Part shown: positions 1-64,000 of the stretch, piece by piece | How the letters are laid out: each line of letters begins with the position of its first letter | Numbering within the stretch: the stretch's first letter is position 1 | Notes under the pieces: generated by a model | The model's input: the letters and a program-made list of their open reading frames with translations, nothing else | The model's database searches: none | What the model was told of the DNA's origin: nothing | Source of the DNA: Tumebacillus sp. BK434 | Lineage (GTDB): Bacteria > Bacillota > Bacilli > Tumebacillales > Tumebacillaceae | Assembly: GCF_004340785.1 (NCBI RefSeq) | Contig: NZ_SLXS01000001.1 | Location: 682,001 to 746,000 of the forward strand | DNA length: 64,000 nt | Reading direction: 5' to 3' | Translations under genes and position numbers: made by a program

Positions 1-553
1 GCTTGGCGATCCACAGCGACAACTCGCCGATCGTCATGCCGTAGCGGATCGGGATCGGGTAGCGTCCGACATAGGAGACATGCTCCGGGGTCAGGACCGG
101 CCCTTCGACCAGGCGGCCCCCGACCGGATTCGGCCGGTCAAGCACAAACACCGGCAAGCCGGCTTCTGCTGCCGCTTCCAGCATGTAGCCGAGCGCAGAT
201 ATGTAAGTATAGAAGCGCGCTCCGACATCTTGAAAGTCGATCAGGAGCAGGTCGAGTCCGTTCAGCATCTTCGCGGTCGGCTTCTCCCGCGTGCCGTACA
301 GCGAGAAGATCGGCACTTTGTAGCGCGGGTGAATCTCATCGACGATCTGCTCCCCCGCCTGCGCCACGCCGTACAAGCCGTGCTCCGGCGTGAACAGCGC
401 TTTCAGCTGCAGGTCGGGATGTGTCGCCACGAGGTCGATCGACGTGACAAACTGGCTGTCGACGGCGGGCAGGTGGCTGAGCAAGCCGACCTTGGACCCT
501 CGAAACTGATCCAGATATTCTTCAAAAAATCCTTCGATCCCGATGCGTATCAT
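1..553 (-). CDS. namZ: Exo-beta-N-acetylmuramidase, NamZ/DUF1343 family (3' end beyond window)
   Basis: NamZ enzymes remove terminal MurNAc from the non-reducing end of peptidoglycan fragments. The 184 visible residues carry family motifs: FTPEHGLYG at about 54-62, DFQDVGARFYTY at 106-117, LDRPNPVGG at 138-146 and RYGMTIGEL near 170. The start is the ATG at 553, which overlaps the anmK stop as ATGA, so the two are translationally coupled. The N-terminus (MIRIGIEGF) has no signal peptide, whereas the Bacillus subtilis enzyme is exported; a cytoplasmic role is therefore inferred. It is the last visible gene of the gntR-kinase-murQ-nagZ-anmK unit. The gene runs off the left edge, so roughly half of a typical protein of about 400 residues is missing. 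Confidence 0.85.
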   Translation of the reverse strand, partial: MIRIGIEGFFEEYLDQFRGSKVGLLSHLPAVDSQFVTSIDLVATHPDLQLKALFTPEHGLYGVAQAGEQIVDEIHPRYKVPIFSLYGTREKPTAKMLNGLDLLLIDFQDVGARFYTYISALGYMLEAAAEAGLPVFVLDRPNPVGGRLVEGPVLTPEHVSYVGRYPIPIRYGMTIGELSLWIAK

Positions 554-1737
554 GAACGTGCCTCCTCCCCCCATACGACCTTGCCCAGCACGACCGGGCG
601 CGTTGCCCCGGTCGCCGAGGGGAGATTGTTCGGCCGATGGTGATAACACTCATATCCCAAGACTGCAAAACAGACCGCTTCTTTTGCGTCGCCCGGTATC
701 CCGGTCGCTTCCTGCTGTTGTACCTTCAGCCCGGGCAGCTGCGCCCGAATGCTGTCCATCAATACCGGGTTGTAGGCGCCACCGCCACCGACAAACAGTT
801 CCGCCACCTCATGCTCGGGCAGCACGAACGCTTTCACGGCGTCGGCGAACGTCCGGGCGGTATATTCGGTCGCCGTCCGCACCAGATCCTCCGGCCTCAG
901 TCCGGCTTCCTGCCCCTCCTGCCACCACGCTTCGACGCATTGCGCGCCAAACAGCTCGCGCCCCGTCGATTTTGGCGGCCGGGCTGCAAAATACGGCACT
1001 GCCAGCTGTTTGGCGAGAAACGCTTCGTCGACGCTGCCCCTCCCGGCCAGCCGGCCGTCGCGGTCATAGCGCTCCGCACCGCCGGTGATCTTCTGCACCA
1101 GTCCGTCGATGATCATGTTGCCGGGGCCGGTGTCAAAGCCGAGCGGACCGGTCGCGCCGCCAGCGGGCAGCAAGGTCAGGTTGGCGATACCGCCGATGTT
1201 GGCAGCGATCCGCCCGCGGTCGGGCGAGGTGAACAGCAATTTGTCGACAAACGGCACCAAAGGCGCCCCTTGTCCGCCAGCCGCCATATCGGCGACGCGG
1301 AAGTCGGAGATCGTCGTGATCCCCGTCTTTTCGGCGATCACCGACGCTTCGCCGATCTGCAGGGTCGAGGTGATCTCATACCCGGCGACAGGCACCGGCA
1401 CCGGGCTGTGGTAGATCGTCTGCCCATGCGAAGCGATCAGCGTGACATCTTGCGGCGCGATCCCAGCGCGGCGCAGGGCGAGCAGCGTCGCATCGGCAAA
1501 CACATGGCCGAGCAAAACGTTCATCGTGCTGAGTTCCGGCACCGTCGCCTGCTCAGGATCGAACAGCCGGAAGATGCGCTTGCGCACTTCATCCGCAAAA
1601 GGCACCGTTTCAAAATGCACCACCTGTACCGCCAGCTCCGGAGGCGCGCCTGCGATCTCCACAACCGCGACGTCAATGCCGTCCACCGAGGTGCCGGACA
1701 TCAGACCGACACAGATCAGATTCTCAAATGCGGTCAT
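550..1737 (-). CDS. anmK: Anhydro-N-acetylmuramic acid kinase
   Basis: AnmK hydrolyses and phosphorylates 1,6-anhydroMurNAc with ATP to give MurNAc-6-phosphate, the substrate of MurQ. The 395-residue protein has the usual family length. The N-terminal signature GLMSGTSVDGID lies at about residues 11-22, and a glycine-rich VGGGGAYNP segment near the C-terminus fits the ASKHA-type ATPase fold. The start overlaps the nagZ stop by 4 bases and the stop overlaps the namZ start by 4 bases. AnmK implies that the cell recovers products of lytic transglycosylases as well as hydrolase products. No signal peptide is visible, so it acts in the cytoplasm. Confidence 0.95.
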   Translation of the reverse strand: MTAFENLICVGLMSGTSVDGIDVAVVEIAGAPPELAVQVVHFETVPFADEVRKRIFRLFDPEQATVPELSTMNVLLGHVFADATLLALRRAGIAPQDVTLIASHGQTIYHSPVPVPVAGYEITSTLQIGEASVIAEKTGITTISDFRVADMAAGGQGAPLVPFVDKLLFTSPDRGRIAANIGGIANLTLLPAGGATGPLGFDTGPGNMIIDGLVQKITGGAERYDRDGRLAGRGSVDEAFLAKQLAVPYFAARPPKSTGRELFGAQCVEAWWQEGQEAGLRPEDLVRTATEYTARTFADAVKAFVLPEHEVAELFVGGGGAYNPVLMDSIRAQLPGLKVQQQEATGIPGDAKEAVCFAVLGYECYHHRPNNLPSATGATRPVVLGKVVWGEEARS

Positions 1738-3374
1738 CGCCCTTCCCCCCGGCTGTGTGCTCGATGCCCGCGGGCGGCCGCGCCCGGGATGGTCACCGGC
1801 AGCCGTCCTTGCAGTTCGCGCTTGCCAAAGACTGCTTCGACGGCGATCTCCAAGGCGGCCGGCGTAAATTCGTACGCCGCGATGTGCGTCGCCACCTCCG
1901 GGAACACCGCCAGATCATACGGCGTGCGCATCGAGATCACGACCAGCGGGAGGCCCGATCCGTTCAAGCGGTTGACCAGCTCGGCCTGCCCCGGCGCCAG
2001 GTGCGCGTTCATCGTCCCGATGATCACCGCCGCACAGCCTGTCAGTTGGCCCAGCACCTGTTCGATGTCGCTTGCGGTCGGCGGATTGTTCACTTCCAGG
2101 CAGCGCGTGTTCCCATGCGCCGCTTCTACCGCCCGTTGCAGCGGGTTGATCAGATAGCGCTCGTCTTCCACCAGCGAGGTCATCGTGTTCGTCAAACAGA
2201 CCACCGCGATCGTCTGGTCGGTGCTGACAGTGAGCGGGAGCAGCCCCGCCTCGTTTTTCGTCAGCGTCACACGGGCCAGGCGTTCATGCTCCGCTCCCCC
2301 GACGAGCGCGTCCGGCTCTGGGTCTTGCTGAGCAAAATACGGTGTGATCTCGTCCCAGCTCAAGTACTTCTGCTTCAGCTTGCGAATGCGACCGTACGCT
2401 TCTTCAAGGCGTTCCAGCGGCGTGTCGCCCGCTTCGAGCCCGGCTGCCAGCCGTTCGATCGCGCCGAGCTGCCACTCGCAGGTGTGCGAGATGAACAACA
2501 GGTCGATGCCCGCTTGAAAGGCGCGGTACGTGCCTTCCACCGTGCCCGGGCTGTCGGCGATCGCCTTCATCTCCATGCAGTCGGTGGTGATCACGCCTTC
2601 GAATCCGAGCTCATCGCGCAGCAGATCGGTAACGACGCGGCGGGACAATGTCGCCGGAAGCGACCGATCTGGCTCGATCTCCGGGAAGCAGACATGCGCG
2701 ATCATCATCGAATCGACGCCTTCTGCAATCGCTTTCACAAAAGGCACCAGCTCCACCTGTTCCAAGCGTTCACGGCGATGCGGAATCATCGGCAAGGTCA
2801 GATGCGAGTCCTTGCTGGTGTCCCCGTGCCCCGGGAAGTGCTTGCCGCAGGTGGCCACGCCAGCCTCCTGAAAGCCGTGGATCGCCGCCGCGGCGCATGC
2901 GGCGACAAACTGCGGGTCTTCCCCGTACGAGCGCACCCCGATCACCGGGTTGTGCGGATTGTTGTTCACATCGAGCACCGGCGCCAGGTTGTAATTGATC
3001 CCGAGCGCCTTCAATTCGCGCCCGGTCGCTTCTGCCGTCGCCTTGACGAGGCTGGTGTCCCCGGCAGCGCCGAGCGCCATGTTGCCCGGCAGCAGCGTCG
3101 TGCCGGCGCCGAGTCGGCGCACGATGCCGTTCTCCTGGTCGATCGAGATCAGGAGCGGCAGTTCATGACCGGCCTCATAGGCGATCTTTTGCAACGCGAC
3201 CGTCAGGCGGAGCACCTCTTTCGGCTCCGCGATGTTGCGGGCGAACAAGATGACCCCTCCGACATGATGGTCGCGGATCAGCGTGGTGATCTCCGGCGTC
3301 GGGTCTGTACCGTGAAACCCGAACATCATCGTCTGCCCGATCTTCTGGCGCAGCGTTCGTTCTTTTGCAGCCAC
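1734..3374 (-). CDS. nagZ: Beta-N-acetylhexosaminidase, GH3 NagZ family
   Basis: NagZ releases terminal GlcNAc from GlcNAc-MurNAc fragments. The 546-residue protein has an N-terminal GH3 domain with ISIDQENG at about 76-83 and the loop KHFPGHGDTSKDSH at 178-191, whose Asp-His pair is the acid/base unit typical of GH3 NagZ enzymes. The TTDCMEM segment near residue 262 holds the probable nucleophile Asp. A C-terminal domain of about 180 residues follows, as in Bacillus-type NagZ. Unlike the exported B. subtilis lipoprotein, the N-terminus (MAAKERTLRQ) has no signal peptide. The gene overlaps anmK by 4 bases and starts 11 bases after murQ. Confidence 0.92.
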   Translation of the reverse strand: MAAKERTLRQKIGQTMMFGFHGTDPTPEITTLIRDHHVGGVILFARNIAEPKEVLRLTVALQKIAYEAGHELPLLISIDQENGIVRRLGAGTTLLPGNMALGAAGDTSLVKATAEATGRELKALGINYNLAPVLDVNNNPHNPVIGVRSYGEDPQFVAACAAAAIHGFQEAGVATCGKHFPGHGDTSKDSHLTLPMIPHRRERLEQVELVPFVKAIAEGVDSMMIAHVCFPEIEPDRSLPATLSRRVVTDLLRDELGFEGVITTDCMEMKAIADSPGTVEGTYRAFQAGIDLLFISHTCEWQLGAIERLAAGLEAGDTPLERLEEAYGRIRKLKQKYLSWDEITPYFAQQDPEPDALVGGAEHERLARVTLTKNEAGLLPLTVSTDQTIAVVCLTNTMTSLVEDERYLINPLQRAVEAAHGNTRCLEVNNPPTASDIEQVLGQLTGCAAVIIGTMNAHLAPGQAELVNRLNGSGLPLVVISMRTPYDLAVFPEVATHIAAYEFTPAALEIAVEAVFGKRELQGRLPVTIPGAAARGHRAHSRGEGR

Positions 3375-3385
3375 ACGTCTCCCTC

Positions 3386-4294
3386 CTATCCTTCGATGGC
3401 CCGGCGGACAAATCCGCCGACCGCTTGCAGGCGCGCTTCCGCCTCCTGCGGTCCAAGCCCTGTTTTCAGCATCACCAGCGCCACTTTGGCCCGGTTGTCC
3501 GCCAGTTTCAAAGCGGCGGCTGCCGTGTCCTCGTCCACGTCGGCCGCCATCGTCAAAATCCGGGTCGCGCGGTCGATCAGCTTGATGTTGGTCGGCTTGA
3601 CGTCGATCATCAGATTCTGATAGACCTTGCCGTTCAGCACCATGCTCGCCGTGCTCAGCATGTTCAGCACCATCTTCTGCGCGGTGCCGGCTTTGAGCCG
3701 GGTCGAGCCCATCAGCACCTCGGGGCCGGTCACCACCTCGATCGCCACGTCGGCCAGCTGAGAGATCTCCGCCGGCGCATTGCAGGATAAGGCGATCGTC
3801 GCCGCCCCGATCTCACGGGCGTGCGTTAACGCTCCGGCGACATACGGCGTTCGTCCGCTGGCTGCGATCCCGACCACCACGTCAAGCAGGGTCAAGTTCG
3901 CCGCCCGCAAGTCCTGCGCACCGGCGTCCGCATCGTCCTCCGCGCCTTCCAAAGCGTTGATCAGCGCGGAGTCACCACCGGCGATCAGGCCTTGCACAAG
4001 CGTTGCCTCGGTGCCAAACGTCGGCGGGCATTCGGATGCATCGAGAATGCCGAGCCGGCCGCTCGTGCCGGCTCCGATGTAAAAGAGGCGTCCGCCTTTG
4101 GCGAGCGCTTCTGCGATCGCTTTCACCGCCGCCCCGATCTGGGGCAGGGCTTGCTGCACCGCGAGTGCTACCGTCTGGTCTTCGCGATTGATCAGCGTCA
4201 CGATCTCCAGTGCGCTCAGCCGGTCGAGATTGGCGGACTGCTCGTTGGTCTGTTCGGTGCTTAATTTCGATATTAATTCCATTGACCGGGTCAT
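3386..4294 (-). CDS. murQ: N-acetylmuramic acid 6-phosphate etherase
   Basis: MurQ cleaves the D-lactyl ether of MurNAc-6-phosphate, giving GlcNAc-6-phosphate and D-lactate. The 302-residue SIS-domain protein has the family signature GTSGRLGILDASECPPTFG at about residues 76-94, including the catalytic Glu (about residue 88). A second conserved acidic stretch, EGAED, follows at about 116-120. Length is normal. It lies 12 bases after the kinase gene and 11 bases before nagZ, so it is part of one operon. Its substrate would come from AnmK or from the MurNAc kinase just upstream, since no MurP PTS gene is visible. Confidence 0.96.
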   Translation of the reverse strand: MTRSMELISKLSTEQTNEQSANLDRLSALEIVTLINREDQTVALAVQQALPQIGAAVKAIAEALAKGGRLFYIGAGTSGRLGILDASECPPTFGTEATLVQGLIAGGDSALINALEGAEDDADAGAQDLRAANLTLLDVVVGIAASGRTPYVAGALTHAREIGAATIALSCNAPAEISQLADVAIEVVTGPEVLMGSTRLKAGTAQKMVLNMLSTASMVLNGKVYQNLMIDVKPTNIKLIDRATRILTMAADVDEDTAAAALKLADNRAKVALVMLKTGLGPQEAEARLQAVGGFVRRAIEG

Positions 4295-4306
4295 CCCTTC
4301 TCTGCC

Positions 4307-5269
4307 TTACTTGATTCCGGACAATGTCTGCTCCCAGTGCTCGCCAGGGGCAGTGCCTGTCTGCTTATGCGCCAGCAGGACGGCGCCGACGACGGGTGGC
4401 TGCTCGCTGCGCACAACATCGGCCCGTCCCGAGAGCCGGCCTTGGACCATGCCGATCAGGGGACTTCCTTCATGGAACAACCCGCCGGTCAGGACGACCG
4501 GCACCCGCTGTTTGACAAACGACATGCGGGTCAGCATCGTCCGGACCAGTTCGCCGAGCTCATCGGCCGCCCTGCTCAGCAAGGTCAGGCTCACCTCGTC
4601 GCCTTCCCGGGCTGCTTCAAAAACAAACCGGGTGACCGCCGCGACCTGTTCGCGGGTAAATCCGTTGGAGTAGACCAGCGGGATCAGCGCGGTCGGGTCT
4701 TGGAGACCGTAGTACGCGAGGATCTTGCCGGTCAACAAAGTCTGCGGGCCGCGGCCGTCAAAGCTCTTCAAGACGGCCGAGTACGCATCTTTGCCGATGT
4801 TGTAGCCGCTGCCTTCATCGCCGATCAGATAGCCCCAGCCGCCGACTCGGCATTTCTCGCCGCGGTCGTTGATACCAAAGGCGATCGAACCGGTGCCGCC
4901 GATCAAAACGATCCCTTCCGTCTCTCCGGAGCCGCCGACCAGCGCCGGCAGCGTATCATTTTCCACACCGACAAATGCGCCCGGCCATTGTTCCAAAATC
5001 CATTCACGCATCTTTGTTCTCTCTTCCGGCCTGTCAACTCCTGCTAATCCGAAAAAAAGACTGCTCATCCAAGATCCGGAAGGGCATGCGGCGCGAATCT
5101 GTGCAAAAAGCTCTCCCAAAACAGCTTGAGCGCGCTCCCAACCGAAATGATTGACATTGCTGCCTTCCGTCACGATGTCGGCGATCAGTTCGCCTGTTTC
5201 GGCGACGACGACAGCCCGGGTTTTGGTTCCGCCCCCGTCAACGCCTACAAACGCTTTCCTTGCGTTCAA
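4307..5269 (-). CDS. MurNAc/GlcNAc kinase, BadF/BadG/BcrA/BcrD ATPase family
   Basis: The protein (320 aa) is an ASKHA-fold sugar kinase. The phosphate-1 motif DGGGTKT lies at about residues 11-17, and GTGSIAFG marks the phosphate-2 region. Kinases of this family phosphorylate GlcNAc, and the clostridial member MurK phosphorylates both MurNAc and GlcNAc. The position between a NagR-type regulator and murQ argues for a MurK-like role, feeding MurNAc-6-phosphate to MurQ without a PTS. The gene starts 10 bases after gntR ends. Substrate preference cannot be read from the sequence, so a GlcNAc-only kinase remains possible. Confidence 0.85.
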   Translation of the reverse strand: MNARKAFVGVDGGGTKTRAVVVAETGELIADIVTEGSNVNHFGWERAQAVLGELFAQIRAACPSGSWMSSLFFGLAGVDRPEERTKMREWILEQWPGAFVGVENDTLPALVGGSGETEGIVLIGGTGSIAFGINDRGEKCRVGGWGYLIGDEGSGYNIGKDAYSAVLKSFDGRGPQTLLTGKILAYYGLQDPTALIPLVYSNGFTREQVAAVTRFVFEAAREGDEVSLTLLSRAADELGELVRTMLTRMSFVKQRVPVVLTGGLFHEGSPLIGMVQGRLSGRADVVRSEQPPVVGAVLLAHKQTGTAPGEHWEQTLSGIK

Positions 5270-5279
5270 CTGTCAACAC

Positions 5280-6005
5280 CTACCGATGGAGTTCTACTTG
5301 AAGTTTGTAGCGGTCGCCCCGATACACCGAGCTGACATATTCGAACGGCTGTTCGTCCCCGTCAAACGTCACGCGCTCAATCAACAGCACGGGCGATTTG
5401 ACGGAGATGCCGAGCGCTTCCGAATTCGAGCGGTCGGACAGCCCCACTTCGATCACTTGTCTGGCAAACTTGATCTGCAGGCCATGCTTCTCCTCCAGCA
5501 AGGTGTACAGCGAAACGGAATGCAGGTCTTCCTGCTCCAGCTCCGGGAAGCGGGCAAGAGGCAGATGTGACACCTCAAACGCCATCGGCTTGGAATCGGC
5601 CAAGCGGACGCGCTCCAGCACCAGCACCTGGCGATTCTGCTCCAGCCGCAGCGCCGCAGCGACCTTTGGCCCCGCTTCCTCAGTATAGATGGCGAGGATG
5701 CGCGAGTCGGGCTTCATCCCGCGGCTGCGCATGTCTTCGCTAAACGAGGTCAGACGCAGGAGCGGCTGATCGATCTTCGGCTCGGCGACAAATGTCCCCT
5801 TGCCCTGCTCGCGCACCAGCAGGCCCTCTTTGACCATCTCGCCCAACGCCTGCCGAACGGTCATCCGGCTGATCCCGTAGCGGTCGCTCAGTTCGCGTTC
5901 CGACGGCATCAACGCTCCGGGCGGCAATTCTCCTTCGCGGATCGTCTGGGTCAACCGTTCTTTGAGCTGATAATACAACGGAATTGGAATATTCTTCTTT
6001 AACAT
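5280..6005 (-). CDS. GntR/HutC-family repressor, NagR (YvoA)-like
   Basis: A 241-residue regulator with an N-terminal winged helix-turn-helix (about residues 8-75, including SDRYGISRMTVRQAL) and a C-terminal UTRA ligand domain (about 90-235). NagR-type members bind GlcN-6-P or GlcNAc-6-P and release operators resembling TGGTATAGACCA. A close match lies just upstream of this gene at 6031-6043, and a palindromic relative at 8829-8842, so it probably controls its own operon and the upstream genes. It is the first gene of the kinase-murQ-nagZ-anmK-namZ unit. The effector is inferred from family and context. Confidence 0.88.
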   Translation of the reverse strand: MLKKNIPIPLYYQLKERLTQTIREGELPPGALMPSERELSDRYGISRMTVRQALGEMVKEGLLVREQGKGTFVAEPKIDQPLLRLTSFSEDMRSRGMKPDSRILAIYTEEAGPKVAAALRLEQNRQVLVLERVRLADSKPMAFEVSHLPLARFPELEQEDLHSVSLYTLLEEKHGLQIKFARQVIEVGLSDRSNSEALGISVKSPVLLIERVTFDGDEQPFEYVSSVYRGDRYKLQVELHR

Positions 6006-6028
6006 GGCATCACTTCACCTAACATATG

Positions 6029-6045
6029 GAGGTCTATACCACTTT
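6029..6045. promoter_or_regulatory. Candidate NagR (dre-type) operator before the gntR operon
   Basis: Read on the minus strand, the site contains AGTGGTATAGACC, close to the NagR/YvoA operator core TGGTATAGA. It lies about 26 bases upstream of the gntR start codon, where repressor binding would block transcription of the salvage operon. Confidence 0.6.
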
Positions 6046-6049
6046 ATAT

Positions 6050-6089
6050 ATTCGAAAAATCGCATACATTTCCTGCTGATTTTTCGAAT
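6050..6089. repeat. Perfect 12-bp inverted repeat between the GH84 gene and gntR
   Basis: The arms ATTCGAAAAATC (6050-6061) and GATTTTTCGAAT (6078-6089) are exact inverse complements separated by 16 bases. They fill the gap between the GH84 stop and the putative NagR operator. The hairpin has no trailing T-run on the minus strand, so it is a poor terminator; a protein-binding site or mRNA processing structure is possible. Confidence 0.6.
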
Positions 6090-6101
6090 TGCATAAAAAA
6101 T

Positions 6102-7610
6102 TTACTGTTTCTGCAAAGACAAGTCCACAAACGTTAAAATCTCTTCCCCGATCTTGTACGGCTCCTGCTTCAGCTTGTTCAACTCGGCCTCCGTTTGCCG
6201 GGTCAGTTCGGCGCGCTCCGGCGTCCCCGGCGCGGCGGCCAGCATCCGCAGCGTCAGCAAGCCGAGCTCCCCTTCGCGGCTCAGCTTCATCAGCCACGGG
6301 TCGATCTCTTTGAGCAACTGCTTGTTCGTCGTGCTCTTCTGCAACTCGCCGCGCAGCCCTTTCAGCTCATCGAACTCTTTTTTCAGCCGCGCCGTATCTT
6401 CCGCGTCGACCAGTTCCTTAAACTTCGGATTCCACTCATCCTCAGCAAACATCGAACGGCGGGAATAGTCGGTAAACTTGTTGAACAGACCAGATTTTCC
6501 CACGCCTTTCAGCTCGGAGAGGCCTTCCACATACGATTTCTCAGGATCGTACGCCGCCGGGTTCTGCAGATATTTGGAGATCGAGTACAGGGCCGGCTTC
6601 GAAGATTCCGGCTGCACCATCGGATTGGCCAGCAGGCCGGAAACGTGAGCTTGCAGGTCTTCAGAACGCGCTTCCAACGGGCCGAAAAACAGCTGCGGCT
6701 CATTGGCGATCGCATAGGTATAATCGTTGACCGGATAGTTATCCCAGATCAATGGCTTGCGGCCTAATAGCTGCGCGACTTTGTCCGCGTCGGCCGAATC
6801 GATTTTTTTCGAAAGGATCTCCGGACCGGTCCAGATCACGCTGATCGCCGGGTCGAGCTGTTCGCGCAAGGTCTGCCAGTACGGATGGTCCTTGACCCCC
6901 CAGTACCGCGTTGGAGCGAACCACAGCTCGAAGCCGGGGTCTTTCTTCTTTCCATCGGCGAGCAGCGCGTTGGCGAGCTGCATGTGCGCTTCCGCATAGT
7001 TGGTGCCGTAGATCCCGCGGTCTTTGTCCTTCAGCTCATCCTGCACGTCGTCAAACGACAGCATGATTGTCTTCACGCCCATGCCTTGCAGCTGTGCGAC
7101 TTTATCGGACAGACGCTTGCGGTCATCCTCGGAGGAGAACAGAATCGATTTTTCATACATCTCCTTCGAAATCGGCTTGTTCGGCAGCGCCAGCGGGATG
7201 CCCGGCGAGATCGAATAGACGAATCGCAGTCCGCCCGCTTCCGCCTTTTGGATCAGCTCACGCATCTTCCCCGCCTGCTGCTCCGGATAAGGCAGCGCCC
7301 AGTCCATGCGCTGGTACGGATCGTCTTTCGGCGCATAGACGTATGTATTGTAATGGTTGCGGGACATGAACTCGAACATTGAGAGGCGCTGCTCGTGCGT
7401 CCACGGCGCCCCGTAAAATCCTTCGATCACACCGCGAATGGCGAACGACTGTGCCGTTTTCGCGTCTGCCTGCAGTTGTTCGAGCGGAGCGGCCGCCGTT
7501 TGTTTCGCTTGCGGCAGCGCTTGCGGCTGCGGAGACTCAAAAACATACCACAGACCGCCTGCTCCAAGTGCTGCCACAAAAACGCCGGCCCAGATCACCG
7601 TTCGTTTCAT
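6102..7610 (-). CDS. GH84 beta-N-acetylglucosaminidase, membrane-anchored or exported
   Basis: The chosen start (ATG at 7610, MKRTVIWAG) follows a GGAAGGAG ribosome site by 8 bases and gives 502 residues; a longer frame upstream lacks such a site. Residues 1-24 form a signal or anchor helix, followed by a Pro/Ala/Gln-rich spacer. The GH84 domain starts with RGVIEGFYGAPWTHEQR (about 59-75), continues with YAPKDDPYQR (92-101) and has the catalytic Asp pair in LSFDDVQ (Asp187-Asp188). Family members hydrolyse beta-linked GlcNAc by substrate assistance. Its place beside the NagR-like regulator suggests it releases GlcNAc from wall or chitin-like polymers outside the cell. The natural substrate is not known. 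Confidence 0.88.
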   Translation of the reverse strand: MKRTVIWAGVFVAALGAGGLWYVFESPQPQALPQAKQTAAAPLEQLQADAKTAQSFAIRGVIEGFYGAPWTHEQRLSMFEFMSRNHYNTYVYAPKDDPYQRMDWALPYPEQQAGKMRELIQKAEAGGLRFVYSISPGIPLALPNKPISKEMYEKSILFSSEDDRKRLSDKVAQLQGMGVKTIMLSFDDVQDELKDKDRGIYGTNYAEAHMQLANALLADGKKKDPGFELWFAPTRYWGVKDHPYWQTLREQLDPAISVIWTGPEILSKKIDSADADKVAQLLGRKPLIWDNYPVNDYTYAIANEPQLFFGPLEARSEDLQAHVSGLLANPMVQPESSKPALYSISKYLQNPAAYDPEKSYVEGLSELKGVGKSGLFNKFTDYSRRSMFAEDEWNPKFKELVDAEDTARLKKEFDELKGLRGELQKSTTNKQLLKEIDPWLMKLSREGELGLLTLRMLAAAPGTPERAELTRQTEAELNKLKQEPYKIGEEILTFVDLSLQKQ

Positions 7611-7675
7611 CCAATCGACTCCTTCCCCATTTCCACCCAATATTCCAATGCTATTTCTACAGTAACAATAATCAG

Positions 7676-7707
7676 AAAAAAGCACCACCCAAAAGTGTGG
7701 GCGATGC
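7676..7707 (-). terminator. Intrinsic terminator after the SpoIID-like pseudogene
   Basis: A 10-bp stem (arms 7682-7691 and 7698-7707, with G-T pairs) is followed on the minus strand by six T residues (7681-7676). It separates the pseudogene from the GH84 gene. Confidence 0.75.
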
Positions 7708-7736
7708 CAGTTTTTTCTGAATTTTGTTGCGGGTTG

Positions 7737-8849
7737 TTAGTACGCTTGGACCAGTTCCATGCCGTTGTAGTAGGCGTTGAGGATCTGATCGTACGACCAG
7801 CCGGACAAACCGAGCATCGAAGCGCCGTATTGGCTCATGCCGACGCCGTGGCCGTTACCGCCGCCGTAGAAAGTGACAGTCGACACATTGCCGCTCACAT
7901 CGCGCGCAATGTCAATCGTCGCAAAGGCGGACGGGAGGATCGTGTTGTTTTTGATCGTATTGCCGAGGTCGTACGCAGTCGAGCCGCCTTGGGCGCGATA
8001 CAGGGAGACGTCTTGGCCCTAGGTGTACGTTTTGCTCGGACGGATCGTGAAGCGGATGTTGTACTCTTTGACGATCTTGTAGGTGCCGGTCGTGCCTTCG
8101 ACGACCAGCTCCATCATGTTGCCGCCTTGGCCGCGCTTGGCGACGTAGAGGTTCTTCAGTTGGCCGATTCCGGACGCCGGGATCGCTTTTTGCACAAAGT
8201 TGCCCGCTGCGTCTTTCGTCAAAATGAACGCCGGATCTGCCGCATAACGGCCGGCGAGGTTTTGGTTGATCGTGTTTTCCAGCTCCAGCTTGGAGAAGCC
8301 GACCTTCCAGCGGAAGTAGTAGGACGCAGAATCATAGCCGTTCAAGGTGAGGTCTTTATAGAAAGCGTTCAACGCCGCTTCGTCCTGCGTGTTCATGTTG
8401 TAGATCTTCGAGCTGTCGGCCGGATCATACGTGAAGGAGCGCGCCGACAGATAGGCGATCGGGCTGCCCGGGAAGATGTTGCCCGCATCCGACCACACTT
8501 CGTGCTTGGCAGCGCCATAACCGCCCGAAGTGGAGTAGTAGCGCGCGTCGACCAGCGTGCCGTTTTGCTCCATGATCATGCCGGCCGTCTCGTTGACCGC
8601 CTGGGTGTGTAGCGTGCTTTCCGCGCTGTTATTGTAGACTTGGCTGAGCGTCGAGTCATCGACGTGGAAGCCGCGCTGCGCATAGCGGTTGGAGAAATAG
8701 TCGCTCATCGCATAGGTGCGTGCAGCGACGCTTTGCGCTTTCAGCGCTTCCAGACCGAACGAAGCCGGCATTTCGCTCGGCACGACCTGATACAGGTATT
8801 GCTCCATGTTCTTTCCCAGCGCCAACTGGTGGTATATACCACTTCGCAC
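7737..8849 (-). pseudogene. SpoIID/LytB-like amidase-enhancer gene, N-terminally truncated and interrupted by TAG
   Basis: The frame encodes a SpoIID domain: YLYQVVPSEMPASF and LEALKAQSVAARTYAM near the N-terminal end, and the hallmark GNGHGVGMSQYGAS near the C-terminal end. An in-frame TAG at 8019-8021 separates the first 276 codons from the last 93 sense codons, and the frame is open again down to a TAA at 7737. A single C-to-T change of a CAG codon would explain the stop. The N-terminal side is also cut: a stop codon lies in frame directly upstream of the GTG at 8849, and no signal peptide or N-terminal region precedes the domain. SpoIID proteins stimulate peptidoglycan remodelling, in keeping with the neighbouring wall-recycling genes. 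A sequencing error could account for the TAG but not for the missing N-terminus. Confidence 0.8.
8829..8842. promoter_or_regulatory. Perfect 14-bp palindrome resembling a NagR operator
   Basis: GTGGTATATACCAC is a perfect palindrome and shares the GTGGTATA half with the site before gntR. It lies at the truncated 5' end of the SpoIID-like pseudogene, so it may be the original operator of that transcription unit. Confidence 0.5.
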
Positions 8850-8887
8850 TTTTTAGTGGAAACCCTCTTTGTTTTATTCTCATTAAT

Positions 8888-8917
8888 TAAAAAAGAGCCC
8901 TGCTCTCGCGGGGCTCT
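8888..8917 (-). terminator. Intrinsic terminator of the 53-residue gene
   Basis: Arms AGAGCCC (8894-8900) and GGGCTCT (8911-8917) are followed on the minus strand by a T-run and TTAATTAA. The hairpin overlaps the stop codon of the small gene at 8916. Confidence 0.8.
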
Positions 8918-9077
8918 ACGCGGATTCGCTTCGGGGACGCCATTTGACGACCCAGCCGTCGGTGACGGCTTCCGGCTGTCTGGTCTCGTAACCGAGAGCT
9001 TCCAGAATGCCAACATACTTTTCCACTTGATCGAGCTTAGGCAACGCCATGCTCTCAAACCAATCTGCAACTTTCAC
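8916..9077 (-). CDS. Hypothetical 53-residue protein
   Basis: I do not recognise the family. The GTG at 9077 is chosen because AAGGAGG lies 9 bases upstream; earlier in-frame starts have no such site. The product (MKVADWFESM... to WRPRSESA) is soluble, with a predicted helix containing LDQVEKYVGILEALGY, then a short GWVVKW strand. It stands alone, is followed by its own terminator and has candidate Spo0A boxes upstream (9204-9235). The clear ribosome site and terminator argue that it is a real small gene. Confidence 0.65.
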   Translation of the reverse strand: MKVADWFESMALPKLDQVEKYVGILEALGYETRQPEAVTDGWVVKWRPRSESA

Positions 9078-9225
9078 TCTCGAACGCCTCCTTGACCTTC
9101 TTGTATGTAAACAAGCACACTCTGCAGAATCAATTGTATTCATGCTGCCGTTATATGGTTCGAGGCACCTGCCTCGCTTTGTGATGGTTCAGGCTTGTCC
9201 GAATTTTCGACTAATTATGACCGTA

Positions 9226-9235
9226 TTTTTCGACA
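9226..9235 (-). promoter_or_regulatory. Candidate Spo0A box
   Basis: On the minus strand this reads TGTCGAAAAA, matching the TGTCGAA core of the Spo0A box. A second, weaker copy (GTCGAAAA) lies at 9204-9211. Both are upstream of the 53-residue gene. The assignment rests on motif similarity only. Confidence 0.35.
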
Positions 9236-9333
9236 GTTTGAGCCCTTTTTTCACTCACTGTAGTTTGACTCTATCAGATATGATTCTATTTTAATAGACG
9301 CAGCTTCCCAGTAAAAGGTTACACCCTTTATAA

Positions 9334-9362
9334 AAAAAAGAAGAAGCCGGCGGCTCCTCCTT
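9334..9362 (-). terminator. Intrinsic terminator of the acetyltransferase gene
   Basis: On the minus strand GGAGCC-GCC-GGCTTC forms a short stem followed by TTC and a run of eight T residues. It overlaps the end of the gene at 9361. Confidence 0.65.
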
Positions 9363-9906
9363 ATCTCTTCAGCCCTTCCCAGTTCGGATTGACGATCGCA
9401 AAATGCACGCAGTCACGCCACTCTTGGTTCAGCAAGATGTATTTTTCCGACCGCCCGACATACTGAAACCCGAGCCGCAGTACCGCCATCTGGGCCGGGA
9501 CATTGGTCGTCAGCGTCGATGCTTCCAGCCGATGCAGGCGGTGTGTCTCGAACGCTTCCCGCATCAGCAGGCGCAGCGCCTTGCTGGCGATCCCATGTCC
9601 GGCGTGCAAGCGGTCGAGATGGCAGCCGATCTCCGCCTTTTGGCGCGGACCGCGCATGATATCATACAGGTGGCAGCGCCCGACCAAGTCCCCTTTGCGG
9701 TTGTGGATCAGGTAGGAGAAACGCTCTCCCGTCCGGTGGGCCGCCACCTGCTGCTCAACCAGCTCGCGCAGCCTTTTCGGATGATAAAACCGGTCATCAT
9801 CCCGCCCCGGCACAGTCTTGCGCAAAAACTCGCGGTTCGAAATTTCAAAGTCGATCACTTCTTCATAATCCGCTTCTGTGATCAGTCGGATCTCGATGTC
9901 TGACAC
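9361..9906 (-). CDS. GNAT-family N-acetyltransferase, RimJ/RimL type
   Basis: The GTG at 9906 is preferred because GGAGG lies 7 bases upstream; it gives 181 residues. The sequence has the GNAT pattern: IRLITEADYEEVIDFEISNREFL at the N-terminus, an acetyl-CoA-binding region around HAGHGIASKALRLLM, then LHRLEASTLTTNVPAQMAVLRLGFQYVG typical of RimJ/RimL proteins that acetylate protein N-termini or small amines. The substrate is unknown. It lies 70 bases downstream of the XRE-type regulator gene, which ends in its own terminator, so they are probably separate units. Confidence 0.85.
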   Translation of the reverse strand: MSDIEIRLITEADYEEVIDFEISNREFLRKTVPGRDDDRFYHPKRLRELVEQQVAAHRTGERFSYLIHNRKGDLVGRCHLYDIMRGPRQKAEIGCHLDRLHAGHGIASKALRLLMREAFETHRLHRLEASTLTTNVPAQMAVLRLGFQYVGRSEKYILLNQEWRDCVHFAIVNPNWEGLKR

Positions 9907-9965
9907 GAAACTTCCTCCATTCACTCCGGCGAAGCTGCCTGTCCCAGTCAACCTGCGAGCTGAAA

Positions 9966-9988
9966 AAAGGCCTCCGTCAGAGGCCTTC
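9966..9988 (-). terminator. Intrinsic terminator of the XRE-type regulator gene
   Basis: AAGGCCTC and GAGGCCTT arms around a short loop, followed by TTTTTT on the minus strand. The hairpin covers the stop codon at 9977-9979. Confidence 0.85.
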
Positions 9989-10495
9989 CTGCGCGCCGTC
10001 CAGCGCCAATTCCTGCAGACGCTTGTGCGCAACTGATGGGTCCATGCTGTAATAATGCAGAAAATGGTCCTCGTCGAGGATGCGGAAATGTCCGGTCAGC
10101 ACATGCTTTTGCAGACAAAAGCCTCCCGTGCGCTGCACCTCCGTCCACCATACTTTGCCGCCCAACGTCTTGTACCAGGCACCAGACTGGCGCTTGCCGG
10201 CGACCAGGTCGAGGATCTCCAGCACAGAGTCCCCGAACAGCGCCTGCACGATCTCGCTTTTGCGAAACAGCACCGCCGTCAAGCCGGCCGCCGTGAACCC
10301 GAGCGTCTGGCGTCCTTTTTCGACCTGCACCAGCGTTTTCTTGGAGATGCCGATCGTCTCGGCCATCTTGTCTTGCGTCAGGTCCAGCTCCGCCCGGATC
10401 AGCCGCAGCTTGTCCGAGACCATCTTATCGAACTGATCCCGGCTAAATCCTTGTGCAGTTCCCTGTTCCACTGCGTCCGACCACCTTGTCGTCAT
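9977..10495 (-). CDS. XRE-family transcriptional regulator
   Basis: A 172-residue protein with a central Cro/C1-type helix-turn-helix (about residues 28-75, LRLIRAELDLTQDKMAETIG and SKKTLVQVEKGRQTLG). The C-terminal 85 residues are rich in aromatic residues and form an unrecognised domain. No Shine-Dalgarno site precedes the ATG at 10495; a consensus promoter ends only about 11 bases upstream, which points to a leaderless mRNA. An inverted repeat at 10497-10510 abuts the start codon and is a likely autoregulatory operator. An internal GTG nine codons downstream, preceded by AAGGTGG, is an alternative start. The regulated genes are unknown. Confidence 0.8.
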   Translation of the reverse strand: MTTRWSDAVEQGTAQGFSRDQFDKMVSDKLRLIRAELDLTQDKMAETIGISKKTLVQVEKGRQTLGFTAAGLTAVLFRKSEIVQALFGDSVLEILDLVAGKRQSGAWYKTLGGKVWWTEVQRTGGFCLQKHVLTGHFRILDEDHFLHYYSMDPSVAHKRLQELALDGAQEGL

Positions 10496-10496
10496 T

Positions 10497-10510
10497 GTGT
10501 AATTTTACAC
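10497..10510. promoter_or_regulatory. Inverted repeat, probable autoregulatory operator
   Basis: GTGTAA-TT-TTACAC is a perfect inverted repeat between the -10 element and the start codon of the XRE-family gene. Confidence 0.6.
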
Positions 10511-10535
10511 TACACAAAGGGGGCCAATTTGTCAA
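10507..10535 (-). promoter_or_regulatory. Promoter of the XRE-type regulator gene
   Basis: The minus strand has a perfect -35 TTGACA (10535-10530), a 17-base spacer and a -10 TAGTGT (10512-10507). The expected start point falls within a few bases of the ATG at 10495. Confidence 0.6.
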
Positions 10536-10544
10536 ACATCCCAA

Positions 10545-10572
10545 AGAGCCCCCCGTCAACAGACAGGGGGCG
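10545..10572 (-). terminator. Hairpin terminator after the HesB-like gene
   Basis: GCCCCCCGTC and GACAGGGGGC pair at nine of ten positions. The minus-strand tail is TCTTTGGG, so the U-tract is weak. Confidence 0.5.
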
Positions 10573-10586
10573 TTCAGCAAAGCTCG

Positions 10587-10880
10587 TCAACACTGCGAGC
10601 CGGGAATGCTTTCATCATAAATCGAAAAGCCTGCATCTTCCTCATAGTCGATCACAAGGTCCTGCACCAGGCTCGCCGTCTTCGCGCCGAACAAAAACAG
10701 GATGCCCTCTTCTTCGACTTGGGTATCGCGCGGGGCCGGTTCATCCAGAGCCAGCCGATAGGACGGACCGCCTCAGCCCGGCAAGACATAGATGCGCGCA
10801 CCGTGGTGCTCCTTGCCTTCGAGCTGCTGGAGCTCTTTGATCCGCTCAACAGCCGCTGCGCTGATGTCGATCGTAATCAT
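10587..10880 (-). CDS. HesB/IscA-like protein with in-frame TGA, probable selenoprotein
   Basis: Read through TGA as selenocysteine (U), the gene encodes 97 residues beginning MITIDISAAAVERIKEL. The ATG at 10880 has a GAGGTGAGG ribosome site. The TGA (10773-10775) sits in ARIYVLPG-U-GGPSYRLALDEP, exactly where HesB/IscA proteins have the cluster-binding Cys of the GCSG loop. The frame continues with typical family sequence (EEEGILFLF, LVIDYEEDAGFSIYDES) to a TGA at 10587. A subfamily of HesB-related proteins is known to contain Sec at this position. A modest stem can form just after the TGA: 10770-10767 with 10740-10737, and 10764-10761 with 10746-10743. The C-terminal CGCG cysteines of true IscA are absent. 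A nonsense mutation is the alternative, but conserved sequence on both sides makes decay less likely. Confidence 0.75.
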
Positions 10881-11293
10881 CTTCCTCACCTCACCACCAG
10901 TGTAGCATATCCGGTTGTGCAGGGATAATCCCACGTTCGAAGCGCGAATTACCCGGAAGTTGTATTTATTGAAGCTTTTGCCAACAGCTTCGACGTTCAC
11001 TGCTTGCACGACGAAAAACTCTTCTGGTTTTCATCGGCCCTGCACTGCATCGTACAACCTCCCCGTATAATTTCGGAAAGTTACAAATATTCTATCTTAA
11101 AGACGTTACCGAATCGTTCCCAGACTTCCAGACTCGGGAGATAAGCCTCCAGTCCTATTCTTCATTTGCACTTACTAAATGTTTGACAAATCGGACTCTT
11201 TTTCGTACAATTCTAAAGAAATCAGCTTCGAGCATGAATACAATTTGCTCGAACATAAATTCATTCCTTATTTTTCTTCGGGAGGGAAAAAGT
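10881..11293. other. Long intergenic region with the promoter of the NSS transporter
   Basis: No protein-coding gene is convincing in these 413 bases. The region contains a strong plus-strand promoter at 11183-11211 and a short repeat (GAAGCT and AGCTTC around 10970-10991). I see no recognisable riboswitch. Confidence 0.6.
11183..11211 (+). promoter_or_regulatory. Sigma-A promoter of the NSS transporter gene
   Basis: A perfect -35 TTGACA (11183-11188), 17-base spacer and -10 TACAAT (11206-11211). It predicts a 5' untranslated region of about 75 bases. Confidence 0.8.
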
Positions 11294-12655
11294 GTGAAAA
11301 TTGAAACAAATTCCAAATCACTGCAATTGGAACCAAAAGCAGCAGACAGTTTCACTTCTACCGGCTTCATTCTTGCGGCGATCGGTTCCTCGGTGGGTCT
11401 CGGGAACATGTGGAAGTTCCCGTACATTACGGGCATGTACGGCGGCGCGGCCTTCTTCCTCATCTTTATCCTTTGTCTCGCGCTGGTCGGCTTGCCGATC
11501 CTGCTGGCCGAGATGGTCATCGGCCGCGGTGGACGCGGCAACGCAGTATCTGCCTTTCATAACTTGAGCAAGACCAAATGGTGGGGCTACTTCGGCTTCC
11601 TTTCTGTATTTTCCGCTTTTGCAATCATGGGTTTCTATTCTGTCGTAGCAGGTTGGACCATGAACTATGCGTTCACGGCGCTAACCGGCAATCTTTTTGA
11701 AAATCCGGATTACACCGCTTCTTTCCTTTCCTTCGCCGGCGGCAACATGCCGATCTTCTGGACCATCGTTACGCTGATCATCACCTGCTGGGTCGTCGCG
11801 AAAGGCGTCGCCGGCGGGATCGAGAAATTCAACAAAATCCTGATCCCCGGTCTGGCTGCCATCCTGATCATCCTGATGATCCGCGCGCTGACCCTGCCGG
11901 GCGCAGGCGCAGGCGTCGAGTTCTTCCTGATGCCCGACTTCAGCAAACTGACCACCGAATCGGCGCTCGTCGCTCTCGGCCACGCCTTCTTCTCGCTTTC
12001 CCTCGGTATGGGCGCCATGCTCACCTACGGCGCTTATACCTCGAAGAAACAGTCGCTGGGCAAAGCGGCTGCAGCTGTAGCCGGCGGCGACCTGCTCTAC
12101 GCGTTTGTCGCAGGCTTGATTATCTTCCCGACCGTCTTCTCCTACGGCATCGAACCGGGTCAAGGCCCGGGCCTCGCCTTCATGGCACTGCCGGCAGCAT
12201 TTGCCGCGATGCCGCTGGGCAATCTGTTTGGCTTCTTGTTCTTCATCCTGCTGTCGATCGCTGCGCTGACTTCCACCGTTTCGCTGGTTGAAGTTCCGAA
12301 CGCTTACCTGATGGAACGCTTCAAGTGGAGCCGCGCCAAATCGTCGGTGCTCGTGACGCTTGGCATCTTCGTGGTTTCCATCCCGGCTTCGATGTCGATG
12401 GGCATTCTGTCTGACAACCTGCTGTTTGGCAAGACGTTCTTCGATCTCCTCGACTTCGTGGCCTCGAACATCTTCCTGCCGATCGGCGGTCTGATCGTCA
12501 CTTTGTTCACCGGCTACGCGTGGAAGCGTGCCGGCGAAGAAGCGGGTCTTTCCGGCTTCTGGTACAACTCCTGGATGTTCTGCCTGAAGTACATCGCGCC
12601 GATCATGGTGATCGTGATCTTCCTGTACTCGATCGGCATCATCAAGTTCTCCTAA
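11294..12655 (+). CDS. Sodium-dependent transporter, NSS/SNF family
   Basis: The GTG at 11294 follows GGGAGGG and gives 453 residues. The NSS signature is clear in the first helix region: GFILAAIGSSVGLGNMWKFP at about residues 20-40, which lines the sodium and substrate sites. About 11-12 hydrophobic segments follow, with the family-typical loop KKQSLGKAAAAVAGGD. NSS proteins couple sodium influx to uptake of amino acids or related amines; the substrate is not deducible. The gene has its own promoter and ends at a strong shared terminator, so it is monocistronic. The longer reading frame from 11183 overlaps the promoter and is not the real start. Confidence 0.9.
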   Translation: MKIETNSKSLQLEPKAADSFTSTGFILAAIGSSVGLGNMWKFPYITGMYGGAAFFLIFILCLALVGLPILLAEMVIGRGGRGNAVSAFHNLSKTKWWGYFGFLSVFSAFAIMGFYSVVAGWTMNYAFTALTGNLFENPDYTASFLSFAGGNMPIFWTIVTLIITCWVVAKGVAGGIEKFNKILIPGLAAILIILMIRALTLPGAGAGVEFFLMPDFSKLTTESALVALGHAFFSLSLGMGAMLTYGAYTSKKQSLGKAAAAVAGGDLLYAFVAGLIIFPTVFSYGIEPGQGPGLAFMALPAAFAAMPLGNLFGFLFFILLSIAALTSTVSLVEVPNAYLMERFKWSRAKSSVLVTLGIFVVSIPASMSMGILSDNLLFGKTFFDLLDFVASNIFLPIGGLIVTLFTGYAWKRAGEEAGLSGFWYNSWMFCLKYIAPIMVIVIFLYSIGIIKFS

Positions 12656-12668
12656 GTTCATGCAAACA

Positions 12669-12700
12669 AAAACCACCGCGGGCAGCCCGCGGTGGTTTTC
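12669..12700. terminator. Bidirectional terminator between the NSS transporter and clpP
   Basis: A perfect stem (AACCACCGCGGG and CCCGCGGTGGTT arms) with A residues on one side and T residues on the other serves both convergent genes. Confidence 0.9.
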
Positions 12701-12703
12701 TGC

Positions 12704-13285
12704 TTACAGCTTCTCGATCACTTTGTCGAGCAGGCCGTAGTTCTTCGCCTCTTCTGCCGACAGCCAGTGGTCGCGTTCCATGTCATGCAACACTTCCTCA
12801 TACGGTTTGCCGGACCGTTCGGCGAGGACTCGGGTCAGGGTGCGCTTGGTGCGCAGCATGCGCTCAAGCTGGATCTCCATGTCGCTCGCCTGGCCTTGCG
12901 CGCCGCCGGACGGCTGGTGAATCATGATCTCCGCGTTCGGCAGTGCGATGCGTTTGCCGTCCGCGCCGGCAGCCAGCAGGACTGCCCCCATCGAAGCGGC
13001 CATGCCGATGCAGATCGTCGAGACATCCGGTTTGATGTATTGCATCGTGTCATAGATCGCCATCCCCGCCGATGTGGAGCCGCCCGGCGAGTTGATGTAG
13101 AGATGGATGTCTTTATCCGGGTCATCCGCTGCGAGGAACAGCAGCTGCGCGATGATCGAGTTGGCCACATTGTCGTCGATCGCGGTGCCGAGGAAGACGA
13201 TGCGGTCTTTCAGCATCCGCGAATAAATGTCATAGGAGCGCTCTCCCATGCTGGTTTGTTCCACTACATAAGGAATCAGGTTCAT
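12704..13285 (-). CDS. clpP: ATP-dependent Clp protease proteolytic subunit
   Basis: ClpP forms the tetradecameric serine protease core that works with ClpX, ClpC or ClpE. The 193-residue protein has normal length. The catalytic Ser98 lies in GMAASMGA and His123 in MIHQPSGG; the third residue (Asp) is in the C-terminal half, after RDHWLS. Other family features are YINSPGGS and TICIGMAAS. The gene stands alone, with a good ribosome site (GGGAGGTAC) before the ATG at 13285. It converges with the NSS gene at a shared terminator. No CtsR-like direct repeat was found in the short upstream gap. Confidence 0.97.
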
Positions 13286-13327
13286 CTAAAAGTACCTCCC
13301 TTTTTTAGCTTGTGCTCTTCCTTGCAC

Positions 13328-13564
13328 TCAGGCTGCCAGTCCTTGCGGCGATGCCTTGGTCACATCGCCAAAACCGGACGTCACCCCGGTCAAACGCACC
13401 TGCGGCTGCTGGCCGTTCCCGCCGATCATCCAGTCCACAACGGCCGTTTCGCGGGAACTGCGGGCACCCGTCGGGAACGGAATCACATTGCCGGTGCGCT
13501 CGCTGCCACGCTCGGCTCGTTCAAAGACGACGACCGCTCTGGCTTCCGCTTGCCGTTCACTCAT
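13328..13564 (-). CDS. Hypothetical 78-residue protein coupled to an ArsR-type regulator
   Basis: I do not recognise this protein. The ATG at 13564 overlaps the TGA of the regulator gene as ATGA, a typical sign of translational coupling. The sequence (MSERQAEARAVVVFERAERG...) is soluble and mildly basic, with NVIPFPTGARSSRETAVVDW in the middle and a Gly/Ser-rich C-terminal half (TGVTSGFGDVTKASPQG). No membrane segment or cysteine is seen. It could assist or be regulated with the upstream ArsR-type protein. Confidence 0.6.
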   Translation of the reverse strand: MSERQAEARAVVVFERAERGSERTGNVIPFPTGARSSRETAVVDWMIGGNGQQPQVRLTGVTSGFGDVTKASPQGLAA

Positions 13565-14160
13565 TTGACATCCCCTCCTTGACCTGCGTCCGGGTAGACG
13601 GCAAGGATCACGTTGTACGCTTCGTCCGCAAGATTGGCCGACTGGTACTTCGCGACCAGCTCCTGCACCAGTTGCACATAGTCCCGGACGAACTCCTGGC
13701 GCTTCTCTTCCGTTTCCAGCTGCAGTTTCATCGTCAACGTGGCGCTCGGGATCTGCACGTCCTGATCGCATTGCTCCATCAGAGTCAGCGCATCGCGCTT
13801 GATGCGGTCGGAGATCGTGATCAGGTGCGCGAGCGAGCTTTGGTCCTTGATCCGCTGCATCGCCTCCTGATTCAAGCCGAGCAGTTCGGAGATGACAAAG
13901 GTGCGGGCGATCGACTGGTACAGCACCTCGACGAGGTTGCGCACCTGCCGGGTGCCGACACGCCGCGCCAGCCCGACTTTTTCCAATGCTTTGAGATGAT
14001 AATTGACGCGTTGCGGCGTATCATTGATCATGCGCGCCACTTCGGCAGCCGACGCAGGATCGGTGAGTTTCGAGAGGATCTCCGCCCGGAGCGGGTTGAG
14101 CAGCGCGGTGGCCTGCTCCGGCAGTTCCACATACCAGGTCTCTTGGATCAGCTCCCTCAC
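13561..14160 (-). CDS. ArsR-like helix-turn-helix regulator
   Basis: A 199-residue protein with an N-terminal winged helix domain: LLNPLRAEILSKLTDPASAAEVARMINDTPQRVNYHLKALEKVGLARR (about residues 21-70) matches the ArsR-type fold, including the recognition helix near QRVNYHLKALE. The C-terminal 125 residues are helical and may be a dimerisation or ligand domain; no metal-binding cysteine motif is visible. The start at 14160 has GGGGAGGTGAGG upstream. It is co-transcribed with the 78-residue protein through a 4-base overlap. Targets and signal are unknown. Confidence 0.8.
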   Translation of the reverse strand: MRELIQETWYVELPEQATALLNPLRAEILSKLTDPASAAEVARMINDTPQRVNYHLKALEKVGLARRVGTRQVRNLVEVLYQSIARTFVISELLGLNQEAMQRIKDQSSLAHLITISDRIKRDALTLMEQCDQDVQIPSATLTMKLQLETEEKRQEFVRDYVQLVQELVAKYQSANLADEAYNVILAVYPDAGQGGDVK

Positions 14161-14231
14161 CTCCCCTAAAAACTTTGTGCTTCGTAAAAATATATTATTA
14201 CGTTATGCGGCGTTTGTCAAAATGATACAGC

Positions 14232-14264
14232 AAAAAAATGGCAGACTGCCACCGACAGCCTGCC
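14232..14264 (-). terminator. Intrinsic terminator downstream of the SDR gene
   Basis: GGCAGGCTG and CAGTCTGCC arms on the minus strand are followed by ATTTTTTT. It lies 90 bases after the SDR stop codon. Confidence 0.75.
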
Positions 14265-14352
14265 TTGGTCTCGATGATCTCCTGCTGAATCCCGTGTCGC
14301 CCGGCATGATGCCGGACGCGGCCTCCCAGCCATGGAAACCGCGCCATCCTCA

Positions 14353-15093
14353 TCAGAAGCTCAAGCCTCCGTCGACCGCCAGCACTGCGCCGTTGATAAA
14401 GCTCGCTTCATCGGACGCCAGGAACAGGTAGGCGTTGGCGATGTCGCGCGGCTGGCCGAGGCGGCGCAGCGGCGTCTGCATCTGCATCGCCTGCAGCACC
14501 TTCTCCGGCACTTTGCCGGTCATGTTGGTGGCGACAAACCCCGGTGCGACCGCGTTGACGCGCACGCCTTTCGGGCCGAGCTCTTTCGCCCATGTCTTGG
14601 TCATGCCGACGACGCCCGCCTTGGTCGCCGCGTAGTTGGTCTGGCCGACGTTGCCGAACTGGGCGACGACCGATGCGGCATTGAGGATCACGCCGCTGCC
14701 CTGCGCCATCATCACCTTGGCGGCCGCCTGCGTGCAGAGGAAGACGCCGGTCAGGTTGATGCCGATCACTTGGTCCCACTGCTCCTGTTCCATCTTGACG
14801 AGGAAGCCGTCGCGGGTGATCCCGGCGTTGTTGACGAGGATGTCGACGCGGCCGAACTTTTCGAGCGCGGCGGCCACGATCTGCTCGACGTCTTCGGACG
14901 AGGACACGTCCGCTTTTACAAAATGAGCTTCTGCGCCGAGCCCGCGCAGTTCTTCGACGGCAAGCGCGCCGTTCGTTTCATCAAAATCGGCGAGGATCAC
15001 CTTCGCCCCGTTCTGTGCGAACAGGATGGCCGTCTCCTTGCCGATGCCGTTCGCTCCGCCGGTGATGATTGCTGTCTTGTCTTGTAAGCGCAT
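14353..15093 (-). CDS. Short-chain dehydrogenase/reductase, FabG-like
   Basis: The ATG at 15093 follows GGAGGG and gives 246 residues, the usual FabG length. The NAD(P)-binding motif TGGANGIG lies at about residues 11-18, NNAG at about 87-90, the catalytic Ser in AASVVAQF and the Tyr-Lys pair in YAATKAG. The C-terminal GGLSF end is typical of 3-oxoacyl-ACP reductases. An Asp-containing ILADFD after beta-2 suggests a possible preference for NAD. Isolated location, divergent from lexA, gives no pathway context, so it might be a 3-oxoacyl-ACP or acetoacetyl-CoA reductase or another SDR. Confidence 0.88.
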   Translation of the reverse strand: MRLQDKTAIITGGANGIGKETAILFAQNGAKVILADFDETNGALAVEELRGLGAEAHFVKADVSSSEDVEQIVAAALEKFGRVDILVNNAGITRDGFLVKMEQEQWDQVIGINLTGVFLCTQAAAKVMMAQGSGVILNAASVVAQFGNVGQTNYAATKAGVVGMTKTWAKELGPKGVRVNAVAPGFVATNMTGKVPEKVLQAMQMQTPLRRLGQPRDIANAYLFLASDEASFINGAVLAVDGGLSF

Positions 15094-15198
15094 ATGCGTT
15101 CTCCCTCCATGTTGAGCCTGTTCTGCTGATCGAATTATACCATTCGTTGTTACATGCCAGTTGCACCTGTCCGAAAAATCGGAAGAATGTCGGAAATA

Positions 15199-15212
15199 AG
15201 AACTTACGTTTG
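15199..15212. promoter_or_regulatory. Weak LexA box upstream of lexA
   Basis: AGAACTTACGTTTG resembles the Bacillus SOS box CGAACRNRYGTTYC with three mismatches and overlaps the -35 region of the lexA promoter. Confidence 0.4.
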
Positions 15213-15238
15213 TATCTGTTACCAAGCTGTGGTATAAT
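15210..15238 (+). promoter_or_regulatory. Promoter of lexA
   Basis: A -35 TTGTAT (15210-15215), 17-base spacer and a perfect -10 TATAAT (15233-15238). Confidence 0.7.
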
Positions 15239-15257
15239 TTTTTCAACATCGAATCTG

Positions 15258-15271
15258 CGAACATATTTTCC
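15258..15271. promoter_or_regulatory. LexA box, autoregulatory site
   Basis: CGAACATATTTTCC matches CGAACRNRYGTTYC at 13 of 14 positions and lies just downstream of the lexA -10 element. Confidence 0.7.
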
Positions 15272-15319
15272 CATCATCATAGAGTTCTCATACCATGTAG
15301 TCAAGGAGTGTATTCTGCA

Positions 15320-15943
15320 ATGATCAAGCTGTCCAAGCGGCAACAGGAAATCATGGATTTTATCAAACGAGAAGTCAAAGACAAGGGGTATCCGCCATCG
15401 GTGCGTGAGATCGGAGAAGCGGTCGGCCTTGCATCCAGTTCCACCGTCCACGGCCACCTGGCCCGCTTGGAGCAGAAGGGTCTGATCCGCCGCGACCCGA
15501 CCAAGCCGCGCGCCATCGAGGTGCTCGATGAAGAGGGAGCGTCCGATTCCCGCTTTGAATACTCGACCGTGATGGCGCCGATCGTCGGCCGCGTCACGGC
15601 GGGGATGCCGATCACCGCGATCGAAAATGTGGAAGACTACTTCCCGCTGCCGACCCGCTTTGTCGGTGATAACAACGTCTTCCTGCTCAACGTCGTCGGC
15701 GAATCGATGATCGATGCCGGCATCTACGACGGCGACCTCGTCATCGTCCGCCAGCAGTCCACCGCCCACAACGGCGAGATTGTCGTCGCGATGACCGAAG
15801 ACGACGAAGCGACCGTCAAGCGCTTCTATCGCGAGGCCGACCACATCCGCTTGCAGCCGGAGAATCCGACCATGGACGCGATGCGCTACCGCAATGTCAC
15901 CATCCTTGGCAAAGTGATCGGCGTTTTCCGCGAGATCATGTAA
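15320..15943 (+). CDS. lexA: SOS response repressor LexA
   Basis: LexA represses DNA-damage genes and cleaves itself when RecA is activated. The ATG at 15320 follows AAGGAG by 11 bases; a GTG upstream would overlap the ribosome site. The 207-residue protein has a winged helix (1-68, including [20 protein letters not shown]), the Ala94-Gly95 cleavage site in RVTAGMP, Ser129 in VVGESMID and the catalytic Lys167 in ATVKRFY. Two candidate SOS boxes flank its promoter, consistent with autoregulation. It is followed by a strong terminator. Confidence 0.97.
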
Positions 15944-15950
15944 AATACGT

Positions 15951-15977
15951 AACCCGCCCTTTCCGGGCGGGTTTTTT
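15951..15977 (+). terminator. Intrinsic terminator of lexA
   Basis: AACCCGCCC and GGGCGGGTT arms, followed by TTTTTT. Confidence 0.9.
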
Positions 15978-15985
15978 CATGCATA

Positions 15986-16019
15986 GAAAAGCCCCTCATC
16001 TCGCCGAGATGAGGGGCTT
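15986..16019 (-). terminator. Intrinsic terminator of glnA
   Basis: A 13-bp perfect stem (15989-16001 with 16007-16019) and a TTTTC tail on the minus strand. Confidence 0.85.
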
Positions 16020-16026
16020 ATCGCTC

Positions 16027-17361
16027 TTAGTACGTGGTCAGGTATTGGTTGCGCTCCCACTCGGTGACGGCGGTGCGGAACATATCCCATTCGATTTGCT
16101 TCGCTTCGACGAAGTGCGCGATGACATGCTCGCCCAGCGCATTGACGATAACTTCGTCTGCGAGCAGCTCGTCGATCGCTTCTTTCAGGGAAGCCGGCAG
16201 CGAAAGGATGCCGTTTTCGAGGCGCTCTTCTTCGTTCATCACGTAGATGTTGCGGTTGACCGGATCGACCAGCTTCAGCTCGCGGCGGATGCCGTCGAGG
16301 CCCGCTTGCAGCATCGCAGCCAGCGCGAGGTACGGGTTGCAAGCCGGGTCCGGGTTGCGAACTTCGACGCGGGTGGACAGGCCGCGGGAGGCCGGGATGC
16401 GCACCAGCGGCGAACGGTTCTTCGCCGACCATGCGATGTAGCACGGCGCTTCATAGCCCGGAACGAGACGCTTGTAGGAGTTGACGGTCGGGTTGGTGAT
16501 CGCTGCAAAGCCGCGTGCATGGAGCAGAATGCCAGCCAGGAAGTGCTTCGCTTGTTGAGACAGGCCGAGCTCGTCGCTTTCATCGTAGAATGCGTTGGTG
16601 CTGCCTTGGAACAGGGACATGTGGCAGTGCATACCGGAACCGTTGATGCCAAAGATCGGCTTCGGCATAAAGGTTGCATGCAGGCCGTGCTTGCGGGCGA
16701 TCGTTTTGACGACCAGTTTGAATGTCATGATGTTGTCCGCTGCAGTTACAGCGTCGGTGTATTTGAAGTCGATCTCATGCTGACCGACTGCAACTTCATG
16801 GTGGGAAGCTTCGATCTCAAAGCCCATCTCTTCCAGCGTCAGCACGATCTCGCGGCGGCAGTTCTCGCCGAGGTCGACCGGTGCGAGGTCGAAGTAGCCG
16901 CCTTGGTCGTTGACTTCGGTGGTGATGTTGCCTTTTTCGTCGAGTTTGAAGAGGAAGAATTCCGGCTCCGGACCGACGTTCATCGTGTCAAAGCCCAGCG
17001 CTTTTGCGTCTTCCAGCGCGCGCTTCAGCGTGGAGCGCGGGTCGCCCGGGAACGGGGTGCCGTCCGGCATGTAGATGTCGCAGATCAGGCGGGCTACCTT
17101 GTAGCCTTTCTCCGTTTCCCACGGGAAGATCAGCCAGGTGTTGAGGTCCGGGTAGAGGTACATGTCGGACTCTTCAATGCGGACGAAGCCGTCGATCGAG
17201 GAGCCGTCAAACATCATTTTGTTATCCAGAGCCTTGTCAAGTTGAGAGACCGGGATCTCTACGTTCTTGATCACGCCGAGCAAGTCGGTGAATTGCAGGC
17301 GGATGTAACGAACATTCTCTTCTTTGGCCATGCGTTTGACGTCTTCTACAGTGTAGCTCAT
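16027..17361 (-). CDS. glnA: Glutamine synthetase, type I
   Basis: GlnA makes glutamine from glutamate, ammonia and ATP. The 444-residue length and the absence of an adenylylation-type insertion match the GSI-alpha class of Firmicutes. Seen motifs include [17 protein letters not shown] near residue 50-66 (with the Arg used in feedback control in Bacillus), [11 protein letters not shown] for metal binding, HEIDFKY, and [16 protein letters not shown]. In B. subtilis the feedback-inhibited enzyme also binds GlnR and TnrA. It lies 55 bases downstream of glnR in the same direction and has a GAGGAGGAG ribosome site. Confidence 0.97.
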
Positions 17362-17416
17362 TTCTGGTTCTCCTCCTCAGGCTCCATCCTCTGCGGAATG
17401 AATGCTCTATGTGTTT

Positions 17417-17842
17417 TTAATGGAAAAACCGCGACAGGTCGCCGGCGTTAAACGGGTTGTTCCCCGGCATCGCCGGACGGCGCAGCATTTCCTTTTTCAA
17501 CATGTCTCGAAGTTCGCGGTCGGACAGATCGCGTTTGACTTCCTGTGCGATCTGCTCCGCCTGTTCCCGCTTGTGGTCAGGCAGCAGATCGGAAACAGTC
17601 TTGGCAGTTCCCAGCACCGTCTTGATGCCGGCAATGTTCAACCCTTGATCGATCAGCCGCTTGATCTCAAGCAAGCGTTCCACGTCATTGAAGGAAAACA
17701 GGCGCTGATTCCCTTCGGTGCGTGCCGGCCGGACCAGCTGATGCTGCTCATAGTAGCGGATTTGCCGGGCGGTCAGGTCGGTCAGCTTCTGGACGATGCC
17801 GATCGGGAAAAGGGCGAGATTGCGTCTGATTTCATCATTCAT
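17417..17842 (-). CDS. glnR: Glutamine synthetase repressor GlnR, MerR family
   Basis: GlnR represses glnRA when nitrogen is plentiful. The 141-residue protein has a MerR-type N-terminal domain (LTARQIRYYEQHQLVRPART and NQRLFSFNDVERLLEIKRLI, about 24-65), then a helix and a C-terminal tail ending LSRFFH that in the family interacts with feedback-inhibited GlnA. Order ynbB-glnR-glnA matches B. subtilis. Its upstream region has a perfect GlnR box and a good promoter, indicating autoregulation. Start at ATG 17842 with GGGGAGG upstream. Confidence 0.95.
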   Translation of the reverse strand: MNDEIRRNLALFPIGIVQKLTDLTARQIRYYEQHQLVRPARTEGNQRLFSFNDVERLLEIKRLIDQGLNIAGIKTVLGTAKTVSDLLPDHKREQAEQIAQEVKRDLSDRELRDMLKKEMLRRPAMPGNNPFNAGDLSRFFH

Positions 17843-17872
17843 TCACATCATCGCCTCCCCTGTGATAGTCTA

Positions 17873-17902
17873 AGTATATGTCATGTCAGGAGAAGGTGTC
17901 AA
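17873..17902 (-). promoter_or_regulatory. Promoter of glnRA
   Basis: On the minus strand, a perfect -35 TTGACA (17902-17897), an 18-base spacer and -10 TATACT (17878-17873). Confidence 0.8.
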
Positions 17903-17906
17903 CGTA

Positions 17907-17923
17907 TGTCAGGAAAGTTGACA
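17907..17923. promoter_or_regulatory. GlnR/TnrA binding site
   Basis: TGTCA-N7-TGACA on the minus strand is an exact match to the GlnR/TnrA consensus TGTNAN7TNACA. It lies just upstream of the -35 element of glnRA. Confidence 0.8.
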
Positions 17924-17952
17924 TGAAAATTTTTCTCGGCTGCTGCGCAGAC

Positions 17953-18001
17953 AAAAAGACCATGTTCCAAGGGGGATGTCCCTTTTAACATGGTCTTTTT
18001 T
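17953..18001 (-). terminator. Terminator between ynbB and glnR
   Basis: AAAGACCATGTT and AACATGGTCTTT arms enclose a smaller GGGA-rich hairpin; T-runs occur on both strands. It ends the ynbB transcript before the glnRA promoter. Confidence 0.85.
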
Positions 18002-18022
18002 CGGTGCCGCTATGTCAGCTTT

Positions 18023-19288
18023 TTACAGCAGACCTTGCTCCTTCAATCCGGCCACCGCCGACAGCACGGCCACTTTGGCATGCGCGTAGGTCAGGCCGCC
18101 CTGCAGGTAGCCGATATACGGTTCGCGGATCGGACCGTCGGCCGACAGCTCGATCGACGAACCCTGGATGAACGCCCCGGCCGCCATGATCACTTCGTCC
18201 GCATAGCCCGGCATCGCCCAGGGCTCCGGCTTGACATGCGAGTCGACCGGCGCTGCCGCCTGAATCGACTGGCAGAACGAGATCAGCCGGTCCCGCGAGC
18301 CGAGCTGCACCGCCTGGATGATGTCGGTGCGCGGCGCGGTCGACGCCGGATGGGTGGTCAGGCCGAGCTCTTCGAACAGCCCGGCTGCGAACACCGCGCC
18401 TTTCAACGCTTCGCCGACCACATGCGGCGCGAGGAAGAAGCCTTGAAACAGCGTGCGATTGGTGCCGAGCATCGCCCCCTGCTCCGCCCCGATGCCGGGC
18501 GCGGTCAAACGGCAGGCTGCGCGGTGCACGAGGTCGGCGCGTCCGGCGACATAGCCGCCGCTGTGCGCCAATCCGCCGCCCGGGTTCTTGATCAGGGAAC
18601 CGACGATCAGGTCGACGCCGACTTCGGTCGGTTCGCGGCGCTCGGTGAACTCGCCGTAGCAGTTGTCGACAAAGACGACGACGTCCGGCTTGATCCCTTT
18701 GACGAAGCGCACCATTTCCCCGATCTCTTCGACCGTAAACGACGAGCGCCACGAGTAGCCGGCCGAGCGCTGGATGCCGATCATCTTCGTGTTCGGTTTG
18801 ATCTTCTTGACGACGAGGTCATAATCGACCTTGCCCGCCAAGAGCGGCACCGAGTCAAACGAGACGCCAAATTCCTTCAGCGACCCTTCCCCCGCTTCGC
18901 CGCGCACGCCGATCACTTCTTCCAGCGTGTCATACGGCTTGCCGGTGATATAGAGCAGCTCATCGCCCGGGCGCAATACGCCATACAACGCCAGCGCGAT
19001 CGCGTGCGTTCCGGAGACGATGTGCGGGCGCACCAGCGCCGCTTCTGCTCCAAACGCCTTGGCATAGACGCGCTCCAGCGTCTCGCGCCCGGCGTCGTTG
19101 TGGCCGTAGCCGGTCGAAGAAGCGAAATGAAAATCGCTCACCCGCTCCTCTTGAAACGCCTGCAAGAGCTTGGCCTGGTTGTAGACGACCGTCTCGTCGA
19201 TCGAGCGGAACTGTTCAGTAAGTTTCTGTTCAATCTTGGCGGTCAATGACAGCCAAGTCGGATTTTGCAAAAGTTGCAACAAGGACAA
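18023..19288 (-). CDS. ynbB: PLP-dependent cystathionine lyase-like protein, YnbB/aluminium-resistance family
   Basis: The family (COG4100-like) belongs to the Cys/Met-metabolism PLP enzymes and includes proteins described as methionine gamma-lyase-like; the reaction in Bacillus is not firmly known. The conserved blocks are all present: HFASSTGYGHNDAGRETLE, ALVRPHIVSGTHAIALAL, GKPYDTLEEVIG, VDNCYGEFTE, and the PLP-lysine loop VGSLIKNPGGGLAHSGGYVAG. A TTG start at 19288 is preferred because GGGAG lies 9 bases upstream and the product (421 aa) aligns with the family N-terminus LLQLLQNP; another TTG at 19315 is possible. Placement between hflX and glnR follows B. subtilis. Confidence 0.88.
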   Translation of the reverse strand: MSLLQLLQNPTWLSLTAKIEQKLTEQFRSIDETVVYNQAKLLQAFQEERVSDFHFASSTGYGHNDAGRETLERVYAKAFGAEAALVRPHIVSGTHAIALALYGVLRPGDELLYITGKPYDTLEEVIGVRGEAGEGSLKEFGVSFDSVPLLAGKVDYDLVVKKIKPNTKMIGIQRSAGYSWRSSFTVEEIGEMVRFVKGIKPDVVVFVDNCYGEFTERREPTEVGVDLIVGSLIKNPGGGLAHSGGYVAGRADLVHRAACRLTAPGIGAEQGAMLGTNRTLFQGFFLAPHVVGEALKGAVFAAGLFEELGLTTHPASTAPRTDIIQAVQLGSRDRLISFCQSIQAAAPVDSHVKPEPWAMPGYADEVIMAAGAFIQGSSIELSADGPIREPYIGYLQGGLTYAHAKVAVLSAVAGLKEQGLL

Positions 19289-19350
19289 AACACGTCTCTC
19301 CCATCTATGAAACAATCCTTATCACTATACCATAAAAAAGCGCTGCAAAT

Positions 19351-19402
19351 CCCCTAAGCAAAACAGCATGACCCGAAAGGGTCATGCTGTTTTGCTTAGG
19401 GG
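19351..19402. repeat. Perfect 24-bp inverted repeat with a GAAA loop
   Basis: Arms 19351-19374 and 19379-19402 are exact inverse complements with a 4-base loop. The right arm includes the stop codon of the propeller gene. No T-run follows directly on the minus strand; a weaker TTTTTT comes 12 bases later. It may act as a terminator, an RNA 3'-end stabiliser or a small palindromic element. Confidence 0.85.
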
Positions 19403-20676
19403 ACCGGCTTCCAGCTCAACACGCTGTCCCAATGCCAGTGCTCATAATACATCTGCCCTTCGCCGATCCCTTCCACCCACAGCTTGGCCTGCGAGCCGTC
19501 CGAGTTGGCGACCCAGATGTCGGCCCGTTTTTTGTTCCAGCGCACCCAGGACATCGCCTTGCCGCCGGCCAGCGCCTGCGGGTCGAAATCGCCTGCGCCG
19601 ACGGGTGGGCTGGAGAGCGGGCGGGCCGAGCCGCTTTTCGCATCGACGAGCATCACGCGGGGAAAGGCGTTGCCAAGCGGTTCGCGATCCGACTTCGGCG
19701 CGGCGCTGCGGGCGACGAGCAGCGACTTCTCATTTAGCCACGCGAACGAACGGTCGGCCCGTCCCTCCGGCGTCAGGTTCTGCCCTTCACCAAACGGCGG
19801 CCCGAACAGCGACAAACGCTTGCCGAGCAGTGAGAAGCGCCCGCTGCCGGCGATCACGCCGAGCTTGGCGCCTATAGGCGCCCATTTGAACCACTCGTCG
19901 TACGCCAGCATCTCTGCCGCCGGCTTAAACGATTTCCCGTCGGCCGACAACAGGCACAGCACATTGGCATCGGCCGACAGCGACGCAGTCTGGGTGGCGA
20001 TAAACGCGATCCACTTGCCGTCCTCCGACCATTTGAACCCGCTCGTGCCGATCGCCAAATACTCTTGATCCAAAAAGCGCAGCGGATTCGGCAGCGAATA
20101 AAACTTGCGCACCTGCTTCGCCTCTTCATCGGGCGAATACCAGACTTTATACAGCTCGCTCGACGTCCAGCCCGTCGGCGCCAACTGCCCAAGCGACGAC
20201 ACGAGGAAGCCGCTGCCGTCCGGAAACCATGTATAATCGCTGATCCCCGGCACCACCTGCTGCGCCGCTTTCAACACGCCTGCCCGCAGGTCGGCCACCA
20301 GCAGGTCCGAATCGACGCGAAAGGCCAGCAGACTGCCCTGCGGCGACCAGCGCGCAGAAATCACGCGGTCATGCACCGGGTAGGTGCGCCCGTTTGCCAC
20401 ATCGTAGACCCAGAGCTGAGCGTAATCGTCCTGCGCGCGCTCCCGCTTCTGAAAGGCAATCCATCTTCCATCCGGTGACCAGAGCGGCCATGACGCGATG
20501 CCGTCCGCCGTGACCGGGCGCTCCTGCACCCCTTGCTTGACCCACAGTTTGCCGTCCCGGATAAAGGCCAGCTCTAGCGAATCGCCTTGCCAGGCAGCAA
20601 CAGGCGCCGATGTCCAACAAAAAAGGAGTATCACGCAGAGGAAGACCAGACCGGTCTGCTTCCTGAACCGTTTCAT
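19396..20676 (-). CDS. Exported TolB-like beta-propeller protein
   Basis: A 426-residue protein with a signal peptide (MKRFRKQTGLVFLCVILLFCWTSAPVAA region, about 1-28). The mature part has repeated propeller blades of the PD40/TolB type: LWSPDGRWIAFQKRER, ARWSPQGSLLAFRVD, YTWFPDGSGFLVSSL, FKWSEDGKWIAFIAT and so on, about one per 50 residues. Such proteins often bind wall polymers or partner proteins; no enzyme motif is visible. It sits between hflX and ynbB, an insertion relative to B. subtilis. A promoter and a hairpin-bearing leader of about 130 bases precede it. Confidence 0.8.
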   Translation of the reverse strand: MKRFRKQTGLVFLCVILLFCWTSAPVAAWQGDSLELAFIRDGKLWVKQGVQERPVTADGIASWPLWSPDGRWIAFQKRERAQDDYAQLWVYDVANGRTYPVHDRVISARWSPQGSLLAFRVDSDLLVADLRAGVLKAAQQVVPGISDYTWFPDGSGFLVSSLGQLAPTGWTSSELYKVWYSPDEEAKQVRKFYSLPNPLRFLDQEYLAIGTSGFKWSEDGKWIAFIATQTASLSADANVLCLLSADGKSFKPAAEMLAYDEWFKWAPIGAKLGVIAGSGRFSLLGKRLSLFGPPFGEGQNLTPEGRADRSFAWLNEKSLLVARSAAPKSDREPLGNAFPRVMLVDAKSGSARPLSSPPVGAGDFDPQALAGGKAMSWVRWNKKRADIWVANSDGSQAKLWVEGIGEGQMYYEHWHWDSVLSWKPVP

Positions 20677-20756
20677 GCAGAAGCCCTCCCGTCAAAAAGT
20701 AGGTATCCCCCCTACTATTTCCCACTGCCGCCTGCCCATGCACGGAAATTGGAAAA

Positions 20757-20776
20757 GGCACCCTGTCGGGTGCCCC
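20757..20776 (-). terminator. Hairpin with T-run in the leader of the propeller gene
   Basis: On the minus strand GGCACCC-GACA-GGGTGCC is followed by TTTTCC. It lies downstream of the promoter at 20817-20845 and upstream of the gene, so it may be an attenuator rather than a simple end. Confidence 0.6.
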
Positions 20777-20816
20777 TTCCTCGCTGCTCTCATAGTTTAA
20801 TCTCTCTTGTACCCTC

Positions 20817-20845
20817 AGTATAATCAGACAATTCGATAAAGTCAA
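20817..20845 (-). promoter_or_regulatory. Promoter of the propeller gene
   Basis: On the minus strand, -35 TTGACT (20845-20840), 17-base spacer and -10 TATACT (20822-20817). Confidence 0.75.
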
Positions 20846-20897
20846 CAACTTACCTAATAAAATTTATCGAGACCCCAAAGAAAATCTCTTAACTAAA

Positions 20898-20931
20898 GAG
20901 AGCCCGCCTTTTAAGACAAGGCAGGCTCTTC
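20898..20931 (-). terminator. Terminator of hflX
   Basis: GAGCCTGCCTT and AAGGCGGGCTC arms with one mismatch, loop of 7, and a weak TCTTTAGTT tail on the minus strand. Confidence 0.65.
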
Positions 20932-20939
20932 CAGTTTCC

Positions 20940-22310
20940 TTATTGCAGCGTGGAATCGGTCATATCGAAAATCATTTGCTCGTTCGTTTTCGCCGGCTTG
21001 GCCAGTTTGGTTTCCTGCGCTGCTTCGATCAGATACGGGCGCAGCTCTTCGGCGATCGCATGCGGCACTTCGGCATGCAGATAGGTGCCCGCTTCGCGGT
21101 GCTCTTCGGCGAACAGGCGTCCTTCGCGGTGGATGCGCGCCACCAGCGCGCTTTCTTTGTACGGCACTTCCGCTTTTACGATCAGGTGGCGGACGCCGAC
21201 CAAGTCGTCGATCTTCTCCATCATGTCCTGCACGCCGTCCCCGTGCAGAGCGGACAGGCGGATCGTCTCCGTCGAGTTGGGATCGTTGCCAAGCCAGGTG
21301 CCCGGCACGAGGTCGATTTTGTTAAACGCGGTCAGCACCGGGCGGTTCAGCACATCGAGCTGGCCCAGCACGCCGTACACCGTCGCCATCTGCACGTCAA
21401 AATTCGGGTGGGACGCGTCGACCACATGGACGATCAAGTCGGCCTCAGCCGTCTCTTCCAGCGTGGAGCGGAACGCTTTGACCAGCGAATGCGGCAGTTG
21501 CTGGATGAAACCGACCGTGTCGGAGAAGATCGCCGTCTTCCCATCGGGCAACTGCACTTGGCGCGTCGTCGTGTCCAAGGTGTCGAACAGGCGGTTGCGC
21601 CCTTCGGCCACCTCTTTGCTGCCTGTGCCGTAACGCTCGACGATCTTGCGCATCAAAGTGGACTTGCCGGCGTTGGTGTAGCCGACAAAGGCGATCACCG
21701 GTACATCCTGCTTCTTGCGGCGCTGGCGGTGCAGGTCGCGGTGTTTGCGAACCTCATCCAGTTGACGGCTCAGCTCGACCAGACGGCGGTGGATGTAGCG
21801 GCGGTCGGTCTCCAGCTTCGTTTCGCCGGGACCGCGCGTGCCAACGCCGCCGCCGAGCCGGGACATCGAGGCGCCGCGCCCGGTCAGGCGCGGGAGCAGG
21901 TAGTTGAGCTGCGCCAGTTCGACCTGCAGCTTGCCTTCGCGCGTCTTGGCCCGCAACGCGAAGATGTCGAGGATGATCTGCGTGCGGTCGAGCACGCGGC
22001 AGGGCAGCGCTTCTTCCAAATTGCGGACGTGTTTCGGCGAAAGTTCGGCGTCGAAGACGACGAGATCCGCTTCCAGCTCTTCGACCACCGCGCGCAATTC
22101 GTCGAGCTTGCCGCTGCCGATATAGGTCGCCGAATCGGGCAGGCCGCGGTTTTGCACCACTTCGGTGACCACTTCCGCACCTGCCGTTTCGACGAGGCCG
22201 CGCAGTTCCTGGAAGGCCATCGTCCAGACCGTTTCATCCTTTTGATTCAGGCGCAGGCCTACGAGCACCGCTCGTTCCACGCGGTTTTGCTGTTCTTGTA
22301 TTTCGTGCAT
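20940..22310 (-). CDS. hflX: Ribosome-associated GTPase HflX
   Basis: HflX splits stalled or hibernating ribosomes under stress. The 456-residue protein has the N-terminal HflX domain (about 1-110, with GSGKLDELRAVVEE), a coiled-coil rich in Arg/Gln around RRLVELSRQLDEVRKHRD, and a TrmE-type GTPase domain with VGYTNAGKSTL (G1), DTVGFIQQLP (G3) and NKIDLV (G4). The glycine-rich linker SRLGGGVGTRGPGETKLE is the family signature. A C-terminal extension of about 80 residues follows. Upstream of ynbB as in B. subtilis (ynbA). Confidence 0.96.
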   Translation of the reverse strand: MHEIQEQQNRVERAVLVGLRLNQKDETVWTMAFQELRGLVETAGAEVVTEVVQNRGLPDSATYIGSGKLDELRAVVEELEADLVVFDAELSPKHVRNLEEALPCRVLDRTQIILDIFALRAKTREGKLQVELAQLNYLLPRLTGRGASMSRLGGGVGTRGPGETKLETDRRYIHRRLVELSRQLDEVRKHRDLHRQRRKKQDVPVIAFVGYTNAGKSTLMRKIVERYGTGSKEVAEGRNRLFDTLDTTTRQVQLPDGKTAIFSDTVGFIQQLPHSLVKAFRSTLEETAEADLIVHVVDASHPNFDVQMATVYGVLGQLDVLNRPVLTAFNKIDLVPGTWLGNDPNSTETIRLSALHGDGVQDMMEKIDDLVGVRHLIVKAEVPYKESALVARIHREGRLFAEEHREAGTYLHAEVPHAIAEELRPYLIEAAQETKLAKPAKTNEQMIFDMTDSTLQ

Positions 22311-22341
22311 GCTCTCATTCCTTTTTGTCTGATCTTACCCG

Positions 22342-22857
22342 TTATTGTAACACCGTCCAGCTTTCGTACACCACCGTCTCCGAACTCATCCGTCCGGACG
22401 CGATCCATTCCATCGCTTTGCGCACCAGCGGCGAGGTGTTGTCTTCTTCCAGCTCGCCAAGATGCACCCATTCCAGGCCGAACGAATCGTTCAGCTCCTG
22501 CCCGCTGCCTGTTTGCAGAACGCGCTCAATCGAGCCGGCCGGCGCTTCCTGATCGGCCAGTGCGACTTTGTAAAAGACGGCGATGTGGTGCAGATGGGTG
22601 GTGCCTTTCCACTCGTGCGGGACGAGAAAATCATAGGCGCCGAGATTCTGCTGCGAGGTCACCGGCATGCCGGTCTCTTCTAGAAACTCGCGCTGCAACG
22701 CTTCCAGCATTCCTTCACCGGGATCGACCGAGCCACCGGGCAGGTCGTAGCGCCCCCGGTACGGTCCGCCCGCTTTTTCCACGACGAGCAAAGCTTCTTT
22801 TGCTTCATCATAACAGATGCCGTAAACGCCAAAATGGCGGTGCCAACGAATGTCCAT
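22342..22857 (-). CDS. Nudix hydrolase
   Basis: A 171-residue Nudix protein. The Nudix box reads GGSVDPGEGMLEALQREFLE-ETG, fitting GX5EX7REUXEEXGU, at about residues 41-63. Nudix enzymes hydrolyse nucleoside diphosphates linked to another group; the substrate here is unknown. The ATG at 22857 has GGAGG upstream. The stop lies 31 bases before the hflX start, so co-transcription is likely. No specificity motif was recognised. Confidence 0.9.
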   Translation of the reverse strand: MDIRWHRHFGVYGICYDEAKEALLVVEKAGGPYRGRYDLPGGSVDPGEGMLEALQREFLEETGMPVTSQQNLGAYDFLVPHEWKGTTHLHHIAVFYKVALADQEAPAGSIERVLQTGSGQELNDSFGLEWVHLGELEEDNTSPLVRKAMEWIASGRMSSETVVYESWTVLQ

Positions 22858-22940
22858 CCTGCCGAACCTCCTTTGATCCTATACTATCATCTTGTATAAT
22901 AAGAAGAACAGCAGAAATACCAAGGAAAGGAAGATTCAGT

Positions 22941-23213
22941 GTGAAATACTTGAAATTCAAAGGCCAGAAGGTCGGCATCACCACCGACCGCATCGAGGAC
23001 ATGGACCGCGAAGCGGACAAATACTACTACGAGCTGCGCCGCGATGAGGAACATCCGCATGTGCCGTACATGATCGAAGACAGCGTGGACGAAGAGGGGT
23101 TCTGGGGCACGATGGTCACCGAGGAGCCGTTTGAGTTCAACCAAGGCGACTTCCATTCCCTGACCGAAGAGCTCGGCTTAAAGCTCGCAGAGAAATTCGG
23201 CCTGAACAGGTAA
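22941..23213 (+). CDS. Hypothetical acidic 90-residue protein
   Basis: The GTG at 22941 follows AAGGAAAGGAAG. The product (MKYLKFKGQKVGITTDRIED... to AEKFGLNR) is acidic and soluble, with many Glu, Asp and Tyr residues: DREADKYYYELRRDEEHP and DSVDEEGFWGTMVTEEPFEF. I do not recognise the family. It is divergent from the Nudix gene and has a terminator directly after it, which supports a real short transcript. Confidence 0.7.
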   Translation: MKYLKFKGQKVGITTDRIEDMDREADKYYYELRRDEEHPHVPYMIEDSVDEEGFWGTMVTEEPFEFNQGDFHSLTEELGLKLAEKFGLNR

Positions 23214-23216
23214 ACA

Positions 23217-23252
23217 AACAACCACCCGCAGCGTGCTCGGGTGGTTGTTTTC
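23217..23252. terminator. Bidirectional terminator
   Basis: A perfect 12-bp stem (23217-23228 with 23238-23249), flanked by A-rich and T-rich sequence, between convergent genes. Confidence 0.85.
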
Positions 23253-23261
23253 GTTTTGCGG

Positions 23262-23639
23262 TCAGGCTCGTTTGAGGTCGGTGCCGGCCGCTCTGGCCCG
23301 CGCCAAGCGGTCGAGCAGCTCCTGCAGCGGCACACCGGCGTAGGTGCCCGACGTGTAGGCGGTCTGCTGTACAAATCCGGCAGCCGACTGCGCGTAGATC
23401 AGCGGGTGCAGCACGCATTGCCAGCCTGGCAGCCCGGCCAAGTCGTACAGACGCGCCTGCTGCTCCTCCGTCGCCGCCTCGATCACCGCCACCCCGCCCG
23501 GACTGTCTTGAAAATGGTCATGAAACACGCAGTGACCGCGCCGCCGATCGGCGATATAGGCGTTCCACAGCTCATTGGCTTCCTTCAACGTCGTTCCTTG
23601 CGGTGCATGAGCCGTTACCAAATAGCAGCGAATTCTCAT
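23262..23639 (-). CDS. Hypothetical YCII-like small protein
   Basis: The ATG at 23639 has AGGAGC upstream and gives 125 residues (MRIRCYLVTAHAPQGT...). The first part resembles a ferredoxin-like alpha-beta YCII/Dabb fold: an RCYLVTAHAP strand, an NELWNAYIADRRR helix, then FHDHFQDSPGGVAVIEAATEEQ. The similarity is by pattern only and I cannot assign a reaction. It lies alone, converging with the 90-residue gene and downstream of the SCO terminator. Confidence 0.55.
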   Translation of the reverse strand: MRIRCYLVTAHAPQGTTLKEANELWNAYIADRRRGHCVFHDHFQDSPGGVAVIEAATEEQQARLYDLAGLPGWQCVLHPLIYAQSAAGFVQQTAYTSGTYAGVPLQELLDRLARARAAGTDLKRA

Positions 23640-23751
23640 GTTGATCAAGCTCCTCTCAGCGTCACTTCTTGCTTTGATTTTCACAAAAATCATCCCGGGT
23701 GGCTCGTGAATTCTTGCGCCTCAAATACCGCAATAAACACCGAGCAGGCAT

Positions 23752-23777
23752 GAAAAAGCGCCCCGATCGGGACGCTT
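23752..23777 (-). terminator. Terminator of the SCO gene
   Basis: AAGCGTCCCGATCGGGGCGCTT on the minus strand (one mismatch) is followed by TTT. Confidence 0.85.
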
Positions 23778-23838
23778 CCTGTTGCTGCACATGAGCAAGG
23801 CCTGCCGGTACGATGGCAGCCCTCGCCTCAGGCAGACG

Positions 23839-24489
23839 CTACATGGTGGTCAGCTTTTTCATGTCGTTCAGGATCACATCATTGGTGACGCCATCGCTCA
23901 TATTGTAAGAGTTCATCACTTGGTTCTTCGCATCGAGCAGGAAGATGCGGTCGTTGTGGGAGATGTCATGGCTGCTGTGCTTCTCGGCCAGCACGCCGAA
24001 CTGGTCGCGCACCGCCGCCAGCTCTTCCTCCGAGCCGGTCAGGAACGCCCATTCGTTCGGATCTGCCTGGTACTGCTTCATGTATTCGGCGAGCTTGTCC
24101 GGGGTGTCATTTTCCGGGTCGACGGTGATCGAAATGAACTGCACGTCCGCTTTCTTCAGCCCGTTCTCCTCCAGCGACTGCATGATATTCGCCATCCGCG
24201 CATGCGACACCGGGCACACATCCGGGCAGTTGGCGAAGAAGAAGTAGACCAGCTTCGCCTTACCGGTCAGATCTTTTTCGATCGACACCTGCTGGTGATT
24301 CGTGTTGGTTAACGTAAAATCTTTTATTTGCATAATCGGTGCCAGTTCGCCCGAAGACTGCTCGTGATCTTGGTGATTCGCATGCTCGCCATGCTCCGCC
24401 TGTTCCGCACTTTGTCCACCGCAGGCGGTCAGCAAAAGCGACGCTGCCGTCAGCAGGCCCCAAGCGGTGTAACGAAAACGTTTGTTCAT
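23839..24489 (-). CDS. SCO1/SenC-family lipoprotein, copper chaperone or thiol reductase
   Basis: SCO proteins help insert copper into the CuA site of cytochrome oxidase. The 216-residue precursor has a lipoprotein signal with LTAC and the lipid-bearing Cys23, then a His-rich linker (EHGEHANHQDHEQ). The thioredoxin-like domain holds the CPDVCP motif (Cys88 and Cys92) and a conserved His in the later segment around HDISHNDRIFLLD, which together form the copper site. The His-rich linker may hold extra metal. It is monocistronic, with a terminator on each side. No oxidase gene is in the window. Confidence 0.92.
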   Translation of the reverse strand: MNKRFRYTAWGLLTAASLLLTACGGQSAEQAEHGEHANHQDHEQSSGELAPIMQIKDFTLTNTNHQQVSIEKDLTGKAKLVYFFFANCPDVCPVSHARMANIMQSLEENGLKKADVQFISITVDPENDTPDKLAEYMKQYQADPNEWAFLTGSEEELAAVRDQFGVLAEKHSSHDISHNDRIFLLDAKNQVMNSYNMSDGVTNDVILNDMKKLTTM

Positions 24490-24522
24490 TCAGTATCACC
24501 CTTTCTCTGCCCCTCATTATAC

Positions 24523-24556
24523 AAAAAAGCCTCCGCCGAAGTCCCGGCGGAGGCTG
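24523..24556 (-). terminator. Terminator of the M4 protease gene
   Basis: An 11-bp perfect stem (24529-24539 with 24545-24555) followed by TTTTTT on the minus strand. Confidence 0.9.
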
Positions 24557-24583
24557 TGGCAAATCGCAATTTTTTGTAAACAA

Positions 24584-26296
24584 TCACTCGGTGATGCCGA
24601 TCGCATCGAGGCCGCGGATGACCGCCTGCACTTCGAAGCTGTTCTCTCCGTACAGCTCTTTGGCAGAATGGATCGTCGCGATGCGCGCGTCGCGGAAGTT
24701 GGAGTCGGGCGTCAAGTAGTTGGTCAGCGTGTGGTAATAGATCTTGCCGAGCTTCTGCTGGCCGATCTCCTGCGCGATCAGGTAGGCGCCGTGGTTCCAG
24801 ATCGAAGAGTTGACATGCACGCCGCCGCTGTCGAGGCTGAGCGGGAGGTTGTAGAACTGGCTCATGTTTTTCGGGTACATGCCGCTGCCGTCACCGTACG
24901 GCGCGTAATCCGCTTTGACCGGAAAGCGGTTGGGGTTGGACAGCGAGCGCAGCGCATCGCGGCCGATCGCCTTTTGATCGGCGCCCATGATGTCTTCGCC
25001 CATCTCCCAGTCGTCCGAGTCGATCAGCGCGCCGAAGATGTCGGAGTACGACTCATTCAAGGCGCCGGACTGGTTGCGATAGCGCAGGCCCGCCGAGTGC
25101 GTGGTCACGCCGTGCGTCATCTCATGCGCCGCCACGTCAAGGCCGGCCGCCAAGGAGATGAAGTAGGAGCCGTCCCCGTCGCCATAGGTCATCTGAGCAC
25201 CGTCCCAGAAGGCGTTGTTGTATTGCTCGCCGTAATGCACGGTCGAGATGATCGCCATGCCTTTCCCGTCGATCGAGTTGCGGTTGTGCTCATTGAGGTA
25301 GTAGTCATAGACGATCTTCGAGCTGTGGTGCGCATCGACCGCCGCGCGCTCATAGTCGCTGTGGAAGGACGCATTTCGCGAAGTGAACAGCTCGCCCGGC
25401 AAACGAACGGTCGTCGAACGCCATTGGTTCTTGAAATCGTACGTCAGGATGCCGTCCATCCCTTTGATCGAGTAGTCGGCGAGGTAAAACATCGTGCCGC
25501 CCTTGCCCGGATTGTTGTGCGAAACGCTCAGCGTGCGATGTGCCCCGTTCACACCGATGCCGGAAGCGGAGGCCGGTTTCAAGTCGAGCTGTTTGTGCAG
25601 ATCCAGATCCATGATCGAGTTAAACTGATCGATCACCTGCCCCGACTTCGCATCGACATAGACCGACCAGTTGCCCGGGTGCTCACCGAGGAAATGGACG
25701 TTCACTTTGTGGGCGACATACGTCTGGCCTTCAAACGGGTAGACGACCAGCTCAGAGGTCGGGTCTGACTCCAGCAGCTGCGGCGCATCGACCGCCGCGA
25801 CGGCGGACTGGATCGCCTGATCCGCGCTCACAAGCGGCGTGGTGTCGAGGTTGAGCGCATCGACATCCGTGTTGAAGTCGCCGTTGACGGTGCGCACTGC
25901 GCCCGCAGTATCGATGTGCACGATCGTGATCGCATTTTCCACCGGCAGCCCGTTTTTCATCTGCTGCAGGCGGATGTGCGTCATGCCGAGGCTGTCCGTT
26001 TCCGCTTTCAAAGCTTTCAGGTCAGACTTGGGATTCTTCATCTTGAAGAACGCTTTATGTTGATCCAGGAAATCGACAGCCGCTCTCGCATCCTGTCCGC
26101 CTTGATTTGACAGCACGCCGGTGACAAACTCCGGTGCGCCTTTCTTGTTGTAGACCACTTTCAGCGCGCCGCTCGATTTGGCGTTAAATTGCGCCAGCGA
26201 CTCATCTTTTGCCGCCGTTGCGTCCGTGGACGGAACCAGCGATGTTCCCAACAGCAATGCGGTGACCAGAACAGGTGCCAGTACAGCTTTTTTCAC
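24584..26296 (-). CDS. Secreted M4-family metalloprotease (thermolysin-like)
   Basis: A 570-residue secreted zinc protease precursor. Residues 1-29 are a signal peptide ending in ATAA. FTP and PepSY propeptide domains occupy about 30-230 (LEGD-like region, QQMKNGLPVENAITIVH). The catalytic domain has HEMTH at 391-395, with zinc ligands His391 and His395 and catalytic Glu392, and the third ligand Glu415 in GALNESYSD. The C-terminal part has GVHVNSSIWNHGAYL with the active-site His. It degrades extracellular protein, a typical stationary-phase function. Strong terminators lie downstream; the 295-base upstream gap presumably holds its promoter. Confidence 0.96.
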   Translation of the reverse strand: MKKAVLAPVLVTALLLGTSLVPSTDATAAKDESLAQFNAKSSGALKVVYNKKGAPEFVTGVLSNQGGQDARAAVDFLDQHKAFFKMKNPKSDLKALKAETDSLGMTHIRLQQMKNGLPVENAITIVHIDTAGAVRTVNGDFNTDVDALNLDTTPLVSADQAIQSAVAAVDAPQLLESDPTSELVVYPFEGQTYVAHKVNVHFLGEHPGNWSVYVDAKSGQVIDQFNSIMDLDLHKQLDLKPASASGIGVNGAHRTLSVSHNNPGKGGTMFYLADYSIKGMDGILTYDFKNQWRSTTVRLPGELFTSRNASFHSDYERAAVDAHHSSKIVYDYYLNEHNRNSIDGKGMAIISTVHYGEQYNNAFWDGAQMTYGDGDGSYFISLAAGLDVAAHEMTHGVTTHSAGLRYRNQSGALNESYSDIFGALIDSDDWEMGEDIMGADQKAIGRDALRSLSNPNRFPVKADYAPYGDGSGMYPKNMSQFYNLPLSLDSGGVHVNSSIWNHGAYLIAQEIGQQKLGKIYYHTLTNYLTPDSNFRDARIATIHSAKELYGENSFEVQAVIRGLDAIGITE

Positions 26297-26443
26297 AATC
26301 GATCCCCTCTTCTTTCCTGTAAATGAAATTATTATTTTCTAACTATTCTTAATTATATATACCATTTTTATTTCAGTAAAGCGAAGAGCGGTAAAATGTG
26401 ACAAAAGTACCACAAAGGGACTGAACTTGATCAAACGCAAAGC

Positions 26444-26482
26444 AAAAGACTGCGACCTTTGGCAGGAGCGCAGCCTTTTTCT
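26444..26482. terminator. Hairpin terminator downstream of the ABC-F gene
   Basis: AAAAGACTGCG and CGCAGCCTTTT arms (one mismatch) with T-runs on both strands, between the ABC-F stop and the protease promoter region. Confidence 0.65.
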
Positions 26483-26591
26483 TTTCCCGATCGTCTATTT
26501 CCCCATTTCCACGGAAATGAGATAATTCGCACATTTCTACAATACAAAGTGATTTTGCGTCATGTTTTGTCGAGGCGTCATTAGCAAGCGA

Positions 26592-28139
26592 TTACTGCTG
26601 CCAGTGTTCCACATCCCAGACGTGATCGACAAAGCCTTGGTAAAAGTCCGGTTCGTGCGACACGAGCAGCACGGTGCCCGGATAACGCTGCAAAGCTTCT
26701 TGGAGCGCTTCTTTTGCCGCCTGGTCGAGATGGTTGGTCGGCTCGTCGAGCACCAGCAGGTTGCTGTCGGCGAGCATCAGGTGGCAGAGGCGGACTTTCG
26801 TCTGCTCGCCTCCGCTCAGCGATTTCATCGGCTGTTCGATGTGCTCGGTGCGCAGGCCGCAGCGGGCCAAAGCGGAGCGGACTTCCTTTTGCGTCATCTT
26901 CGGATGGGCGCGCCAGACGTCTTCCAGTGCGGTGTGCCCGGCTTTCGATTCGGCTTCCTGCTCAAAGTAGGCCGGGAGCACCCGTTCGCCAAGCTGCACG
27001 GTGCCGCCGAGCGACGGCAATTTACCTAGCAAGGTGCGCAGCGTGGTCGTCTTGCCGATCCCGTTATAGCCGACGAGGGCCACTTTTTCCCCGCGCTTTA
27101 AGCGCAGGTCGACCGGGGGGAACAGCGCCTTGTCATAGCCGACGCACAGTCGCTCGGTGAGCAGCACAGTCGTGACCGGCTCCACGCTGACTCCAAAAGC
27201 AAAGCGCGGGCGCGGCACCGGGGTCGGCTTGTCGATGCGCTCGATCTTTTGCAGACGCTTCTCCCGGCTCTTAGCCTGCTTGGCGGTCGAAGTGCGGGCT
27301 TTGTTTTTCTGTATATAGGTCTCCAGCTTTTGAATCTCTTGCTGCTGCCGGACGTAGGCGTGATAGATCTGCTGTTTGCGGAGCTCAAACGCGTCAACAT
27401 ATTGCCGATAACTGCCCGTGAAACGGGTCAGCGTCTGATGCTCCAAGTGGTAGACGACGTTGACGACTTGGCTCAAAAATTCCTGGTCGTGGGAGATCAG
27501 CACAAACGCGTGCGGGTAGCTTTGCAGGTGCCCGGTCAGCCAGTCGATGTGCGCCGTGTCCAAATAGTTGGTCGGCTCGTCGAGCAGGAGCACATCCGGC
27601 TTTTGCAGCAGCAGTTTGGCGAGCAGGAGCTTGGTGCGCTGCCCGCCGCTGAGGGCGCTGACGTCGGTGTCGAGGCCGAGTTCGGTCAAGCCGAGCCCGG
27701 CGGCGACTTCTTCGACTTTCGCATCGACGGCGTAAAAATCGTTTTCTTCCAGAAACTCCTGCAGCTGCCCAAAGCGTCTGATCGCCGCATCGAGCGCCGC
27801 ACCCTCTGCCGTCGCCATCCGCTCGGCCGCCTGCAGCATGTCGTGCTCCGCCGTGTAGAGAACGGCGAACGCGCCGCGCAGGAAATCGCGCATCGTTACA
27901 CCCGGCTGCAAGTCGACATGCTGTTCTAAAAAGCCGCGCTGCACCTGCGGCAGCCAGTCGATGCGTCCGGCATCGGGGATCGTGTGGCCGATCATAATTT
28001 TCAGCAGGGTCGATTTGCCGGCCCCGTTCGGCCCGACCAGGCCGACATGTTCACCAGACAACAGGCGGAACTGCACGTCGCGCAGCACCGTTTTATCGCC
28101 AAACCCGTGGGTCAATCCTTCTACTGTCACAATGCTCAT
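26592..28139 (-). CDS. ABC-F family ATPase (ribosome-associated)
   Basis: The ATG at 28139 has GAAGGAGTG upstream and gives 515 residues. It has two ATPase domains without membrane segments: Walker A GPNGAGKST at 36-44, signature LSGGQ at 163-167, LLLDEPTNYLD at 185-194, then a linker of about 70 charged residues (240-310, KLETYIQKNKARTSTAKQAK), and a second Walker A GYNGIGKTT at 357-365 with LSGGEQ and VLDEPTNHLD. ABC-F proteins act on the ribosome, either as translation factors or in protection from antibiotics. The leader peptide and terminator upstream are the layout known for antibiotic-induced ABC-F genes, but resistance cannot be read from the protein alone. Confidence 0.92.
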   Translation of the reverse strand: MSIVTVEGLTHGFGDKTVLRDVQFRLLSGEHVGLVGPNGAGKSTLLKIMIGHTIPDAGRIDWLPQVQRGFLEQHVDLQPGVTMRDFLRGAFAVLYTAEHDMLQAAERMATAEGAALDAAIRRFGQLQEFLEENDFYAVDAKVEEVAAGLGLTELGLDTDVSALSGGQRTKLLLAKLLLQKPDVLLLDEPTNYLDTAHIDWLTGHLQSYPHAFVLISHDQEFLSQVVNVVYHLEHQTLTRFTGSYRQYVDAFELRKQQIYHAYVRQQQEIQKLETYIQKNKARTSTAKQAKSREKRLQKIERIDKPTPVPRPRFAFGVSVEPVTTVLLTERLCVGYDKALFPPVDLRLKRGEKVALVGYNGIGKTTTLRTLLGKLPSLGGTVQLGERVLPAYFEQEAESKAGHTALEDVWRAHPKMTQKEVRSALARCGLRTEHIEQPMKSLSGGEQTKVRLCHLMLADSNLLVLDEPTNHLDQAAKEALQEALQRYPGTVLLVSHEPDFYQGFVDHVWDVEHWQQ

Positions 28140-28207
28140 CGTAAAAACACTCCTTCGCTTGGTCGTTCTCTGTTCCGATGCCAAGCGCAAGAACAGCCCA
28201 AAAGACA

Positions 28208-28244
28208 ACAAAAAACGGGTAGAGCAAAACACGCTCTACCCGTG
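28208..28244 (-). terminator. Leader terminator (attenuator) of the ABC-F gene
   Basis: A perfect 11-bp stem (28215-28225 with 28233-28243), loop of 7, followed by a T-run on the minus strand. It lies between the leader peptide and the ABC-F start codon, so transcription must pass it. Confidence 0.85.
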
Positions 28245-28344
28245 GATCAGGCTGTCTGTCAAAGGCCTGCACAAAGGGTCCGTGCTCTGTCTCGCTGTTC
28301 TTGCAACATGGCAGATGGCTAAAAATGGGCAGACTTCTCCCGTC

Positions 28345-28383
28345 TTATGCCAATACCTGTTGAAAAACAACGGACATAAACAT
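28345..28383 (-). CDS. Leader peptide upstream of the ABC-F gene (12 aa)
   Basis: An ATG at 28383 follows AAGGAGTGAAGGG and opens a 12-codon frame, MFMSVVFQQVLA, ending in TAA. The reading frame is too short for automatic calls. Its strong ribosome site and position between a TATAAT element (near 28411-28416) and a terminator fit a regulatory leader peptide on which an inhibited ribosome stalls. The peptide itself probably has no other function. Confidence 0.6.
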   Translation of the reverse strand: MFMSVVFQQVLA

Positions 28384-28455
28384 TAGATTCCCTTCACTCC
28401 TTTGCCGATAATTATAGATAATTTACCACCATTTTACACCGTTTGCAAGCCTCTC

Positions 28456-28468
28456 TTTGTCGAAAAAT
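28456..28468 (+). promoter_or_regulatory. Candidate Spo0A box
   Basis: TTTGTCGAAAAAT is a close match to the Spo0A box TTTGTCGAAAA. It lies between the ABC-F leader and the 72-residue plus-strand gene. Confidence 0.4.
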
Positions 28469-28532
28469 GCGCATAGGTCAAGCGGCACACGGCGTAGTGT
28501 AAGAACATCACAGTGTCAGGGGGTCTGCAAAC

Positions 28533-28751
28533 ATGTCACTCGTGCTGATGGAAGACCTGCGCAAGCCCATGCCCAAGCGGCGTTTTGCATTCGTTCATTC
28601 GGTGCGCATCTTCCGCCCTGTCGTCAAAGCGGCCCGCTTCGCCTTTCGCGGCAGCCGTTTCCTGCTCCGCCGGGCGATCGGGGTGATCAAAGGCGACACC
28701 GCCACACCGCTCCATGAAGAGATCCAGGTGGTGACAAGACAAGAGCATTAA
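28533..28751 (+). CDS. Hypothetical basic 72-residue protein
   Basis: I do not recognise this protein. The ATG at 28533 follows CAGGGGGT. The sequence (MSLVLMEDLRKPMPKRRFAF...) is strongly basic in its middle, RIFRPVVKAARFAFRGSRFLLRRA, which could form an amphipathic helix at a membrane or on nucleic acid, then an acidic-neutral tail. A terminator hairpin follows 11 bases later. A Spo0A-like box lies about 65 bases upstream, raising the possibility of a sporulation-phase gene. Confidence 0.6.
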   Translation: MSLVLMEDLRKPMPKRRFAFVHSVRIFRPVVKAARFAFRGSRFLLRRAIGVIKGDTATPLHEEIQVVTRQEH

Positions 28752-28761
28752 GACAGACAAA

Positions 28762-28793
28762 AGCCCCATGGCAACCGCCATGGGGCTTTCAGA
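28762..28793. terminator. Bidirectional terminator
   Basis: AAAGCCCCATGGC and GCCATGGGGCTTT arms form a perfect 13-bp stem, with TTTTG on the minus strand. It serves the 72-residue gene and possibly dnaD. Confidence 0.75.
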
Positions 28794-28904
28794 TGCTGAA
28801 ATTAAAAAGTCACTCGAAGAAAAAATCATAATTGATCATGACAGCACATCGATTTTCTAACGATAGGTCGATTGAAACTACAAGTATTCTGCAGATCGGA
28901 AAAT

Positions 28905-29705
28905 TTAGCCGTTGCCGCCGCCGTAGACTTTGTAAAACATATCGTATTTGTTGCCGGCGTCTTCATCCGCAGTGACAGCCGGCTTGGCGGCGTTGCCGTT
29001 TTTGCTGCCGTTTTTGCTGCCGTTCTTGTTGTTCTGGCCGCGGGTCGGGATGCGGTTACGGAACTGCTCGCGGTGCACGGTCAGGTCTTGCAGGGAACGG
29101 ATGTTGTTCTTCCCCCACTCGAACAGGATGCGGTCGATGTAGCGGAAGTTGAACTTTCCGGCCAGCACCGCCTCTTTCAAAGCCTCGCGGATCAGCTCTT
29201 CGCGGTAATGATCCTGGTCGATCCAGCAGGAAATGCGCTCGTACTCGATCGGCGAGATCGGCCGGCCGAACTCCTGCTCGAACAAGGCGAACAGATTCTG
29301 CTGCTGCTCCCGCGTTTCCAGCAGCTCGTAGCTCGACAGCGGCTTCGCAGCCGGCGGCTGCAAAGGCTTCGGCTCCAGCAGCTTGGCCAGTTTGGCGTAC
29401 AAGGGGCGCAGGCTCAGCGAGTCATGCCCGATCCCGTGCTCGTCGATGTCGATCAACCCCCGCTGCACCAGCTGCTGCACCATCCCGGCCAGCACGTCCG
29501 GGTGCAGAGTCATCCGCTCGCTCAGCTCGCGCGGTGTGGGAAACTCGATCCCTTCCTGGCGAAACTGCATCACATGCAAGACCAGCATCATCTCTTCATC
29601 AGATAAGCCTAATCGTTTATATTCACGCAATAAAATCCCCGGAATGGCGACAAATCCGGATGACATGAGAACGGTGAATGCACTGTCCTGTGTCTGTCTC
29701 TGCAT
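28905..29705 (-). CDS. dnaD: Primosome protein DnaD
   Basis: DnaD helps load the replicative helicase at the origin and at restart sites. The 266-residue protein has the N-terminal winged helix (about 20-100, with PTPRELSERMTLHPDVLAGMVQQL) and the DnaD/DnaB2 C-terminal domain (about 135-215), whose hallmark FGRPISPIEYERISCWIDQD and KFNFRYIDRILFEWGKNNI are present. The tail has a short Asn/Gly/Ser-Lys repeat (NGSKNGSKNG). Gene order asnS-dnaD is the same as in B. subtilis. The gap of 122 bases to asnS contains a terminator, so dnaD may have its own promoter. Confidence 0.95.
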   Translation of the reverse strand: MQRQTQDSAFTVLMSSGFVAIPGILLREYKRLGLSDEEMMLVLHVMQFRQEGIEFPTPRELSERMTLHPDVLAGMVQQLVQRGLIDIDEHGIGHDSLSLRPLYAKLAKLLEPKPLQPPAAKPLSSYELLETREQQQNLFALFEQEFGRPISPIEYERISCWIDQDHYREELIREALKEAVLAGKFNFRYIDRILFEWGKNNIRSLQDLTVHREQFRNRIPTRGQNNKNGSKNGSKNGNAAKPAVTADEDAGNKYDMFYKVYGGGNG

Positions 29706-29784
29706 CCGTTTCTCTCCCCCTCTTCTCTAGTAGCGAAACTAAGTATATCACAAGTTCTATGCGAACAGAGGTACGTAAATGCAA

Positions 29785-29814
29785 AAAAGGACAAGCAGAT
29801 TCTGCTTGTCCTTT
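29785..29814 (-). terminator. Terminator of asnS
   Basis: AAGGACAAGCAG and CTGCTTGTCCTT perfect arms with a 3-base loop, followed by TTTTGC on the minus strand. Confidence 0.85.
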
Positions 29815-29827
29815 CCTGCTCCGCAAC

Positions 29828-31126
<1,299 letters not shown>

Positions 31127-31234
31127 TTGCTATCCCTCCAACTGTTACAAGAACAGAGAATCAACAAAAACAACAATGTATGTAGTTAGAGAACATTATA
31201 GTCCACTTCGCACAAAAAAACCAGTTGTAAAAAG

Positions 31235-31248
31235 CGAACGTACATTCC
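31235..31248. promoter_or_regulatory. Candidate LexA box upstream of the gene at 31308
   Basis: CGAACGTACATTCC matches CGAACRNRYGTTYC at 13 of 14 positions, the same quality as the lexA site. It is upstream of a TAAAAT element and of the ORF at 31308. Confidence 0.5.
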
Positions 31249-31307
31249 CTTTTTGTTTGAAATATGGTAAAATAAAGCGTAGGCAATCGTGCAAAGGAGT
31301 GTGGCTC

Positions 31308-31961
31308 ATGGTAGATCAAGTGAAAGCGAAGATCTCGATGACGACGTTTTTGGATTTTACCCTGCTTCCCGACGGGCAGAAGGTCCGCAAGGTGAAGGAG
31401 ATCAAGAGCAAGCCCTACAGCTGGCCCGGCGATTACTGGGGTCCGCTGCGCGGCCGGTTGAAAAAGACCTTGCGTGAAGGCGCAGACCTCACCTCCCTCT
31501 CCGAACTCCTAAACGCTGTCGACGAGAAGAAGCAGGCGAACTACCGCCATGCGATCAACGGGATCTGCAAGTTCGCCAAGAAGCACAAGCTGCAATATTT
31601 TGATGCGCACAGCGGCGTGCACGTGCAGGACGATTTTGCCATCCGCGTCAATCCGGAGCTCGGCTTGATCATCGACGGCGTCCCCCACCTGATCAAACTG
31701 TATTTCAAAGAGGCGACCACGTCTGCCGAGATCCAGCTCAACAAATCCCGCGCTTCGACCATCGGCCATCTGATGGAGAAGGCCCTGCTGCCCGATTGCA
31801 GCGACCAGTTCACCAAGATGTCGATCCTGAACGTGGCCAAAGGCACCCTGTCCACTCCGACCGTCAGGAACCCGTTGGATCAGGACATCGCGCTGGAAGC
31901 GTCCATCGCGCATTTTATGCGAATCTGGAACCGCTTGGAGCGCGAGGAGGCACACTCGTGA
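31308..31961 (+). CDS. Hypothetical 217-residue protein, possible SOS gene
   Basis: I do not recognise the family. The ATG at 31308 follows AAAGGAG by 9 bases. The protein is soluble and slightly basic: MVDQVKAKISMTTFLDFTLLP, then PYSWPGDYWGPLRGRLKKTL, a helical stretch SELLNAVDEKKQANYRHAIN, VNPELGLIIDGVPHLIKLYF and ATTSAEIQLNKSRASTIGHLME. The middle might be an alpha-beta nucleic acid or nuclease-like fold, but no catalytic motif is certain. It overlaps the acetyltransferase gene by GTGA. A LexA-box-like sequence lies 60 bases upstream. Confidence 0.75.
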   Translation: MVDQVKAKISMTTFLDFTLLPDGQKVRKVKEIKSKPYSWPGDYWGPLRGRLKKTLREGADLTSLSELLNAVDEKKQANYRHAINGICKFAKKHKLQYFDAHSGVHVQDDFAIRVNPELGLIIDGVPHLIKLYFKEATTSAEIQLNKSRASTIGHLMEKALLPDCSDQFTKMSILNVAKGTLSTPTVRNPLDQDIALEASIAHFMRIWNRLEREEAHS

Positions 31962-32491
31962 TCTCCTTTCGCCCGCTTCTGGAATCCGACCTGCCCCTGC
32001 TCCAGAGCTGGCTGAACCTGCCGCATGTCAAAGCGGCGTTCAGCGGTCCGCAGGGCATGACGATGGAAGAAGTCCGCCAGAAATACATGCCCCGCATCGC
32101 GGGGCACGAACCGACGCGTCCGTTTCTGTTCTTGCAGGGCGGCGTGCCGGTCGGATACATACAGACCTATCTGTGGCGGGACCATCCTGCCTACAGCTCT
32201 GCGCTGCAGTTGACTGCCGAGTCGGCCAGCCTCGATCTGTTTATCGGCGAGGAGTCCGCGCAAGGCCATGGACTCGGCCCGCAGGTGCTGCAGGCGTTTC
32301 TGACCGAGGTGATCTTTGCCGATCCCGCGGTGCAGAGCTGCGTGATCACCCCGCTCGCCAGCAATGCCCGCGCCTGCCGCGCGTATGAAAAGGCCGGCTT
32401 TGTGCACAAGCGCACGCTTGTGCATCCAGACGAGCCTGAACCCGTGCAGCTCATGGAGCTGTTGCGACCAGACGCCAAGCTCCGAGCTTGA
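31958..32491 (+). CDS. GNAT acetyltransferase, AAC(6')-like
   Basis: The GTG at 31958 has GAGGAGG upstream and overlaps the preceding stop codon, giving 177 residues. The sequence layout resembles aminoglycoside 6'-N-acetyltransferases: LLQSWLNLPHVKAAF, EVRQKYMPRIAGHEPTRPFL, VPVGYIQTY, SLDLFIGEESAQGHGLGPQVL (acetyl-CoA pocket) and NARACRAYEKAGFVHKRTL at the C-terminus. Related chromosomal proteins also acetylate siderophores or other amines, so resistance is only a possibility. It is translationally coupled to the hypothetical gene at 31308. Confidence 0.82.
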   Translation: MISFRPLLESDLPLLQSWLNLPHVKAAFSGPQGMTMEEVRQKYMPRIAGHEPTRPFLFLQGGVPVGYIQTYLWRDHPAYSSALQLTAESASLDLFIGEESAQGHGLGPQVLQAFLTEVIFADPAVQSCVITPLASNARACRAYEKAGFVHKRTLVHPDEPEPVQLMELLRPDAKLRA

Positions 32492-32537
32492 CTGCCAGCC
32501 TCTGTCACCGCCTCCATCACCCGTGCCACCCACTTCG

Positions 32538-33752
32538 TCAGAATTCTGCTTTCGCCTGCAACCCCGTGACCAGGACATTGGTGTCGCGGGCGATCATCAG
32601 CTCTTCGTTGGTCGGAATGACACAGACGCTGACTTTCGAGGCCGGAGTGGAGATCAGTCGCTCCCCTTGACCTTTTTCGTTGACTTCGTTGTCGAGCTCG
32701 ACGCCGAGGTAGGTCAGCTTCGCACAGATCAGCGAGCGCAGCAGCGGCGAATTTTCCCCGACGCCGGCGGTGAACAAGATCACGTCGACGCCGTTCATCG
32801 CCGCCGCGTATGCCCCGATGTATTTGCGGATGCGGTACTCATACATCGCAAACGCCAGCGCCGCCCGCGCGCTGCCCTTCGCCCGCGCCTCCGCCACTGC
32901 GCGCATATCCCCCGACAAGCCCGACACGCCAAACAGGCCGCTGTGCTTGTTCAGCATCGAGGTCAGCTCATCGAAGCTCAGCCCCTCCTTTTCCATCACG
33001 AACTCATGCAGGCTGGGATCGATGTCCCCGCTTCGCGTGCCCATCATCACACCTTCCAGCGGCGTCATCCCCATGCTCGTGTCGATCGAACGTCCCCGCT
33101 CGATCGCAGCCAGACTCGCCCCGTTGCCGATGTGGCAGGAGATCACGTTCAGCGCCGACAGATCGCGTCCGACCAGCGCCGGCACCCGCGAGCTGACATA
33201 GCGGTGCGACGTGCCGTGGAAGCCGTAGCGGCGCACCTTGTGCCGCTGGTACAGCACATACGGCACCGGATACAGATAGTGCTCCTGCGGCATCGTCTGG
33301 TGAAACGCCGTGTCGAACACCGCCACCTGCGGCACGCCCGGCAGCACGTCCTCCATCGCCTCAATCCCCAGCAGGTTGGCCGGATTGTGCAGCGGAGCGA
33401 GCTCGATCGTGTCGGCGATCGCCCGCTTCACATCGGCGGTGATCAGGATCGACGACGAGAATGACTCCCCGCCGTGCACGACGCGGTGCCCGACCGCTGC
33501 GATCTCCTCTGCCGAATCCAGCACGCCGACCTCTTGGTCGGTCAAGGTCACCAGCACTTGGCGCAGCGCCTCGCGATGGTCGAGGATCGGCGAGGTCGCG
33601 CTGCCTTCCCTGTCGTCCGTCTTGTAAGCGTGTACCCCTTCCTCGCTCCCGATCCTCTCCACCGATCCTTTGATCAGCACGTCTTCCTCCGGCATCGCAA
33701 ACAGCTGGTATTTCAGAGACGAACTCCCGCAGTTCAGCACGAGCACATTCAT
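32538..33752 (-). CDS. ackA: Acetate kinase
   Basis: AckA interconverts acetate plus ATP and acetyl-phosphate plus ADP. The 404-residue protein has normal length and the ASKHA signatures: NCGSSSLKYQL at about residues 6-16, the substrate-binding VFDTAFHQTMP, FHGTSHRYVS and CHIGNGASLAAI. The C-terminal TAGVGENS is the adenosine-binding loop. It overlaps the upstream 3-hydroxyacyl-CoA dehydrogenase gene by 4 bases; no phosphotransacetylase gene is in the window. A butyrate kinase is less likely because the motifs fit AckA better. Confidence 0.95.
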   Translation of the reverse strand: MNVLVLNCGSSSLKYQLFAMPEEDVLIKGSVERIGSEEGVHAYKTDDREGSATSPILDHREALRQVLVTLTDQEVGVLDSAEEIAAVGHRVVHGGESFSSSILITADVKRAIADTIELAPLHNPANLLGIEAMEDVLPGVPQVAVFDTAFHQTMPQEHYLYPVPYVLYQRHKVRRYGFHGTSHRYVSSRVPALVGRDLSALNVISCHIGNGASLAAIERGRSIDTSMGMTPLEGVMMGTRSGDIDPSLHEFVMEKEGLSFDELTSMLNKHSGLFGVSGLSGDMRAVAEARAKGSARAALAFAMYEYRIRKYIGAYAAAMNGVDVILFTAGVGENSPLLRSLICAKLTYLGVELDNEVNEKGQGERLISTPASKVSVCVIPTNEELMIARDTNVLVTGLQAKAEF

Positions 33753-34621
33753 ACCCGCACCTCCCCGGCCTCGTCATAGCGGTAAAACCCCTGCCGAGCT
33801 TTGATCCCCAGATGTCCGGCCCGCACCAGCTTGCGCAGATAGGCGGCCGGGCGGTAGCGCGGATCGGCCGTCTCAAAATACAGCCCTTCCAGCATGTCCA
33901 CCACCGAATCCAGACCGAACAGATCGGCGATCTCCAGCGGCCCGTAGCTGAAGCCGTAGCCGACTTTCATCGCCGTATCGACATCCCGTTCGCTCGCCAC
34001 GCCTTCCGCCACGATCGCCGCCGCTTCGTTGATCAAAGGCAGCATCAGCCGGCTGGTGACATAACCTGGCGACTCGTAAACTTGAATCGCCGTCTTGCCC
34101 AGCTCCTTCACAAACTGGAAGGCCGCTTGAAACGTCGCTTCTGACGTCTTCAGCCCGCGCACCACTTCGACCAGTTCGCGCCGCTCCGGCGGATAATGAA
34201 AATGCAGGCCGATCACCCGCTCCGGACGCTCCGTCTGCGCAGCGATTTCCGTCAGGGACAACGTCGACGTGTTGCTGACGAGGATCGCATCCGGCCCGAC
34301 CACCGCTTCGGCCAGCTGCAGCGCTTCGCTTTTCGCCTCCAGCTGCTCCCACACGCACTCGATCACCAGCTCGCACCCTTGCAGTTCGTTCGCATCGGTG
34401 GTGAGCAGAATCCGCGACAAGGTCACTTTTTTCTCCGCTTCCGTGATCCCCCATCTGGTCAACCGGCGGTCGAGCGCCAGTTCCAGCCCTTGTTTGGCCT
34501 GCTCGAGCTCCGCCTGTGTCTGGTCGAGCAGCACCACCTCCAGCCCCTTGCCTGCGATCGCCTGCGCGATCCCCTGTCCCATCGTACCGGCTCCGATGAT
34601 TCCAACATGTTGAATGTTCAT
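33749..34621 (-). CDS. 3-Hydroxyacyl-CoA (3-hydroxybutyryl-CoA) dehydrogenase
   Basis: The enzyme oxidises 3-hydroxyacyl-CoA or reduces acetoacetyl-CoA with NAD(P). The 290-residue protein has the N-terminal Rossmann motif GIIGAGTMGQGIAQ (about 7-20), the FHYPPERRELVEVVRG segment with the catalytic His and the C-terminal 3HCDH domain with GFSYGPLEIADLFGLD and GIKARQGFYRY. The ATG at 34621 has AGGAGGGG upstream. It shares a 4-base overlap with ackA, suggesting a link between acyl-CoA turnover and acetate formation. Confidence 0.92.
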   Translation of the reverse strand: MNIQHVGIIGAGTMGQGIAQAIAGKGLEVVLLDQTQAELEQAKQGLELALDRRLTRWGITEAEKKVTLSRILLTTDANELQGCELVIECVWEQLEAKSEALQLAEAVVGPDAILVSNTSTLSLTEIAAQTERPERVIGLHFHYPPERRELVEVVRGLKTSEATFQAAFQFVKELGKTAIQVYESPGYVTSRLMLPLINEAAAIVAEGVASERDVDTAMKVGYGFSYGPLEIADLFGLDSVVDMLEGLYFETADPRYRPAAYLRKLVRAGHLGIKARQGFYRYDEAGEVRV

Positions 34622-34654
34622 GGAATCCCCTCCTTTATTTCAGTAGCATAACCA

Positions 34655-34687
34655 AAAGAGACCTTGGCCTCTCCCGCCAAGGTCTCA
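34655..34687 (-). terminator. Terminator of the START-like gene
   Basis: A perfect 11-bp stem (34658-34668 with 34676-34686) with TTTTGG on the minus strand; it overlaps the stop codon. Confidence 0.8.
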
Positions 34688-35536
34688 CACTTTCGAAGGT
34701 TCATCGCTGTACAGATGGTTCCACAAAAAGCCCATCAGGTTGCTCCAGCCCTCTTCATGCTCTTGATATTCCTGATCCCACTCCGGACCGTGTCCGAAAC
34801 CGTCGTGCTCCAGATTGACACGGGTCTCGCCGTTCGTCTCTTTGAGTTCAATCCGCACCGAGGTCGGCGGCAGATCGGTCAGGTACCACCGCCAGGACAG
34901 GCGGATGCGCCTGCCGGGCACCAGTTCCACGACATAGCCGGTGCCATCGGTGGGAAAGTCATCACGCAGCCAATACGAGCCGCCTTGGCGCGGGTCGAGA
35001 AACGCATCCCGGGCCAGCCATCTCCTCAGCTGCTGCACCTCCGTAAACGCCCGATACACCCGCTTTGCCGGATAGGGCACCACCGTCTCCTTGATGATCG
35101 AGCGCGCTTTGCCCCGGCCGGTGACGTGCTGCAGCGTGTCGAGCGCTTCATCCCAGCCGTCGCTTTGCCTGGCGATCGCCCGGTCCCAGTCCGGCCCGTC
35201 GCCAAAACCGGTCTCCGTCAGCACCAGCCGCGTGCCGCCCGCTTCACTCTGCAAGGAGAAATGTACCACCGTATCATGCCCGGCGAACTCGCTTTCCCAG
35301 CGAAGCACCAGATCATAGCCCGGATTCTCTTCTACGACCAGACACGGGATCTGCACCGTCCGCTGCGGGAACTCCCAGACCAGCGTCAACACATCGCCTG
35401 CCCGCGATGCACGGTGTGAGAACCAGCGGGCGATCTCCGACGGCTGAGAGAGCATCATATACACTTCGTTCGTCGTCGCCGCCAAGACCAGGCTCCGCTC
35501 GATGACCCGCGTTCCGGCTTCATAGCGATTGTTCAT
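34685..35536 (-). CDS. SRPBCC (AHSA1-like) protein with two START-type domains
   Basis: The ATG at 35536 with an upstream purine-rich site gives 283 residues. The protein holds two tandem START/AHSA1-like domains: the first at about 10-140 (ATTNEVYMMLSQPSEIARWF ... TETGFGDGPDWDRAI), the second at about 150-275 (YPAKRVYRAFTEVQQLRRWL ... EHDGFGHGPEWDQEY). The two have matching GFG-GP-WD signatures, implying internal duplication. Such folds bind hydrophobic ligands or chaperone partners; the ligand is unknown. It stands alone. Confidence 0.85.
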   Translation of the reverse strand: MNNRYEAGTRVIERSLVLAATTNEVYMMLSQPSEIARWFSHRASRAGDVLTLVWEFPQRTVQIPCLVVEENPGYDLVLRWESEFAGHDTVVHFSLQSEAGGTRLVLTETGFGDGPDWDRAIARQSDGWDEALDTLQHVTGRGKARSIIKETVVPYPAKRVYRAFTEVQQLRRWLARDAFLDPRQGGSYWLRDDFPTDGTGYVVELVPGRRIRLSWRWYLTDLPPTSVRIELKETNGETRVNLEHDGFGHGPEWDQEYQEHEEGWSNLMGFLWNHLYSDEPSKV

Positions 35537-35601
35537 CCGGACTGCACCGCCCTTCTCTCCTCTAACGCTTTCACCCATTATAGAACAAAGTATGGCGAAA
35601 A

Positions 35602-35637
35602 ACAAAAATCCGCCCCTCCCGAAGGAAAGGCGGATTT
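35602..35637 (-). terminator. Terminator of the FtsH-like gene
   Basis: AAATCCGCC (35606-35614) pairs with GGCGGATTT (35629-35637), and the minus strand continues with TTG and TTTTTCG. Confidence 0.8.
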
Positions 35638-35646
35638 ACCCATAGT

Positions 35647-37149
35647 TTACACCGCAACCGGCTGCTTTTCATTCACAGCCATCCAGGCACGGAACTCGTC
35701 ACCCGACATGTTTTCATCGCGGACGAGGTCGACCGCCAGCTCGTTGATGCCGTCTCGGTAGACGGACAACAGTTCACGGGTTGCCTCATAGATCTCTGCA
35801 AAAATGCGGCGGATCTCTTCATCGAGCACATTGCGCTGCAAGTTGTCGATGTCGACGATGCCGAGCGCGGACAGACCGCAAGCGACGATCGTGCGCGCCA
35901 TGTTGGTCGCCTGTTGGATGTCGCCTTGCGCGCCGGTCGAACGGTTGCCGTAGATCAGCTCTTCGGCGACGGTGCCGCCGAGCGCGATCTTGATCTGGTT
36001 GACCAACTGATCGTAGGTGTACAGGTAGCCATCCGACTCCGGCACTTGACGGACGAAGCCCAAGGCGTTGCCGCGCGGGGCGATCGTGATGTGCGAGACG
36101 GACGCTTTGCGCACCGATTCGCTGACGATCGCATGGCCCAGTTCGTGCACGGCGACGCGTTCCAGTTCCTCTTGGCGCGGCCGCTTGCCGGTGCGCTCGC
36201 CGAGCAGCACTTTGTCGACCGAATCGCGGAAGTGGATCTGCTCGATCTTGTCTTTGTTTTCACGCATCGCCATGATCGCCGCTTCGTTGCACAAGCTCTC
36301 CAGCTGTGCGCCGGAGAAGCCGTACGCTTCGGAAGCGACTTTCTCAAGGTCGACAGTGTCGGCCAGCGGGCGGTTCTTGGTCTGGATCTGCAAGATGTGC
36401 AAGCGACCGTGCTTGTCCGGCAGATCGACTTTGATCTGACGGTCGAAGCGGCCCGGACGGATCAGCGCCGGGTCGAGCATGTCCAGACGGTTGGTCGCTG
36501 CGATCACCAGCACGAGCGGCGAAGACGTGGTCTGCATGCCGTCCATCTCGGTGAGCAGCTGGTTCAAGGTCTGATCATACTCCTGGTGCGACTGGTTGCC
36601 GCCGCGCTTGCCGCCGATCACATCGATCTCGTCGATAAAGATGATCGCCGAGTCTTTGCCTTCTTTTTTCGCCTGCGCACGGGCCTTTTGGAACATCTGG
36701 CGCACGCGGGAAGCGCCGACGCCGACATACATCTCGACGAACTCCGAACCGGACGCTGCTACAAACACCGAGTCGGTGTACGTCGCAGCCGCTTTCGCCA
36801 GCAACGTCTTGCCGGTGCCCGGAGGGCCGGTCAGGATGATGCCTTTCAGCGGGTTGATGCCGAGCTGCTTGATCTTGTCGCGGTGGCGCAGGAAGTCAAG
36901 CGCTTCGGTCAACTCGCGCTTCGCCATGTCCTGGCCGCCGATCTGGTCGAACTCGATGCGGTGCGATTTCGCCACTTCATGCGAAACGGCAGCTGTCGCA
37001 CCGCGGTTGCGGTCCGCGACAAAGGCAAAGGTCAGCAAAATAGCGAACAACAACAAAAACGGAACGGTCAATTGTTGGAAGTTAAACGCGACAAAGGCGA
37101 TCGTCGCAACTCCCACCCCGATGATCAGCTCTTTGAGGTAGCGTTTCAT
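35647..37149 (-). CDS. FtsH-like AAA+ zinc metalloprotease with compact membrane domain
   Basis: The 500-residue protein has two closely spaced membrane helices (about 8-25 and 30-45) with no large extracytoplasmic domain between them, unlike classical FtsH. The AAA module has GPPGTGKT (108-115), IIFIDEID (169-176) and RPGRFDRQI (231-239). The protease domain has HELGH at 335-339, with the zinc third ligand probably in GAQGDIQQAT. It is shorter than housekeeping FtsH (about 600 or more) and probably a paralogue. It overlaps the upstream membrane protein gene by 4 bases, suggesting a functional pair. Confidence 0.9.
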   Translation of the reverse strand: MKRYLKELIIGVGVATIAFVAFNFQQLTVPFLLLFAILLTFAFVADRNRGATAAVSHEVAKSHRIEFDQIGGQDMAKRELTEALDFLRHRDKIKQLGINPLKGIILTGPPGTGKTLLAKAAATYTDSVFVAASGSEFVEMYVGVGASRVRQMFQKARAQAKKEGKDSAIIFIDEIDVIGGKRGGNQSHQEYDQTLNQLLTEMDGMQTTSSPLVLVIAATNRLDMLDPALIRPGRFDRQIKVDLPDKHGRLHILQIQTKNRPLADTVDLEKVASEAYGFSGAQLESLCNEAAIMAMRENKDKIEQIHFRDSVDKVLLGERTGKRPRQEELERVAVHELGHAIVSESVRKASVSHITIAPRGNALGFVRQVPESDGYLYTYDQLVNQIKIALGGTVAEELIYGNRSTGAQGDIQQATNMARTIVACGLSALGIVDIDNLQRNVLDEEIRRIFAEIYEATRELLSVYRDGINELAVDLVRDENMSGDEFRAWMAVNEKQPVAV

Positions 37150-37685
37150 TGCGACGACACCTCCTTCAGCGTGAATGCTTGTTTTGTCTGATAGGGCACG
37201 ACTTCATAGAGATACTTGCCGTCTTTTTTCAATTCGACAAAGATATGCGCGTCGTTCATCGAGATCTTCGACTCAACGCCGGCCTGTTTCGCCTGCTTCC
37301 CCATGTTTTCGATCATCGCCGGAAACTCCCCTTTGGCGATGCCTGCGTACAAGGTCGGCTGCAGGTCGCGGAAGGTGGTCTCCAACGCTTCCGCACGGTT
37401 GTCAGCCAGGCTGATCGTCACGTAGCTGCCCATCGATTCATGCACAATCTTCTCCACATCTTCATAGGCCGCTTGCAGATCGGGCACCTGTTTCATGGTG
37501 ACCTTGATCGCGCGCTCCTGTCCGTTTACCACCGACTCGACCTTTTGCACCGTGCCGGCCGCCATCAACTGATCTTCGAGGGGACGTACCAGCCCAAAAT
37601 TGCGGTACAGTTCCCAACCGCCGAACAACAGCGACAGCGTGACACAGGTGATGGCCAAAATCGGGACGATCCGAATTCGAGACAT
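37146..37685 (-). CDS. Hypothetical single-span membrane protein coupled to the FtsH-like protease
   Basis: A 179-residue protein with one N-terminal membrane helix (IVPILAITCVTLSLLFGGWEL, about 5-25) and an extracytoplasmic domain of about 150 residues (VQKVESVVNGQERAIKVTMK, a helix VEKIVHESMGSYVTIS, FVELKKDGKYLYEVVPY). I do not recognise a family. The 4-base overlap with the FtsH-like gene means the two are translated together. Since that FtsH lacks the usual outer domain, this protein could supply a sensor or adaptor on the outside; this is inference. Confidence 0.75.
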   Translation of the reverse strand: MSRIRIVPILAITCVTLSLLFGGWELYRNFGLVRPLEDQLMAAGTVQKVESVVNGQERAIKVTMKQVPDLQAAYEDVEKIVHESMGSYVTISLADNRAEALETTFRDLQPTLYAGIAKGEFPAMIENMGKQAKQAGVESKISMNDAHIFVELKKDGKYLYEVVPYQTKQAFTLKEVSSQ

Positions 37686-37822
37686 GGTCCATCCCTCCTC
37701 AAAGTAATCTATTTGAAGTTAACATAACGTCCAACTCAACTCTGTCATTATAGCACACTCGACTGACTCGCGGGTTTAGGATTCTACAGGAAAAAACACC
37801 CCTTCCGATTGGAAGAGGTGTT

Positions 37823-38383
37823 TTACTTTGGCTCTGTCAGCTGGATTTGCCACAGCACTTCCCCGCTTTTGAAATCGAGGTAGGTATAGCCGGACTCGCC
37901 ATTGGCGAACTTCCCGTACAGCTCCCAAACGAATTTGCTCGGGGCCGAACTGAACTCCGTCTTGACCTTGGGCAAAACGGGACCGGGTGTCGCATACACC
38001 ACTTCGACCAGCGGCTGCAGCTTTGTTTCGGCGATCTCCGGGCGGACCAGCGATTTCGACCAGACCGGCTTTTTCGCTGCAGCGATCGCCTTGTCTTTCG
38101 CCAGGCCTTGGTTGGCGTATGCCCGGGCGACCACTTTCTCGTCTTGGGTCCAGATGTAGACGGCGCGGCCGAGCTCATCCTTTCCCGAGATGAAGAAGCC
38201 GTCCATACCTCCGGTGAAGGGCTCGACATCGATCACCTTTTGCAGGACGGTGGTGTCGAGCGCCTGCTGCACCGACGCTTCGGCCCCTTCGTATTGGGCA
38301 TACGTGATCTCACGGACAGCAAAAACGGCTCCCCCAATCAGAGCCGTCAGGATGAAAATGGAAAGCCAAATGTACTTCTTCAT
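37823..38383 (-). CDS. ypmB: YpmB-like membrane-anchored protein (DUF5590/PepSY-like)
   Basis: A 186-residue protein with an N-terminal membrane anchor (about 5-24) and an outside domain: YAQYEGAEASVQQALDTTVLQKVIDVEPFTGGMDGF, then YIWTQDEKVVARAYAN and a C-terminal PepSY-type strand pair (SGYTYLDFKSGEVLWQIQL). In Bacillus ypmB lies between ypmA and asp/asnS genes; here ypmA is directly upstream, which supports the assignment. Role unknown, perhaps modulating an extracytoplasmic protease. Terminator-like sequence lies near 37800. Confidence 0.75.
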   Translation of the reverse strand: MKKYIWLSIFILTALIGGAVFAVREITYAQYEGAEASVQQALDTTVLQKVIDVEPFTGGMDGFFISGKDELGRAVYIWTQDEKVVARAYANQGLAKDKAIAAAKKPVWSKSLVRPEIAETKLQPLVEVVYATPGPVLPKVKTEFSSAPSKFVWELYGKFANGESGYTYLDFKSGEVLWQIQLTEPK

Positions 38384-38449
38384 CCAAAATGGTACTCTCT
38401 TTCTCTTGTATTGATCCTCTTGGCGTGATCAGCATCTCTACATCCTATT

Positions 38450-38626
38450 CTACTGATCGTATTCTTCATACACGGAAATATTGAGGAGACCTTCTTCACC
38501 CTTGCTCAGACCAAACACGAAACCGCGTTCTTTTAATGTGTGATTCAAAAAATCGACCACATAATAGAGATCGCTCGGATTGTCAAATTCCGCCGTGCCC
38601 AGTGTGACGAGTTTGGTTTCTTCCAT
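38450..38626 (-). CDS. ypmA: YpmA-like small protein (DUF4264)
   Basis: The ATG at 38626 has GAGGAGGAAAC upstream. The 58-residue protein, MEETKLVTLGTAEFDNPSDL with VVDFLNHTLKERGFVFGLSK, resembles the Bacillus YpmA family in length and in the block SDLYYVVDFLNHTLKE. It is not detected as a long reading frame. Order ypmA-ypmB agrees with B. subtilis. Function unknown. Confidence 0.8.
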   Translation of the reverse strand: MEETKLVTLGTAEFDNPSDLYYVVDFLNHTLKERGFVFGLSKGEEGLLNISVYEEYDQ

Positions 38627-38649
38627 TTAGTTTCCTCCTCTTTCGTCCG

Positions 38650-39408
38650 CTAGTCAAGCGTCCATTTTTTCAGGTCGTTGATCAGGCCAAAATGGGTGAA
38701 ATCAAAGTGTACCGGTGAAACGGCGATGTAGCCGTCTTTGATCGCTTGGATGTCCGAATCGGGCGCGACGTCCAAATCTTTGAGATCGCCGGCCAGCCAA
38801 TAGTACGCCTCGCCGCGCGGGCTGTAGTGCTTCTGAAAGTCGTTATGGTAGCGGCGCTCGCCGAGGGTGGAGATCTTCACGCCCTGCACGGCGTCCGGCT
38901 TGATCGGCGGGTAGTTGACGTTGAGCACGGTGTCTTTGGGAATGCCGTGCTGGAGCACCTGACCGATCAGTTTAGCCGTAAATTCGGCAGCGCCCGTATA
39001 GTCAAAATGTCCGGTTCCGCATTGCGAGACGGCGATCGACGGGATGCCTTGAATCGCCCCTTCGATGGCAGCCGAGACGGTGCCGGAGTACATGACGTCA
39101 TTTCCTAGGTTGCTCCCTTCGTTAATTCCTGATACCACAATATCAGGCGGCGCATCCTTCATGATTTCGTTGACGCCGATCTTCACGCAGTCGGCCGGCG
39201 TGCCGGAGACGGCGTAGGCGTCCACGCCTTCGCAGAGTTTATGGTACTGAACGAACAAAGGTCTATGTAAGGTGATGCCGTGACCGGCGGCGCTGCGCTG
39301 GCGGTCGGGGGCAACGACGACCACTTTGCCCACTTTTTTCAATCGTTCGGCGAGGACGCGGATGCCTTCCGCCTGCCAGCCGTCATCGTTGGAGATCAAA
39401 ATACGCAT
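38650..39408 (-). CDS. surE: 5'-nucleotidase SurE
   Basis: SurE removes phosphate from nucleoside 5'- or 3'-monophosphates. The ATG at 39408 begins the family N-terminus MRILISNDDGWQAEGI, in which Asp8 and Asp9 bind the metal, and gives 252 residues. Other motifs: VVVAPDRQRSAAGHGITL, the SGTPADCVKIG block and VVSGINEGSNLGNDVMYSGT. The upstream part of the longer reading frame is not conserved. It is 23 bases before ypmA on the same strand. Confidence 0.95.
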   Translation of the reverse strand: MRILISNDDGWQAEGIRVLAERLKKVGKVVVVAPDRQRSAAGHGITLHRPLFVQYHKLCEGVDAYAVSGTPADCVKIGVNEIMKDAPPDIVVSGINEGSNLGNDVMYSGTVSAAIEGAIQGIPSIAVSQCGTGHFDYTGAAEFTAKLIGQVLQHGIPKDTVLNVNYPPIKPDAVQGVKISTLGERRYHNDFQKHYSPRGEAYYWLAGDLKDLDVAPDSDIQAIKDGYIAVSPVHFDFTHFGLINDLKKWTLD

Positions 39409-39518
39409 GATGTTTCCACGCTCCTTTTCGCCCATTGTACCCGAATGGTAAAAACCATTCAACATACTGCCCTTGCCCACGGAGATACTATGGCTACAAC
39501 ACCAGGGGGGTGAACCGG

Positions 39519-39719
39519 ATGACAACTTCCACCTGTAGTACGGTTTCCACCGAGGAAGTCAAGCGTTACGCCGAACAGATGGCGCAAGAGCTTGGGCTGA
39601 CCGACCTCTTGCACATGGAACTGTGGGCAACTCCGAACCTACGCGACCTGACGATCCCTGAACACCTCTGCAAAATGCGCAACAGCCAGTTGCGCCTGCG
39701 CAGCGATAACAAGCGGTAA
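39519..39719 (+). CDS. Hypothetical 66-residue protein
   Basis: I do not recognise this protein. The ATG at 39519 follows GGGGGGTGAACCGG. The sequence (MTTSTCSTVSTEEVKRYAEQ...) has a Ser/Thr-rich start, a helix VKRYAEQMAQELGLTDLLHM and a basic tail NSQLRLRSDNKR. It is divergent from surE and followed by a terminator at 39776-39811, which supports expression. Cys6 and a second Cys may be notable, but no motif is formed. Confidence 0.55.
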   Translation: MTTSTCSTVSTEEVKRYAEQMAQELGLTDLLHMELWATPNLRDLTIPEHLCKMRNSQLRLRSDNKR

Positions 39720-39772
39720 AGCCGACACCTGTACGTTTCCCGATACAAAAAGTGACTATACATGCAAGAAGA

Positions 39773-39812
39773 TGAAAAAGGGATCAGGCTTTACAAGCCG
39801 ATCCCTTTTTCT
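39773..39812. terminator. Bidirectional terminator between the 66-residue gene and mtaD
   Basis: AAAGGGAT...GGCTT and AAGCC...ATCCCTTT arms with a small bulge and T-runs on both strands. Confidence 0.85.
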
Positions 39813-39870
39813 GTGTGATTCGATGCCTGTCGGAAAAGCTTGAGCAGGACATCTTGCGAGACTTACTTGC

Positions 39871-41169
39871 TTACTCTGCGAACAAACGCTCACAGACGCG
39901 CTGCACTTCCGCGTAGATCTGCTGTTCGTCCATAGTCAGGACTTTGCGGTCTTCCACGACGAGTTCGCCGTCCACGAAGACGTGGGTCACGTCGCGGGAA
40001 CCTGCGGAGTAGACGAGGTGCGCGATCATGTTGTGGCGCGGGTAGAAGTGCGGCTGGTCGATGTCGACGAGCAGCAGGTCGGCCAGTGCGCCTTGCTGCA
40101 AGGTGCCGAGCGTGTCTTCGAGGAACAGGGCGCGCGCGCCGTCGGTGGTCGCCATCTCGAGCGCTTTGAATGCGCTGACCGCGATCGCATCCTGGTTGAC
40201 GCCTTTGTGCAGCATCGCCGCCATGCGCATCTCTTCGAACATATCCAAGTTGTTGTTCGAAGCGGCACCGTCGGTGCCAAGGCCCACGGTCAGGCCTTTT
40301 TCCAGCATCTTCAACACCGGCGCGACGCCGGAGCCGAGCTTGAGGTTGGAATCCGGGTTGTGCGCGACACGGACGTCATGCTTCGCCATGATCTCGATGT
40401 CTTCGTCCGACAGATGCACGCAATGTGCCGCCAGGGTCGGACGAGTGAACACGCCGAGCTCTTCCATCAGCTTGATCGGCGACATGCCGTGCTGTGCCAC
40501 ACACTCTTCCACTTCGCGCGCCGTTTCGGACAGGTGGATCTGGATCGGCAGGTTCAGCTCTTCCGACGCAGCCACCACGCGCTTGAGGAATTCCGGCGGG
40601 CAGGTGTACGGCGCGTGCGGGCCAAAAGTCACGGTGATGCGGTTGTTCGCTTTGCCGTGGTACTCCTTGCTGAACGCGATCGCTTCGGCCAGCTTCTTCT
40701 CCCCGTCCGGCGGGAACCCGATGATGCCGCGCGACAAGCAGGCGCGGATGCCCGATGCTTCCGTCGCTTTCGCCACATGTTCCATCGAGAAATACATGTC
40801 GGTAAATGTCGTGGTGCCGCCTTTCAGCATCTCGAGGATCGCCAGTTGCGTGCCCCAGTAGATGTCTTCATCGGTCATCTTCGCTTCGATCGGCCAGCAG
40901 CGCTCCTCCAGCCAGGTCTGCAGCGGGAGATCGTCCGCATAGCCGCGCAACAGCGTCATCGCCGCATGGCCGTGCGTGTTGATCAGGCCCGGCATCGCCA
41001 GCTTGCCTTTCGCGTCGATCACGCGGTCAAACCCTTCTGTCGCGCCTTGGTAAGCGCCCGTGCCGACCTCCGCGATGCGGTTGCCTTCCACGATCAAGTA
41101 GCCTTCCGGAATCCAGGAATCTTCCTTAGCAGTCACGATGACTGCGCTGTGAATCAGCGTGCGTCCCAT
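39871..41169 (-). CDS. mtaD: 5-Methylthioadenosine/S-adenosylhomocysteine deaminase
   Basis: The 432-residue amidohydrolase has the zinc motif NTHGHAAM (His66, His68), QIHLSETAREVEECV with further ligands, LAAHCVHLSDED and TDGAASNNNLDM, the pattern of MtaD/SsnA-type deaminases. It converts methylthioadenosine, S-adenosylhomocysteine or related nucleosides to inosine forms. It is the last gene of an operon with mtnP, mtnA and an aldolase, separated by 26 bases, so methylthioadenosine or 5'-deoxyadenosine is the likely substrate. A start at 41169 with AGAGAGGGGC upstream is likely. Confidence 0.9.
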   Translation of the reverse strand: MGRTLIHSAVIVTAKEDSWIPEGYLIVEGNRIAEVGTGAYQGATEGFDRVIDAKGKLAMPGLINTHGHAAMTLLRGYADDLPLQTWLEERCWPIEAKMTDEDIYWGTQLAILEMLKGGTTTFTDMYFSMEHVAKATEASGIRACLSRGIIGFPPDGEKKLAEAIAFSKEYHGKANNRITVTFGPHAPYTCPPEFLKRVVAASEELNLPIQIHLSETAREVEECVAQHGMSPIKLMEELGVFTRPTLAAHCVHLSDEDIEIMAKHDVRVAHNPDSNLKLGSGVAPVLKMLEKGLTVGLGTDGAASNNNLDMFEEMRMAAMLHKGVNQDAIAVSAFKALEMATTDGARALFLEDTLGTLQQGALADLLLVDIDQPHFYPRHNMIAHLVYSAGSRDVTHVFVDGELVVEDRKVLTMDEQQIYAEVQRVCERLFAE

Positions 41170-41195
41170 GCCTCATGCCCCTCTCTTTTCACGTA

Positions 41196-41876
41196 CTATT
41201 TCTGCCCGTAGCTGTGGCGATACTCGTGGCGCAGGTGCTCGACGTCCTCCAGCGACAGAAGCACCGGGTTGCCGATCATTTTCGCAAAAGCGTGAATCTG
41301 CGCGCCTTTTTCCACAATCAGGCAGGTGCGGAACGCTTCGTCGACCGTATGGCCAACGCCGACCACGCCGTGGTTCGCCAGCAGCACCGCCCCTTTTTTG
41401 CCCAATGCCTTGACGACATTTTTGCCGAGGTCGGGCGTGCCCGGCAGCGCGTACTTCGAGCAAGTCACAGAGCCGCCGACCACCTGGGCCAGATCTTCGA
41501 CCACCGGCGGAATGTCTTTGTGCGCGACCGAGAACGCGCTGGCATAGTTGCTGTGCGTATGCATGACGCCAAGCACGTCTTCGCGGGCGCGGTAGACCGC
41601 CAGATGCAGCAGGCGCTCCGAGGAGGGCTTGTAGCTGCCTTCGACCACTTCTTCTGTGTTCAGGTCCATCACGCAAAGCATGTCTTCGGTCAGCGTCTCA
41701 TAATCGACGCCGCTTGGCGTGATCACGACCAGATCGGTGCCCGGCACGCGTGCGGAGACGTTGCCCCAGACGGCGGCGACGAGACCCGAGCGGTACATGT
41801 TCAGGGAAGCGCGCAGGACTTCGCCTTTGGTGCGGGCGACGAGTTCGCGGTTCTGTTCCAAAATTTGCTGTGTCAT
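41196..41876 (-). CDS. Class II aldolase, probable methylthioribulose-1-phosphate (or deoxyribulose-phosphate) aldolase
   Basis: The 226-residue class II aldolase/adducin protein has the metal site MHTHSNYASA (His106, His108), His169 in LLANHGVVG, and a catalytic Glu in PSSER (about 87), as in fuculose-phosphate aldolase. Placed between mtnA and mtaD, it is well placed to split the ketose-1-phosphate made by MtnA into dihydroxyacetone phosphate and an aldehyde, the so-called DHAP shunt known in other bacteria. The alternative is the MtnB dehydratase, which belongs to the same superfamily; no enolase or dioxygenase genes for that route are seen here. Confidence 0.85.
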   Translation of the reverse strand: MTQQILEQNRELVARTKGEVLRASLNMYRSGLVAAVWGNVSARVPGTDLVVITPSGVDYETLTEDMLCVMDLNTEEVVEGSYKPSSERLLHLAVYRAREDVLGVMHTHSNYASAFSVAHKDIPPVVEDLAQVVGGSVTCSKYALPGTPDLGKNVVKALGKKGAVLLANHGVVGVGHTVDEAFRTCLIVEKGAQIHAFAKMIGNPVLLSLEDVEHLRHEYRHSYGQK

Positions 41877-41893
41877 CCCAACTCGCTCCTTCC

Positions 41894-42922
41894 TTACTTC
41901 AGCTGCGCCATGCGCTCCGTGTCGGGGCGCTCCACCGCGCCCTTGTCGGTGATGATCGCCGTGATCAGCTCATGCGGCGTCACGTCAAACGCCGGATGCA
42001 AGGCCGGTACGCCCTCCGGTGCCATGCGCTTGCCGCCGATGAAGACCACTTCATCGGACGAACGCTGCTCGATCTCGATGCTCGCGCCGGTCTCCAGCTC
42101 ATAGTCGACCGTCGACATCGGGGCGGCCACATAGAACGGAATGCCGTGATGCTTCGCCAGCACCGCCAGCGAGTAGGTGCCGATCTTATTCGCCGCGTCG
42201 CCGTTTGCCGTGATGCGGTCGGCGCCGACGATGACGAGGTCGACCATGCCCTGCTGCATCAGGTAGCCGGCCATCGAGTCGGTGACCACGGTGACAGGGA
42301 TGTTGTCGCGGTGCAGTTCGAAGGCGGTCAGCCGCGCCCCTTGCAGGTACGGGCGGGTCTCGTCAGCGTAGACGGTGACGTTTTTGCCCGCATCGTGAGC
42401 CGCGCGGATCACGCCGAGCGCCGTGCCGTAGTCGACCGTCGCCAGCGAGCCGGTGTTGCAGTGCGTCAGAATGCGCGCGTTGTCCGGAATGTACGGCAGG
42501 CCGTGCTGGCCCATCTGTTTGTTCAGGCGCACGTCCTCTTCGGCAATCAGGTTCGCTTCGCCAATGATCAGCTTGGCGAGGTCGGCCACGTCCAGATCGG
42601 CGTTTTCGGAGATCAAAGCGCGCATGCGCTTGATCGCCCAGAACAGGTTGACCGCCGTCGGGCGCGTCTTGGCGAGGCGCTCGCAAACGCCTTCCAGATA
42701 GGACAGGTACTCGCCTTTCGACAGCTCCAGTCCCTGTTGAGCCCCGATCGCGATGCCGTAGGCGGCCGTCGCGCCGATCGCCGGCGCGCCGCGCACTTTC
42801 ATCTTCTCGATCGCTTCGGCGACCAGTTCATATGTATCACACGTTTCCCAGACTTCCTGCTCCGGGAGCAAAGTCTGATCCAGCACTTCTAACGTTCTGC
42901 CCGTAAAGCGCAAAGGTTGCAT
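41894..42922 (-). CDS. mtnA: S-methyl-5-thioribose-1-phosphate isomerase
   Basis: MtnA isomerises methylthioribose-1-phosphate to the ribulose form. The 342-residue protein has the family blocks RGAPAIGATAAYGIAIGA (about 44-61), a conserved Cys in THCNTGSLATVDYGT, ETRPYLQGARLTAFEL and VGADRITANGDAANKIGTYS with the catalytic Asp. The ATG at 42922 follows GGAGGAG. It lies 21 bases after mtnP and 17 bases before the aldolase gene. The same enzyme can act on 5-deoxyribose-1-phosphate from 5'-deoxyadenosine. Confidence 0.96.
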   Translation of the reverse strand: MQPLRFTGRTLEVLDQTLLPEQEVWETCDTYELVAEAIEKMKVRGAPAIGATAAYGIAIGAQQGLELSKGEYLSYLEGVCERLAKTRPTAVNLFWAIKRMRALISENADLDVADLAKLIIGEANLIAEEDVRLNKQMGQHGLPYIPDNARILTHCNTGSLATVDYGTALGVIRAAHDAGKNVTVYADETRPYLQGARLTAFELHRDNIPVTVVTDSMAGYLMQQGMVDLVIVGADRITANGDAANKIGTYSLAVLAKHHGIPFYVAAPMSTVDYELETGASIEIEQRSSDEVVFIGGKRMAPEGVPALHPAFDVTPHELITAIITDKGAVERPDTERMAQLK

Positions 42923-42943
42923 AATTTCTCCTCCTCCGTCTGT

Positions 42944-43735
42944 TTACAGCGAGCCCAGTTCGGCCAAAGCGTGCGGGCAGGCGCAGGTGCGCTCTCCCTT
43001 GTCGCTCTCGATGGCGTGGAAAAACAGCTCGCGGATCTTCTGCACGTTCTCTTTCATCGTGTCGACCACTTCCTGATGCGTCAGCGGATGCGACGAGATG
43101 CCCGTGCAATAGTTGGTGACCATCGCCACCGTCGCATAGCACATCTCCGACTCTTTGGCGAGGATCACTTCCGGCACCGACGTCATCCCGACCACATCGC
43201 CGCCCCAGGCCGCGTACAGGCGGATCTCCGCCGGGGTCTCGAAGCGCGGTCCTTCGGTGGTCACGTACACGCCGTCTTGCTTGACGGCGATGTTCTGACT
43301 TCCCGCCACAGCGGCGAGATGCTGGCGGATGCGGCCGCAGTAAGCGTCAGTCATGTCGATGTGCACGACGCCTTCCGGAGCGCCTTCATAAAAGGTCTGC
43401 GGGCGGCTTTTCGTCATGTCGAGGAAATCGTTGACGAGCACGAGGTCGCCCGGCGCCAGCTCTTTTTTCAAGGAGCCGACCGCAGCCGTCGCCAGCACGG
43501 TGTGCACGCCGAGCTGTTTCAGCGCGCGGATATTGGCCCGGTAATTGATCTTATGCGGCGCCACGCTGTGCTTGTACCCGTGGCGCGGCATAAACGCCAC
43601 GCGCTTGCCGGCATACGTGCCGAGCGTGACTTCGGCCGTGCCGTATGGCGTCTCGATCGTATGTCGTTCTGCGTCTTGCAGCATCGCCGGATCGTAGACG
43701 CCCGTCCCGCCGATGATTGCATATTCTGCATGCAT
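42944..43735 (-). CDS. mtnP: Methylthioadenosine (or methylthioinosine) phosphorylase
   Basis: The ATG at 43735 with AGGAGG upstream gives 263 residues and the family N-terminus AEYAIIGGTGVYDP. The phosphate-binding GGTGVYD, MPRHGYKHSVAPHKINYRAN and TEGPRFETPAEIRLYAAWGGDVVGMTSVPE motifs identify a purine nucleoside phosphorylase of the MTAP type. It cleaves MTA with phosphate to adenine and methylthioribose-1-phosphate. The Ser-Val-Pro in place of residues seen in strict MTAPs and the mtaD gene in the operon leave room for a methylthioinosine phosphorylase. First gene of the operon. Confidence 0.9.
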   Translation of the reverse strand: MHAEYAIIGGTGVYDPAMLQDAERHTIETPYGTAEVTLGTYAGKRVAFMPRHGYKHSVAPHKINYRANIRALKQLGVHTVLATAAVGSLKKELAPGDLVLVNDFLDMTKSRPQTFYEGAPEGVVHIDMTDAYCGRIRQHLAAVAGSQNIAVKQDGVYVTTEGPRFETPAEIRLYAAWGGDVVGMTSVPEVILAKESEMCYATVAMVTNYCTGISSHPLTHQEVVDTMKENVQKIRELFFHAIESDKGERTCACPHALAELGSL

Positions 43736-43824
43736 ATATTTTCTGTGCCTCCTAGCATTTCCATCAGTCATTCATGTTCCATTTAATCAGAGGCCTTTCC
43801 ACTTCGTCAAGGGAGGAAGCCTGA

Positions 43825-44754
43825 TCAAATGCCGGGGTGATTCTTAATAAAGTGAATGATCTCTTTGATTTCAACTCCAGGACGGCTCATCGGTTCAAAC
43901 AGATCGCCCCGTTCCCCGATCCGTTTTGGCATCGTGCGCAAGGTGAACATGTGCGGCTGCACCCCTTCGCGAACCTCGTCCCACAAGAGCGGCGCCGACA
44001 CCGCCCCCGACGGCACCGCGCGCGGCGTGTACGGCCCGGAGAGCGTTTTGCTCTTGTGGTGCTGGAGGTAATCAAAATACACTTTGTCGCCGCGGTCTTT
44101 TTTCAGCCGCTCGATCGTCACGATATCCGGAGCCTTTTTCACCATATATGTACCGATGAATTGTGTGATGTGTCTTGTGTCTTCAAACGTATAGCCCTTG
44201 GCGATCGGCACAAAGACCTGCAGTCCGGTCGCGCCGGACGTTTTCGGGTACGAAGGCAGCCCGAGGTCGTCGAGGACCTCCTTGAGGTGCAAAGCGACTT
44301 TGCAGGCTTTGCGAAAACCGTGGCGGTCAACGCCTTTCACCGTCGGGTCGAGGTCGAAGGCGATGTTGGTCGGCTCGTTCAGCTGAACGATCTTCGTGTA
44401 CGACGGGTGCAGTTCCATCGCCGCTTGATTGGCCAGCCAGATCAAGGTGGCCGTGTTGTTGGCGAGGATATAATGAATGTCGCGCTGCGAGTCGTCCGAC
44501 CACACAGGATGCGTCTGAATCCACTCTGGCGCGAAGTCAGGGATGTTTTTTTGGTAAAACGACTTCTCGTGAATCCCGTTCGGAAAGCGGATCACCGTCA
44601 ACAGCCGGTCCTGGTAATGCTTGATCAAAACCGGGCTCATCGCAATCATGTATTGGATGTACTCCGCTTTCGTAATCCCCTGTTCCGGCCACAGCACCTT
44701 GTCTAGGTTGGTGACGTTGACAGGGTATTCGGCCAGCAAAGTGTTGGTCGTCAT
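43825..44754 (-). CDS. ligD: LigD polymerase-type primase domain protein
   Basis: The ATG at 44754 with AAGGAGTG upstream gives 309 residues. It is a stand-alone archaeo-eukaryotic primase-type polymerase domain of LigD: NLDKVLWPEQGITKAEYIQY, FDLDP at 133-137 (metal-binding Asp pair) and TSGATGLQVF at 172-181, RLKKDRGDKVYFDYLQ near 240. It fills gaps during end joining, preferring ribonucleotides in studied enzymes. It overlaps the ligase gene by ATGA and is the third gene of ku-ligase-polymerase. Most Bacillus LigD proteins fuse ligase and polymerase; here they are separate. Confidence 0.93.
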   Translation of the reverse strand: MTTNTLLAEYPVNVTNLDKVLWPEQGITKAEYIQYMIAMSPVLIKHYQDRLLTVIRFPNGIHEKSFYQKNIPDFAPEWIQTHPVWSDDSQRDIHYILANNTATLIWLANQAAMELHPSYTKIVQLNEPTNIAFDLDPTVKGVDRHGFRKACKVALHLKEVLDDLGLPSYPKTSGATGLQVFVPIAKGYTFEDTRHITQFIGTYMVKKAPDIVTIERLKKDRGDKVYFDYLQHHKSKTLSGPYTPRAVPSGAVSAPLLWDEVREGVQPHMFTLRTMPKRIGERGDLFEPMSRPGVEIKEIIHFIKNHPGI

Positions 44755-45701
44755 AACACACACTCCTTGGGGTCCAGTTCCCGAAATCGTTGGATCGTTG
44801 GCGCGCGCAAGGTCATGTCGGATGTCCACTCCATGAACTGCACCTCCACGACCAGCTGTGGCGGGAAGTAGACCACTTCGTCGTAAGCGGTGGAAGCGGG
44901 CAGTTTCGGCTTGACGGCGAAAGGGTGTCCCTGCTTGGACAGCCCGCGGGCAAACGCGGTCAGGGCGGCGATCCCCTCATTGTTCAGGCCGGAGCCGGCC
45001 TTGCCGATGTAGATCAGCCTGCCCTCCCGATACAGCCCGAGCAGCAGCGAATTGACGTTGCCGCCGCGCAGCGTTGCTCCGCCGACGACCGCGTTCAGCT
45101 TGCGGAAGGATTTGACCTTTTTCCACGTCGGATGGCGCTGGCCGATGTGGTAGCGCCCCGCTTTTTCTTTGATCACGATGCCTTCCATCCCCTGCTCCTG
45201 CATCACGCGAAACAGCTGTACGCCCGTCGCGTGGCTGTCGACGAGCTGTACCTGCGCGGAGGGCTGCAGCACCTCGGTCAGCCACTCCTGACGGGTCGTC
45301 AGCTGCTCGTCGACCAGCCAGCGGCCGTCGAGGTACAACAGGTCGAACACCATAAAATAGATCGGCAGCTCACGGCTAATAAGCCGGATCTTGTCGCTGC
45401 TTTTGGCGAGGTCGCGGCGCAGGATGTTCGAAAAAGACGGCTTGCCTCCCGCGCCGAGTGCCACGATCTCCCCGTCGAGGATCAGCGAGCGCGCCTTGAC
45501 CTGTGTCTTCAGTTCCTGCAGCTCCGGATACTGGTCGGTGCGCTCGTTTTGGCGGCGGTTGAACAGGGACAGCCCCGTCTCGTCGAGATAGGCCAGCATC
45601 CGCACCCCGTCCCATTTGATCTGGGCAAGGTGGTGCGGATCGTCAAACGGCTCGTCGACCATGAGCAGCGCCATCGGATCGAGCGGTTTAGGGGTGATCA
45701 T
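44751..45701 (-). CDS. ligD: ATP-dependent DNA ligase (LigD-type ligase domain)
   Basis: A 316-residue ATP-dependent ligase. The nucleotidyl-transfer Lys29 lies in IKWDGVR (28-34), motif III in FMVFDLLYLDG, motif IV in GMEGIVIKEK and motif V in WKKVKSF. An OB-fold domain (about 215-310) follows. The ATG at 45701 directly abuts the ku stop (TAAATG). It seals breaks aligned by Ku in non-homologous end joining. The gene overlaps the downstream polymerase gene by 4 bases. Confidence 0.95.
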   Translation of the reverse strand: MITPKPLDPMALLMVDEPFDDPHHLAQIKWDGVRMLAYLDETGLSLFNRRQNERTDQYPELQELKTQVKARSLILDGEIVALGAGGKPSFSNILRRDLAKSSDKIRLISRELPIYFMVFDLLYLDGRWLVDEQLTTRQEWLTEVLQPSAQVQLVDSHATGVQLFRVMQEQGMEGIVIKEKAGRYHIGQRHPTWKKVKSFRKLNAVVGGATLRGGNVNSLLLGLYREGRLIYIGKAGSGLNNEGIAALTAFARGLSKQGHPFAVKPKLPASTAYDEVVYFPPQLVVEVQFMEWTSDMTLRAPTIQRFRELDPKECVL

Positions 45702-46598
45702 TTACTCGGCCGTCTTGCGGCGGCGGCGCTTCGGCTTGCTTTCCGGCGCGGCGTCCCCGCCCCCGTCCACCAGGGTCAGTCCATCCCCGGCCCGCGTTTC
45801 GCCGACCGCGACGGGGCGCTCCGCCTCGTCTCCTCGGGTCACGTTCAAGCTGGCTTGCAGCGCTTTCATCAGATCGTGGATCTCATCGCGCTTCGGTTCG
45901 GCCGCCAAGGTGATCTCCTCGCCTTCGACCTTCTTCTGAATCACGTCGAGAATCGCCGCCCGATATTCATTGGTGTACTGCTCCGGCACAAATTCGGTGA
46001 CGAGGCTTCCAATCAGTTGCTTCGCCATGTTCACTTCCCGCTCGTCGAGCTCGACATCGGTCGGCACCGACGGAATCTGGCTCGCCGCGCGCACTTCTTC
46101 CGGGTAGAAGATCGTCTCCATCACGATCACATCGCCGAAGGTGCGCAGCACGGCCAACTGTTGCGAGGAGCGGATGATCATTTTCGCAATCGCGATCTTG
46201 CCCGTCTCGGCGATCGCCCGGCGCAGCAACGCGTACGCTTTGTTGCCCGTGTCTTGCGGCGCCAAATAATACGATTTGTTGAAATAGATCGGATCGATAT
46301 CCTGCAGGTCGACAAAACTTTGAATGTCGATCGTTTTTGTGTTTTGCGGCGCAATTTTTTCAAACTCTTCATCCGAAAAGACGATAAATTGTCCGGACTG
46401 GTATTCGTACCCTTTGACCACTTCGCCCCATTCGATTTCACGGTCGCAAGTTGGGCAGGTGCGGATGTTTTTCACCGGGGTGTTGCACTCGCTGTGGAGA
46501 TAGCGAAATTTGACGTCTTTGTCCTCCGTCGCAGCGAACATTTTGACCGGGACATTGACCAGGCCAAACGAGATCGAACCTTTCCACATCGTATGCAT
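45702..46598 (-). CDS. ku: DNA end-binding protein Ku
   Basis: Ku binds DNA double-strand ends and recruits the ligase. The 298-residue protein starts with the bacterial family pattern MHTMWKGSISFGLVNVPVKM and has CPTCDREIEWGEVVKGYEY and SYYLAPQDTGNKAYALLRRA. The C-terminal tail is a Lys/Arg-rich stretch (KPKRRRRKTAE) that may bind DNA. It is the first gene of a three-gene NHEJ operon. Such systems in Firmicutes often serve dormant or germinating spores, but forespore control cannot be shown from the sequence. Confidence 0.97.
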   Translation of the reverse strand: MHTMWKGSISFGLVNVPVKMFAATEDKDVKFRYLHSECNTPVKNIRTCPTCDREIEWGEVVKGYEYQSGQFIVFSDEEFEKIAPQNTKTIDIQSFVDLQDIDPIYFNKSYYLAPQDTGNKAYALLRRAIAETGKIAIAKMIIRSSQQLAVLRTFGDVIVMETIFYPEEVRAASQIPSVPTDVELDEREVNMAKQLIGSLVTEFVPEQYTNEYRAAILDVIQKKVEGEEITLAAEPKRDEIHDLMKALQASLNVTRGDEAERPVAVGETRAGDGLTLVDGGGDAAPESKPKRRRRKTAE

Positions 46599-46644
46599 TT
46601 TCGCCCACTCCTTCTCAGGTTTGGGCTTAGTATGTGTCAGGATA

Positions 46645-46676
46645 TAAAAAACCCCTCATGGTTTCCATGAGAGGTT
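46645..46676 (-). terminator. Terminator of rex
   Basis: AACCTCTCATGG and CCATGAGGGGTT arms with one mismatch, a 3-base loop, and TTTTTT on the minus strand. Confidence 0.85.
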
Positions 46677-46686
46677 CGGCTTGCCA

Positions 46687-47310
46687 TTATTCTTGGATGT
46701 AATACGCCAGCGCATGCAGTTCGGTTGTCACGTCGGCGCTGCGCAGATGCACATCGGGCGGCACCAGCAGCGAGACGGGCGCGAAATTCAAGATGCCTTT
46801 GACCCCGGCCTGCACGAGACGGTCGGCCACCCCTTGCGCGTAAGGCGCCGGGACGGTGATGATGCCGATGCGGATGTCATGCTCCTGCACCGCACGTTCC
46901 AACTCGTCGATATGCTGGATGGTCAAGCTTCCGACTTCGGTGCCAATCTTCTCAGGATCGGCGTCGAAGATGCTGACGATCGAAAGCTTTTCTTTCGTAT
47001 AGCGATTGTAGTTTGACAAGGCGATCCCCAGATGACCCGCTCCGACGAGCGCGACGTTCACATGGCGGTCGAGCTTGAGAATCTGCTTGATCTTTTCCAC
47101 GAGATAATCGACCTCATAGCCAATCCCTTTGCGGCCGAATTCGCCAAAGTATGCGAGGTCTTTGCGAATCTGTGCCGGGTTCATATCAAGCTTCTGACCG
47201 AGTTCATAGGATGAGACGGTGCGAATGTTCAGCTCTTGGAGCAATTGCAGACAACGAAGATACACTGGCAAACGCCTGACAACAGCTTCCGAAATTTTCG
47301 GCGTCTTCAG
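46687..47310 (-). CDS. rex: Redox-sensing transcriptional repressor Rex
   Basis: Rex senses the NADH/NAD ratio and represses fermentation and respiration genes. Conserved family sequence begins upstream of the first standard start (TTG at 47271): KTPKISEAVVRRLPVYLR matches the usual Rex N-terminus. The only in-frame codon near the strong GGGGAGGGG site is CTG at 47310, 5 bases away, so a CTG start and 207 residues are proposed. The winged helix (VSSYELGQKLDMNPAQIRKDLAYFGEFGRKGIGY, about 27-60) and the NAD motif VALVGAGHLGIALSNY follow. Lies next to sigH. Confidence 0.93.
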   Translation of the reverse strand: MKTPKISEAVVRRLPVYLRCLQLLQELNIRTVSSYELGQKLDMNPAQIRKDLAYFGEFGRKGIGYEVDYLVEKIKQILKLDRHVNVALVGAGHLGIALSNYNRYTKEKLSIVSIFDADPEKIGTEVGSLTIQHIDELERAVQEHDIRIGIITVPAPYAQGVADRLVQAGVKGILNFAPVSLLVPPDVHLRSADVTTELHALAYYIQE

Positions 47311-47377
47311 GTAGACCCCTCCCCAGTTGGGATATGTAGCATTTTCACTTCGCTGTTCTGCTGAAAAACTCCTGCGC

Positions 47378-48061
47378 CTAAGAGGTAAGTTTGGTCAATT
47401 TTTTGTTGGAATAAAAGGTGAGCAGTTTGCGTTTGACACGGCACAGCGCATTGTCCACCGCTTTGGTCGTCGTGCCCATCTCGTCGGCGATCTCTTTATA
47501 GGTGTTATGATCGACATAGAGCGTCAGCACTTTCAGTTCAAACGGCGACAAGGAACCGGCCAGCTCTTCACGCAGCTCTTTGAGCTGTTCGCGGACGAGA
47601 AACACATATTCCGGGTCGCAGATCGCCGGTCCCGGGAGCGTGTCCATCAGCGTTCTGTCCGTGTCCTCTTCATACATCGGACGGTTCAGCGAGAGATAGT
47701 AGTTCAGCGGCTGATGCTTCAGCCGCATCGCCGTCTTGATCGCCGTGATCAGCTGGCGGGTGATGCAGATCTCCGCAAAGGCGCGAAACGGGATCTGGCG
47801 CTCCGGCTGGAAATCGCGGATCGCCTTGTACAGTCCGATCATGCCTTCCTGGATCAAATCCTCGCTGTCGGCACCGGCGATAAAGTAGGAGCGCGCCTTC
47901 ATCCGCACGATCCCGTGGAAGCTCTGCAAGATCTCCTCTACCGCATAGACGTCGCCCATCTGCGCCCGCAGCACCTTCTCTTCGAATGAATCGTCAGCAT
48001 ACTCTGCTTGAACGGTTGTTGCCGCGTTACGCTCTTCTGCACTTGCCATTACCATTGCCAC
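47378..48061 (-). CDS. sigH: RNA polymerase sigma-H factor
   Basis: SigH directs early sporulation and competence transcription. The 227-residue protein has region 2 with EDLIQEGMIGLYKAIRDFQ and FRAFAEICITRQLITAIKTA (about 66-112), followed by the SigH-specific segment LKHQPLNYYLSLNRPMYEEDTDRTL, and region 4 with NTYKEIADEMGTTTKAVDNA. A GTG start at 48061 follows GAGGTGA. Its neighbours here are rex and dinG; B. subtilis sigH lies elsewhere. Two perfect Spo0A-box cores lie upstream. Confidence 0.93.
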   Translation of the reverse strand: MAMVMASAEERNAATTVQAEYADDSFEEKVLRAQMGDVYAVEEILQSFHGIVRMKARSYFIAGADSEDLIQEGMIGLYKAIRDFQPERQIPFRAFAEICITRQLITAIKTAMRLKHQPLNYYLSLNRPMYEEDTDRTLMDTLPGPAICDPEYVFLVREQLKELREELAGSLSPFELKVLTLYVDHNTYKEIADEMGTTTKAVDNALCRVKRKLLTFYSNKKLTKLTS

Positions 48062-48129
48062 CGCGCGATCACCTCAAGTTCATCTGCTTACTGTTCAACT
48101 TACCTCGTAAAATCTATTAATTTGTCATA

Positions 48130-48159
48130 ATCTTAACTTCTCTCAATGAAAAACGTCAA
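48130..48159 (-). promoter_or_regulatory. Promoter of sigH
   Basis: On the minus strand, -35 TTGACG (48159-48154), 18-base spacer and -10 TAAGAT (48135-48130). Confidence 0.6.
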
Positions 48160-48216
48160 ATCACGAAAATCACCGATATATCGAATTTAGCTCACGAATT
48201 GACGTCGATATTGATC

Positions 48217-48269
48217 TTTTTCGACATTCCTCCGTTGTTGAAGAAAATTCCGAAAACAGTGTCGAAAAA
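48217..48269. promoter_or_regulatory. Pair of inverted Spo0A-box-like sites upstream of sigH
   Basis: TGTCGAAAAA occurs on the minus strand at 48226-48217 and on the plus strand at 48260-48269, 33 bases apart. Both match the Spo0A box core. They lie 60-110 bases upstream of the sigH promoter. Confidence 0.5.
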
Positions 48270-48284
48270 TGGAGAATCAGACAG

Positions 48285-48314
48285 AAAAGGAAGGATTTAT
48301 CGCAAATCCTTCCC
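48285..48314 (-). terminator. Terminator of dinG
   Basis: GGAAGGATTT (48289-48298) and AAATCCTTCC (48304-48313) arms with a TTTTC tail on the minus strand. Confidence 0.85.
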
Positions 48315-48324
48315 ATGAATCGCC

Positions 48325-51198
48325 TTAAAGTGGCGATTTTAGCCAATTATAGACCGTTCGCAACACTTCCCGTTCCGTGCCCTGATAGAACCACGGGCCG
48401 GGCAATGACTTGATAAAATGCCGCCCGTAGCGCGATTCCACGATGCGGCGGTCGTAGACGACGATCGCGCCACGGTCGCGCTTGGTGCGGATCAGGCGGC
48501 CAAAGCCCTGTTTGAAGCGGATGATCGCTTGCGGCACGCTGTAGTCCATAAACGAGTTGCGCCCTTCCCGCTCCAGCTTCTCCGTCCGCGCTTCCACGAC
48601 CGGCTGGTTCGGCGGCCAGAACGGCAGCCGGGCGATGACGAGCAGCGACAAGGCGTCGCCGGGGATGTCGACCCCTTCCCAGAACGAGTTCGCGCCAAAC
48701 AGCACAGCCCGCTCCTGGCGCTGGAACTCATGCACGAGGCGGTGGCGCGAGGTGGAGTCGATGTTGTGTGCCAACAGGTTGATGCCGTGTTCGGCGAGCA
48801 TCGGCTTCACCTTGTGGTACGTTTCGCGCAGCATCCGGTGCGAAGTGAACAGGACGAGCATCCGCCCCTGTGAAGCGCGGGCGAGGTTGGTCAACGACTC
48901 GGCAAAAGAAGTGGTAAACACGTCTTCGCTGACCCCTTTGACCGGCAAGGCGTCGGCCGGCACGCAGAGCAGGGACTGCTTCTTGTAGTCGAACGGCGAC
49001 TCGACCTGCAGTTCCAACAGGCGGTCCATCTCTTTCGACTCCCAGAGGCCTAATTGGCGGATCGTGTATTTGAAGTCCTGATTGATCGTCAGCGTCGCCG
49101 AGGCCAAAACGACGCTTTCCTTTTTCGAGAACAGATGGGTGTGCAACAGCGGCGCCACGTCGATCGGTGCAGAGTTGAGGAAGACGACCGGTCGCATCGT
49201 GCGGTCTTCCGCTTCCATCCACAGCACCGACGTCTCGCTGCCGACGGAGCGCAGGAACGTGGCCAGCCCTTGCCAGCCGCCATCCAGCTCCTTGACCTGC
49301 CCGCTGACGTCGGTGAGGAGGCCTGCATACATCTCATCGCGCATCAGGTCTTCCGAATACTCTTCGACTTTGCCGGCGAGACGGCGGAACGCCTGTACGT
49401 CCGCCTGCAGGTTCTCACTGGAAGCGGCGATCGCCGTCCACGCCGCTGCGGCCGCTTCGTCGTCAAACGTCTCGGTGCGCAGGCGCAGCGTATAGCGCCC
49501 GCCGTCGGTGCCGGTCGAGTTCTTGATCGTGAACTCCTGGAGCAGACGGAACACCTCTTCGTTCGATTCGCGCAGCTCGCCGACGACCTCCAACATTTTG
49601 TCCACCGTCGCGCGCAAGTCGGCATGCACGTCTCCATCGCCGTTTTGCAGCAGGTCGATCTTTTGCAGGAGCTGGTAGAGCAGCCCTTTGTTTTTGTCGC
49701 GGTACAGGCGGTTCAGCGCCCCGTACATCTGAAAATAGGTCACTTCGTTGCCGAGGTGTTTCGTCGCTTCGTCTTCCATATGATGCGCCTCGTCGAGCAC
49801 GAGGTACTGGTAGCCGGGCAGCACGTTGTGATCCGCTTTGACATCGGTCAGCACCAGCGAGTGGTTGGTGATGATCACGTCCGCATTTTGCGCCAAGGCC
49901 CGCGCGCGGTGGTAGTAGCAGTTGCGGAACCACGGGCAGGCTTTGTTGATGCAGGAGTCGGACGAGGACGACACTTTGTTCCAAGAGTCTGCTTGCGGGC
50001 CGGACAAGGTCAGCTCTTCGCGGTCCCCAGCCCCCGTCTCCAGCAACCAGGTCAGCATGCGCACATGAAACGTCATCTCGTTATGGTCGGTGACGAGGCC
50101 CGGATGGTTGACGCCGGTCGCGACTTTGCGCATGCAGAGGTAGTTGCTGCGCCCTTTGAACACGGTGATGTCAAACGGGAACGGCACCACTTCTTTCAAT
50201 AAAGGAACATCGCGCTCGCGCAGCTGCTCCTGCAGGTTGATCGTGTGCGTGGCGACAACGACGCGCTCCCCCGCCGCCTTGGCGTAGTAGACGGACGGGA
50301 TCAGGTAGGCGAGCGATTTCCCCGTCCCGGTCCCCGCTTCGACGATCAGGTGCTTGTTATTCTGAAACGCTTCGGAGACGGCGTTTAACATCTGGATCTG
50401 CGGCGGACGCTCTTCATAGCCCGGCATCAGGTCGGACATCGGCCCGCCTTTGGCCAGCACTTTCTCCACCGCTTCGACGGTGAACTGCAGCGTTCCGCCC
50501 GTTTCGTTTTCCTTGATCGGGATCTCGACCGGGCGATGCATCAGGCGGTCGATCGTCACGCAGCCCTCCGGCTCGTCGATTTTCAAAAGCGATGTGTTCG
50601 ATTCGGCCAGTCGGCGGAAGAAATGGCGCAACGGCCAGTCGCTGTATTCGGTCAAGCCGTGAATCTGCTGCAAGATCAAAAATGGAAGCTCGCTCGCTTT
50701 TTCCAACAGCAGCAAGAACATCGACGCCGTCGCCAGCGCATCGGACAGCGCCCGGTGCGCTTCTTCATGCACCAGCTCATGGCGCTCGGCCAGAGAGCCC
50801 AGCGAAAAACTGGACTCGCGCGGCCAGACGATCTGGGCCAGCATCACCGTGTCGATCGCTTCGCCGACATAGCGCAAGTAGCCGCACTCTTCTAACGCTT
50901 CATTTAAAAAGCCCAAGTCGAAATTGGCGTTGTGAGCCACGAGAATGCTATCCCCGATAAACTTCAAAAATTCATCTATTACCTCTTCCAGCTCCGGTGC
51001 GCCTTGCAGCTCTGCATCGGTCAGGCCGGTCAGTTCGCGGATGTGGGCGGGAAGTTGTTTGCCTGGATTTACAAGTGTTTGGTACTGATCGGTGATTCGG
51101 CCACCTTCAATCTTGACCGCACCAATTTCGATGATGTGGTCGCGGGACGGCTCGAGTCCGGTAGTCTCGAAGTCAAACACGACATATGTCTCGGACAC
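48325..51198 (-). CDS. dinG: DinG-family protein: 3'-5' exonuclease domain fused to XPD-like helicase
   Basis: A 957-residue fusion. The N-terminal DEDDh exonuclease (1-170) has VFDFETTG (Asp9, Glu11), AHNANFD (88-94) and AHRALSDA (148-154). The helicase part has Walker A EAGTGTGKS (287-295), DEAHH (469-473) and C-terminal motifs around GANSFWEGVDIPGD. Four cysteines (355, 416, 421, 427) occur between the helicase motifs with spacing like the iron-sulfur Cys set of XPD/DinG helicases; some Firmicute DinG proteins lack this cluster and act mainly as nucleases. The gene follows panD and two inserted genes, as in B. subtilis birA-panBCD-dinG. Confidence 0.93.
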   Translation of the reverse strand: MSETYVVFDFETTGLEPSRDHIIEIGAVKIEGGRITDQYQTLVNPGKQLPAHIRELTGLTDAELQGAPELEEVIDEFLKFIGDSILVAHNANFDLGFLNEALEECGYLRYVGEAIDTVMLAQIVWPRESSFSLGSLAERHELVHEEAHRALSDALATASMFLLLLEKASELPFLILQQIHGLTEYSDWPLRHFFRRLAESNTSLLKIDEPEGCVTIDRLMHRPVEIPIKENETGGTLQFTVEAVEKVLAKGGPMSDLMPGYEERPPQIQMLNAVSEAFQNNKHLIVEAGTGTGKSLAYLIPSVYYAKAAGERVVVATHTINLQEQLRERDVPLLKEVVPFPFDITVFKGRSNYLCMRKVATGVNHPGLVTDHNEMTFHVRMLTWLLETGAGDREELTLSGPQADSWNKVSSSSDSCINKACPWFRNCYYHRARALAQNADVIITNHSLVLTDVKADHNVLPGYQYLVLDEAHHMEDEATKHLGNEVTYFQMYGALNRLYRDKNKGLLYQLLQKIDLLQNGDGDVHADLRATVDKMLEVVGELRESNEEVFRLLQEFTIKNSTGTDGGRYTLRLRTETFDDEAAAAAWTAIAASSENLQADVQAFRRLAGKVEEYSEDLMRDEMYAGLLTDVSGQVKELDGGWQGLATFLRSVGSETSVLWMEAEDRTMRPVVFLNSAPIDVAPLLHTHLFSKKESVVLASATLTINQDFKYTIRQLGLWESKEMDRLLELQVESPFDYKKQSLLCVPADALPVKGVSEDVFTTSFAESLTNLARASQGRMLVLFTSHRMLRETYHKVKPMLAEHGINLLAHNIDSTSRHRLVHEFQRQERAVLFGANSFWEGVDIPGDALSLLVIARLPFWPPNQPVVEARTEKLEREGRNSFMDYSVPQAIIRFKQGFGRLIRTKRDRGAIVVYDRRIVESRYGRHFIKSLPGPWFYQGTEREVLRTVYNWLKSPL

Positions 51199-51293
51199 GC
51201 TTGGCGTCAGCTCCTATTTATCGTCTTCATCTGAAATGACACTGTTCGCCTCTTGTTCGCTGAATTCCTGCCTGCCGCTTGCAACTGACATAA

Positions 51294-51327
51294 AAAAGAA
51301 GAAGCGGCGACCAGCGCCACTTCTTCA
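51294..51327 (-). terminator. Terminator of the SLH/PrcB gene
   Basis: GAAGAAGTGGCG and CGCCGCTTCTTC arms (one mismatch), followed by TTTTTT on the minus strand. Confidence 0.85.
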
Positions 51328-51338
51328 GGATTGCCCGA

Positions 51339-52298
51339 TTAATCGAGCAGGAAAACCGGTTTGTTGGAAGGCTTCGTCTTCAGCACCAAAACCGGGTACG
51401 CGATCACTTCCGGATGGGCATGGCCTGCTTGCGGTGCTGTGATGCCCGATCTGACGAACAGCGCGCCGTCCGATTCGGTGACGCTCTCGAGGCTGATGCC
51501 GTAGCCCGGGTTCGGCACCGTGCCGCAGGAGATCACCACGTAGCGGACACCGTTTTCTTCGACGGTGTAGACGCCTGCTTCCGTCTTGTTCTCATTGATG
51601 ATGGTCTGCACCGTTTCCGGCACCGTGCCGGTCACCAGATCATATTGAGCCGGCTTGGCGAACTGGTTCGCGCGGGACAGCACTTTGTCGACCAGCACAG
51701 CCGCTTCGCCTTTGGTCAGTTTGGCTTTCGGCGCGAACTTGCCGTTGCCGTTGCCGACCATGATGCCGAGCTTATAGAGGTAGTCGATCGCGCTCTTTTG
51801 CTTGGCGGAGATGTCGGATGTGTCGGAGAACGGATGTTTCAGGTTGCCGCCGTTGATGCCGGTGTTCAGCGCCGGCAGGAGGTCGGCCAGCCACACCGCT
51901 GCGTCGACGCGCGTGAGCACTTCAGCCGGCTGTTTCGCCCCATCTTTCTTGCCGAGGATGCGGTCGGTCCAGATCTGGAAGTCTTCCTTGCTGATCTCCG
52001 CCTTCGGGTTGAACGCTTGCGCTTCGTTTCTGTTCAGGACGCCCGATTTCACGAGATGCTGCAGCGCTTCTTGGGACCAGTGTCCGTCGAGGTGCGCAAG
52101 TTCCGGCGATTCGATCATGATGTACGCGATGTCCGGCGCGTAGATCAGTTCCGGCTGCTGGCCGCTTTCGTCGACGACGGTGATCACGTTCTCATCCGGC
52201 TTTTGCGCTTTCGGGCCGTCGACGACCGCAAAAGCGGATTGAGAGCTCATCACAAGACCTGCTGCTAGGAGCAGCGCAACGGTTGCTTTTTTGTTCAT
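51339..52298 (-). CDS. Exported SLH-domain protein with PrcB-like C-terminus
   Basis: A 319-residue protein. Residues 1-24 are a signal peptide ending in SAFA. Two to three SLH repeats (about 60-215) include WSQEALQHLVKSGVLNRNEAQAFNPKAEISKEDF and DYLYKLGIMVGNGNGKFAPKAKLTKGEAAVLVDKVL, which would anchor it to secondary wall polymers. The C-terminal part (about 240-319, VVISCGTVPNPGYGISLESV and ALFVRSGITAPQAGH) resembles the PrcB_C domain. It is inserted between dinG and the TPR gene, with a terminator of its own. Role unknown. Confidence 0.85.
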   Translation of the reverse strand: MNKKATVALLLAAGLVMSSQSAFAVVDGPKAQKPDENVITVVDESGQQPELIYAPDIAYIMIESPELAHLDGHWSQEALQHLVKSGVLNRNEAQAFNPKAEISKEDFQIWTDRILGKKDGAKQPAEVLTRVDAAVWLADLLPALNTGINGGNLKHPFSDTSDISAKQKSAIDYLYKLGIMVGNGNGKFAPKAKLTKGEAAVLVDKVLSRANQFAKPAQYDLVTGTVPETVQTIINENKTEAGVYTVEENGVRYVVISCGTVPNPGYGISLESVTESDGALFVRSGITAPQAGHAHPEVIAYPVLVLKTKPSNKPVFLLD

Positions 52299-52413
52299 AT
52301 AAATACCTCCTTGGAATTTTGAGCGTTTAATTTTGTTTTTCGAGATTCTCTATACTGTAAGATGCTTACAGGCTGGCAATAGTTTCATCTTCAGGCAAAG
52401 TTTTTTTTGCAAA

Positions 52414-52441
52414 CAAAAAGACCAGCTCCTAATACTGGTCG
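52414..52441 (-). terminator. Terminator of the TPR gene
   Basis: GACCAG and CTGGTC arms (52420-52425 with 52435-52440) and a TTTTTG tail on the minus strand. Confidence 0.7.
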
Positions 52442-52467
52442 TTTTGCGTGGATTGTCGTGGCTGCTC

Positions 52468-54039
52468 TCAAGCATACATCGATTCGCGCAGGGTGGTCAG
52501 GCGCTTGCATTTTTCGAAGCACTGATCGGCCCGCTCCTGCTCCCCGAGCGCGAAGTGGGCGACGCCTTTGAAGAACAGGGACTCGATGCAGTTGCGCTCA
52601 TAGACGAGCGCCGCGTTGAAATAGCGCAGTGCCTGCAGGTACGCTTCTTCTTCTAAGGCCAGGCGCCCGAGGTGGTACAGGCCGAGCTTTTTCTCCGCGG
52701 TGCTTTCGAGGGCGACCAGTTGCAGCAGCTGCTCTTTGGCCTCGGCGCGCTTGCCCGTCATGCTCCACGTCCGGGCCAGCCCGGACAGCGCGAACGGATC
52801 GCGGGCGTTGCGCGACAAGAGCTGAGCAAAGCAGCGCTCCGCCAGCGGATACTCGCGGCGGTGATACGCTGCCCAGCCGAGGTTGAACAGGCCTTGCATA
52901 TCGTTTGGCTTGCAGGAGAGCTGCTTTTTGAACAGCGCCGACGCCGCTTCGTGGTCGCCTTCGCGCATTTTGATCCAGCCGAGCCCGCCGTAGGCGGCTG
53001 CCGACTCGGGATGGTAGCGGAGCGCCTTTTGGTACAGCGCGGACGCCTGCTCCTTCTGCCCGAGCTGTTCGGAAAGCCGGGCGAATTCCAGGATCACCTC
53101 TTCCTGCGCCCCGTTCAAGTCGTAGGCGCGCGCCAGATGGCGGTAGGCGCGCTCGCGGTTGCCGAGCTGCACATAGATCAGGCCGCAGAGGCGGTGCGCT
53201 TCCCAGTCTTCCGGCTGCACGATCAGGGCGCGCTGGTAGTTCATCAGCGCTTCTTTATGCTCGCCGAGGTTGAAGTGGCAGCAGCCCATGTTGAACTCGA
53301 TGTCGCGGAAGTCGGGCACCAGCTTGCGGGCCGCTTCGAACTCGATCAGGGCTTGGCGGTACTGCCCTTGTGCCGCGAAGATCTGGCCGAAGGTGCCGTG
53401 TACGGTCGCTTTGATCAGCTCGTCGTCATCTTCCAGCTTGAGCAGGTTGAGATGGCGGCTCGCCTCTTGGTACTTCTCCTCGGCCAGATAGCCGAATGCA
53501 AGGTAGAGCCTTGCGATCGTAAATGTCTCGTCGAGCTCGATCACGCGGTGAAACTCGTTCATCGCCTCCGGGAACATCAGCAGATCGAAGAAGCCGATGC
53601 CGCGGCGGAAGGAGCGCACCATCTGTTCGTCGGCCGGACGGATCGAAGACCCCTCGCCCATCGACAGGATGACTTTTTTGTTGGCGGACGGCAGTTCGCT
53701 GCTCTCGCTGTCCCCGTCTGCGGCAGCCGTAGCCCCGGTTTGTTCCGCTTCGGGCCCGGTCGGCGGCACGTAAGGTGCTTGCATGGCGGACAGCTTTTGC
53801 TGCATCGCTTGCAGCTCTTCGGTCGGCAAGGTGCCGTCGAGGTCGAGGCTGTGCGATTCCCCGAGCTCGGTGACGCGCTCTTCAAAGGCGAGCCAGCGTT
53901 CGACAAATTTATCGCAGGCGCTGCGCAAGGCGACCAGTTCATCTCCGAGGATGCGTTTTTGGTCGGCGTCGGCGCTTTGCAGTTGGACTTCGATGCGGTC
54001 CACGGCGCGGTTGAGCAGTTCAAATGGTTTTTCAAACAT
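52468..54039 (-). CDS. Tetratricopeptide-repeat protein
   Basis: The ATG at 54039 follows GGGAGGC and gives 523 residues. Residues 1-150 form a charged, helical head (MFEKPFELLNRAVDRIEVQLQ). From about 155 onward there are roughly nine TPR units such as ARLYLAFGYLAEEKYQEASRHL, VHGTFGQIFAAQGQYRQALIE, FNMGCCHFNLGEHKEALMNYQ and ALSGLARTWSMTGKRAEAKEQ. No enzyme domain is seen, so it should be a protein-protein scaffold. It lies in the panD-dinG gap; its ribosome site lies within a hairpin that also acts as the panD terminator. Confidence 0.85.
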   Translation of the reverse strand: MFEKPFELLNRAVDRIEVQLQSADADQKRILGDELVALRSACDKFVERWLAFEERVTELGESHSLDLDGTLPTEELQAMQQKLSAMQAPYVPPTGPEAEQTGATAAADGDSESSELPSANKKVILSMGEGSSIRPADEQMVRSFRRGIGFFDLLMFPEAMNEFHRVIELDETFTIARLYLAFGYLAEEKYQEASRHLNLLKLEDDDELIKATVHGTFGQIFAAQGQYRQALIEFEAARKLVPDFRDIEFNMGCCHFNLGEHKEALMNYQRALIVQPEDWEAHRLCGLIYVQLGNRERAYRHLARAYDLNGAQEEVILEFARLSEQLGQKEQASALYQKALRYHPESAAAYGGLGWIKMREGDHEAASALFKKQLSCKPNDMQGLFNLGWAAYHRREYPLAERCFAQLLSRNARDPFALSGLARTWSMTGKRAEAKEQLLQLVALESTAEKKLGLYHLGRLALEEEAYLQALRYFNAALVYERNCIESLFFKGVAHFALGEQERADQCFEKCKRLTTLRESMYA

Positions 54040-54042
54040 GAC

Positions 54043-54100
54043 AAAAAGCCTCCCGTTGCCCATATGACTTACTTCCTAGTGTAGGCGCGGGAGGCTTTTT
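54043..54100 (-). terminator. Terminator of panD overlapping the TPR ribosome site
   Basis: Perfect 13-bp arms (54043-54055 and 54088-54100), 32-base loop. On the minus strand the second arm includes GGGAGGC, the Shine-Dalgarno of the TPR gene, and ends in TTTTTG. Confidence 0.75.
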
Positions 54101-54120
54101 TTATCCAAGACTTTCTAAAA

Positions 54121-54501
54121 TTAGACGATGGTGCCGTGCTTTTCGCTGAGCATCTCGACGATCTTGTTGTCATTGTCCATCAAGGCGACGGTCGGCACAT
54201 GGCTCTTCGCATCTGCGTCCGACATGCTCACGTAAGAGATAATGATCACCGTGTCGCCAGGCTGCACCAAGCGAGCCGCTGCCCCATTCAGGCAGATCAC
54301 ACCAGAACCGCGGGCGCCGGAGATCACGTACGTCTCCAGACGGGCACCGTTGTTGTTGTTGACGATCTGCACTTTTTCATTCTCCAAGATGTCCACCGCA
54401 TCTAAGATGTCCTGATCGATCGTGATCGAACCGACGTAGTTGAGGTTGGCCTCCGTCACGGTGGCGCGGTGAATTTTCGATTTCATCATCGTACGAAACA
54501 T
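54121..54501 (-). CDS. panD: Aspartate 1-decarboxylase proenzyme
   Basis: PanD makes beta-alanine from aspartate. The ATG at 54501 with AAGGAG upstream gives 126 residues, the normal size. The self-cleavage site Gly-Ser lies in YVGSITID at about residues 23-24, giving the pyruvoyl group. Other features are [17 protein letters not shown] and [20 protein letters not shown]. It is third in the panB-panC-panD operon, 26 bases after panC. Confidence 0.97.
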
Positions 54502-54527
54502 AACCCGCATCTCCTTTATCTTGGGAA

Positions 54528-55385
54528 CTATTCGATGGTCAGGACCGTGTTGTCAATTAAACGCGTTTTGCCAAAGCGCACAGCAAGCGCCAGCAGCGCC
54601 GGCTGTTCGAGGGTGAGGATCGGCGACAGATCGCGGAAATTGAGCAGCTCCACGTAGTCGATGTCGGCCAGTGGCTGCGACTGGATCAGCCCGCGCACCG
54701 CTTCTATGATCTGATGGACGTCACGCGCACCTTCGGCGACGAGCTGCTCCGCCTTCTTCAGCGACCGGGACAACACCAGCGACTGTTCGCGCTCTTCCGG
54801 CGTGAGAAAGACGTTGCGCGAGCTCAGCGCGAGGCCGTCCGCTTCCCGCATCGTCGGACAAGGGACGATCTCGACCGGGATGTTCAGGTCGTCGACCATC
54901 GTCTGCAGAACGGCGACCTGCTGGGCGTCTTTCATCCCGAAAAAGGCCTTGTCGGGCAGCACGATGTTGAACAGCTTGGACACGACGGTCGCCACGCCGC
55001 GGAAATGGCCGGGGCGGGACGCACCGCACAGCTGCAAGGTGACTTCCTCCACATCGACATGGGTCAGCACCTTGCCTCCGCCGCGCGGGTACATCTCTTC
55101 GACGCTCGGCGCAAAGATGATGTCGGCGCCCGCTTCCTCCGCCAGCTTGGCGTCGCGCTCCAAGTCGCGGGGGTAGCGGTCAAAGTCTTCGTTTGGGCCA
55201 AACTGCAGCGGGTTGACGAAAATGCTCATCACGGTGGTCTGACATTGTGCCTTGGCGGCGCGCAGCAGCGACTGGTGCCCTGCGTGCAGATAGCCCATCG
55301 AAGGCACAAAGCCAATCGTATGTCCCTGGGCGCGTTGTTCGCGCACGTATTGACGAATCTCCTGGATCGTATGGACGATGATCAT
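54528..55385 (-). CDS. panC: Pantothenate synthetase
   Basis: PanC condenses pantoate and beta-alanine with ATP. The 285-residue protein has the HIGH-type motif in [13 protein letters not shown] (about 29-41), [19 protein letters not shown], and [18 protein letters not shown] plus a KMSKS-like region around [12 protein letters not shown]. It sits 8 bases after panB, with a GGAGCTAAAC ribosome site, and 26 bases before panD. Confidence 0.97.
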
Positions 55386-55393
55386 TGCAAGGT

Positions 55394-56251
55394 TTAGCTC
55401 CTCTGATTAATCTCTCTCTGTAGCCTCTCTAAAACCTCATCATTCATTATAAACCCATGCTGGGCAGTTGGGAAAGCGCTGTCCCGCACTTCGGTGGCGT
55501 ACGTGTTGATCGCATTTGTCATGTCGGCAAACATCTCGCCGTATTTTTTCGCAAATTTCGGCAGGTATTTCTCCGTGATGCCGAGCATGTCGTGAATGAC
55601 GAGCACCTGGCCGTCGGTCGCTTCCCCGGCACCGATCCCGATCGTCGGGATGGTCAGGTGTTCGGAGATCAGCCTGGCCAGCGGCGTCGGCACGCATTCG
55701 AGCACGATGGCAAAGCAGCCTGCCTCTTGCAGCGCGAGGGCGTCTTCGAAAATGCGCAGAGCGGTGTCAAAATCCTTGCCCTGCACTTTGAAGCCGCCGA
55801 GCTGATTGACCATCTGCGGCTGCAGGCCGATGTGCCCCATGACGGGGATGCCGGCCCGCACGATCGCCTTGACCTGATCGAGGATCTCGCGTCCCCCTTC
55901 GAGCTTGACGGCGTCCGCGAAGCCTTCCTGAATGAGACGTCCTGCGTTGCGAACCGCCTCGGGGGTTGAGATGTGGTAAGACAGAAAAGGCAGGTCGGTG
56001 ACGATCATCGTGTGTTTGGTGCCGCGTGTAACCGCTTTCGTGTGGTGGATCATGTCTTCCATTGTCACGGGCAGCGTGGTGTCATAGCCGAGCACCACCA
56101 TGCCGAGCGAATCGCCGACGAGGATCACATCGGCCCCGCCTTCCTCCGCCGCGCGCGCGGTCGGGTAGTCGTAGGCGGTGAGCATGACGATCTTCTTCTG
56201 TTCTTTCTTCATTTCGCGCAGTGTGACCGTCGTTGCTTTTGCAACAGTCAT
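55394..56251 (-). CDS. panB: 3-Methyl-2-oxobutanoate hydroxymethyltransferase
   Basis: PanB adds a methylene-derived group to ketoisovalerate to give ketopantoate. The ATG at 56251 with GGAGGAG gives 285 residues; the longer frame upstream is not conserved. Motifs: MLTAYDYPTARAAEEGGADVILVGDSLGMVVLGY (about 24-58), MGHIGLQPQ, and VKLEGGRE. First gene of panBCD. A hairpin with T-run lies in its 5' leader (56290-56330), so attenuation is likely. Confidence 0.97.
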   Translation of the reverse strand: MTVAKATTVTLREMKKEQKKIVMLTAYDYPTARAAEEGGADVILVGDSLGMVVLGYDTTLPVTMEDMIHHTKAVTRGTKHTMIVTDLPFLSYHISTPEAVRNAGRLIQEGFADAVKLEGGREILDQVKAIVRAGIPVMGHIGLQPQMVNQLGGFKVQGKDFDTALRIFEDALALQEAGCFAIVLECVPTPLARLISEHLTIPTIGIGAGEATDGQVLVIHDMLGITEKYLPKFAKKYGEMFADMTNAINTYATEVRDSAFPTAQHGFIMNDEVLERLQREINQRS

Positions 56252-56289
56252 AGTCAGACTCCTCCTCTTCGGGTCGTCTGCCAAAAGCC

Positions 56290-56330
56290 AAAAAAGACCC
56301 TTTGTGCCACGCTTCGGGCCGCAAAGAGTC
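56290..56330 (-). terminator. Leader terminator upstream of panB
   Basis: GACTCTTTG and CAAAGGGTC arms on the minus strand (9 bp with one G-T pair) enclose a second stem, followed by TTTTTT. No promoter separates it from panB, so it may be an attenuator. Confidence 0.75.
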
Positions 56331-56526
56331 CTGTCAGATACAAGAGTTTGTCTTTGTCCTGTCTCGGTCCGCATTCGGCTCAGAGCAGATTCAGTTGAGA
56401 TTGCTGATACTGTGCTTGCAGGCGGAGTACAGTTCACAATTGGATACCGTCCCCAATGTCAGTATACATGGGAACGGAATGTCTGTATAGTATTCGCGCT
56501 TACACTCGAAAAAAGTCGTGCTTCAT

Positions 56527-56694
56527 TCAGCGGCGGATGAGTCTCCAGGTCCCTTCGCTCAAAAACGTTATCACCAAGCAGAACACCGCGCCTTTCAGAA
56601 ACACGCCAATCGGAAACACTCCGTCTTCGGGGAGAATGTTGATCGACATGATGATAAGCAGGAAAACAAAGATGAGAATCGGTCTGATTCGCAA
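56527..56694 (-). CDS. Small membrane protein (55 aa, TTG start)
   Basis: AAGGAG lies 8 bases before a TTG at 56694, which opens a 55-residue frame: MRIRPILIFVFLLIIMSINI, then PEDGVFPIGVFLKGAVFCLVITFLSE and a TWRLIRR tail. Two hydrophobic segments (about 5-20 and 28-47) predict two membrane spans. It begins 16 bases after birA ends and would be co-transcribed with it. I do not recognise the family. Confidence 0.65.
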   Translation of the reverse strand: MRIRPILIFVFLLIIMSINILPEDGVFPIGVFLKGAVFCLVITFLSEGTWRLIRR

Positions 56695-56710
56695 TGAGCC
56701 CACTCCTTCT

Positions 56711-57682
56711 TTAAGCGAACATGATATCAGCCGAGTAGATCTTCTTCTGCTCCCCGTCCGGCTGTTCGACCAGCAGCACGCCGAACTCGTCGATGTCGAG
56801 AGCACGGCCTTGGATAGTGCCTTGTGCGGTGTGCGCGATGATGTCGTTGCCGAGCGTGATGTTATGCGCCTTCCATTGGTCGCGCAGCGTGCCAAAGCCG
56901 CCGTTGGCGACATATTGGCGGTACAGCGGCTCCAGTTCTTCAAGCACCACCTGCACGACTTTGGCCCGCGGGATCGGAGTGCCTTTGACCGCTTGGAGCG
57001 AGGTGGCGATGCTCTGGATGTCGTCCGGGAAGTCTTCTTGCGGCACGTTGACATTGATGCCGATGCCTACGACGAGGTGATGGATCTGATCGAATTCAGC
57101 GTGCATCTCGGTCAGGATGCCGCAGGATTTTTTCTTGTTGAACAAAATGTCGTTCGGCCACTTGATGCCAGATGGTACGCCGGTCAGCCGGGTCAGCGCC
57201 TTGGCGAGGGCGATCGCGGTGACCAGCGTGATCTGCGCCGCATGCGCCAAAGGCAGCTGCGGGCGCAAGATCAGCGACATCCACACGCCCGAGTGCGGCG
57301 GCGAGAACCAGGTGCGCCCGCGCCGGCCTCTTCCCTGCTGCTGCTCGTCGGCGATGACGAGCGTGCCTTCCATCGCTCCGTTGTTGGCAAGCTCTTGGGC
57401 TAAGTTATTCGTAGAATCTATCGTTTCACGATACACGATGCTCTGTCCCAGCACAGTCGTGCTCAGTCCATCGCGAATCTCCGCCGCCGTCACCAGATCG
57501 GGCGAGCTCTGCAAGCGGTAGCCTTTGTTGCGCACCGCTTCGATTTGGTAGCCTGCGTCTTGCAAATCTTTTATGTGCTTCCAAACGGCCGTCCGTGACA
57601 CGCCAAGCGTGGTGCACATCGTTTCTCCCGAAACAAAATCGCCGGGGCGTTCACGGAGCATTTGGAGGATGGTTGATTGCAT
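56711..57682 (-). CDS. birA: Biotin-protein ligase and biotin operon repressor
   Basis: BirA attaches biotin to carboxylases and represses biotin genes. The ATG at 57682 gives 323 residues. The N-terminal winged helix (1-62, SGETMCTTLGVSRTAVWKHIKDLQ) shows the repressor type. The ligase domain has GRGRRGRTW at 117-125 (biotinyl-AMP loop), KWPNDI, and GIGINVN. A C-terminal SH3-like domain (about 275-323) follows. Order birA-panBCD is conserved with B. subtilis. Confidence 0.97.
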   Translation of the reverse strand: MQSTILQMLRERPGDFVSGETMCTTLGVSRTAVWKHIKDLQDAGYQIEAVRNKGYRLQSSPDLVTAAEIRDGLSTTVLGQSIVYRETIDSTNNLAQELANNGAMEGTLVIADEQQQGRGRRGRTWFSPPHSGVWMSLILRPQLPLAHAAQITLVTAIALAKALTRLTGVPSGIKWPNDILFNKKKSCGILTEMHAEFDQIHHLVVGIGINVNVPQEDFPDDIQSIATSLQAVKGTPIPRAKVVQVVLEELEPLYRQYVANGGFGTLRDQWKAHNITLGNDIIAHTAQGTIQGRALDIDEFGVLLVEQPDGEQKKIYSADIMFA

Positions 57683-57975
57683 GTCAAACGCCCTTTCTAT
57701 GTACAGTTTCCTGTGCCACCACTTTAGCATAGATATGGCCGATTCGCTATCACCATCAAGAATAGTAAATATTTATGTTGTTCAACGCCGACCAACCGTA
57801 CTTCAACAGTGCGAAAACGGGTAACACACTGTTCAGAACCAGCACCAAATTTGTAACGACTACCTGGAGCAGACAAGATCTATCAGATCAATCTGAACAC
57901 ACTGCAGGACTCTTCTTCCTTTTATCGCCATAATAAGATTATACTGTTACTAACACGTTAAACAGGTGGTGACCT

Positions 57976-58746
57976 ATGACCTTTCCTGTATATATCCATC
58001 TGGGGGCGCTGACGATTCACCCTCACTTTCTCTTCGAATCGCTCGCCTACTTCATCGGCTTCCGCGTCTATCTGTATACGCGGAGCAAGGAGCGGACGCC
58101 TGTAGAGAAGGCCCTCGCGGTGATCGCCGGGGCGATTGTGGGAGCTGCATTGGGGTCGAAGATTTTGTATTGGTTCGAAGACCCGGTACAGACGGTGCAG
58201 CGGTGGAATGATCTTGTTTATCTGATGGAAGGCAAGACGATCGTCGGCGGGCTGCTCGGCGGTTTGATCGGAGTGGAAGTGGCGAAGAAGATGATCGGGT
58301 GGACGCGCTCAACCGGGGATGACTTCGCCCTGCCGCTGGTCGTCGGGATGATGATCGGGCGGATCGGCTGCTTCCTCACCGGGCTGAGCGATCACACGTA
58401 CGGCACGGAGACCACTTGGATCACAGGGGTGGATTTTGGAGACGGGGTGCTGCGGCATCCGACACAGCTGTACGAGATGGCGTTCCTCGCGGCGCTCGGT
58501 GCGGTTTTGCTGGTTGTGAAAAAACGCGACCGGCTATGGAACGGCGCGGTGTTTCAGTTTTTTATGATCGGATATTTGGCGTTCCGGCTGCTCATAGACT
58601 TTATCAAGCCAACGCCTCATCCCTATCTGATCCTCAACAACATTCAACTCGCCTGCATCGCCGGGTTGATCTACTACATCTGGCTGGTAAGAAGACAGAA
58701 AAAGGAGAATGTTCATGCCGAAGAATCGTCCCTACCTGTTCTATGA
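57976..58746 (+). CDS. Lgt-like (prolipoprotein diacylglyceryl transferase family) membrane protein
   Basis: The 256-residue protein has about six to seven membrane helices and Lgt-type features: HLGALTIHPHFLFESLAYFIGF, VGGLLGGLIGVEVAKK in place of the Lgt HGGL loop, and GRIGCFLTGLSDHTYGTETTW resembling the Lgt signature GRIGNFxNGE. HPTQLYE is typical of Lgt. The key His/Asn of true Lgt are partly changed, so a transferase for another acceptor is plausible. It overlaps the radical SAM gene by 32 bases. The housekeeping lgt is expected elsewhere. ATG at 57976 with AGGTGG upstream. Confidence 0.8.
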   Translation: MTFPVYIHLGALTIHPHFLFESLAYFIGFRVYLYTRSKERTPVEKALAVIAGAIVGAALGSKILYWFEDPVQTVQRWNDLVYLMEGKTIVGGLLGGLIGVEVAKKMIGWTRSTGDDFALPLVVGMMIGRIGCFLTGLSDHTYGTETTWITGVDFGDGVLRHPTQLYEMAFLAALGAVLLVVKKRDRLWNGAVFQFFMIGYLAFRLLIDFIKPTPHPYLILNNIQLACIAGLIYYIWLVRRQKKENVHAEESSLPVL

Positions 58747-60139
58747 GTTGACCAACAGCATCTGCTCCACCTGCTATCGGAAAGTGGAAGCGAAAGTCCT
58801 GTTTCAAGACGAAAAGGTCTATCTCCACAAGCACTGCTTCCACCACGGACCGGAGAAGGTGCTGATCTCGACCGACATCGAGTACTATAAGCTCTGCCGC
58901 GAATATCTCAAGCCCTCGGAGATGCCTCAAGTCTGGAACACGCCGATCAAATACGGCTGCCCTTACGACTGCGGACTGTGTCCGGATCATGAACAGCACT
59001 CCTGCCTCACCCTCGTCGAGATCATCGAAAAGTGCAACTTGCAATGCCCGATCTGCTATGCCGAATCCTCCCCGCACGTCGACAAAGTCCGCTCGCTGGA
59101 AGAGGTCGAACGCATGCTCGACGCGGTCGTGCGCAACGAAGGCGAGCCGGACATCGTGCAGATCTCCGGCGGTGAACCGACGATCCACCCGCAGTTTTTC
59201 GAAATTCTCGACCTCGCGAAATCGAAGCCGATCAAACACCTCATGGTCAACACCAACGGCGTGCGCATCGCCAAGGACCGCGAGTTTGTCAAACGCCTCG
59301 CCGATTACATGCCGGGCTTTGAGATCTACCTGCAGTTCGACTCCTTTGAAGAGGACGTGCTGCGCGAACTGCGCGGGGACGACCTGCGCGAGATCCGCCG
59401 CCAAGCGATTGAGCACCTCAACGAGTTCAACATCTCCACCACGCTCGTCGTCACGCTGAAAAAAGGGCTCAACGACCGCGAGATCGGCTCGATCATCGAC
59501 TTCGGGCTGCAACAGCGCGCCGTGCGCGGCGTCACCTTCCAGCCGATCCAAGCGGCCGGCCGCCTCGAGGAGTTCGATCCGGCGACCGACCGCCTGACGT
59601 TGAGCGAAGTGCGCCAAAACATCATCGACCAGTCGGACGTGTTCAGCGCCAAAGACATGATCCCCGTTCCCTGCCACCCGGACAGCCTCGCCATGGGCTA
59701 TGCGCTGAAGCTGGGCGGCGCAGTGATCCCGCTGACCGGGATGATCAACCCGGATGTGCTGCTGCAAGGCGGGCGCAACACGATCGTCTTTGAACAGGAC
59801 GAAACGCTGAAAACTAAAGTGTTTGAGCTCTTCTCCACCTCGCACTCCCCGGAGTCGCAGGCGCTGTCTTTGAAAAATCTGCTCTGCTGCCTGCCGATGG
59901 TCGCGGTGCCGGAACAGCTCAGCTACGACAACGTGTTTCGCGTGCTGATCATGCAGTTCCTCGACCCGCACAACTTTGACGTGCGCTCGGTGAAAAAATC
60001 CTGCGTGCACATCGTCCACCCGGACGGGCGGATCATTCCGTTCGACACGTACAACCTGTTCTATCGCGGCGACAAGGAAGACTTGCTGAAGCAGCTCCGC
60101 GACGAACGCGGCCCGCTCGAAGAACTGCCGATGGTCTGA
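58715..60139 (+). CDS. Radical SAM protein, COG1964-like (relative of tetraether-synthase family)
   Basis: The ATG at 58715 follows AAGGAG by 7 bases and gives 474 residues. The radical SAM cluster motif is CNLQCPIC (Cys107, Cys111, Cys114). Upstream lie two further Cys groups (17, 20, 41 and 82, 86, 89, 97), implying extra metal or cluster sites. Downstream are the radical SAM blocks VQISGGEPTIHP, HLMVNTNGVRIA and LQFDSFEEDVLRELRG. The layout resembles COG1964 proteins such as MJ0619; archaeal relatives join lipid chains in membrane-spanning tetraethers. This is a distant family link. The coupled Lgt-like gene suggests lipid or lipoprotein modification. Confidence 0.8.
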   Translation: MPKNRPYLFYELTNSICSTCYRKVEAKVLFQDEKVYLHKHCFHHGPEKVLISTDIEYYKLCREYLKPSEMPQVWNTPIKYGCPYDCGLCPDHEQHSCLTLVEIIEKCNLQCPICYAESSPHVDKVRSLEEVERMLDAVVRNEGEPDIVQISGGEPTIHPQFFEILDLAKSKPIKHLMVNTNGVRIAKDREFVKRLADYMPGFEIYLQFDSFEEDVLRELRGDDLREIRRQAIEHLNEFNISTTLVVTLKKGLNDREIGSIIDFGLQQRAVRGVTFQPIQAAGRLEEFDPATDRLTLSEVRQNIIDQSDVFSAKDMIPVPCHPDSLAMGYALKLGGAVIPLTGMINPDVLLQGGRNTIVFEQDETLKTKVFELFSTSHSPESQALSLKNLLCCLPMVAVPEQLSYDNVFRVLIMQFLDPHNFDVRSVKKSCVHIVHPDGRIIPFDTYNLFYRGDKEDLLKQLRDERGPLEELPMV

Positions 60140-60164
60140 CACTTTTGCGAGGAGGCGTACCACA

Positions 60165-60443
60165 ATGGCGAATCCGAATCCAACGTTAAACTTTTTCAAA
60201 GGCATGGGCTGGGTCTTGCTCGGTCATCTCCTGATCGGGATCATCGCTTCTGTCGCCCCGCCGCTGCTCTTGTTGATCGGGGTGACGCAGCTTCTGTACG
60301 TCATTCCGCTGATCATCTGGGCCCGCCGCGACCCGCAGCGCGTCGGCACCATCCCCGGAGTCCTGACGATGGCCGGCATCACCTTCTTGCTGAACGCTGC
60401 CTGCTGGGGCTTGCTCTGGGGGCTGTTCATGGGCGCGCATTAA
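60165..60443 (+). CDS. Hypothetical 92-residue membrane protein
   Basis: A 92-residue protein with an ATG at 60165 and GGAGG upstream. It has about three hydrophobic segments: WVLLGHLLIGIIASVAPPLLLLI, GVTQLLYVIPLIIW and TIPGVLTMAGITFLLNAACWGLLWGLF. No known family was recognised. It starts 25 bases after the radical SAM gene and is probably the third gene of that operon, so it may support a membrane-bound complex. Confidence 0.75.
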   Translation: MANPNPTLNFFKGMGWVLLGHLLIGIIASVAPPLLLLIGVTQLLYVIPLIIWARRDPQRVGTIPGVLTMAGITFLLNAACWGLLWGLFMGAH

Positions 60444-60455
60444 TTCCCTCTTTTA

Positions 60456-60499
60456 CTTCAGATGTAATTGTGTTTAAATGGTAGATATTACATCTGAAG
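60456..60499. repeat. Perfect 13-bp inverted repeat covering a ribosome site
   Basis: CTTCAGATGTAAT (60456-60468) and ATTACATCTGAAG (60487-60499), 18-base gap. The right arm runs into the AAGGAGGGG ribosome site of the next gene. Confidence 0.75.
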
Positions 60500-60512
60500 G
60501 AGGGGATTCCCT

Positions 60513-61160
60513 GTGCAAACAACTGCCGGCAAAATCGGCTACGGCACCTTGCTCGTCTTTGCGGTGCTGTTTCCCTTAGTATCGCTGTTGCGCTATACCC
60601 TGTTCGATCCGTCGATGCTGGTCGAGGCAGGGTTTACGATGTACGATTTCCATGACAGCATCTGGACGCTGGTCTTTTACACGCACATCACGACTGCGGC
60701 GGCCGCCTTTCTCATCGGGCCTTTTAACTTCATGAAATCTTCCTACACGAAGCACATCAACCGGCACCGCCTGCTGGGCAAAATCTACTTCGTAGCGATC
60801 GTGCTCAGTTCACTGTGCGGCTTCTATCTCGCCGTCTACGCGCACGGCGGGCTGCTGGCGAAGTCCGGATTCTTCCTGCTGTCGCTGCTCTGGCTGTACA
60901 CGACCGTGAAAGCGGTCAATCTGGCGCGGCAGAAGAAGATCCAGGATCACCGCCAGTGGATGGTGCGCAGCTACGCGGTCACGTTTGCCGCGCTGACCTT
61001 CCGCGTCTGGCTGACAGGGCTTGCGATGTTCGGCAACTTCGACCTCGCCTACGGGATGGCCGCTTGGCTGTGCTGGGCGGTCAACCTGATCGTTGTGGAA
61101 GTCTGGCTGTGGCGCAAGAACAGCAAGCAACCGGTCACGCAAGCACCAAACGCCCTGTAA
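60513..61160 (+). CDS. DUF2306-family membrane protein
   Basis: The GTG at 60513 with AAGGAGGGG gives 215 residues. It has seven or so hydrophobic segments. The family pattern HRLLGKIYFVAIVLSSLCGFYLAV, then YTTVKAVNLARQKKIQDHRQWMVRSYAVTFAALTFRVWL, matches DUF2306; the paired His (in HRLLG and DHRQW) could bind heme or metal. Function unknown. The ribosome site is overlapped by an inverted repeat, which may control its translation or transcription. A terminator follows. Confidence 0.85.
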   Translation: MQTTAGKIGYGTLLVFAVLFPLVSLLRYTLFDPSMLVEAGFTMYDFHDSIWTLVFYTHITTAAAAFLIGPFNFMKSSYTKHINRHRLLGKIYFVAIVLSSLCGFYLAVYAHGGLLAKSGFFLLSLLWLYTTVKAVNLARQKKIQDHRQWMVRSYAVTFAALTFRVWLTGLAMFGNFDLAYGMAAWLCWAVNLIVVEVWLWRKNSKQPVTQAPNAL

Positions 61161-61175
61161 CGGGGCGTTTTTTTA
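61149..61175 (+). terminator. Terminator of the DUF2306 gene
   Basis: AACGCCC and GGGCGTT arms with the stop codon in the loop, followed by TTTTT. Confidence 0.85.
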
Positions 61176-61277
61176 TTTCAAAAGTTGCCCTGCTGCCAGC
61201 GCAAGAATTGCAAAGTGTGCTCCCCGCTCCTCCCTTACACTAAATGACAGAGACCAAACACAAGGAGTGGAGAAATC

Positions 61278-62720
61278 ATGACGACGAAAACCAAACATGA
61301 ATTTGCCTACATGTCCGCCACGAAACTGGCGCATAAAATCCGCCATCGCGAAGTGTCCCCAGTCGAGGTGATGAAAGCGACGCTGGAGCGGATCGAGGAG
61401 CTCAACCCGAAGCTCGGCGCCTTTGTTACACTGGTCCCCGAACTGGCGCTGGACGGCGCGCGGGCGGCAGAAGACGCGGTGATGCGCGGCAAGCCGCTCG
61501 GAGCTTTGCACGGCGTGCCGATCGGGATCAAAGACTTGACGCCGACAGCCGGAATTCGCACGACGATGGGGTCGAAGCTGTTTGCGGACAACGTCCCGGC
61601 GGAAGACGCGTTTGTCGTCAAGCGGTTGAAACAGGCTGGCGCGATAATCGTCGGCAAAACGAACACCCCCGAGTTCGGCCACAAAGGCACGACGGATAAC
61701 CTGCTCTTTCCGCCGACCCGGAACCCGTGGCACCTCGAGCGCACCCCCGGCGGCTCCTCCGGCGGTTCGGCAGCAGCGGTGGCGGCCGGGCTGGTGCCGC
61801 TCGCAGAAGGAGGTGACGGCGGCGGGTCGGTGCGGATCCCGGCGAGCTTCACCGGCATCTACGGCTTCATCCCGTCGGCGGGACGGATTCCGTCCGATAT
61901 CTTGAACCCGTTTGCCGGCACCTCCCCCTACCTGCGCTTCGGCACGCTGACCCGCTCGGTGGAAGACTCGGCCCTGATGTACCAAATGATGCTCGGGTAC
62001 TCGCCGAAAGACCCGTCCGCCTTGGTCACCTTCCCGCAGGAAGATGTGCGAATCGGCATCGAAGACGGCATCGCCGGAATGCGCATCGCCTACTCGGTCG
62101 ACCTCGGCTACAAGCCGATCGATCCGCAAGTGCGATCCGCGTTCCTGCAAGCGATTGACAAGTTCCGCGCGCTGGGCGCGGTGGTGGAAGAAGTCGATCC
62201 CGGTTTTGTGGAGCCATGGAAAAACATCGAGCGCGACTGGGCGAAATTGTGGTACACGATGCTCGCGGCGATCTTTGCCTACGCTTCGAACGAGATGCTG
62301 GAGCAGCTCGATCCGAAGGTGCAGGAGTTCATCCGCTATGGCAAGAGCATGTCGGCGGTGGAGCTGATGAAAGCGAGCTACGCGCGGGAGATGGTCTTTG
62401 GCCGCCTGAACGCGATCCATGCCGACCACGACCTCTTCCTCACCCCGACCGTCACCTGTACCGCCTTCCCGCTTGGCATCATCGGGCCGGAAGAGGTAGA
62501 CGGACAGCCGCTCGAAGAATCGTTCCTCGACTGGGCGCTGACGCCGCTGGTCAACCAGACCGGACATCCGGCCGCCTCGCTGCCGATCGGCTTTGACGAT
62601 CAGGGGCTTCCGATCGGGCTGCAACTGATCGGACGCCGCCTCGAAGAACAGGTGATCTACCGGGCGGCCCGTGCCTACGAGCGCATCGCGCCGTGGGGGC
62701 AGCATCGTCCCCGCCTGTAA
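61278..62720 (+). CDS. Amidase-signature family hydrolase
   Basis: A 480-residue amidase-signature enzyme related to GatA. The Ser-cisSer-Lys triad is in GVPIGIKDL (Lys, about residue 84), TPGGSSGGSAAAVAAG (first Ser, about 159) and GGDGGGSVRIPASF (second, nucleophilic Ser, about 183). It hydrolyses amides; the substrate is unknown and a role as GatA is unlikely because gatB and gatC are absent. The ATG at 61278 follows AAGGAGTGGAG. It stands alone and ends at a shared terminator. Confidence 0.92.
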   Translation: MTTKTKHEFAYMSATKLAHKIRHREVSPVEVMKATLERIEELNPKLGAFVTLVPELALDGARAAEDAVMRGKPLGALHGVPIGIKDLTPTAGIRTTMGSKLFADNVPAEDAFVVKRLKQAGAIIVGKTNTPEFGHKGTTDNLLFPPTRNPWHLERTPGGSSGGSAAAVAAGLVPLAEGGDGGGSVRIPASFTGIYGFIPSAGRIPSDILNPFAGTSPYLRFGTLTRSVEDSALMYQMMLGYSPKDPSALVTFPQEDVRIGIEDGIAGMRIAYSVDLGYKPIDPQVRSAFLQAIDKFRALGAVVEEVDPGFVEPWKNIERDWAKLWYTMLAAIFAYASNEMLEQLDPKVQEFIRYGKSMSAVELMKASYAREMVFGRLNAIHADHDLFLTPTVTCTAFPLGIIGPEEVDGQPLEESFLDWALTPLVNQTGHPAASLPIGFDDQGLPIGLQLIGRRLEEQVIYRAARAYERIAPWGQHRPRL

Positions 62721-62777
62721 GCCGAACGGAGACCCCTTTGCCAGCTGACGTTCGAACAAGAAGCCCAGCAGACAGCG

Positions 62778-62814
62778 AAAGACCTCTTGCCTGTGCGCAA
62801 GAGGTCTTTTTTGC
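62778..62814. terminator. Terminator between the amidase gene and the NRPS gene
   Basis: AAGACCTCTTGC and GCAAGAGGTCTT arms, with TTTTTT on the plus strand, positioned between convergent genes. Confidence 0.9.
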
Positions 62815-64000
62815 TTAGACGTTTTGTTCGAGCACCGCGCGAAGTCTTGTCAGCAAGACTTCCATCCGCTCCAGCGAGAAGCGCTGCGGCTGGTAGACAA
62901 GGGTCAGGTGGAATTGCCCCTCGAAGTCGCGGATGTACAGAGTCATCCAGAATTTCGAGGTCTGCTCCTCGTCCGCCTGCAGATCAGACAGGGTCAGCCC
63001 GGGCAGTTGAAGGGCGCTTTCAGGTGTGTTGAGGTAGTTGACCATCACGTCGAACAGCGGGCTGCGCTCCGGCGGCGTCACCGGCTGCAGCTCCTCGGCG
63101 AGCTTGATGAACGGCATCTCTTGTTGCGCGAACGCTTCCAGCGCCGTTTCGCGCACGCGGCCTAACAGTTCGCGAAAGTCCGGGTTGCCGGACAGGTCGG
63201 TGCGCAGCACCAGCGTGTTCAGGAACATGCCGATCATCGCTTCCGTCTCTTCGAGACGGCGGCCGGCCGCCGGGGTGCCGACGACGATGTCATCCTGCCC
63301 GCTCAGCTCTTGCATGATGAGCTTGAACGCGGTGAGCAGCGTCATGAACGGCGAGGCGCCCGCTTCCCGGCTCACTTGCTTGACGCGTTCGGTGAGCTGC
63401 GCGGAAAGGGACAGCGTGCATTTGGCGCCGAGCGCTGCGTTCGTCAGCGGTGTCGGGTCGGTCGGCAGGTGCAGCTGCGGCAGATCGCGGAGCTTCGTTT
63501 TCCAATAGCTCAACTGCTGCTCCAAGGTCTCCCCTTGCATCCATCCGCGCTGCCAGATCGCGTAGTCGGCAAACTGGACGGGCAGGTCGGAAAGCGGCGA
63601 GGACTTCCCTTGCGTGTACGCTTCATACAGTGTGAGGAACTCGCGGACGAACACGCTTCGCGACCAGCCGTCCGAGATGATGTGGTGCATGTTCAGGAGC
63701 AGCGCATGCTCCGCTTCGCCAAAGCGCACCAACGTGGTGCGCAGCAGCGGGCCTGTCGCGAGGTCGAACGCTTGGAACGCATCGTCGCGCACCAGCTGTG
63801 ACAGCTCGGCTTCGCGGTTTGCGGAAGTGCTCAGGTCGATCCGCTTCAGCTCATGCTCCCGCTGCGGGGCGATGATCTGCACCGGCTGTCCATCGACCAC
63901 GCGGAACGTGGTGCGCAGCGCTTCGTGGCGACGCACGATCTCTTGGATGCTCTGCGCCATCGCCTCCGCGTCTAACGCGCCGTGAATGCGCATCGCCGTG
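62815..64000 (-). CDS. Nonribosomal peptide synthetase condensation domain (5' part beyond window)
   Basis: The visible 394 codons form an NRPS condensation domain: RRHEALRTTFRVVDGQPVQII, the catalytic HHIISDGWS motif, DYAIWQRGW and VGTPAAGRRLEETEAMIGMFLNTLVLR, the pattern of LCL-type domains. The protein ends at a TAA directly after the domain, with no adenylation, carrier or thioesterase domain following. So the gene finishes with a condensation domain, either a terminal release-type C domain or the end of a subunit that continues on another protein. Start lies outside the window. Confidence 0.92.
   Translation of the reverse strand, partial: TAMRIHGALDAEAMAQSIQEIVRRHEALRTTFRVVDGQPVQIIAPQREHELKRIDLSTSANREAELSQLVRDDAFQAFDLATGPLLRTTLVRFGEAEHALLLNMHHIISDGWSRSVFVREFLTLYEAYTQGKSSPLSDLPVQFADYAIWQRGWMQGETLEQQLSYWKTKLRDLPQLHLPTDPTPLTNAALGAKCTLSLSAQLTERVKQVSREAGASPFMTLLTAFKLIMQELSGQDDIVVGTPAAGRRLEETEAMIGMFLNTLVLRTDLSGNPDFRELLGRVRETALEAFAQQEMPFIKLAEELQPVTPPERSPLFDVMVNYLNTPESALQLPGLTLSDLQADEEQTSKFWMTLYIRDFEGQFHLTLVYQPQRFSLERMEVLLTRLRAVLEQNV

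Follow-up and report, generated by a model that had tools for sequence, protein, structure and literature searches.

A small gene on the minus strand of the window, that is, of the whole 64,000-nucleotide stretch of Tumebacillus sp. BK434 DNA that was analyzed, very probably encodes a selenoprotein in which the UGA at codon 36 directs the insertion of selenocysteine (Sec) through SelB and a hairpin downstream of the codon. The codon is almost certainly not a stop, which makes the gene a new branch of the already known family of HesB-like selenoproteins. An earlier note on this DNA had called it a probable selenoprotein, a view borne out by a conserved TGA, a single reading frame under selection, a covarying hairpin and a full set of Sec machinery genes. 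The features concerned are as follows.

10587-10880, minus strand: predicted HesB/IscA-like selenoprotein gene, 97 residues plus a TGA stop (codon 98), assigned by PF01521 and by orthologues in the bacterial family
10773-10775, minus strand: in-frame TGA, codon 36, predicted to be read as Sec, in the alignment column of the first cluster-ligand Cys in IscA/ErpA
10734-10756, minus strand: SECIS-like hairpin, GGCUGG/CCGGCC plus UC/GA around a C.A mismatch, with the apical loop UGGAU at 10747-10743
10590-10592, minus strand: codon of the C-terminal Cys97, which in the alignment with 2apn lines up with the first Cys of the CxC tail in canonical IscA/ErpA
10587-10589, minus strand: end codon TGA, read as stop; TAA in the orthologue L023, with no conserved frame past the end
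10881-10892, minus strand: ribosome-binding-like sequence GAGGTGAGGAAG, immediately upstream of the ATG
10548-10571, minus strand: terminator-like hairpin after the stop, with a 10-bp stem and a UGUU loop (z -4.06)
9977-10495, minus strand: HTH_3 (helix-turn-helix) regulator gene, the downstream neighbor of the selenoprotein gene

The gene, whose strand is left unstated in the earlier note, runs from an ATG at 10880 down to a TGA ending at 10587, and its translation with Sec at the internal TGA is MITIDISAAAVERIKELQQLEGKEHHGARIYVLPG-U-GGPSYRLALDEP...GSQC-stop. The ribosome-binding-like sequence GAGGTGAG is also common to the orthologues L018 and L019. Codon 36 stands in the context LPG-U-GGPSY, so that the UxGP motif found at the HesB cysteine is present as UGGP (residues 36-39). 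The position assigned to the TGA in the earlier note, at a conserved cluster-ligand cysteine and in frame to a proper stop, was confirmed: a second TGA (10589-10587) ends the gene, and the Sec column falls on the first Cys of IscA/ErpA. With Cys placed at codon 36, the protein scores 30.6 bits against Pfam PF01521 (Fe-S_biosyn), above the gathering cut-off of 26.3. When 15 family members (14 of the TGA type) were combined into a profile, it matched seven sequences in all from solved structures, including the IscA/ErpA-type chains 1nwb, 2apn, 1s98, and 1r94, in which the first Cys of the GC-G loop occupies the Sec column. An AlphaFold model built from only two sequences had a mean pLDDT of 46.7, too low for it to be of use.

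That HesB-related selenoproteins form an established family agrees with the listing of the HesB-like protein under TIGR01911, with the motif UxGP (PMC13188914). Comparison with TIGR01911 (HesB_rel_seleno) bears on the window protein in two ways: the motif is there, but the score of 21.4 bits lies under the curated cut-off of 66.35. The best NCBIfam match is NF038090 (IscA_HesB_Se; 46 bits, 5.1e-12), which extends over nearly the full length yet does not reach the curated cut-off of 85. Because it scores under both cut-offs, the window protein is a relative of these named seleno-subfamilies and not a curated member. It shares with the TIGR01911 proteins the Sec at the conserved HesB cysteine, the UGGP motif, the character of a small IscA-like protein, and a SECIS-like hairpin; it differs from them in its score and in belonging to a supported clade of its own bacterial family. 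In a tree of 37 rows (a set that differs from the 37 TGA-bearing loci described below, with three Cys rows in and L023 and L070 out), the window's clade of six has support of 99/97, and the deepest branches are weak.

IscA/ErpA carriers have three Cys ligands, arranged as C...CxC. The window protein shares the PF01521 fold family and the first ligand column with canonical IscA, ErpA, and SufA, but it has Sec in place of that Cys, its tail stops at the first Cys of the CxC, and the CGCG is lost. The second Cys of the usual CxC being absent, Sec36 and Cys97 are all that is left of the three-ligand set. The C-terminal Cys column is at least 90% conserved in the 37-row alignment, and the residue is missing in L042, L062, and L070. 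From homology to these carriers, we lean, by a small measure, towards an A-type-carrier-like protein in which the selenolate of Sec36 and the thiolate of Cys97 would replace the thiolate ligands of iron or of an Fe-S cluster. Since the tail goes no further than the first Cys of the CxC, no more than two of the usual three ligands are available, and therefore the protein might hold a labile cluster, bind iron, or form a Sec-Cys redox pair. The last of these leads to a reading that competes with the carrier part only and leaves Sec insertion untouched, namely that Sec36 is a redox or a metal- or metalloid-binding residue, for example in a Sec36-Cys97 selenenylsulfide, and not an Fe-S ligand. This is a serious possibility, though we would stop short of calling it probable. 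The loss of all usual ligands but Sec36 and the terminal Cys97, together with the strong conservation of the latter, speaks for it, as does the statement in PMC13188914 that many selenoproteins have thiol-based oxidoreductases as homologs; against it, the fold family and the ligand column are those of Fe-S carriers, and no redox partner gene was identified among the seven neighbors scanned. These neighbors encode an HTH regulator, a GNAT acetyltransferase, an SNF-type transporter, SpoIID, ClpP, another HTH protein, and a GH84-type glucosaminidase. No isc or suf gene is found among the seven, which, like the missing ligand Cys, counts against the carrier role. The HTH regulator and GNAT acetyltransferase genes (window 9361-10495, minus strand) lie downstream of the selenoprotein gene in the three genomes of the genus, and neither is found within the 1.5-kb flanks in the four genomes of the other genus.

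The case for Sec insertion at codon 36, as distinct from the carrier role, begins with the conservation of the gene. The window protein was searched against 61 genomes, of which 42 gave a match; the window's own genome comprises 4.65 Mb in 32 contigs. Each of the seven family genomes searched (the window's own genome and that of Tumebacillus avium included) carries an orthologue with one TGA at the corresponding codon, the T. avium copy being 87% identical to the window gene. When genomes were scanned with the single protein as the query, one of 95 candidate stretches was confirmed as such a locus, again in T. avium. Because the same TGA codon is kept in 7/7 family genomes, a chance TGA is very unlikely. 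The ratio omega was computed on six of the seven family orthologues, L023 having been omitted for its different length. Before the TGA it was 0.10-0.45 in 13 of 15 pairs (the other two were saturated); for the part that follows, 13 of 15 pairs gave 0.08-0.35, with dS saturated in two. The coding sequence on either side of the TGA is thus under purifying selection, in agreement with the earlier claim that it is conserved on both sides. Frameshifts or decay around the TGA, which would have argued against the selenoprotein reading, are absent from the close relatives, where the TGA is kept intact. In all, 37 TGA-bearing loci were extracted by choice, some others with TGA being left out, and all 37 have the TGA at the corresponding residue, for which they were extracted.

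In bacteria, the SECIS element carries a G near the start of its apical loop. The window gene has a hairpin just after the UGA with a G at that place. The earlier note had proposed a possible stem at 10770-10737; a hairpin is predicted there, but these coordinates were only roughly right, since the structure spans 10756-10734 with its loop at 10747-10743. The hairpin covaries, but the folding energy of the post-TGA region of the window, taken as a single sequence, is no better than that of shuffles (z 0.02 to 0.66), and for this reason the evidence for the hairpin is comparative. In the 36-nt stretch after the TGA, all 37 TGA loci fold into some hairpin (mean -10.3 kcal/mol), but the same holds for the 14 Cys loci looked at (mean -6.7), and in 51-nt folds some loci (L057, L058, L059) favor another structure. 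The loop word CTGGA occurs in 35/37 TGA loci versus 1/14 Cys loci (L071, which has no Cys at that place, is not counted). The usual form in the window's relatives is UUGGCUC-UGGAU-GAGCCAA, at nt 19-37 after the UGA.

Covariation was tested on 25 rows with common spacing and loop, 12 of the 37 being left out for another spacing, loop, or stem. Pairing was found in 95.2% of 168 cells, and five of seven pairs were changed on both sides. Of five measures of covariation, four had values that none of 500 shuffles reached; the remaining one, further pair types, was unremarkable (127/500 shuffles as high, and 75/500 in the outside-family set). Slid registers reached 46% pairing at most. Only the window copy fails to pair at columns 26-36 (C.A), a position that is paired in all 23 other distinct rows, but it gains the lower-stem pairs GGCUGG/CCGGCC. 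On these comparisons, the hairpin predicted after the TGA is a conserved and covarying element.

Two models of the hairpin were used for searching. The window copy was included in the training of the first, R1, and because of this circularity a held-out model, R2, was built from 11 rows, all from outside the bacterial family (92.2% pairing, with four of seven pairs changed on both sides), and run on the window and 14 loci. In the 64-kb window, R2 gave a single match at E up to 1, at 10728-10775 (36.8 bits). At the same threshold it gave no match in L065 (the genome's own Cys ErpA-type locus), in L071, or in L001 (the selA-selD locus), and there was one weak second match in L058 (E 0.25). R1 gave three good matches in the window's own genome, all of them HesB-like TGA genes, and a fourth at E 4.18, with 150 of 1488 first-look candidates scored. 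The loci L095 and L096 had R1 E-values of 1.96 and 4.18. A weaker R1 match in another genome, L087 (G002), is another HesB-like TGA gene with the sequence GMGUGGPNY. L094 (G004:C1:72428-72467) is a weak R1 match (E 0.067) in which UGGPPYVL is followed by a quick loss of HesB likeness; it is perhaps a decayed HesB-like copy or a remnant.

The Sec machinery, which according to the earlier note the organism must possess if its reading is true, was found in full. The window's genome has selA (605 bits), with selD immediately behind it (412.6 bits; cut-off 125), selB (393 bits, with a C-terminal SelB-wing_3 domain), and a tRNA-Sec with the anticodon TCA (65 bits), which ARAGORN also detects. The selD gene itself has an in-frame TGA (L001:2942-2944) in the context GUGCKIGP, and the strong hairpin after it (z -2.0) is unlike the HesB hairpin and is not matched by R2. 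A search of the same genome for formate dehydrogenase alpha gave three matches, with an in-frame stop in none. Over the 61 genomes searched, selA is above cut-off in 32, and the search found HesB-like genes of the TGA type in 21 of the 32 versus 0 of the 29 others (Fisher p 1.1e-8, kinship ignored). Since no HesB-like TGA gene was found in 11 of the selA-positive genomes, the pattern suggests that Sec use does not require such a gene. From what is established about bacterial Sec insertion, SelB with GTP and Sec-tRNA(Sec) would bind the hairpin and insert Sec at UGA-36, and UGA-98, which is without a SECIS element, would stop translation.

The same evidence bears on the reading of the gene as disabled, in which the TGA would be a true stop leaving a 35-residue fragment, or the whole would be a pseudogene. 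The one broken SECIS pair of the window copy is in keeping with such decay, but the retention of the TGA in every searched family genome, an omega well under 1 after it, an unbroken frame, and the complete Sec machinery make this highly improbable. Still less probable is that the final TGA (10589-10587) also encodes Sec, giving a C-terminal Cys-Sec. A strong hairpin does follow the end codon, which is TGA in six of the seven family orthologues; but L023 ends in TAA, no frame is conserved past the end codon, and neither SECIS model gives a match at this hairpin, so a second Sec codon is unsupported. The hairpin is moreover terminator-like: a hairpin with a T run also comes after the stop in L018, L019, L020, and L023, and none is clearly seen in L021 and L022; the T run of the window copy is weak. 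The final TGA is most likely a stop. Decoding of TGA as another amino acid such as Trp, by a code change or suppression, would equally leave the frame open, but its likelihood is next to nil given that the gene's own end codon is TGA, that a tRNA-Sec with the TCA anticodon is present, that the homologous residue is Cys, and that the loop word so sharply separates TGA loci from Cys loci.

The window gene, for which insertion of Sec is thus the preferred reading, has several relatives in its own genome. Of the five IscA-family genes found there, the window gene, C5:231026, and C5:188109 contain a TGA; the remaining two do not, one being ErpA-type (C7:125381) and the other lacking the cysteine (C3:712975). 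The two further TGA genes, L047 (G000:C5:231026-231316) and L070 (G000:C5:188109-188402), are HesB-like and each has a SECIS-like hairpin; L070 has the C-terminus KIRL, without the terminal Cys. The Cys-less gene, L071 (G000:C3:712975-713247), is IscA-like without the cluster Cys (HVHGDHAHYGL) and is His-rich both at that loop and at the C-terminus, possibly forming another metal site. In three related genomes of the same order, ErpA-type carriers have TGA at the first cluster Cys (GGUSGFSYGM) and keep the CGCG tail (L058, L060, and L061 in G007, G011, and G012, respectively). Of these, L058 was scanned and exceeds the NF010147 ErpA cut-off (127.4 versus 117 bits), and the R2 matches after the TGA of the three loci have E-values of 0.003-0.004. 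G011 has both TGA and Cys ErpA-type copies, and no Cys ErpA-type copy over the TIGR00049 cut-off was found in the draft assemblies G007 and G012.

Mutagenesis and 75Se labelling led to the identification of a HesB-like selenoprotein in the archaeon Methanococcus maripaludis, a protein whose function was called unclear in 2024 (PMC11097638); the likeness to the window protein, as another HesB-like selenoprotein, is by description only. The HesB-like protein is also in the selenoprotein listing of PMC9312934, a count from 2006 gives 11 HesB-like selenoproteins and three selenoproteins in Bacillales (PMC1794560), and HesB occurs once in PMC5029168. In the titles and abstracts of the open-licence literature, no paper was found on the window's HesB-like clade or on a Sec-containing ErpA. 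Three things are new: the clade, which scores under the curated HMM cut-offs; the presence of three predicted Sec-containing HesB-like paralogues in a single genome; and the predicted use of Sec by ErpA-type carriers of relatives. Because the clade falls under the curated family cut-offs, we infer that automatic annotation of its genes may be truncated or missing, and the hairpin models R1 and R2 offer a route to finding such genes.

With several HesB-like TGA genes per genome and a clear SECIS signature, Tumebacillus is a good setting in which to study the role of selenium at a cluster-ligand position. A wider proposal, which is speculative and on present evidence rather doubtful, is that much of the A-type Fe-S carrier set of this order has moved to Sec: besides the three paralogues of the window's genome, the sole ErpA-type carrier found over the TIGR00049 cut-off in G007 and in G012 has the TGA. 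If this were true, Fe-Se(Cys) ligation would be a functional and possibly essential form of Fe-S cluster trafficking, and the need for it may rank among the chief reasons for the retention of the Sec machinery in these bacteria.
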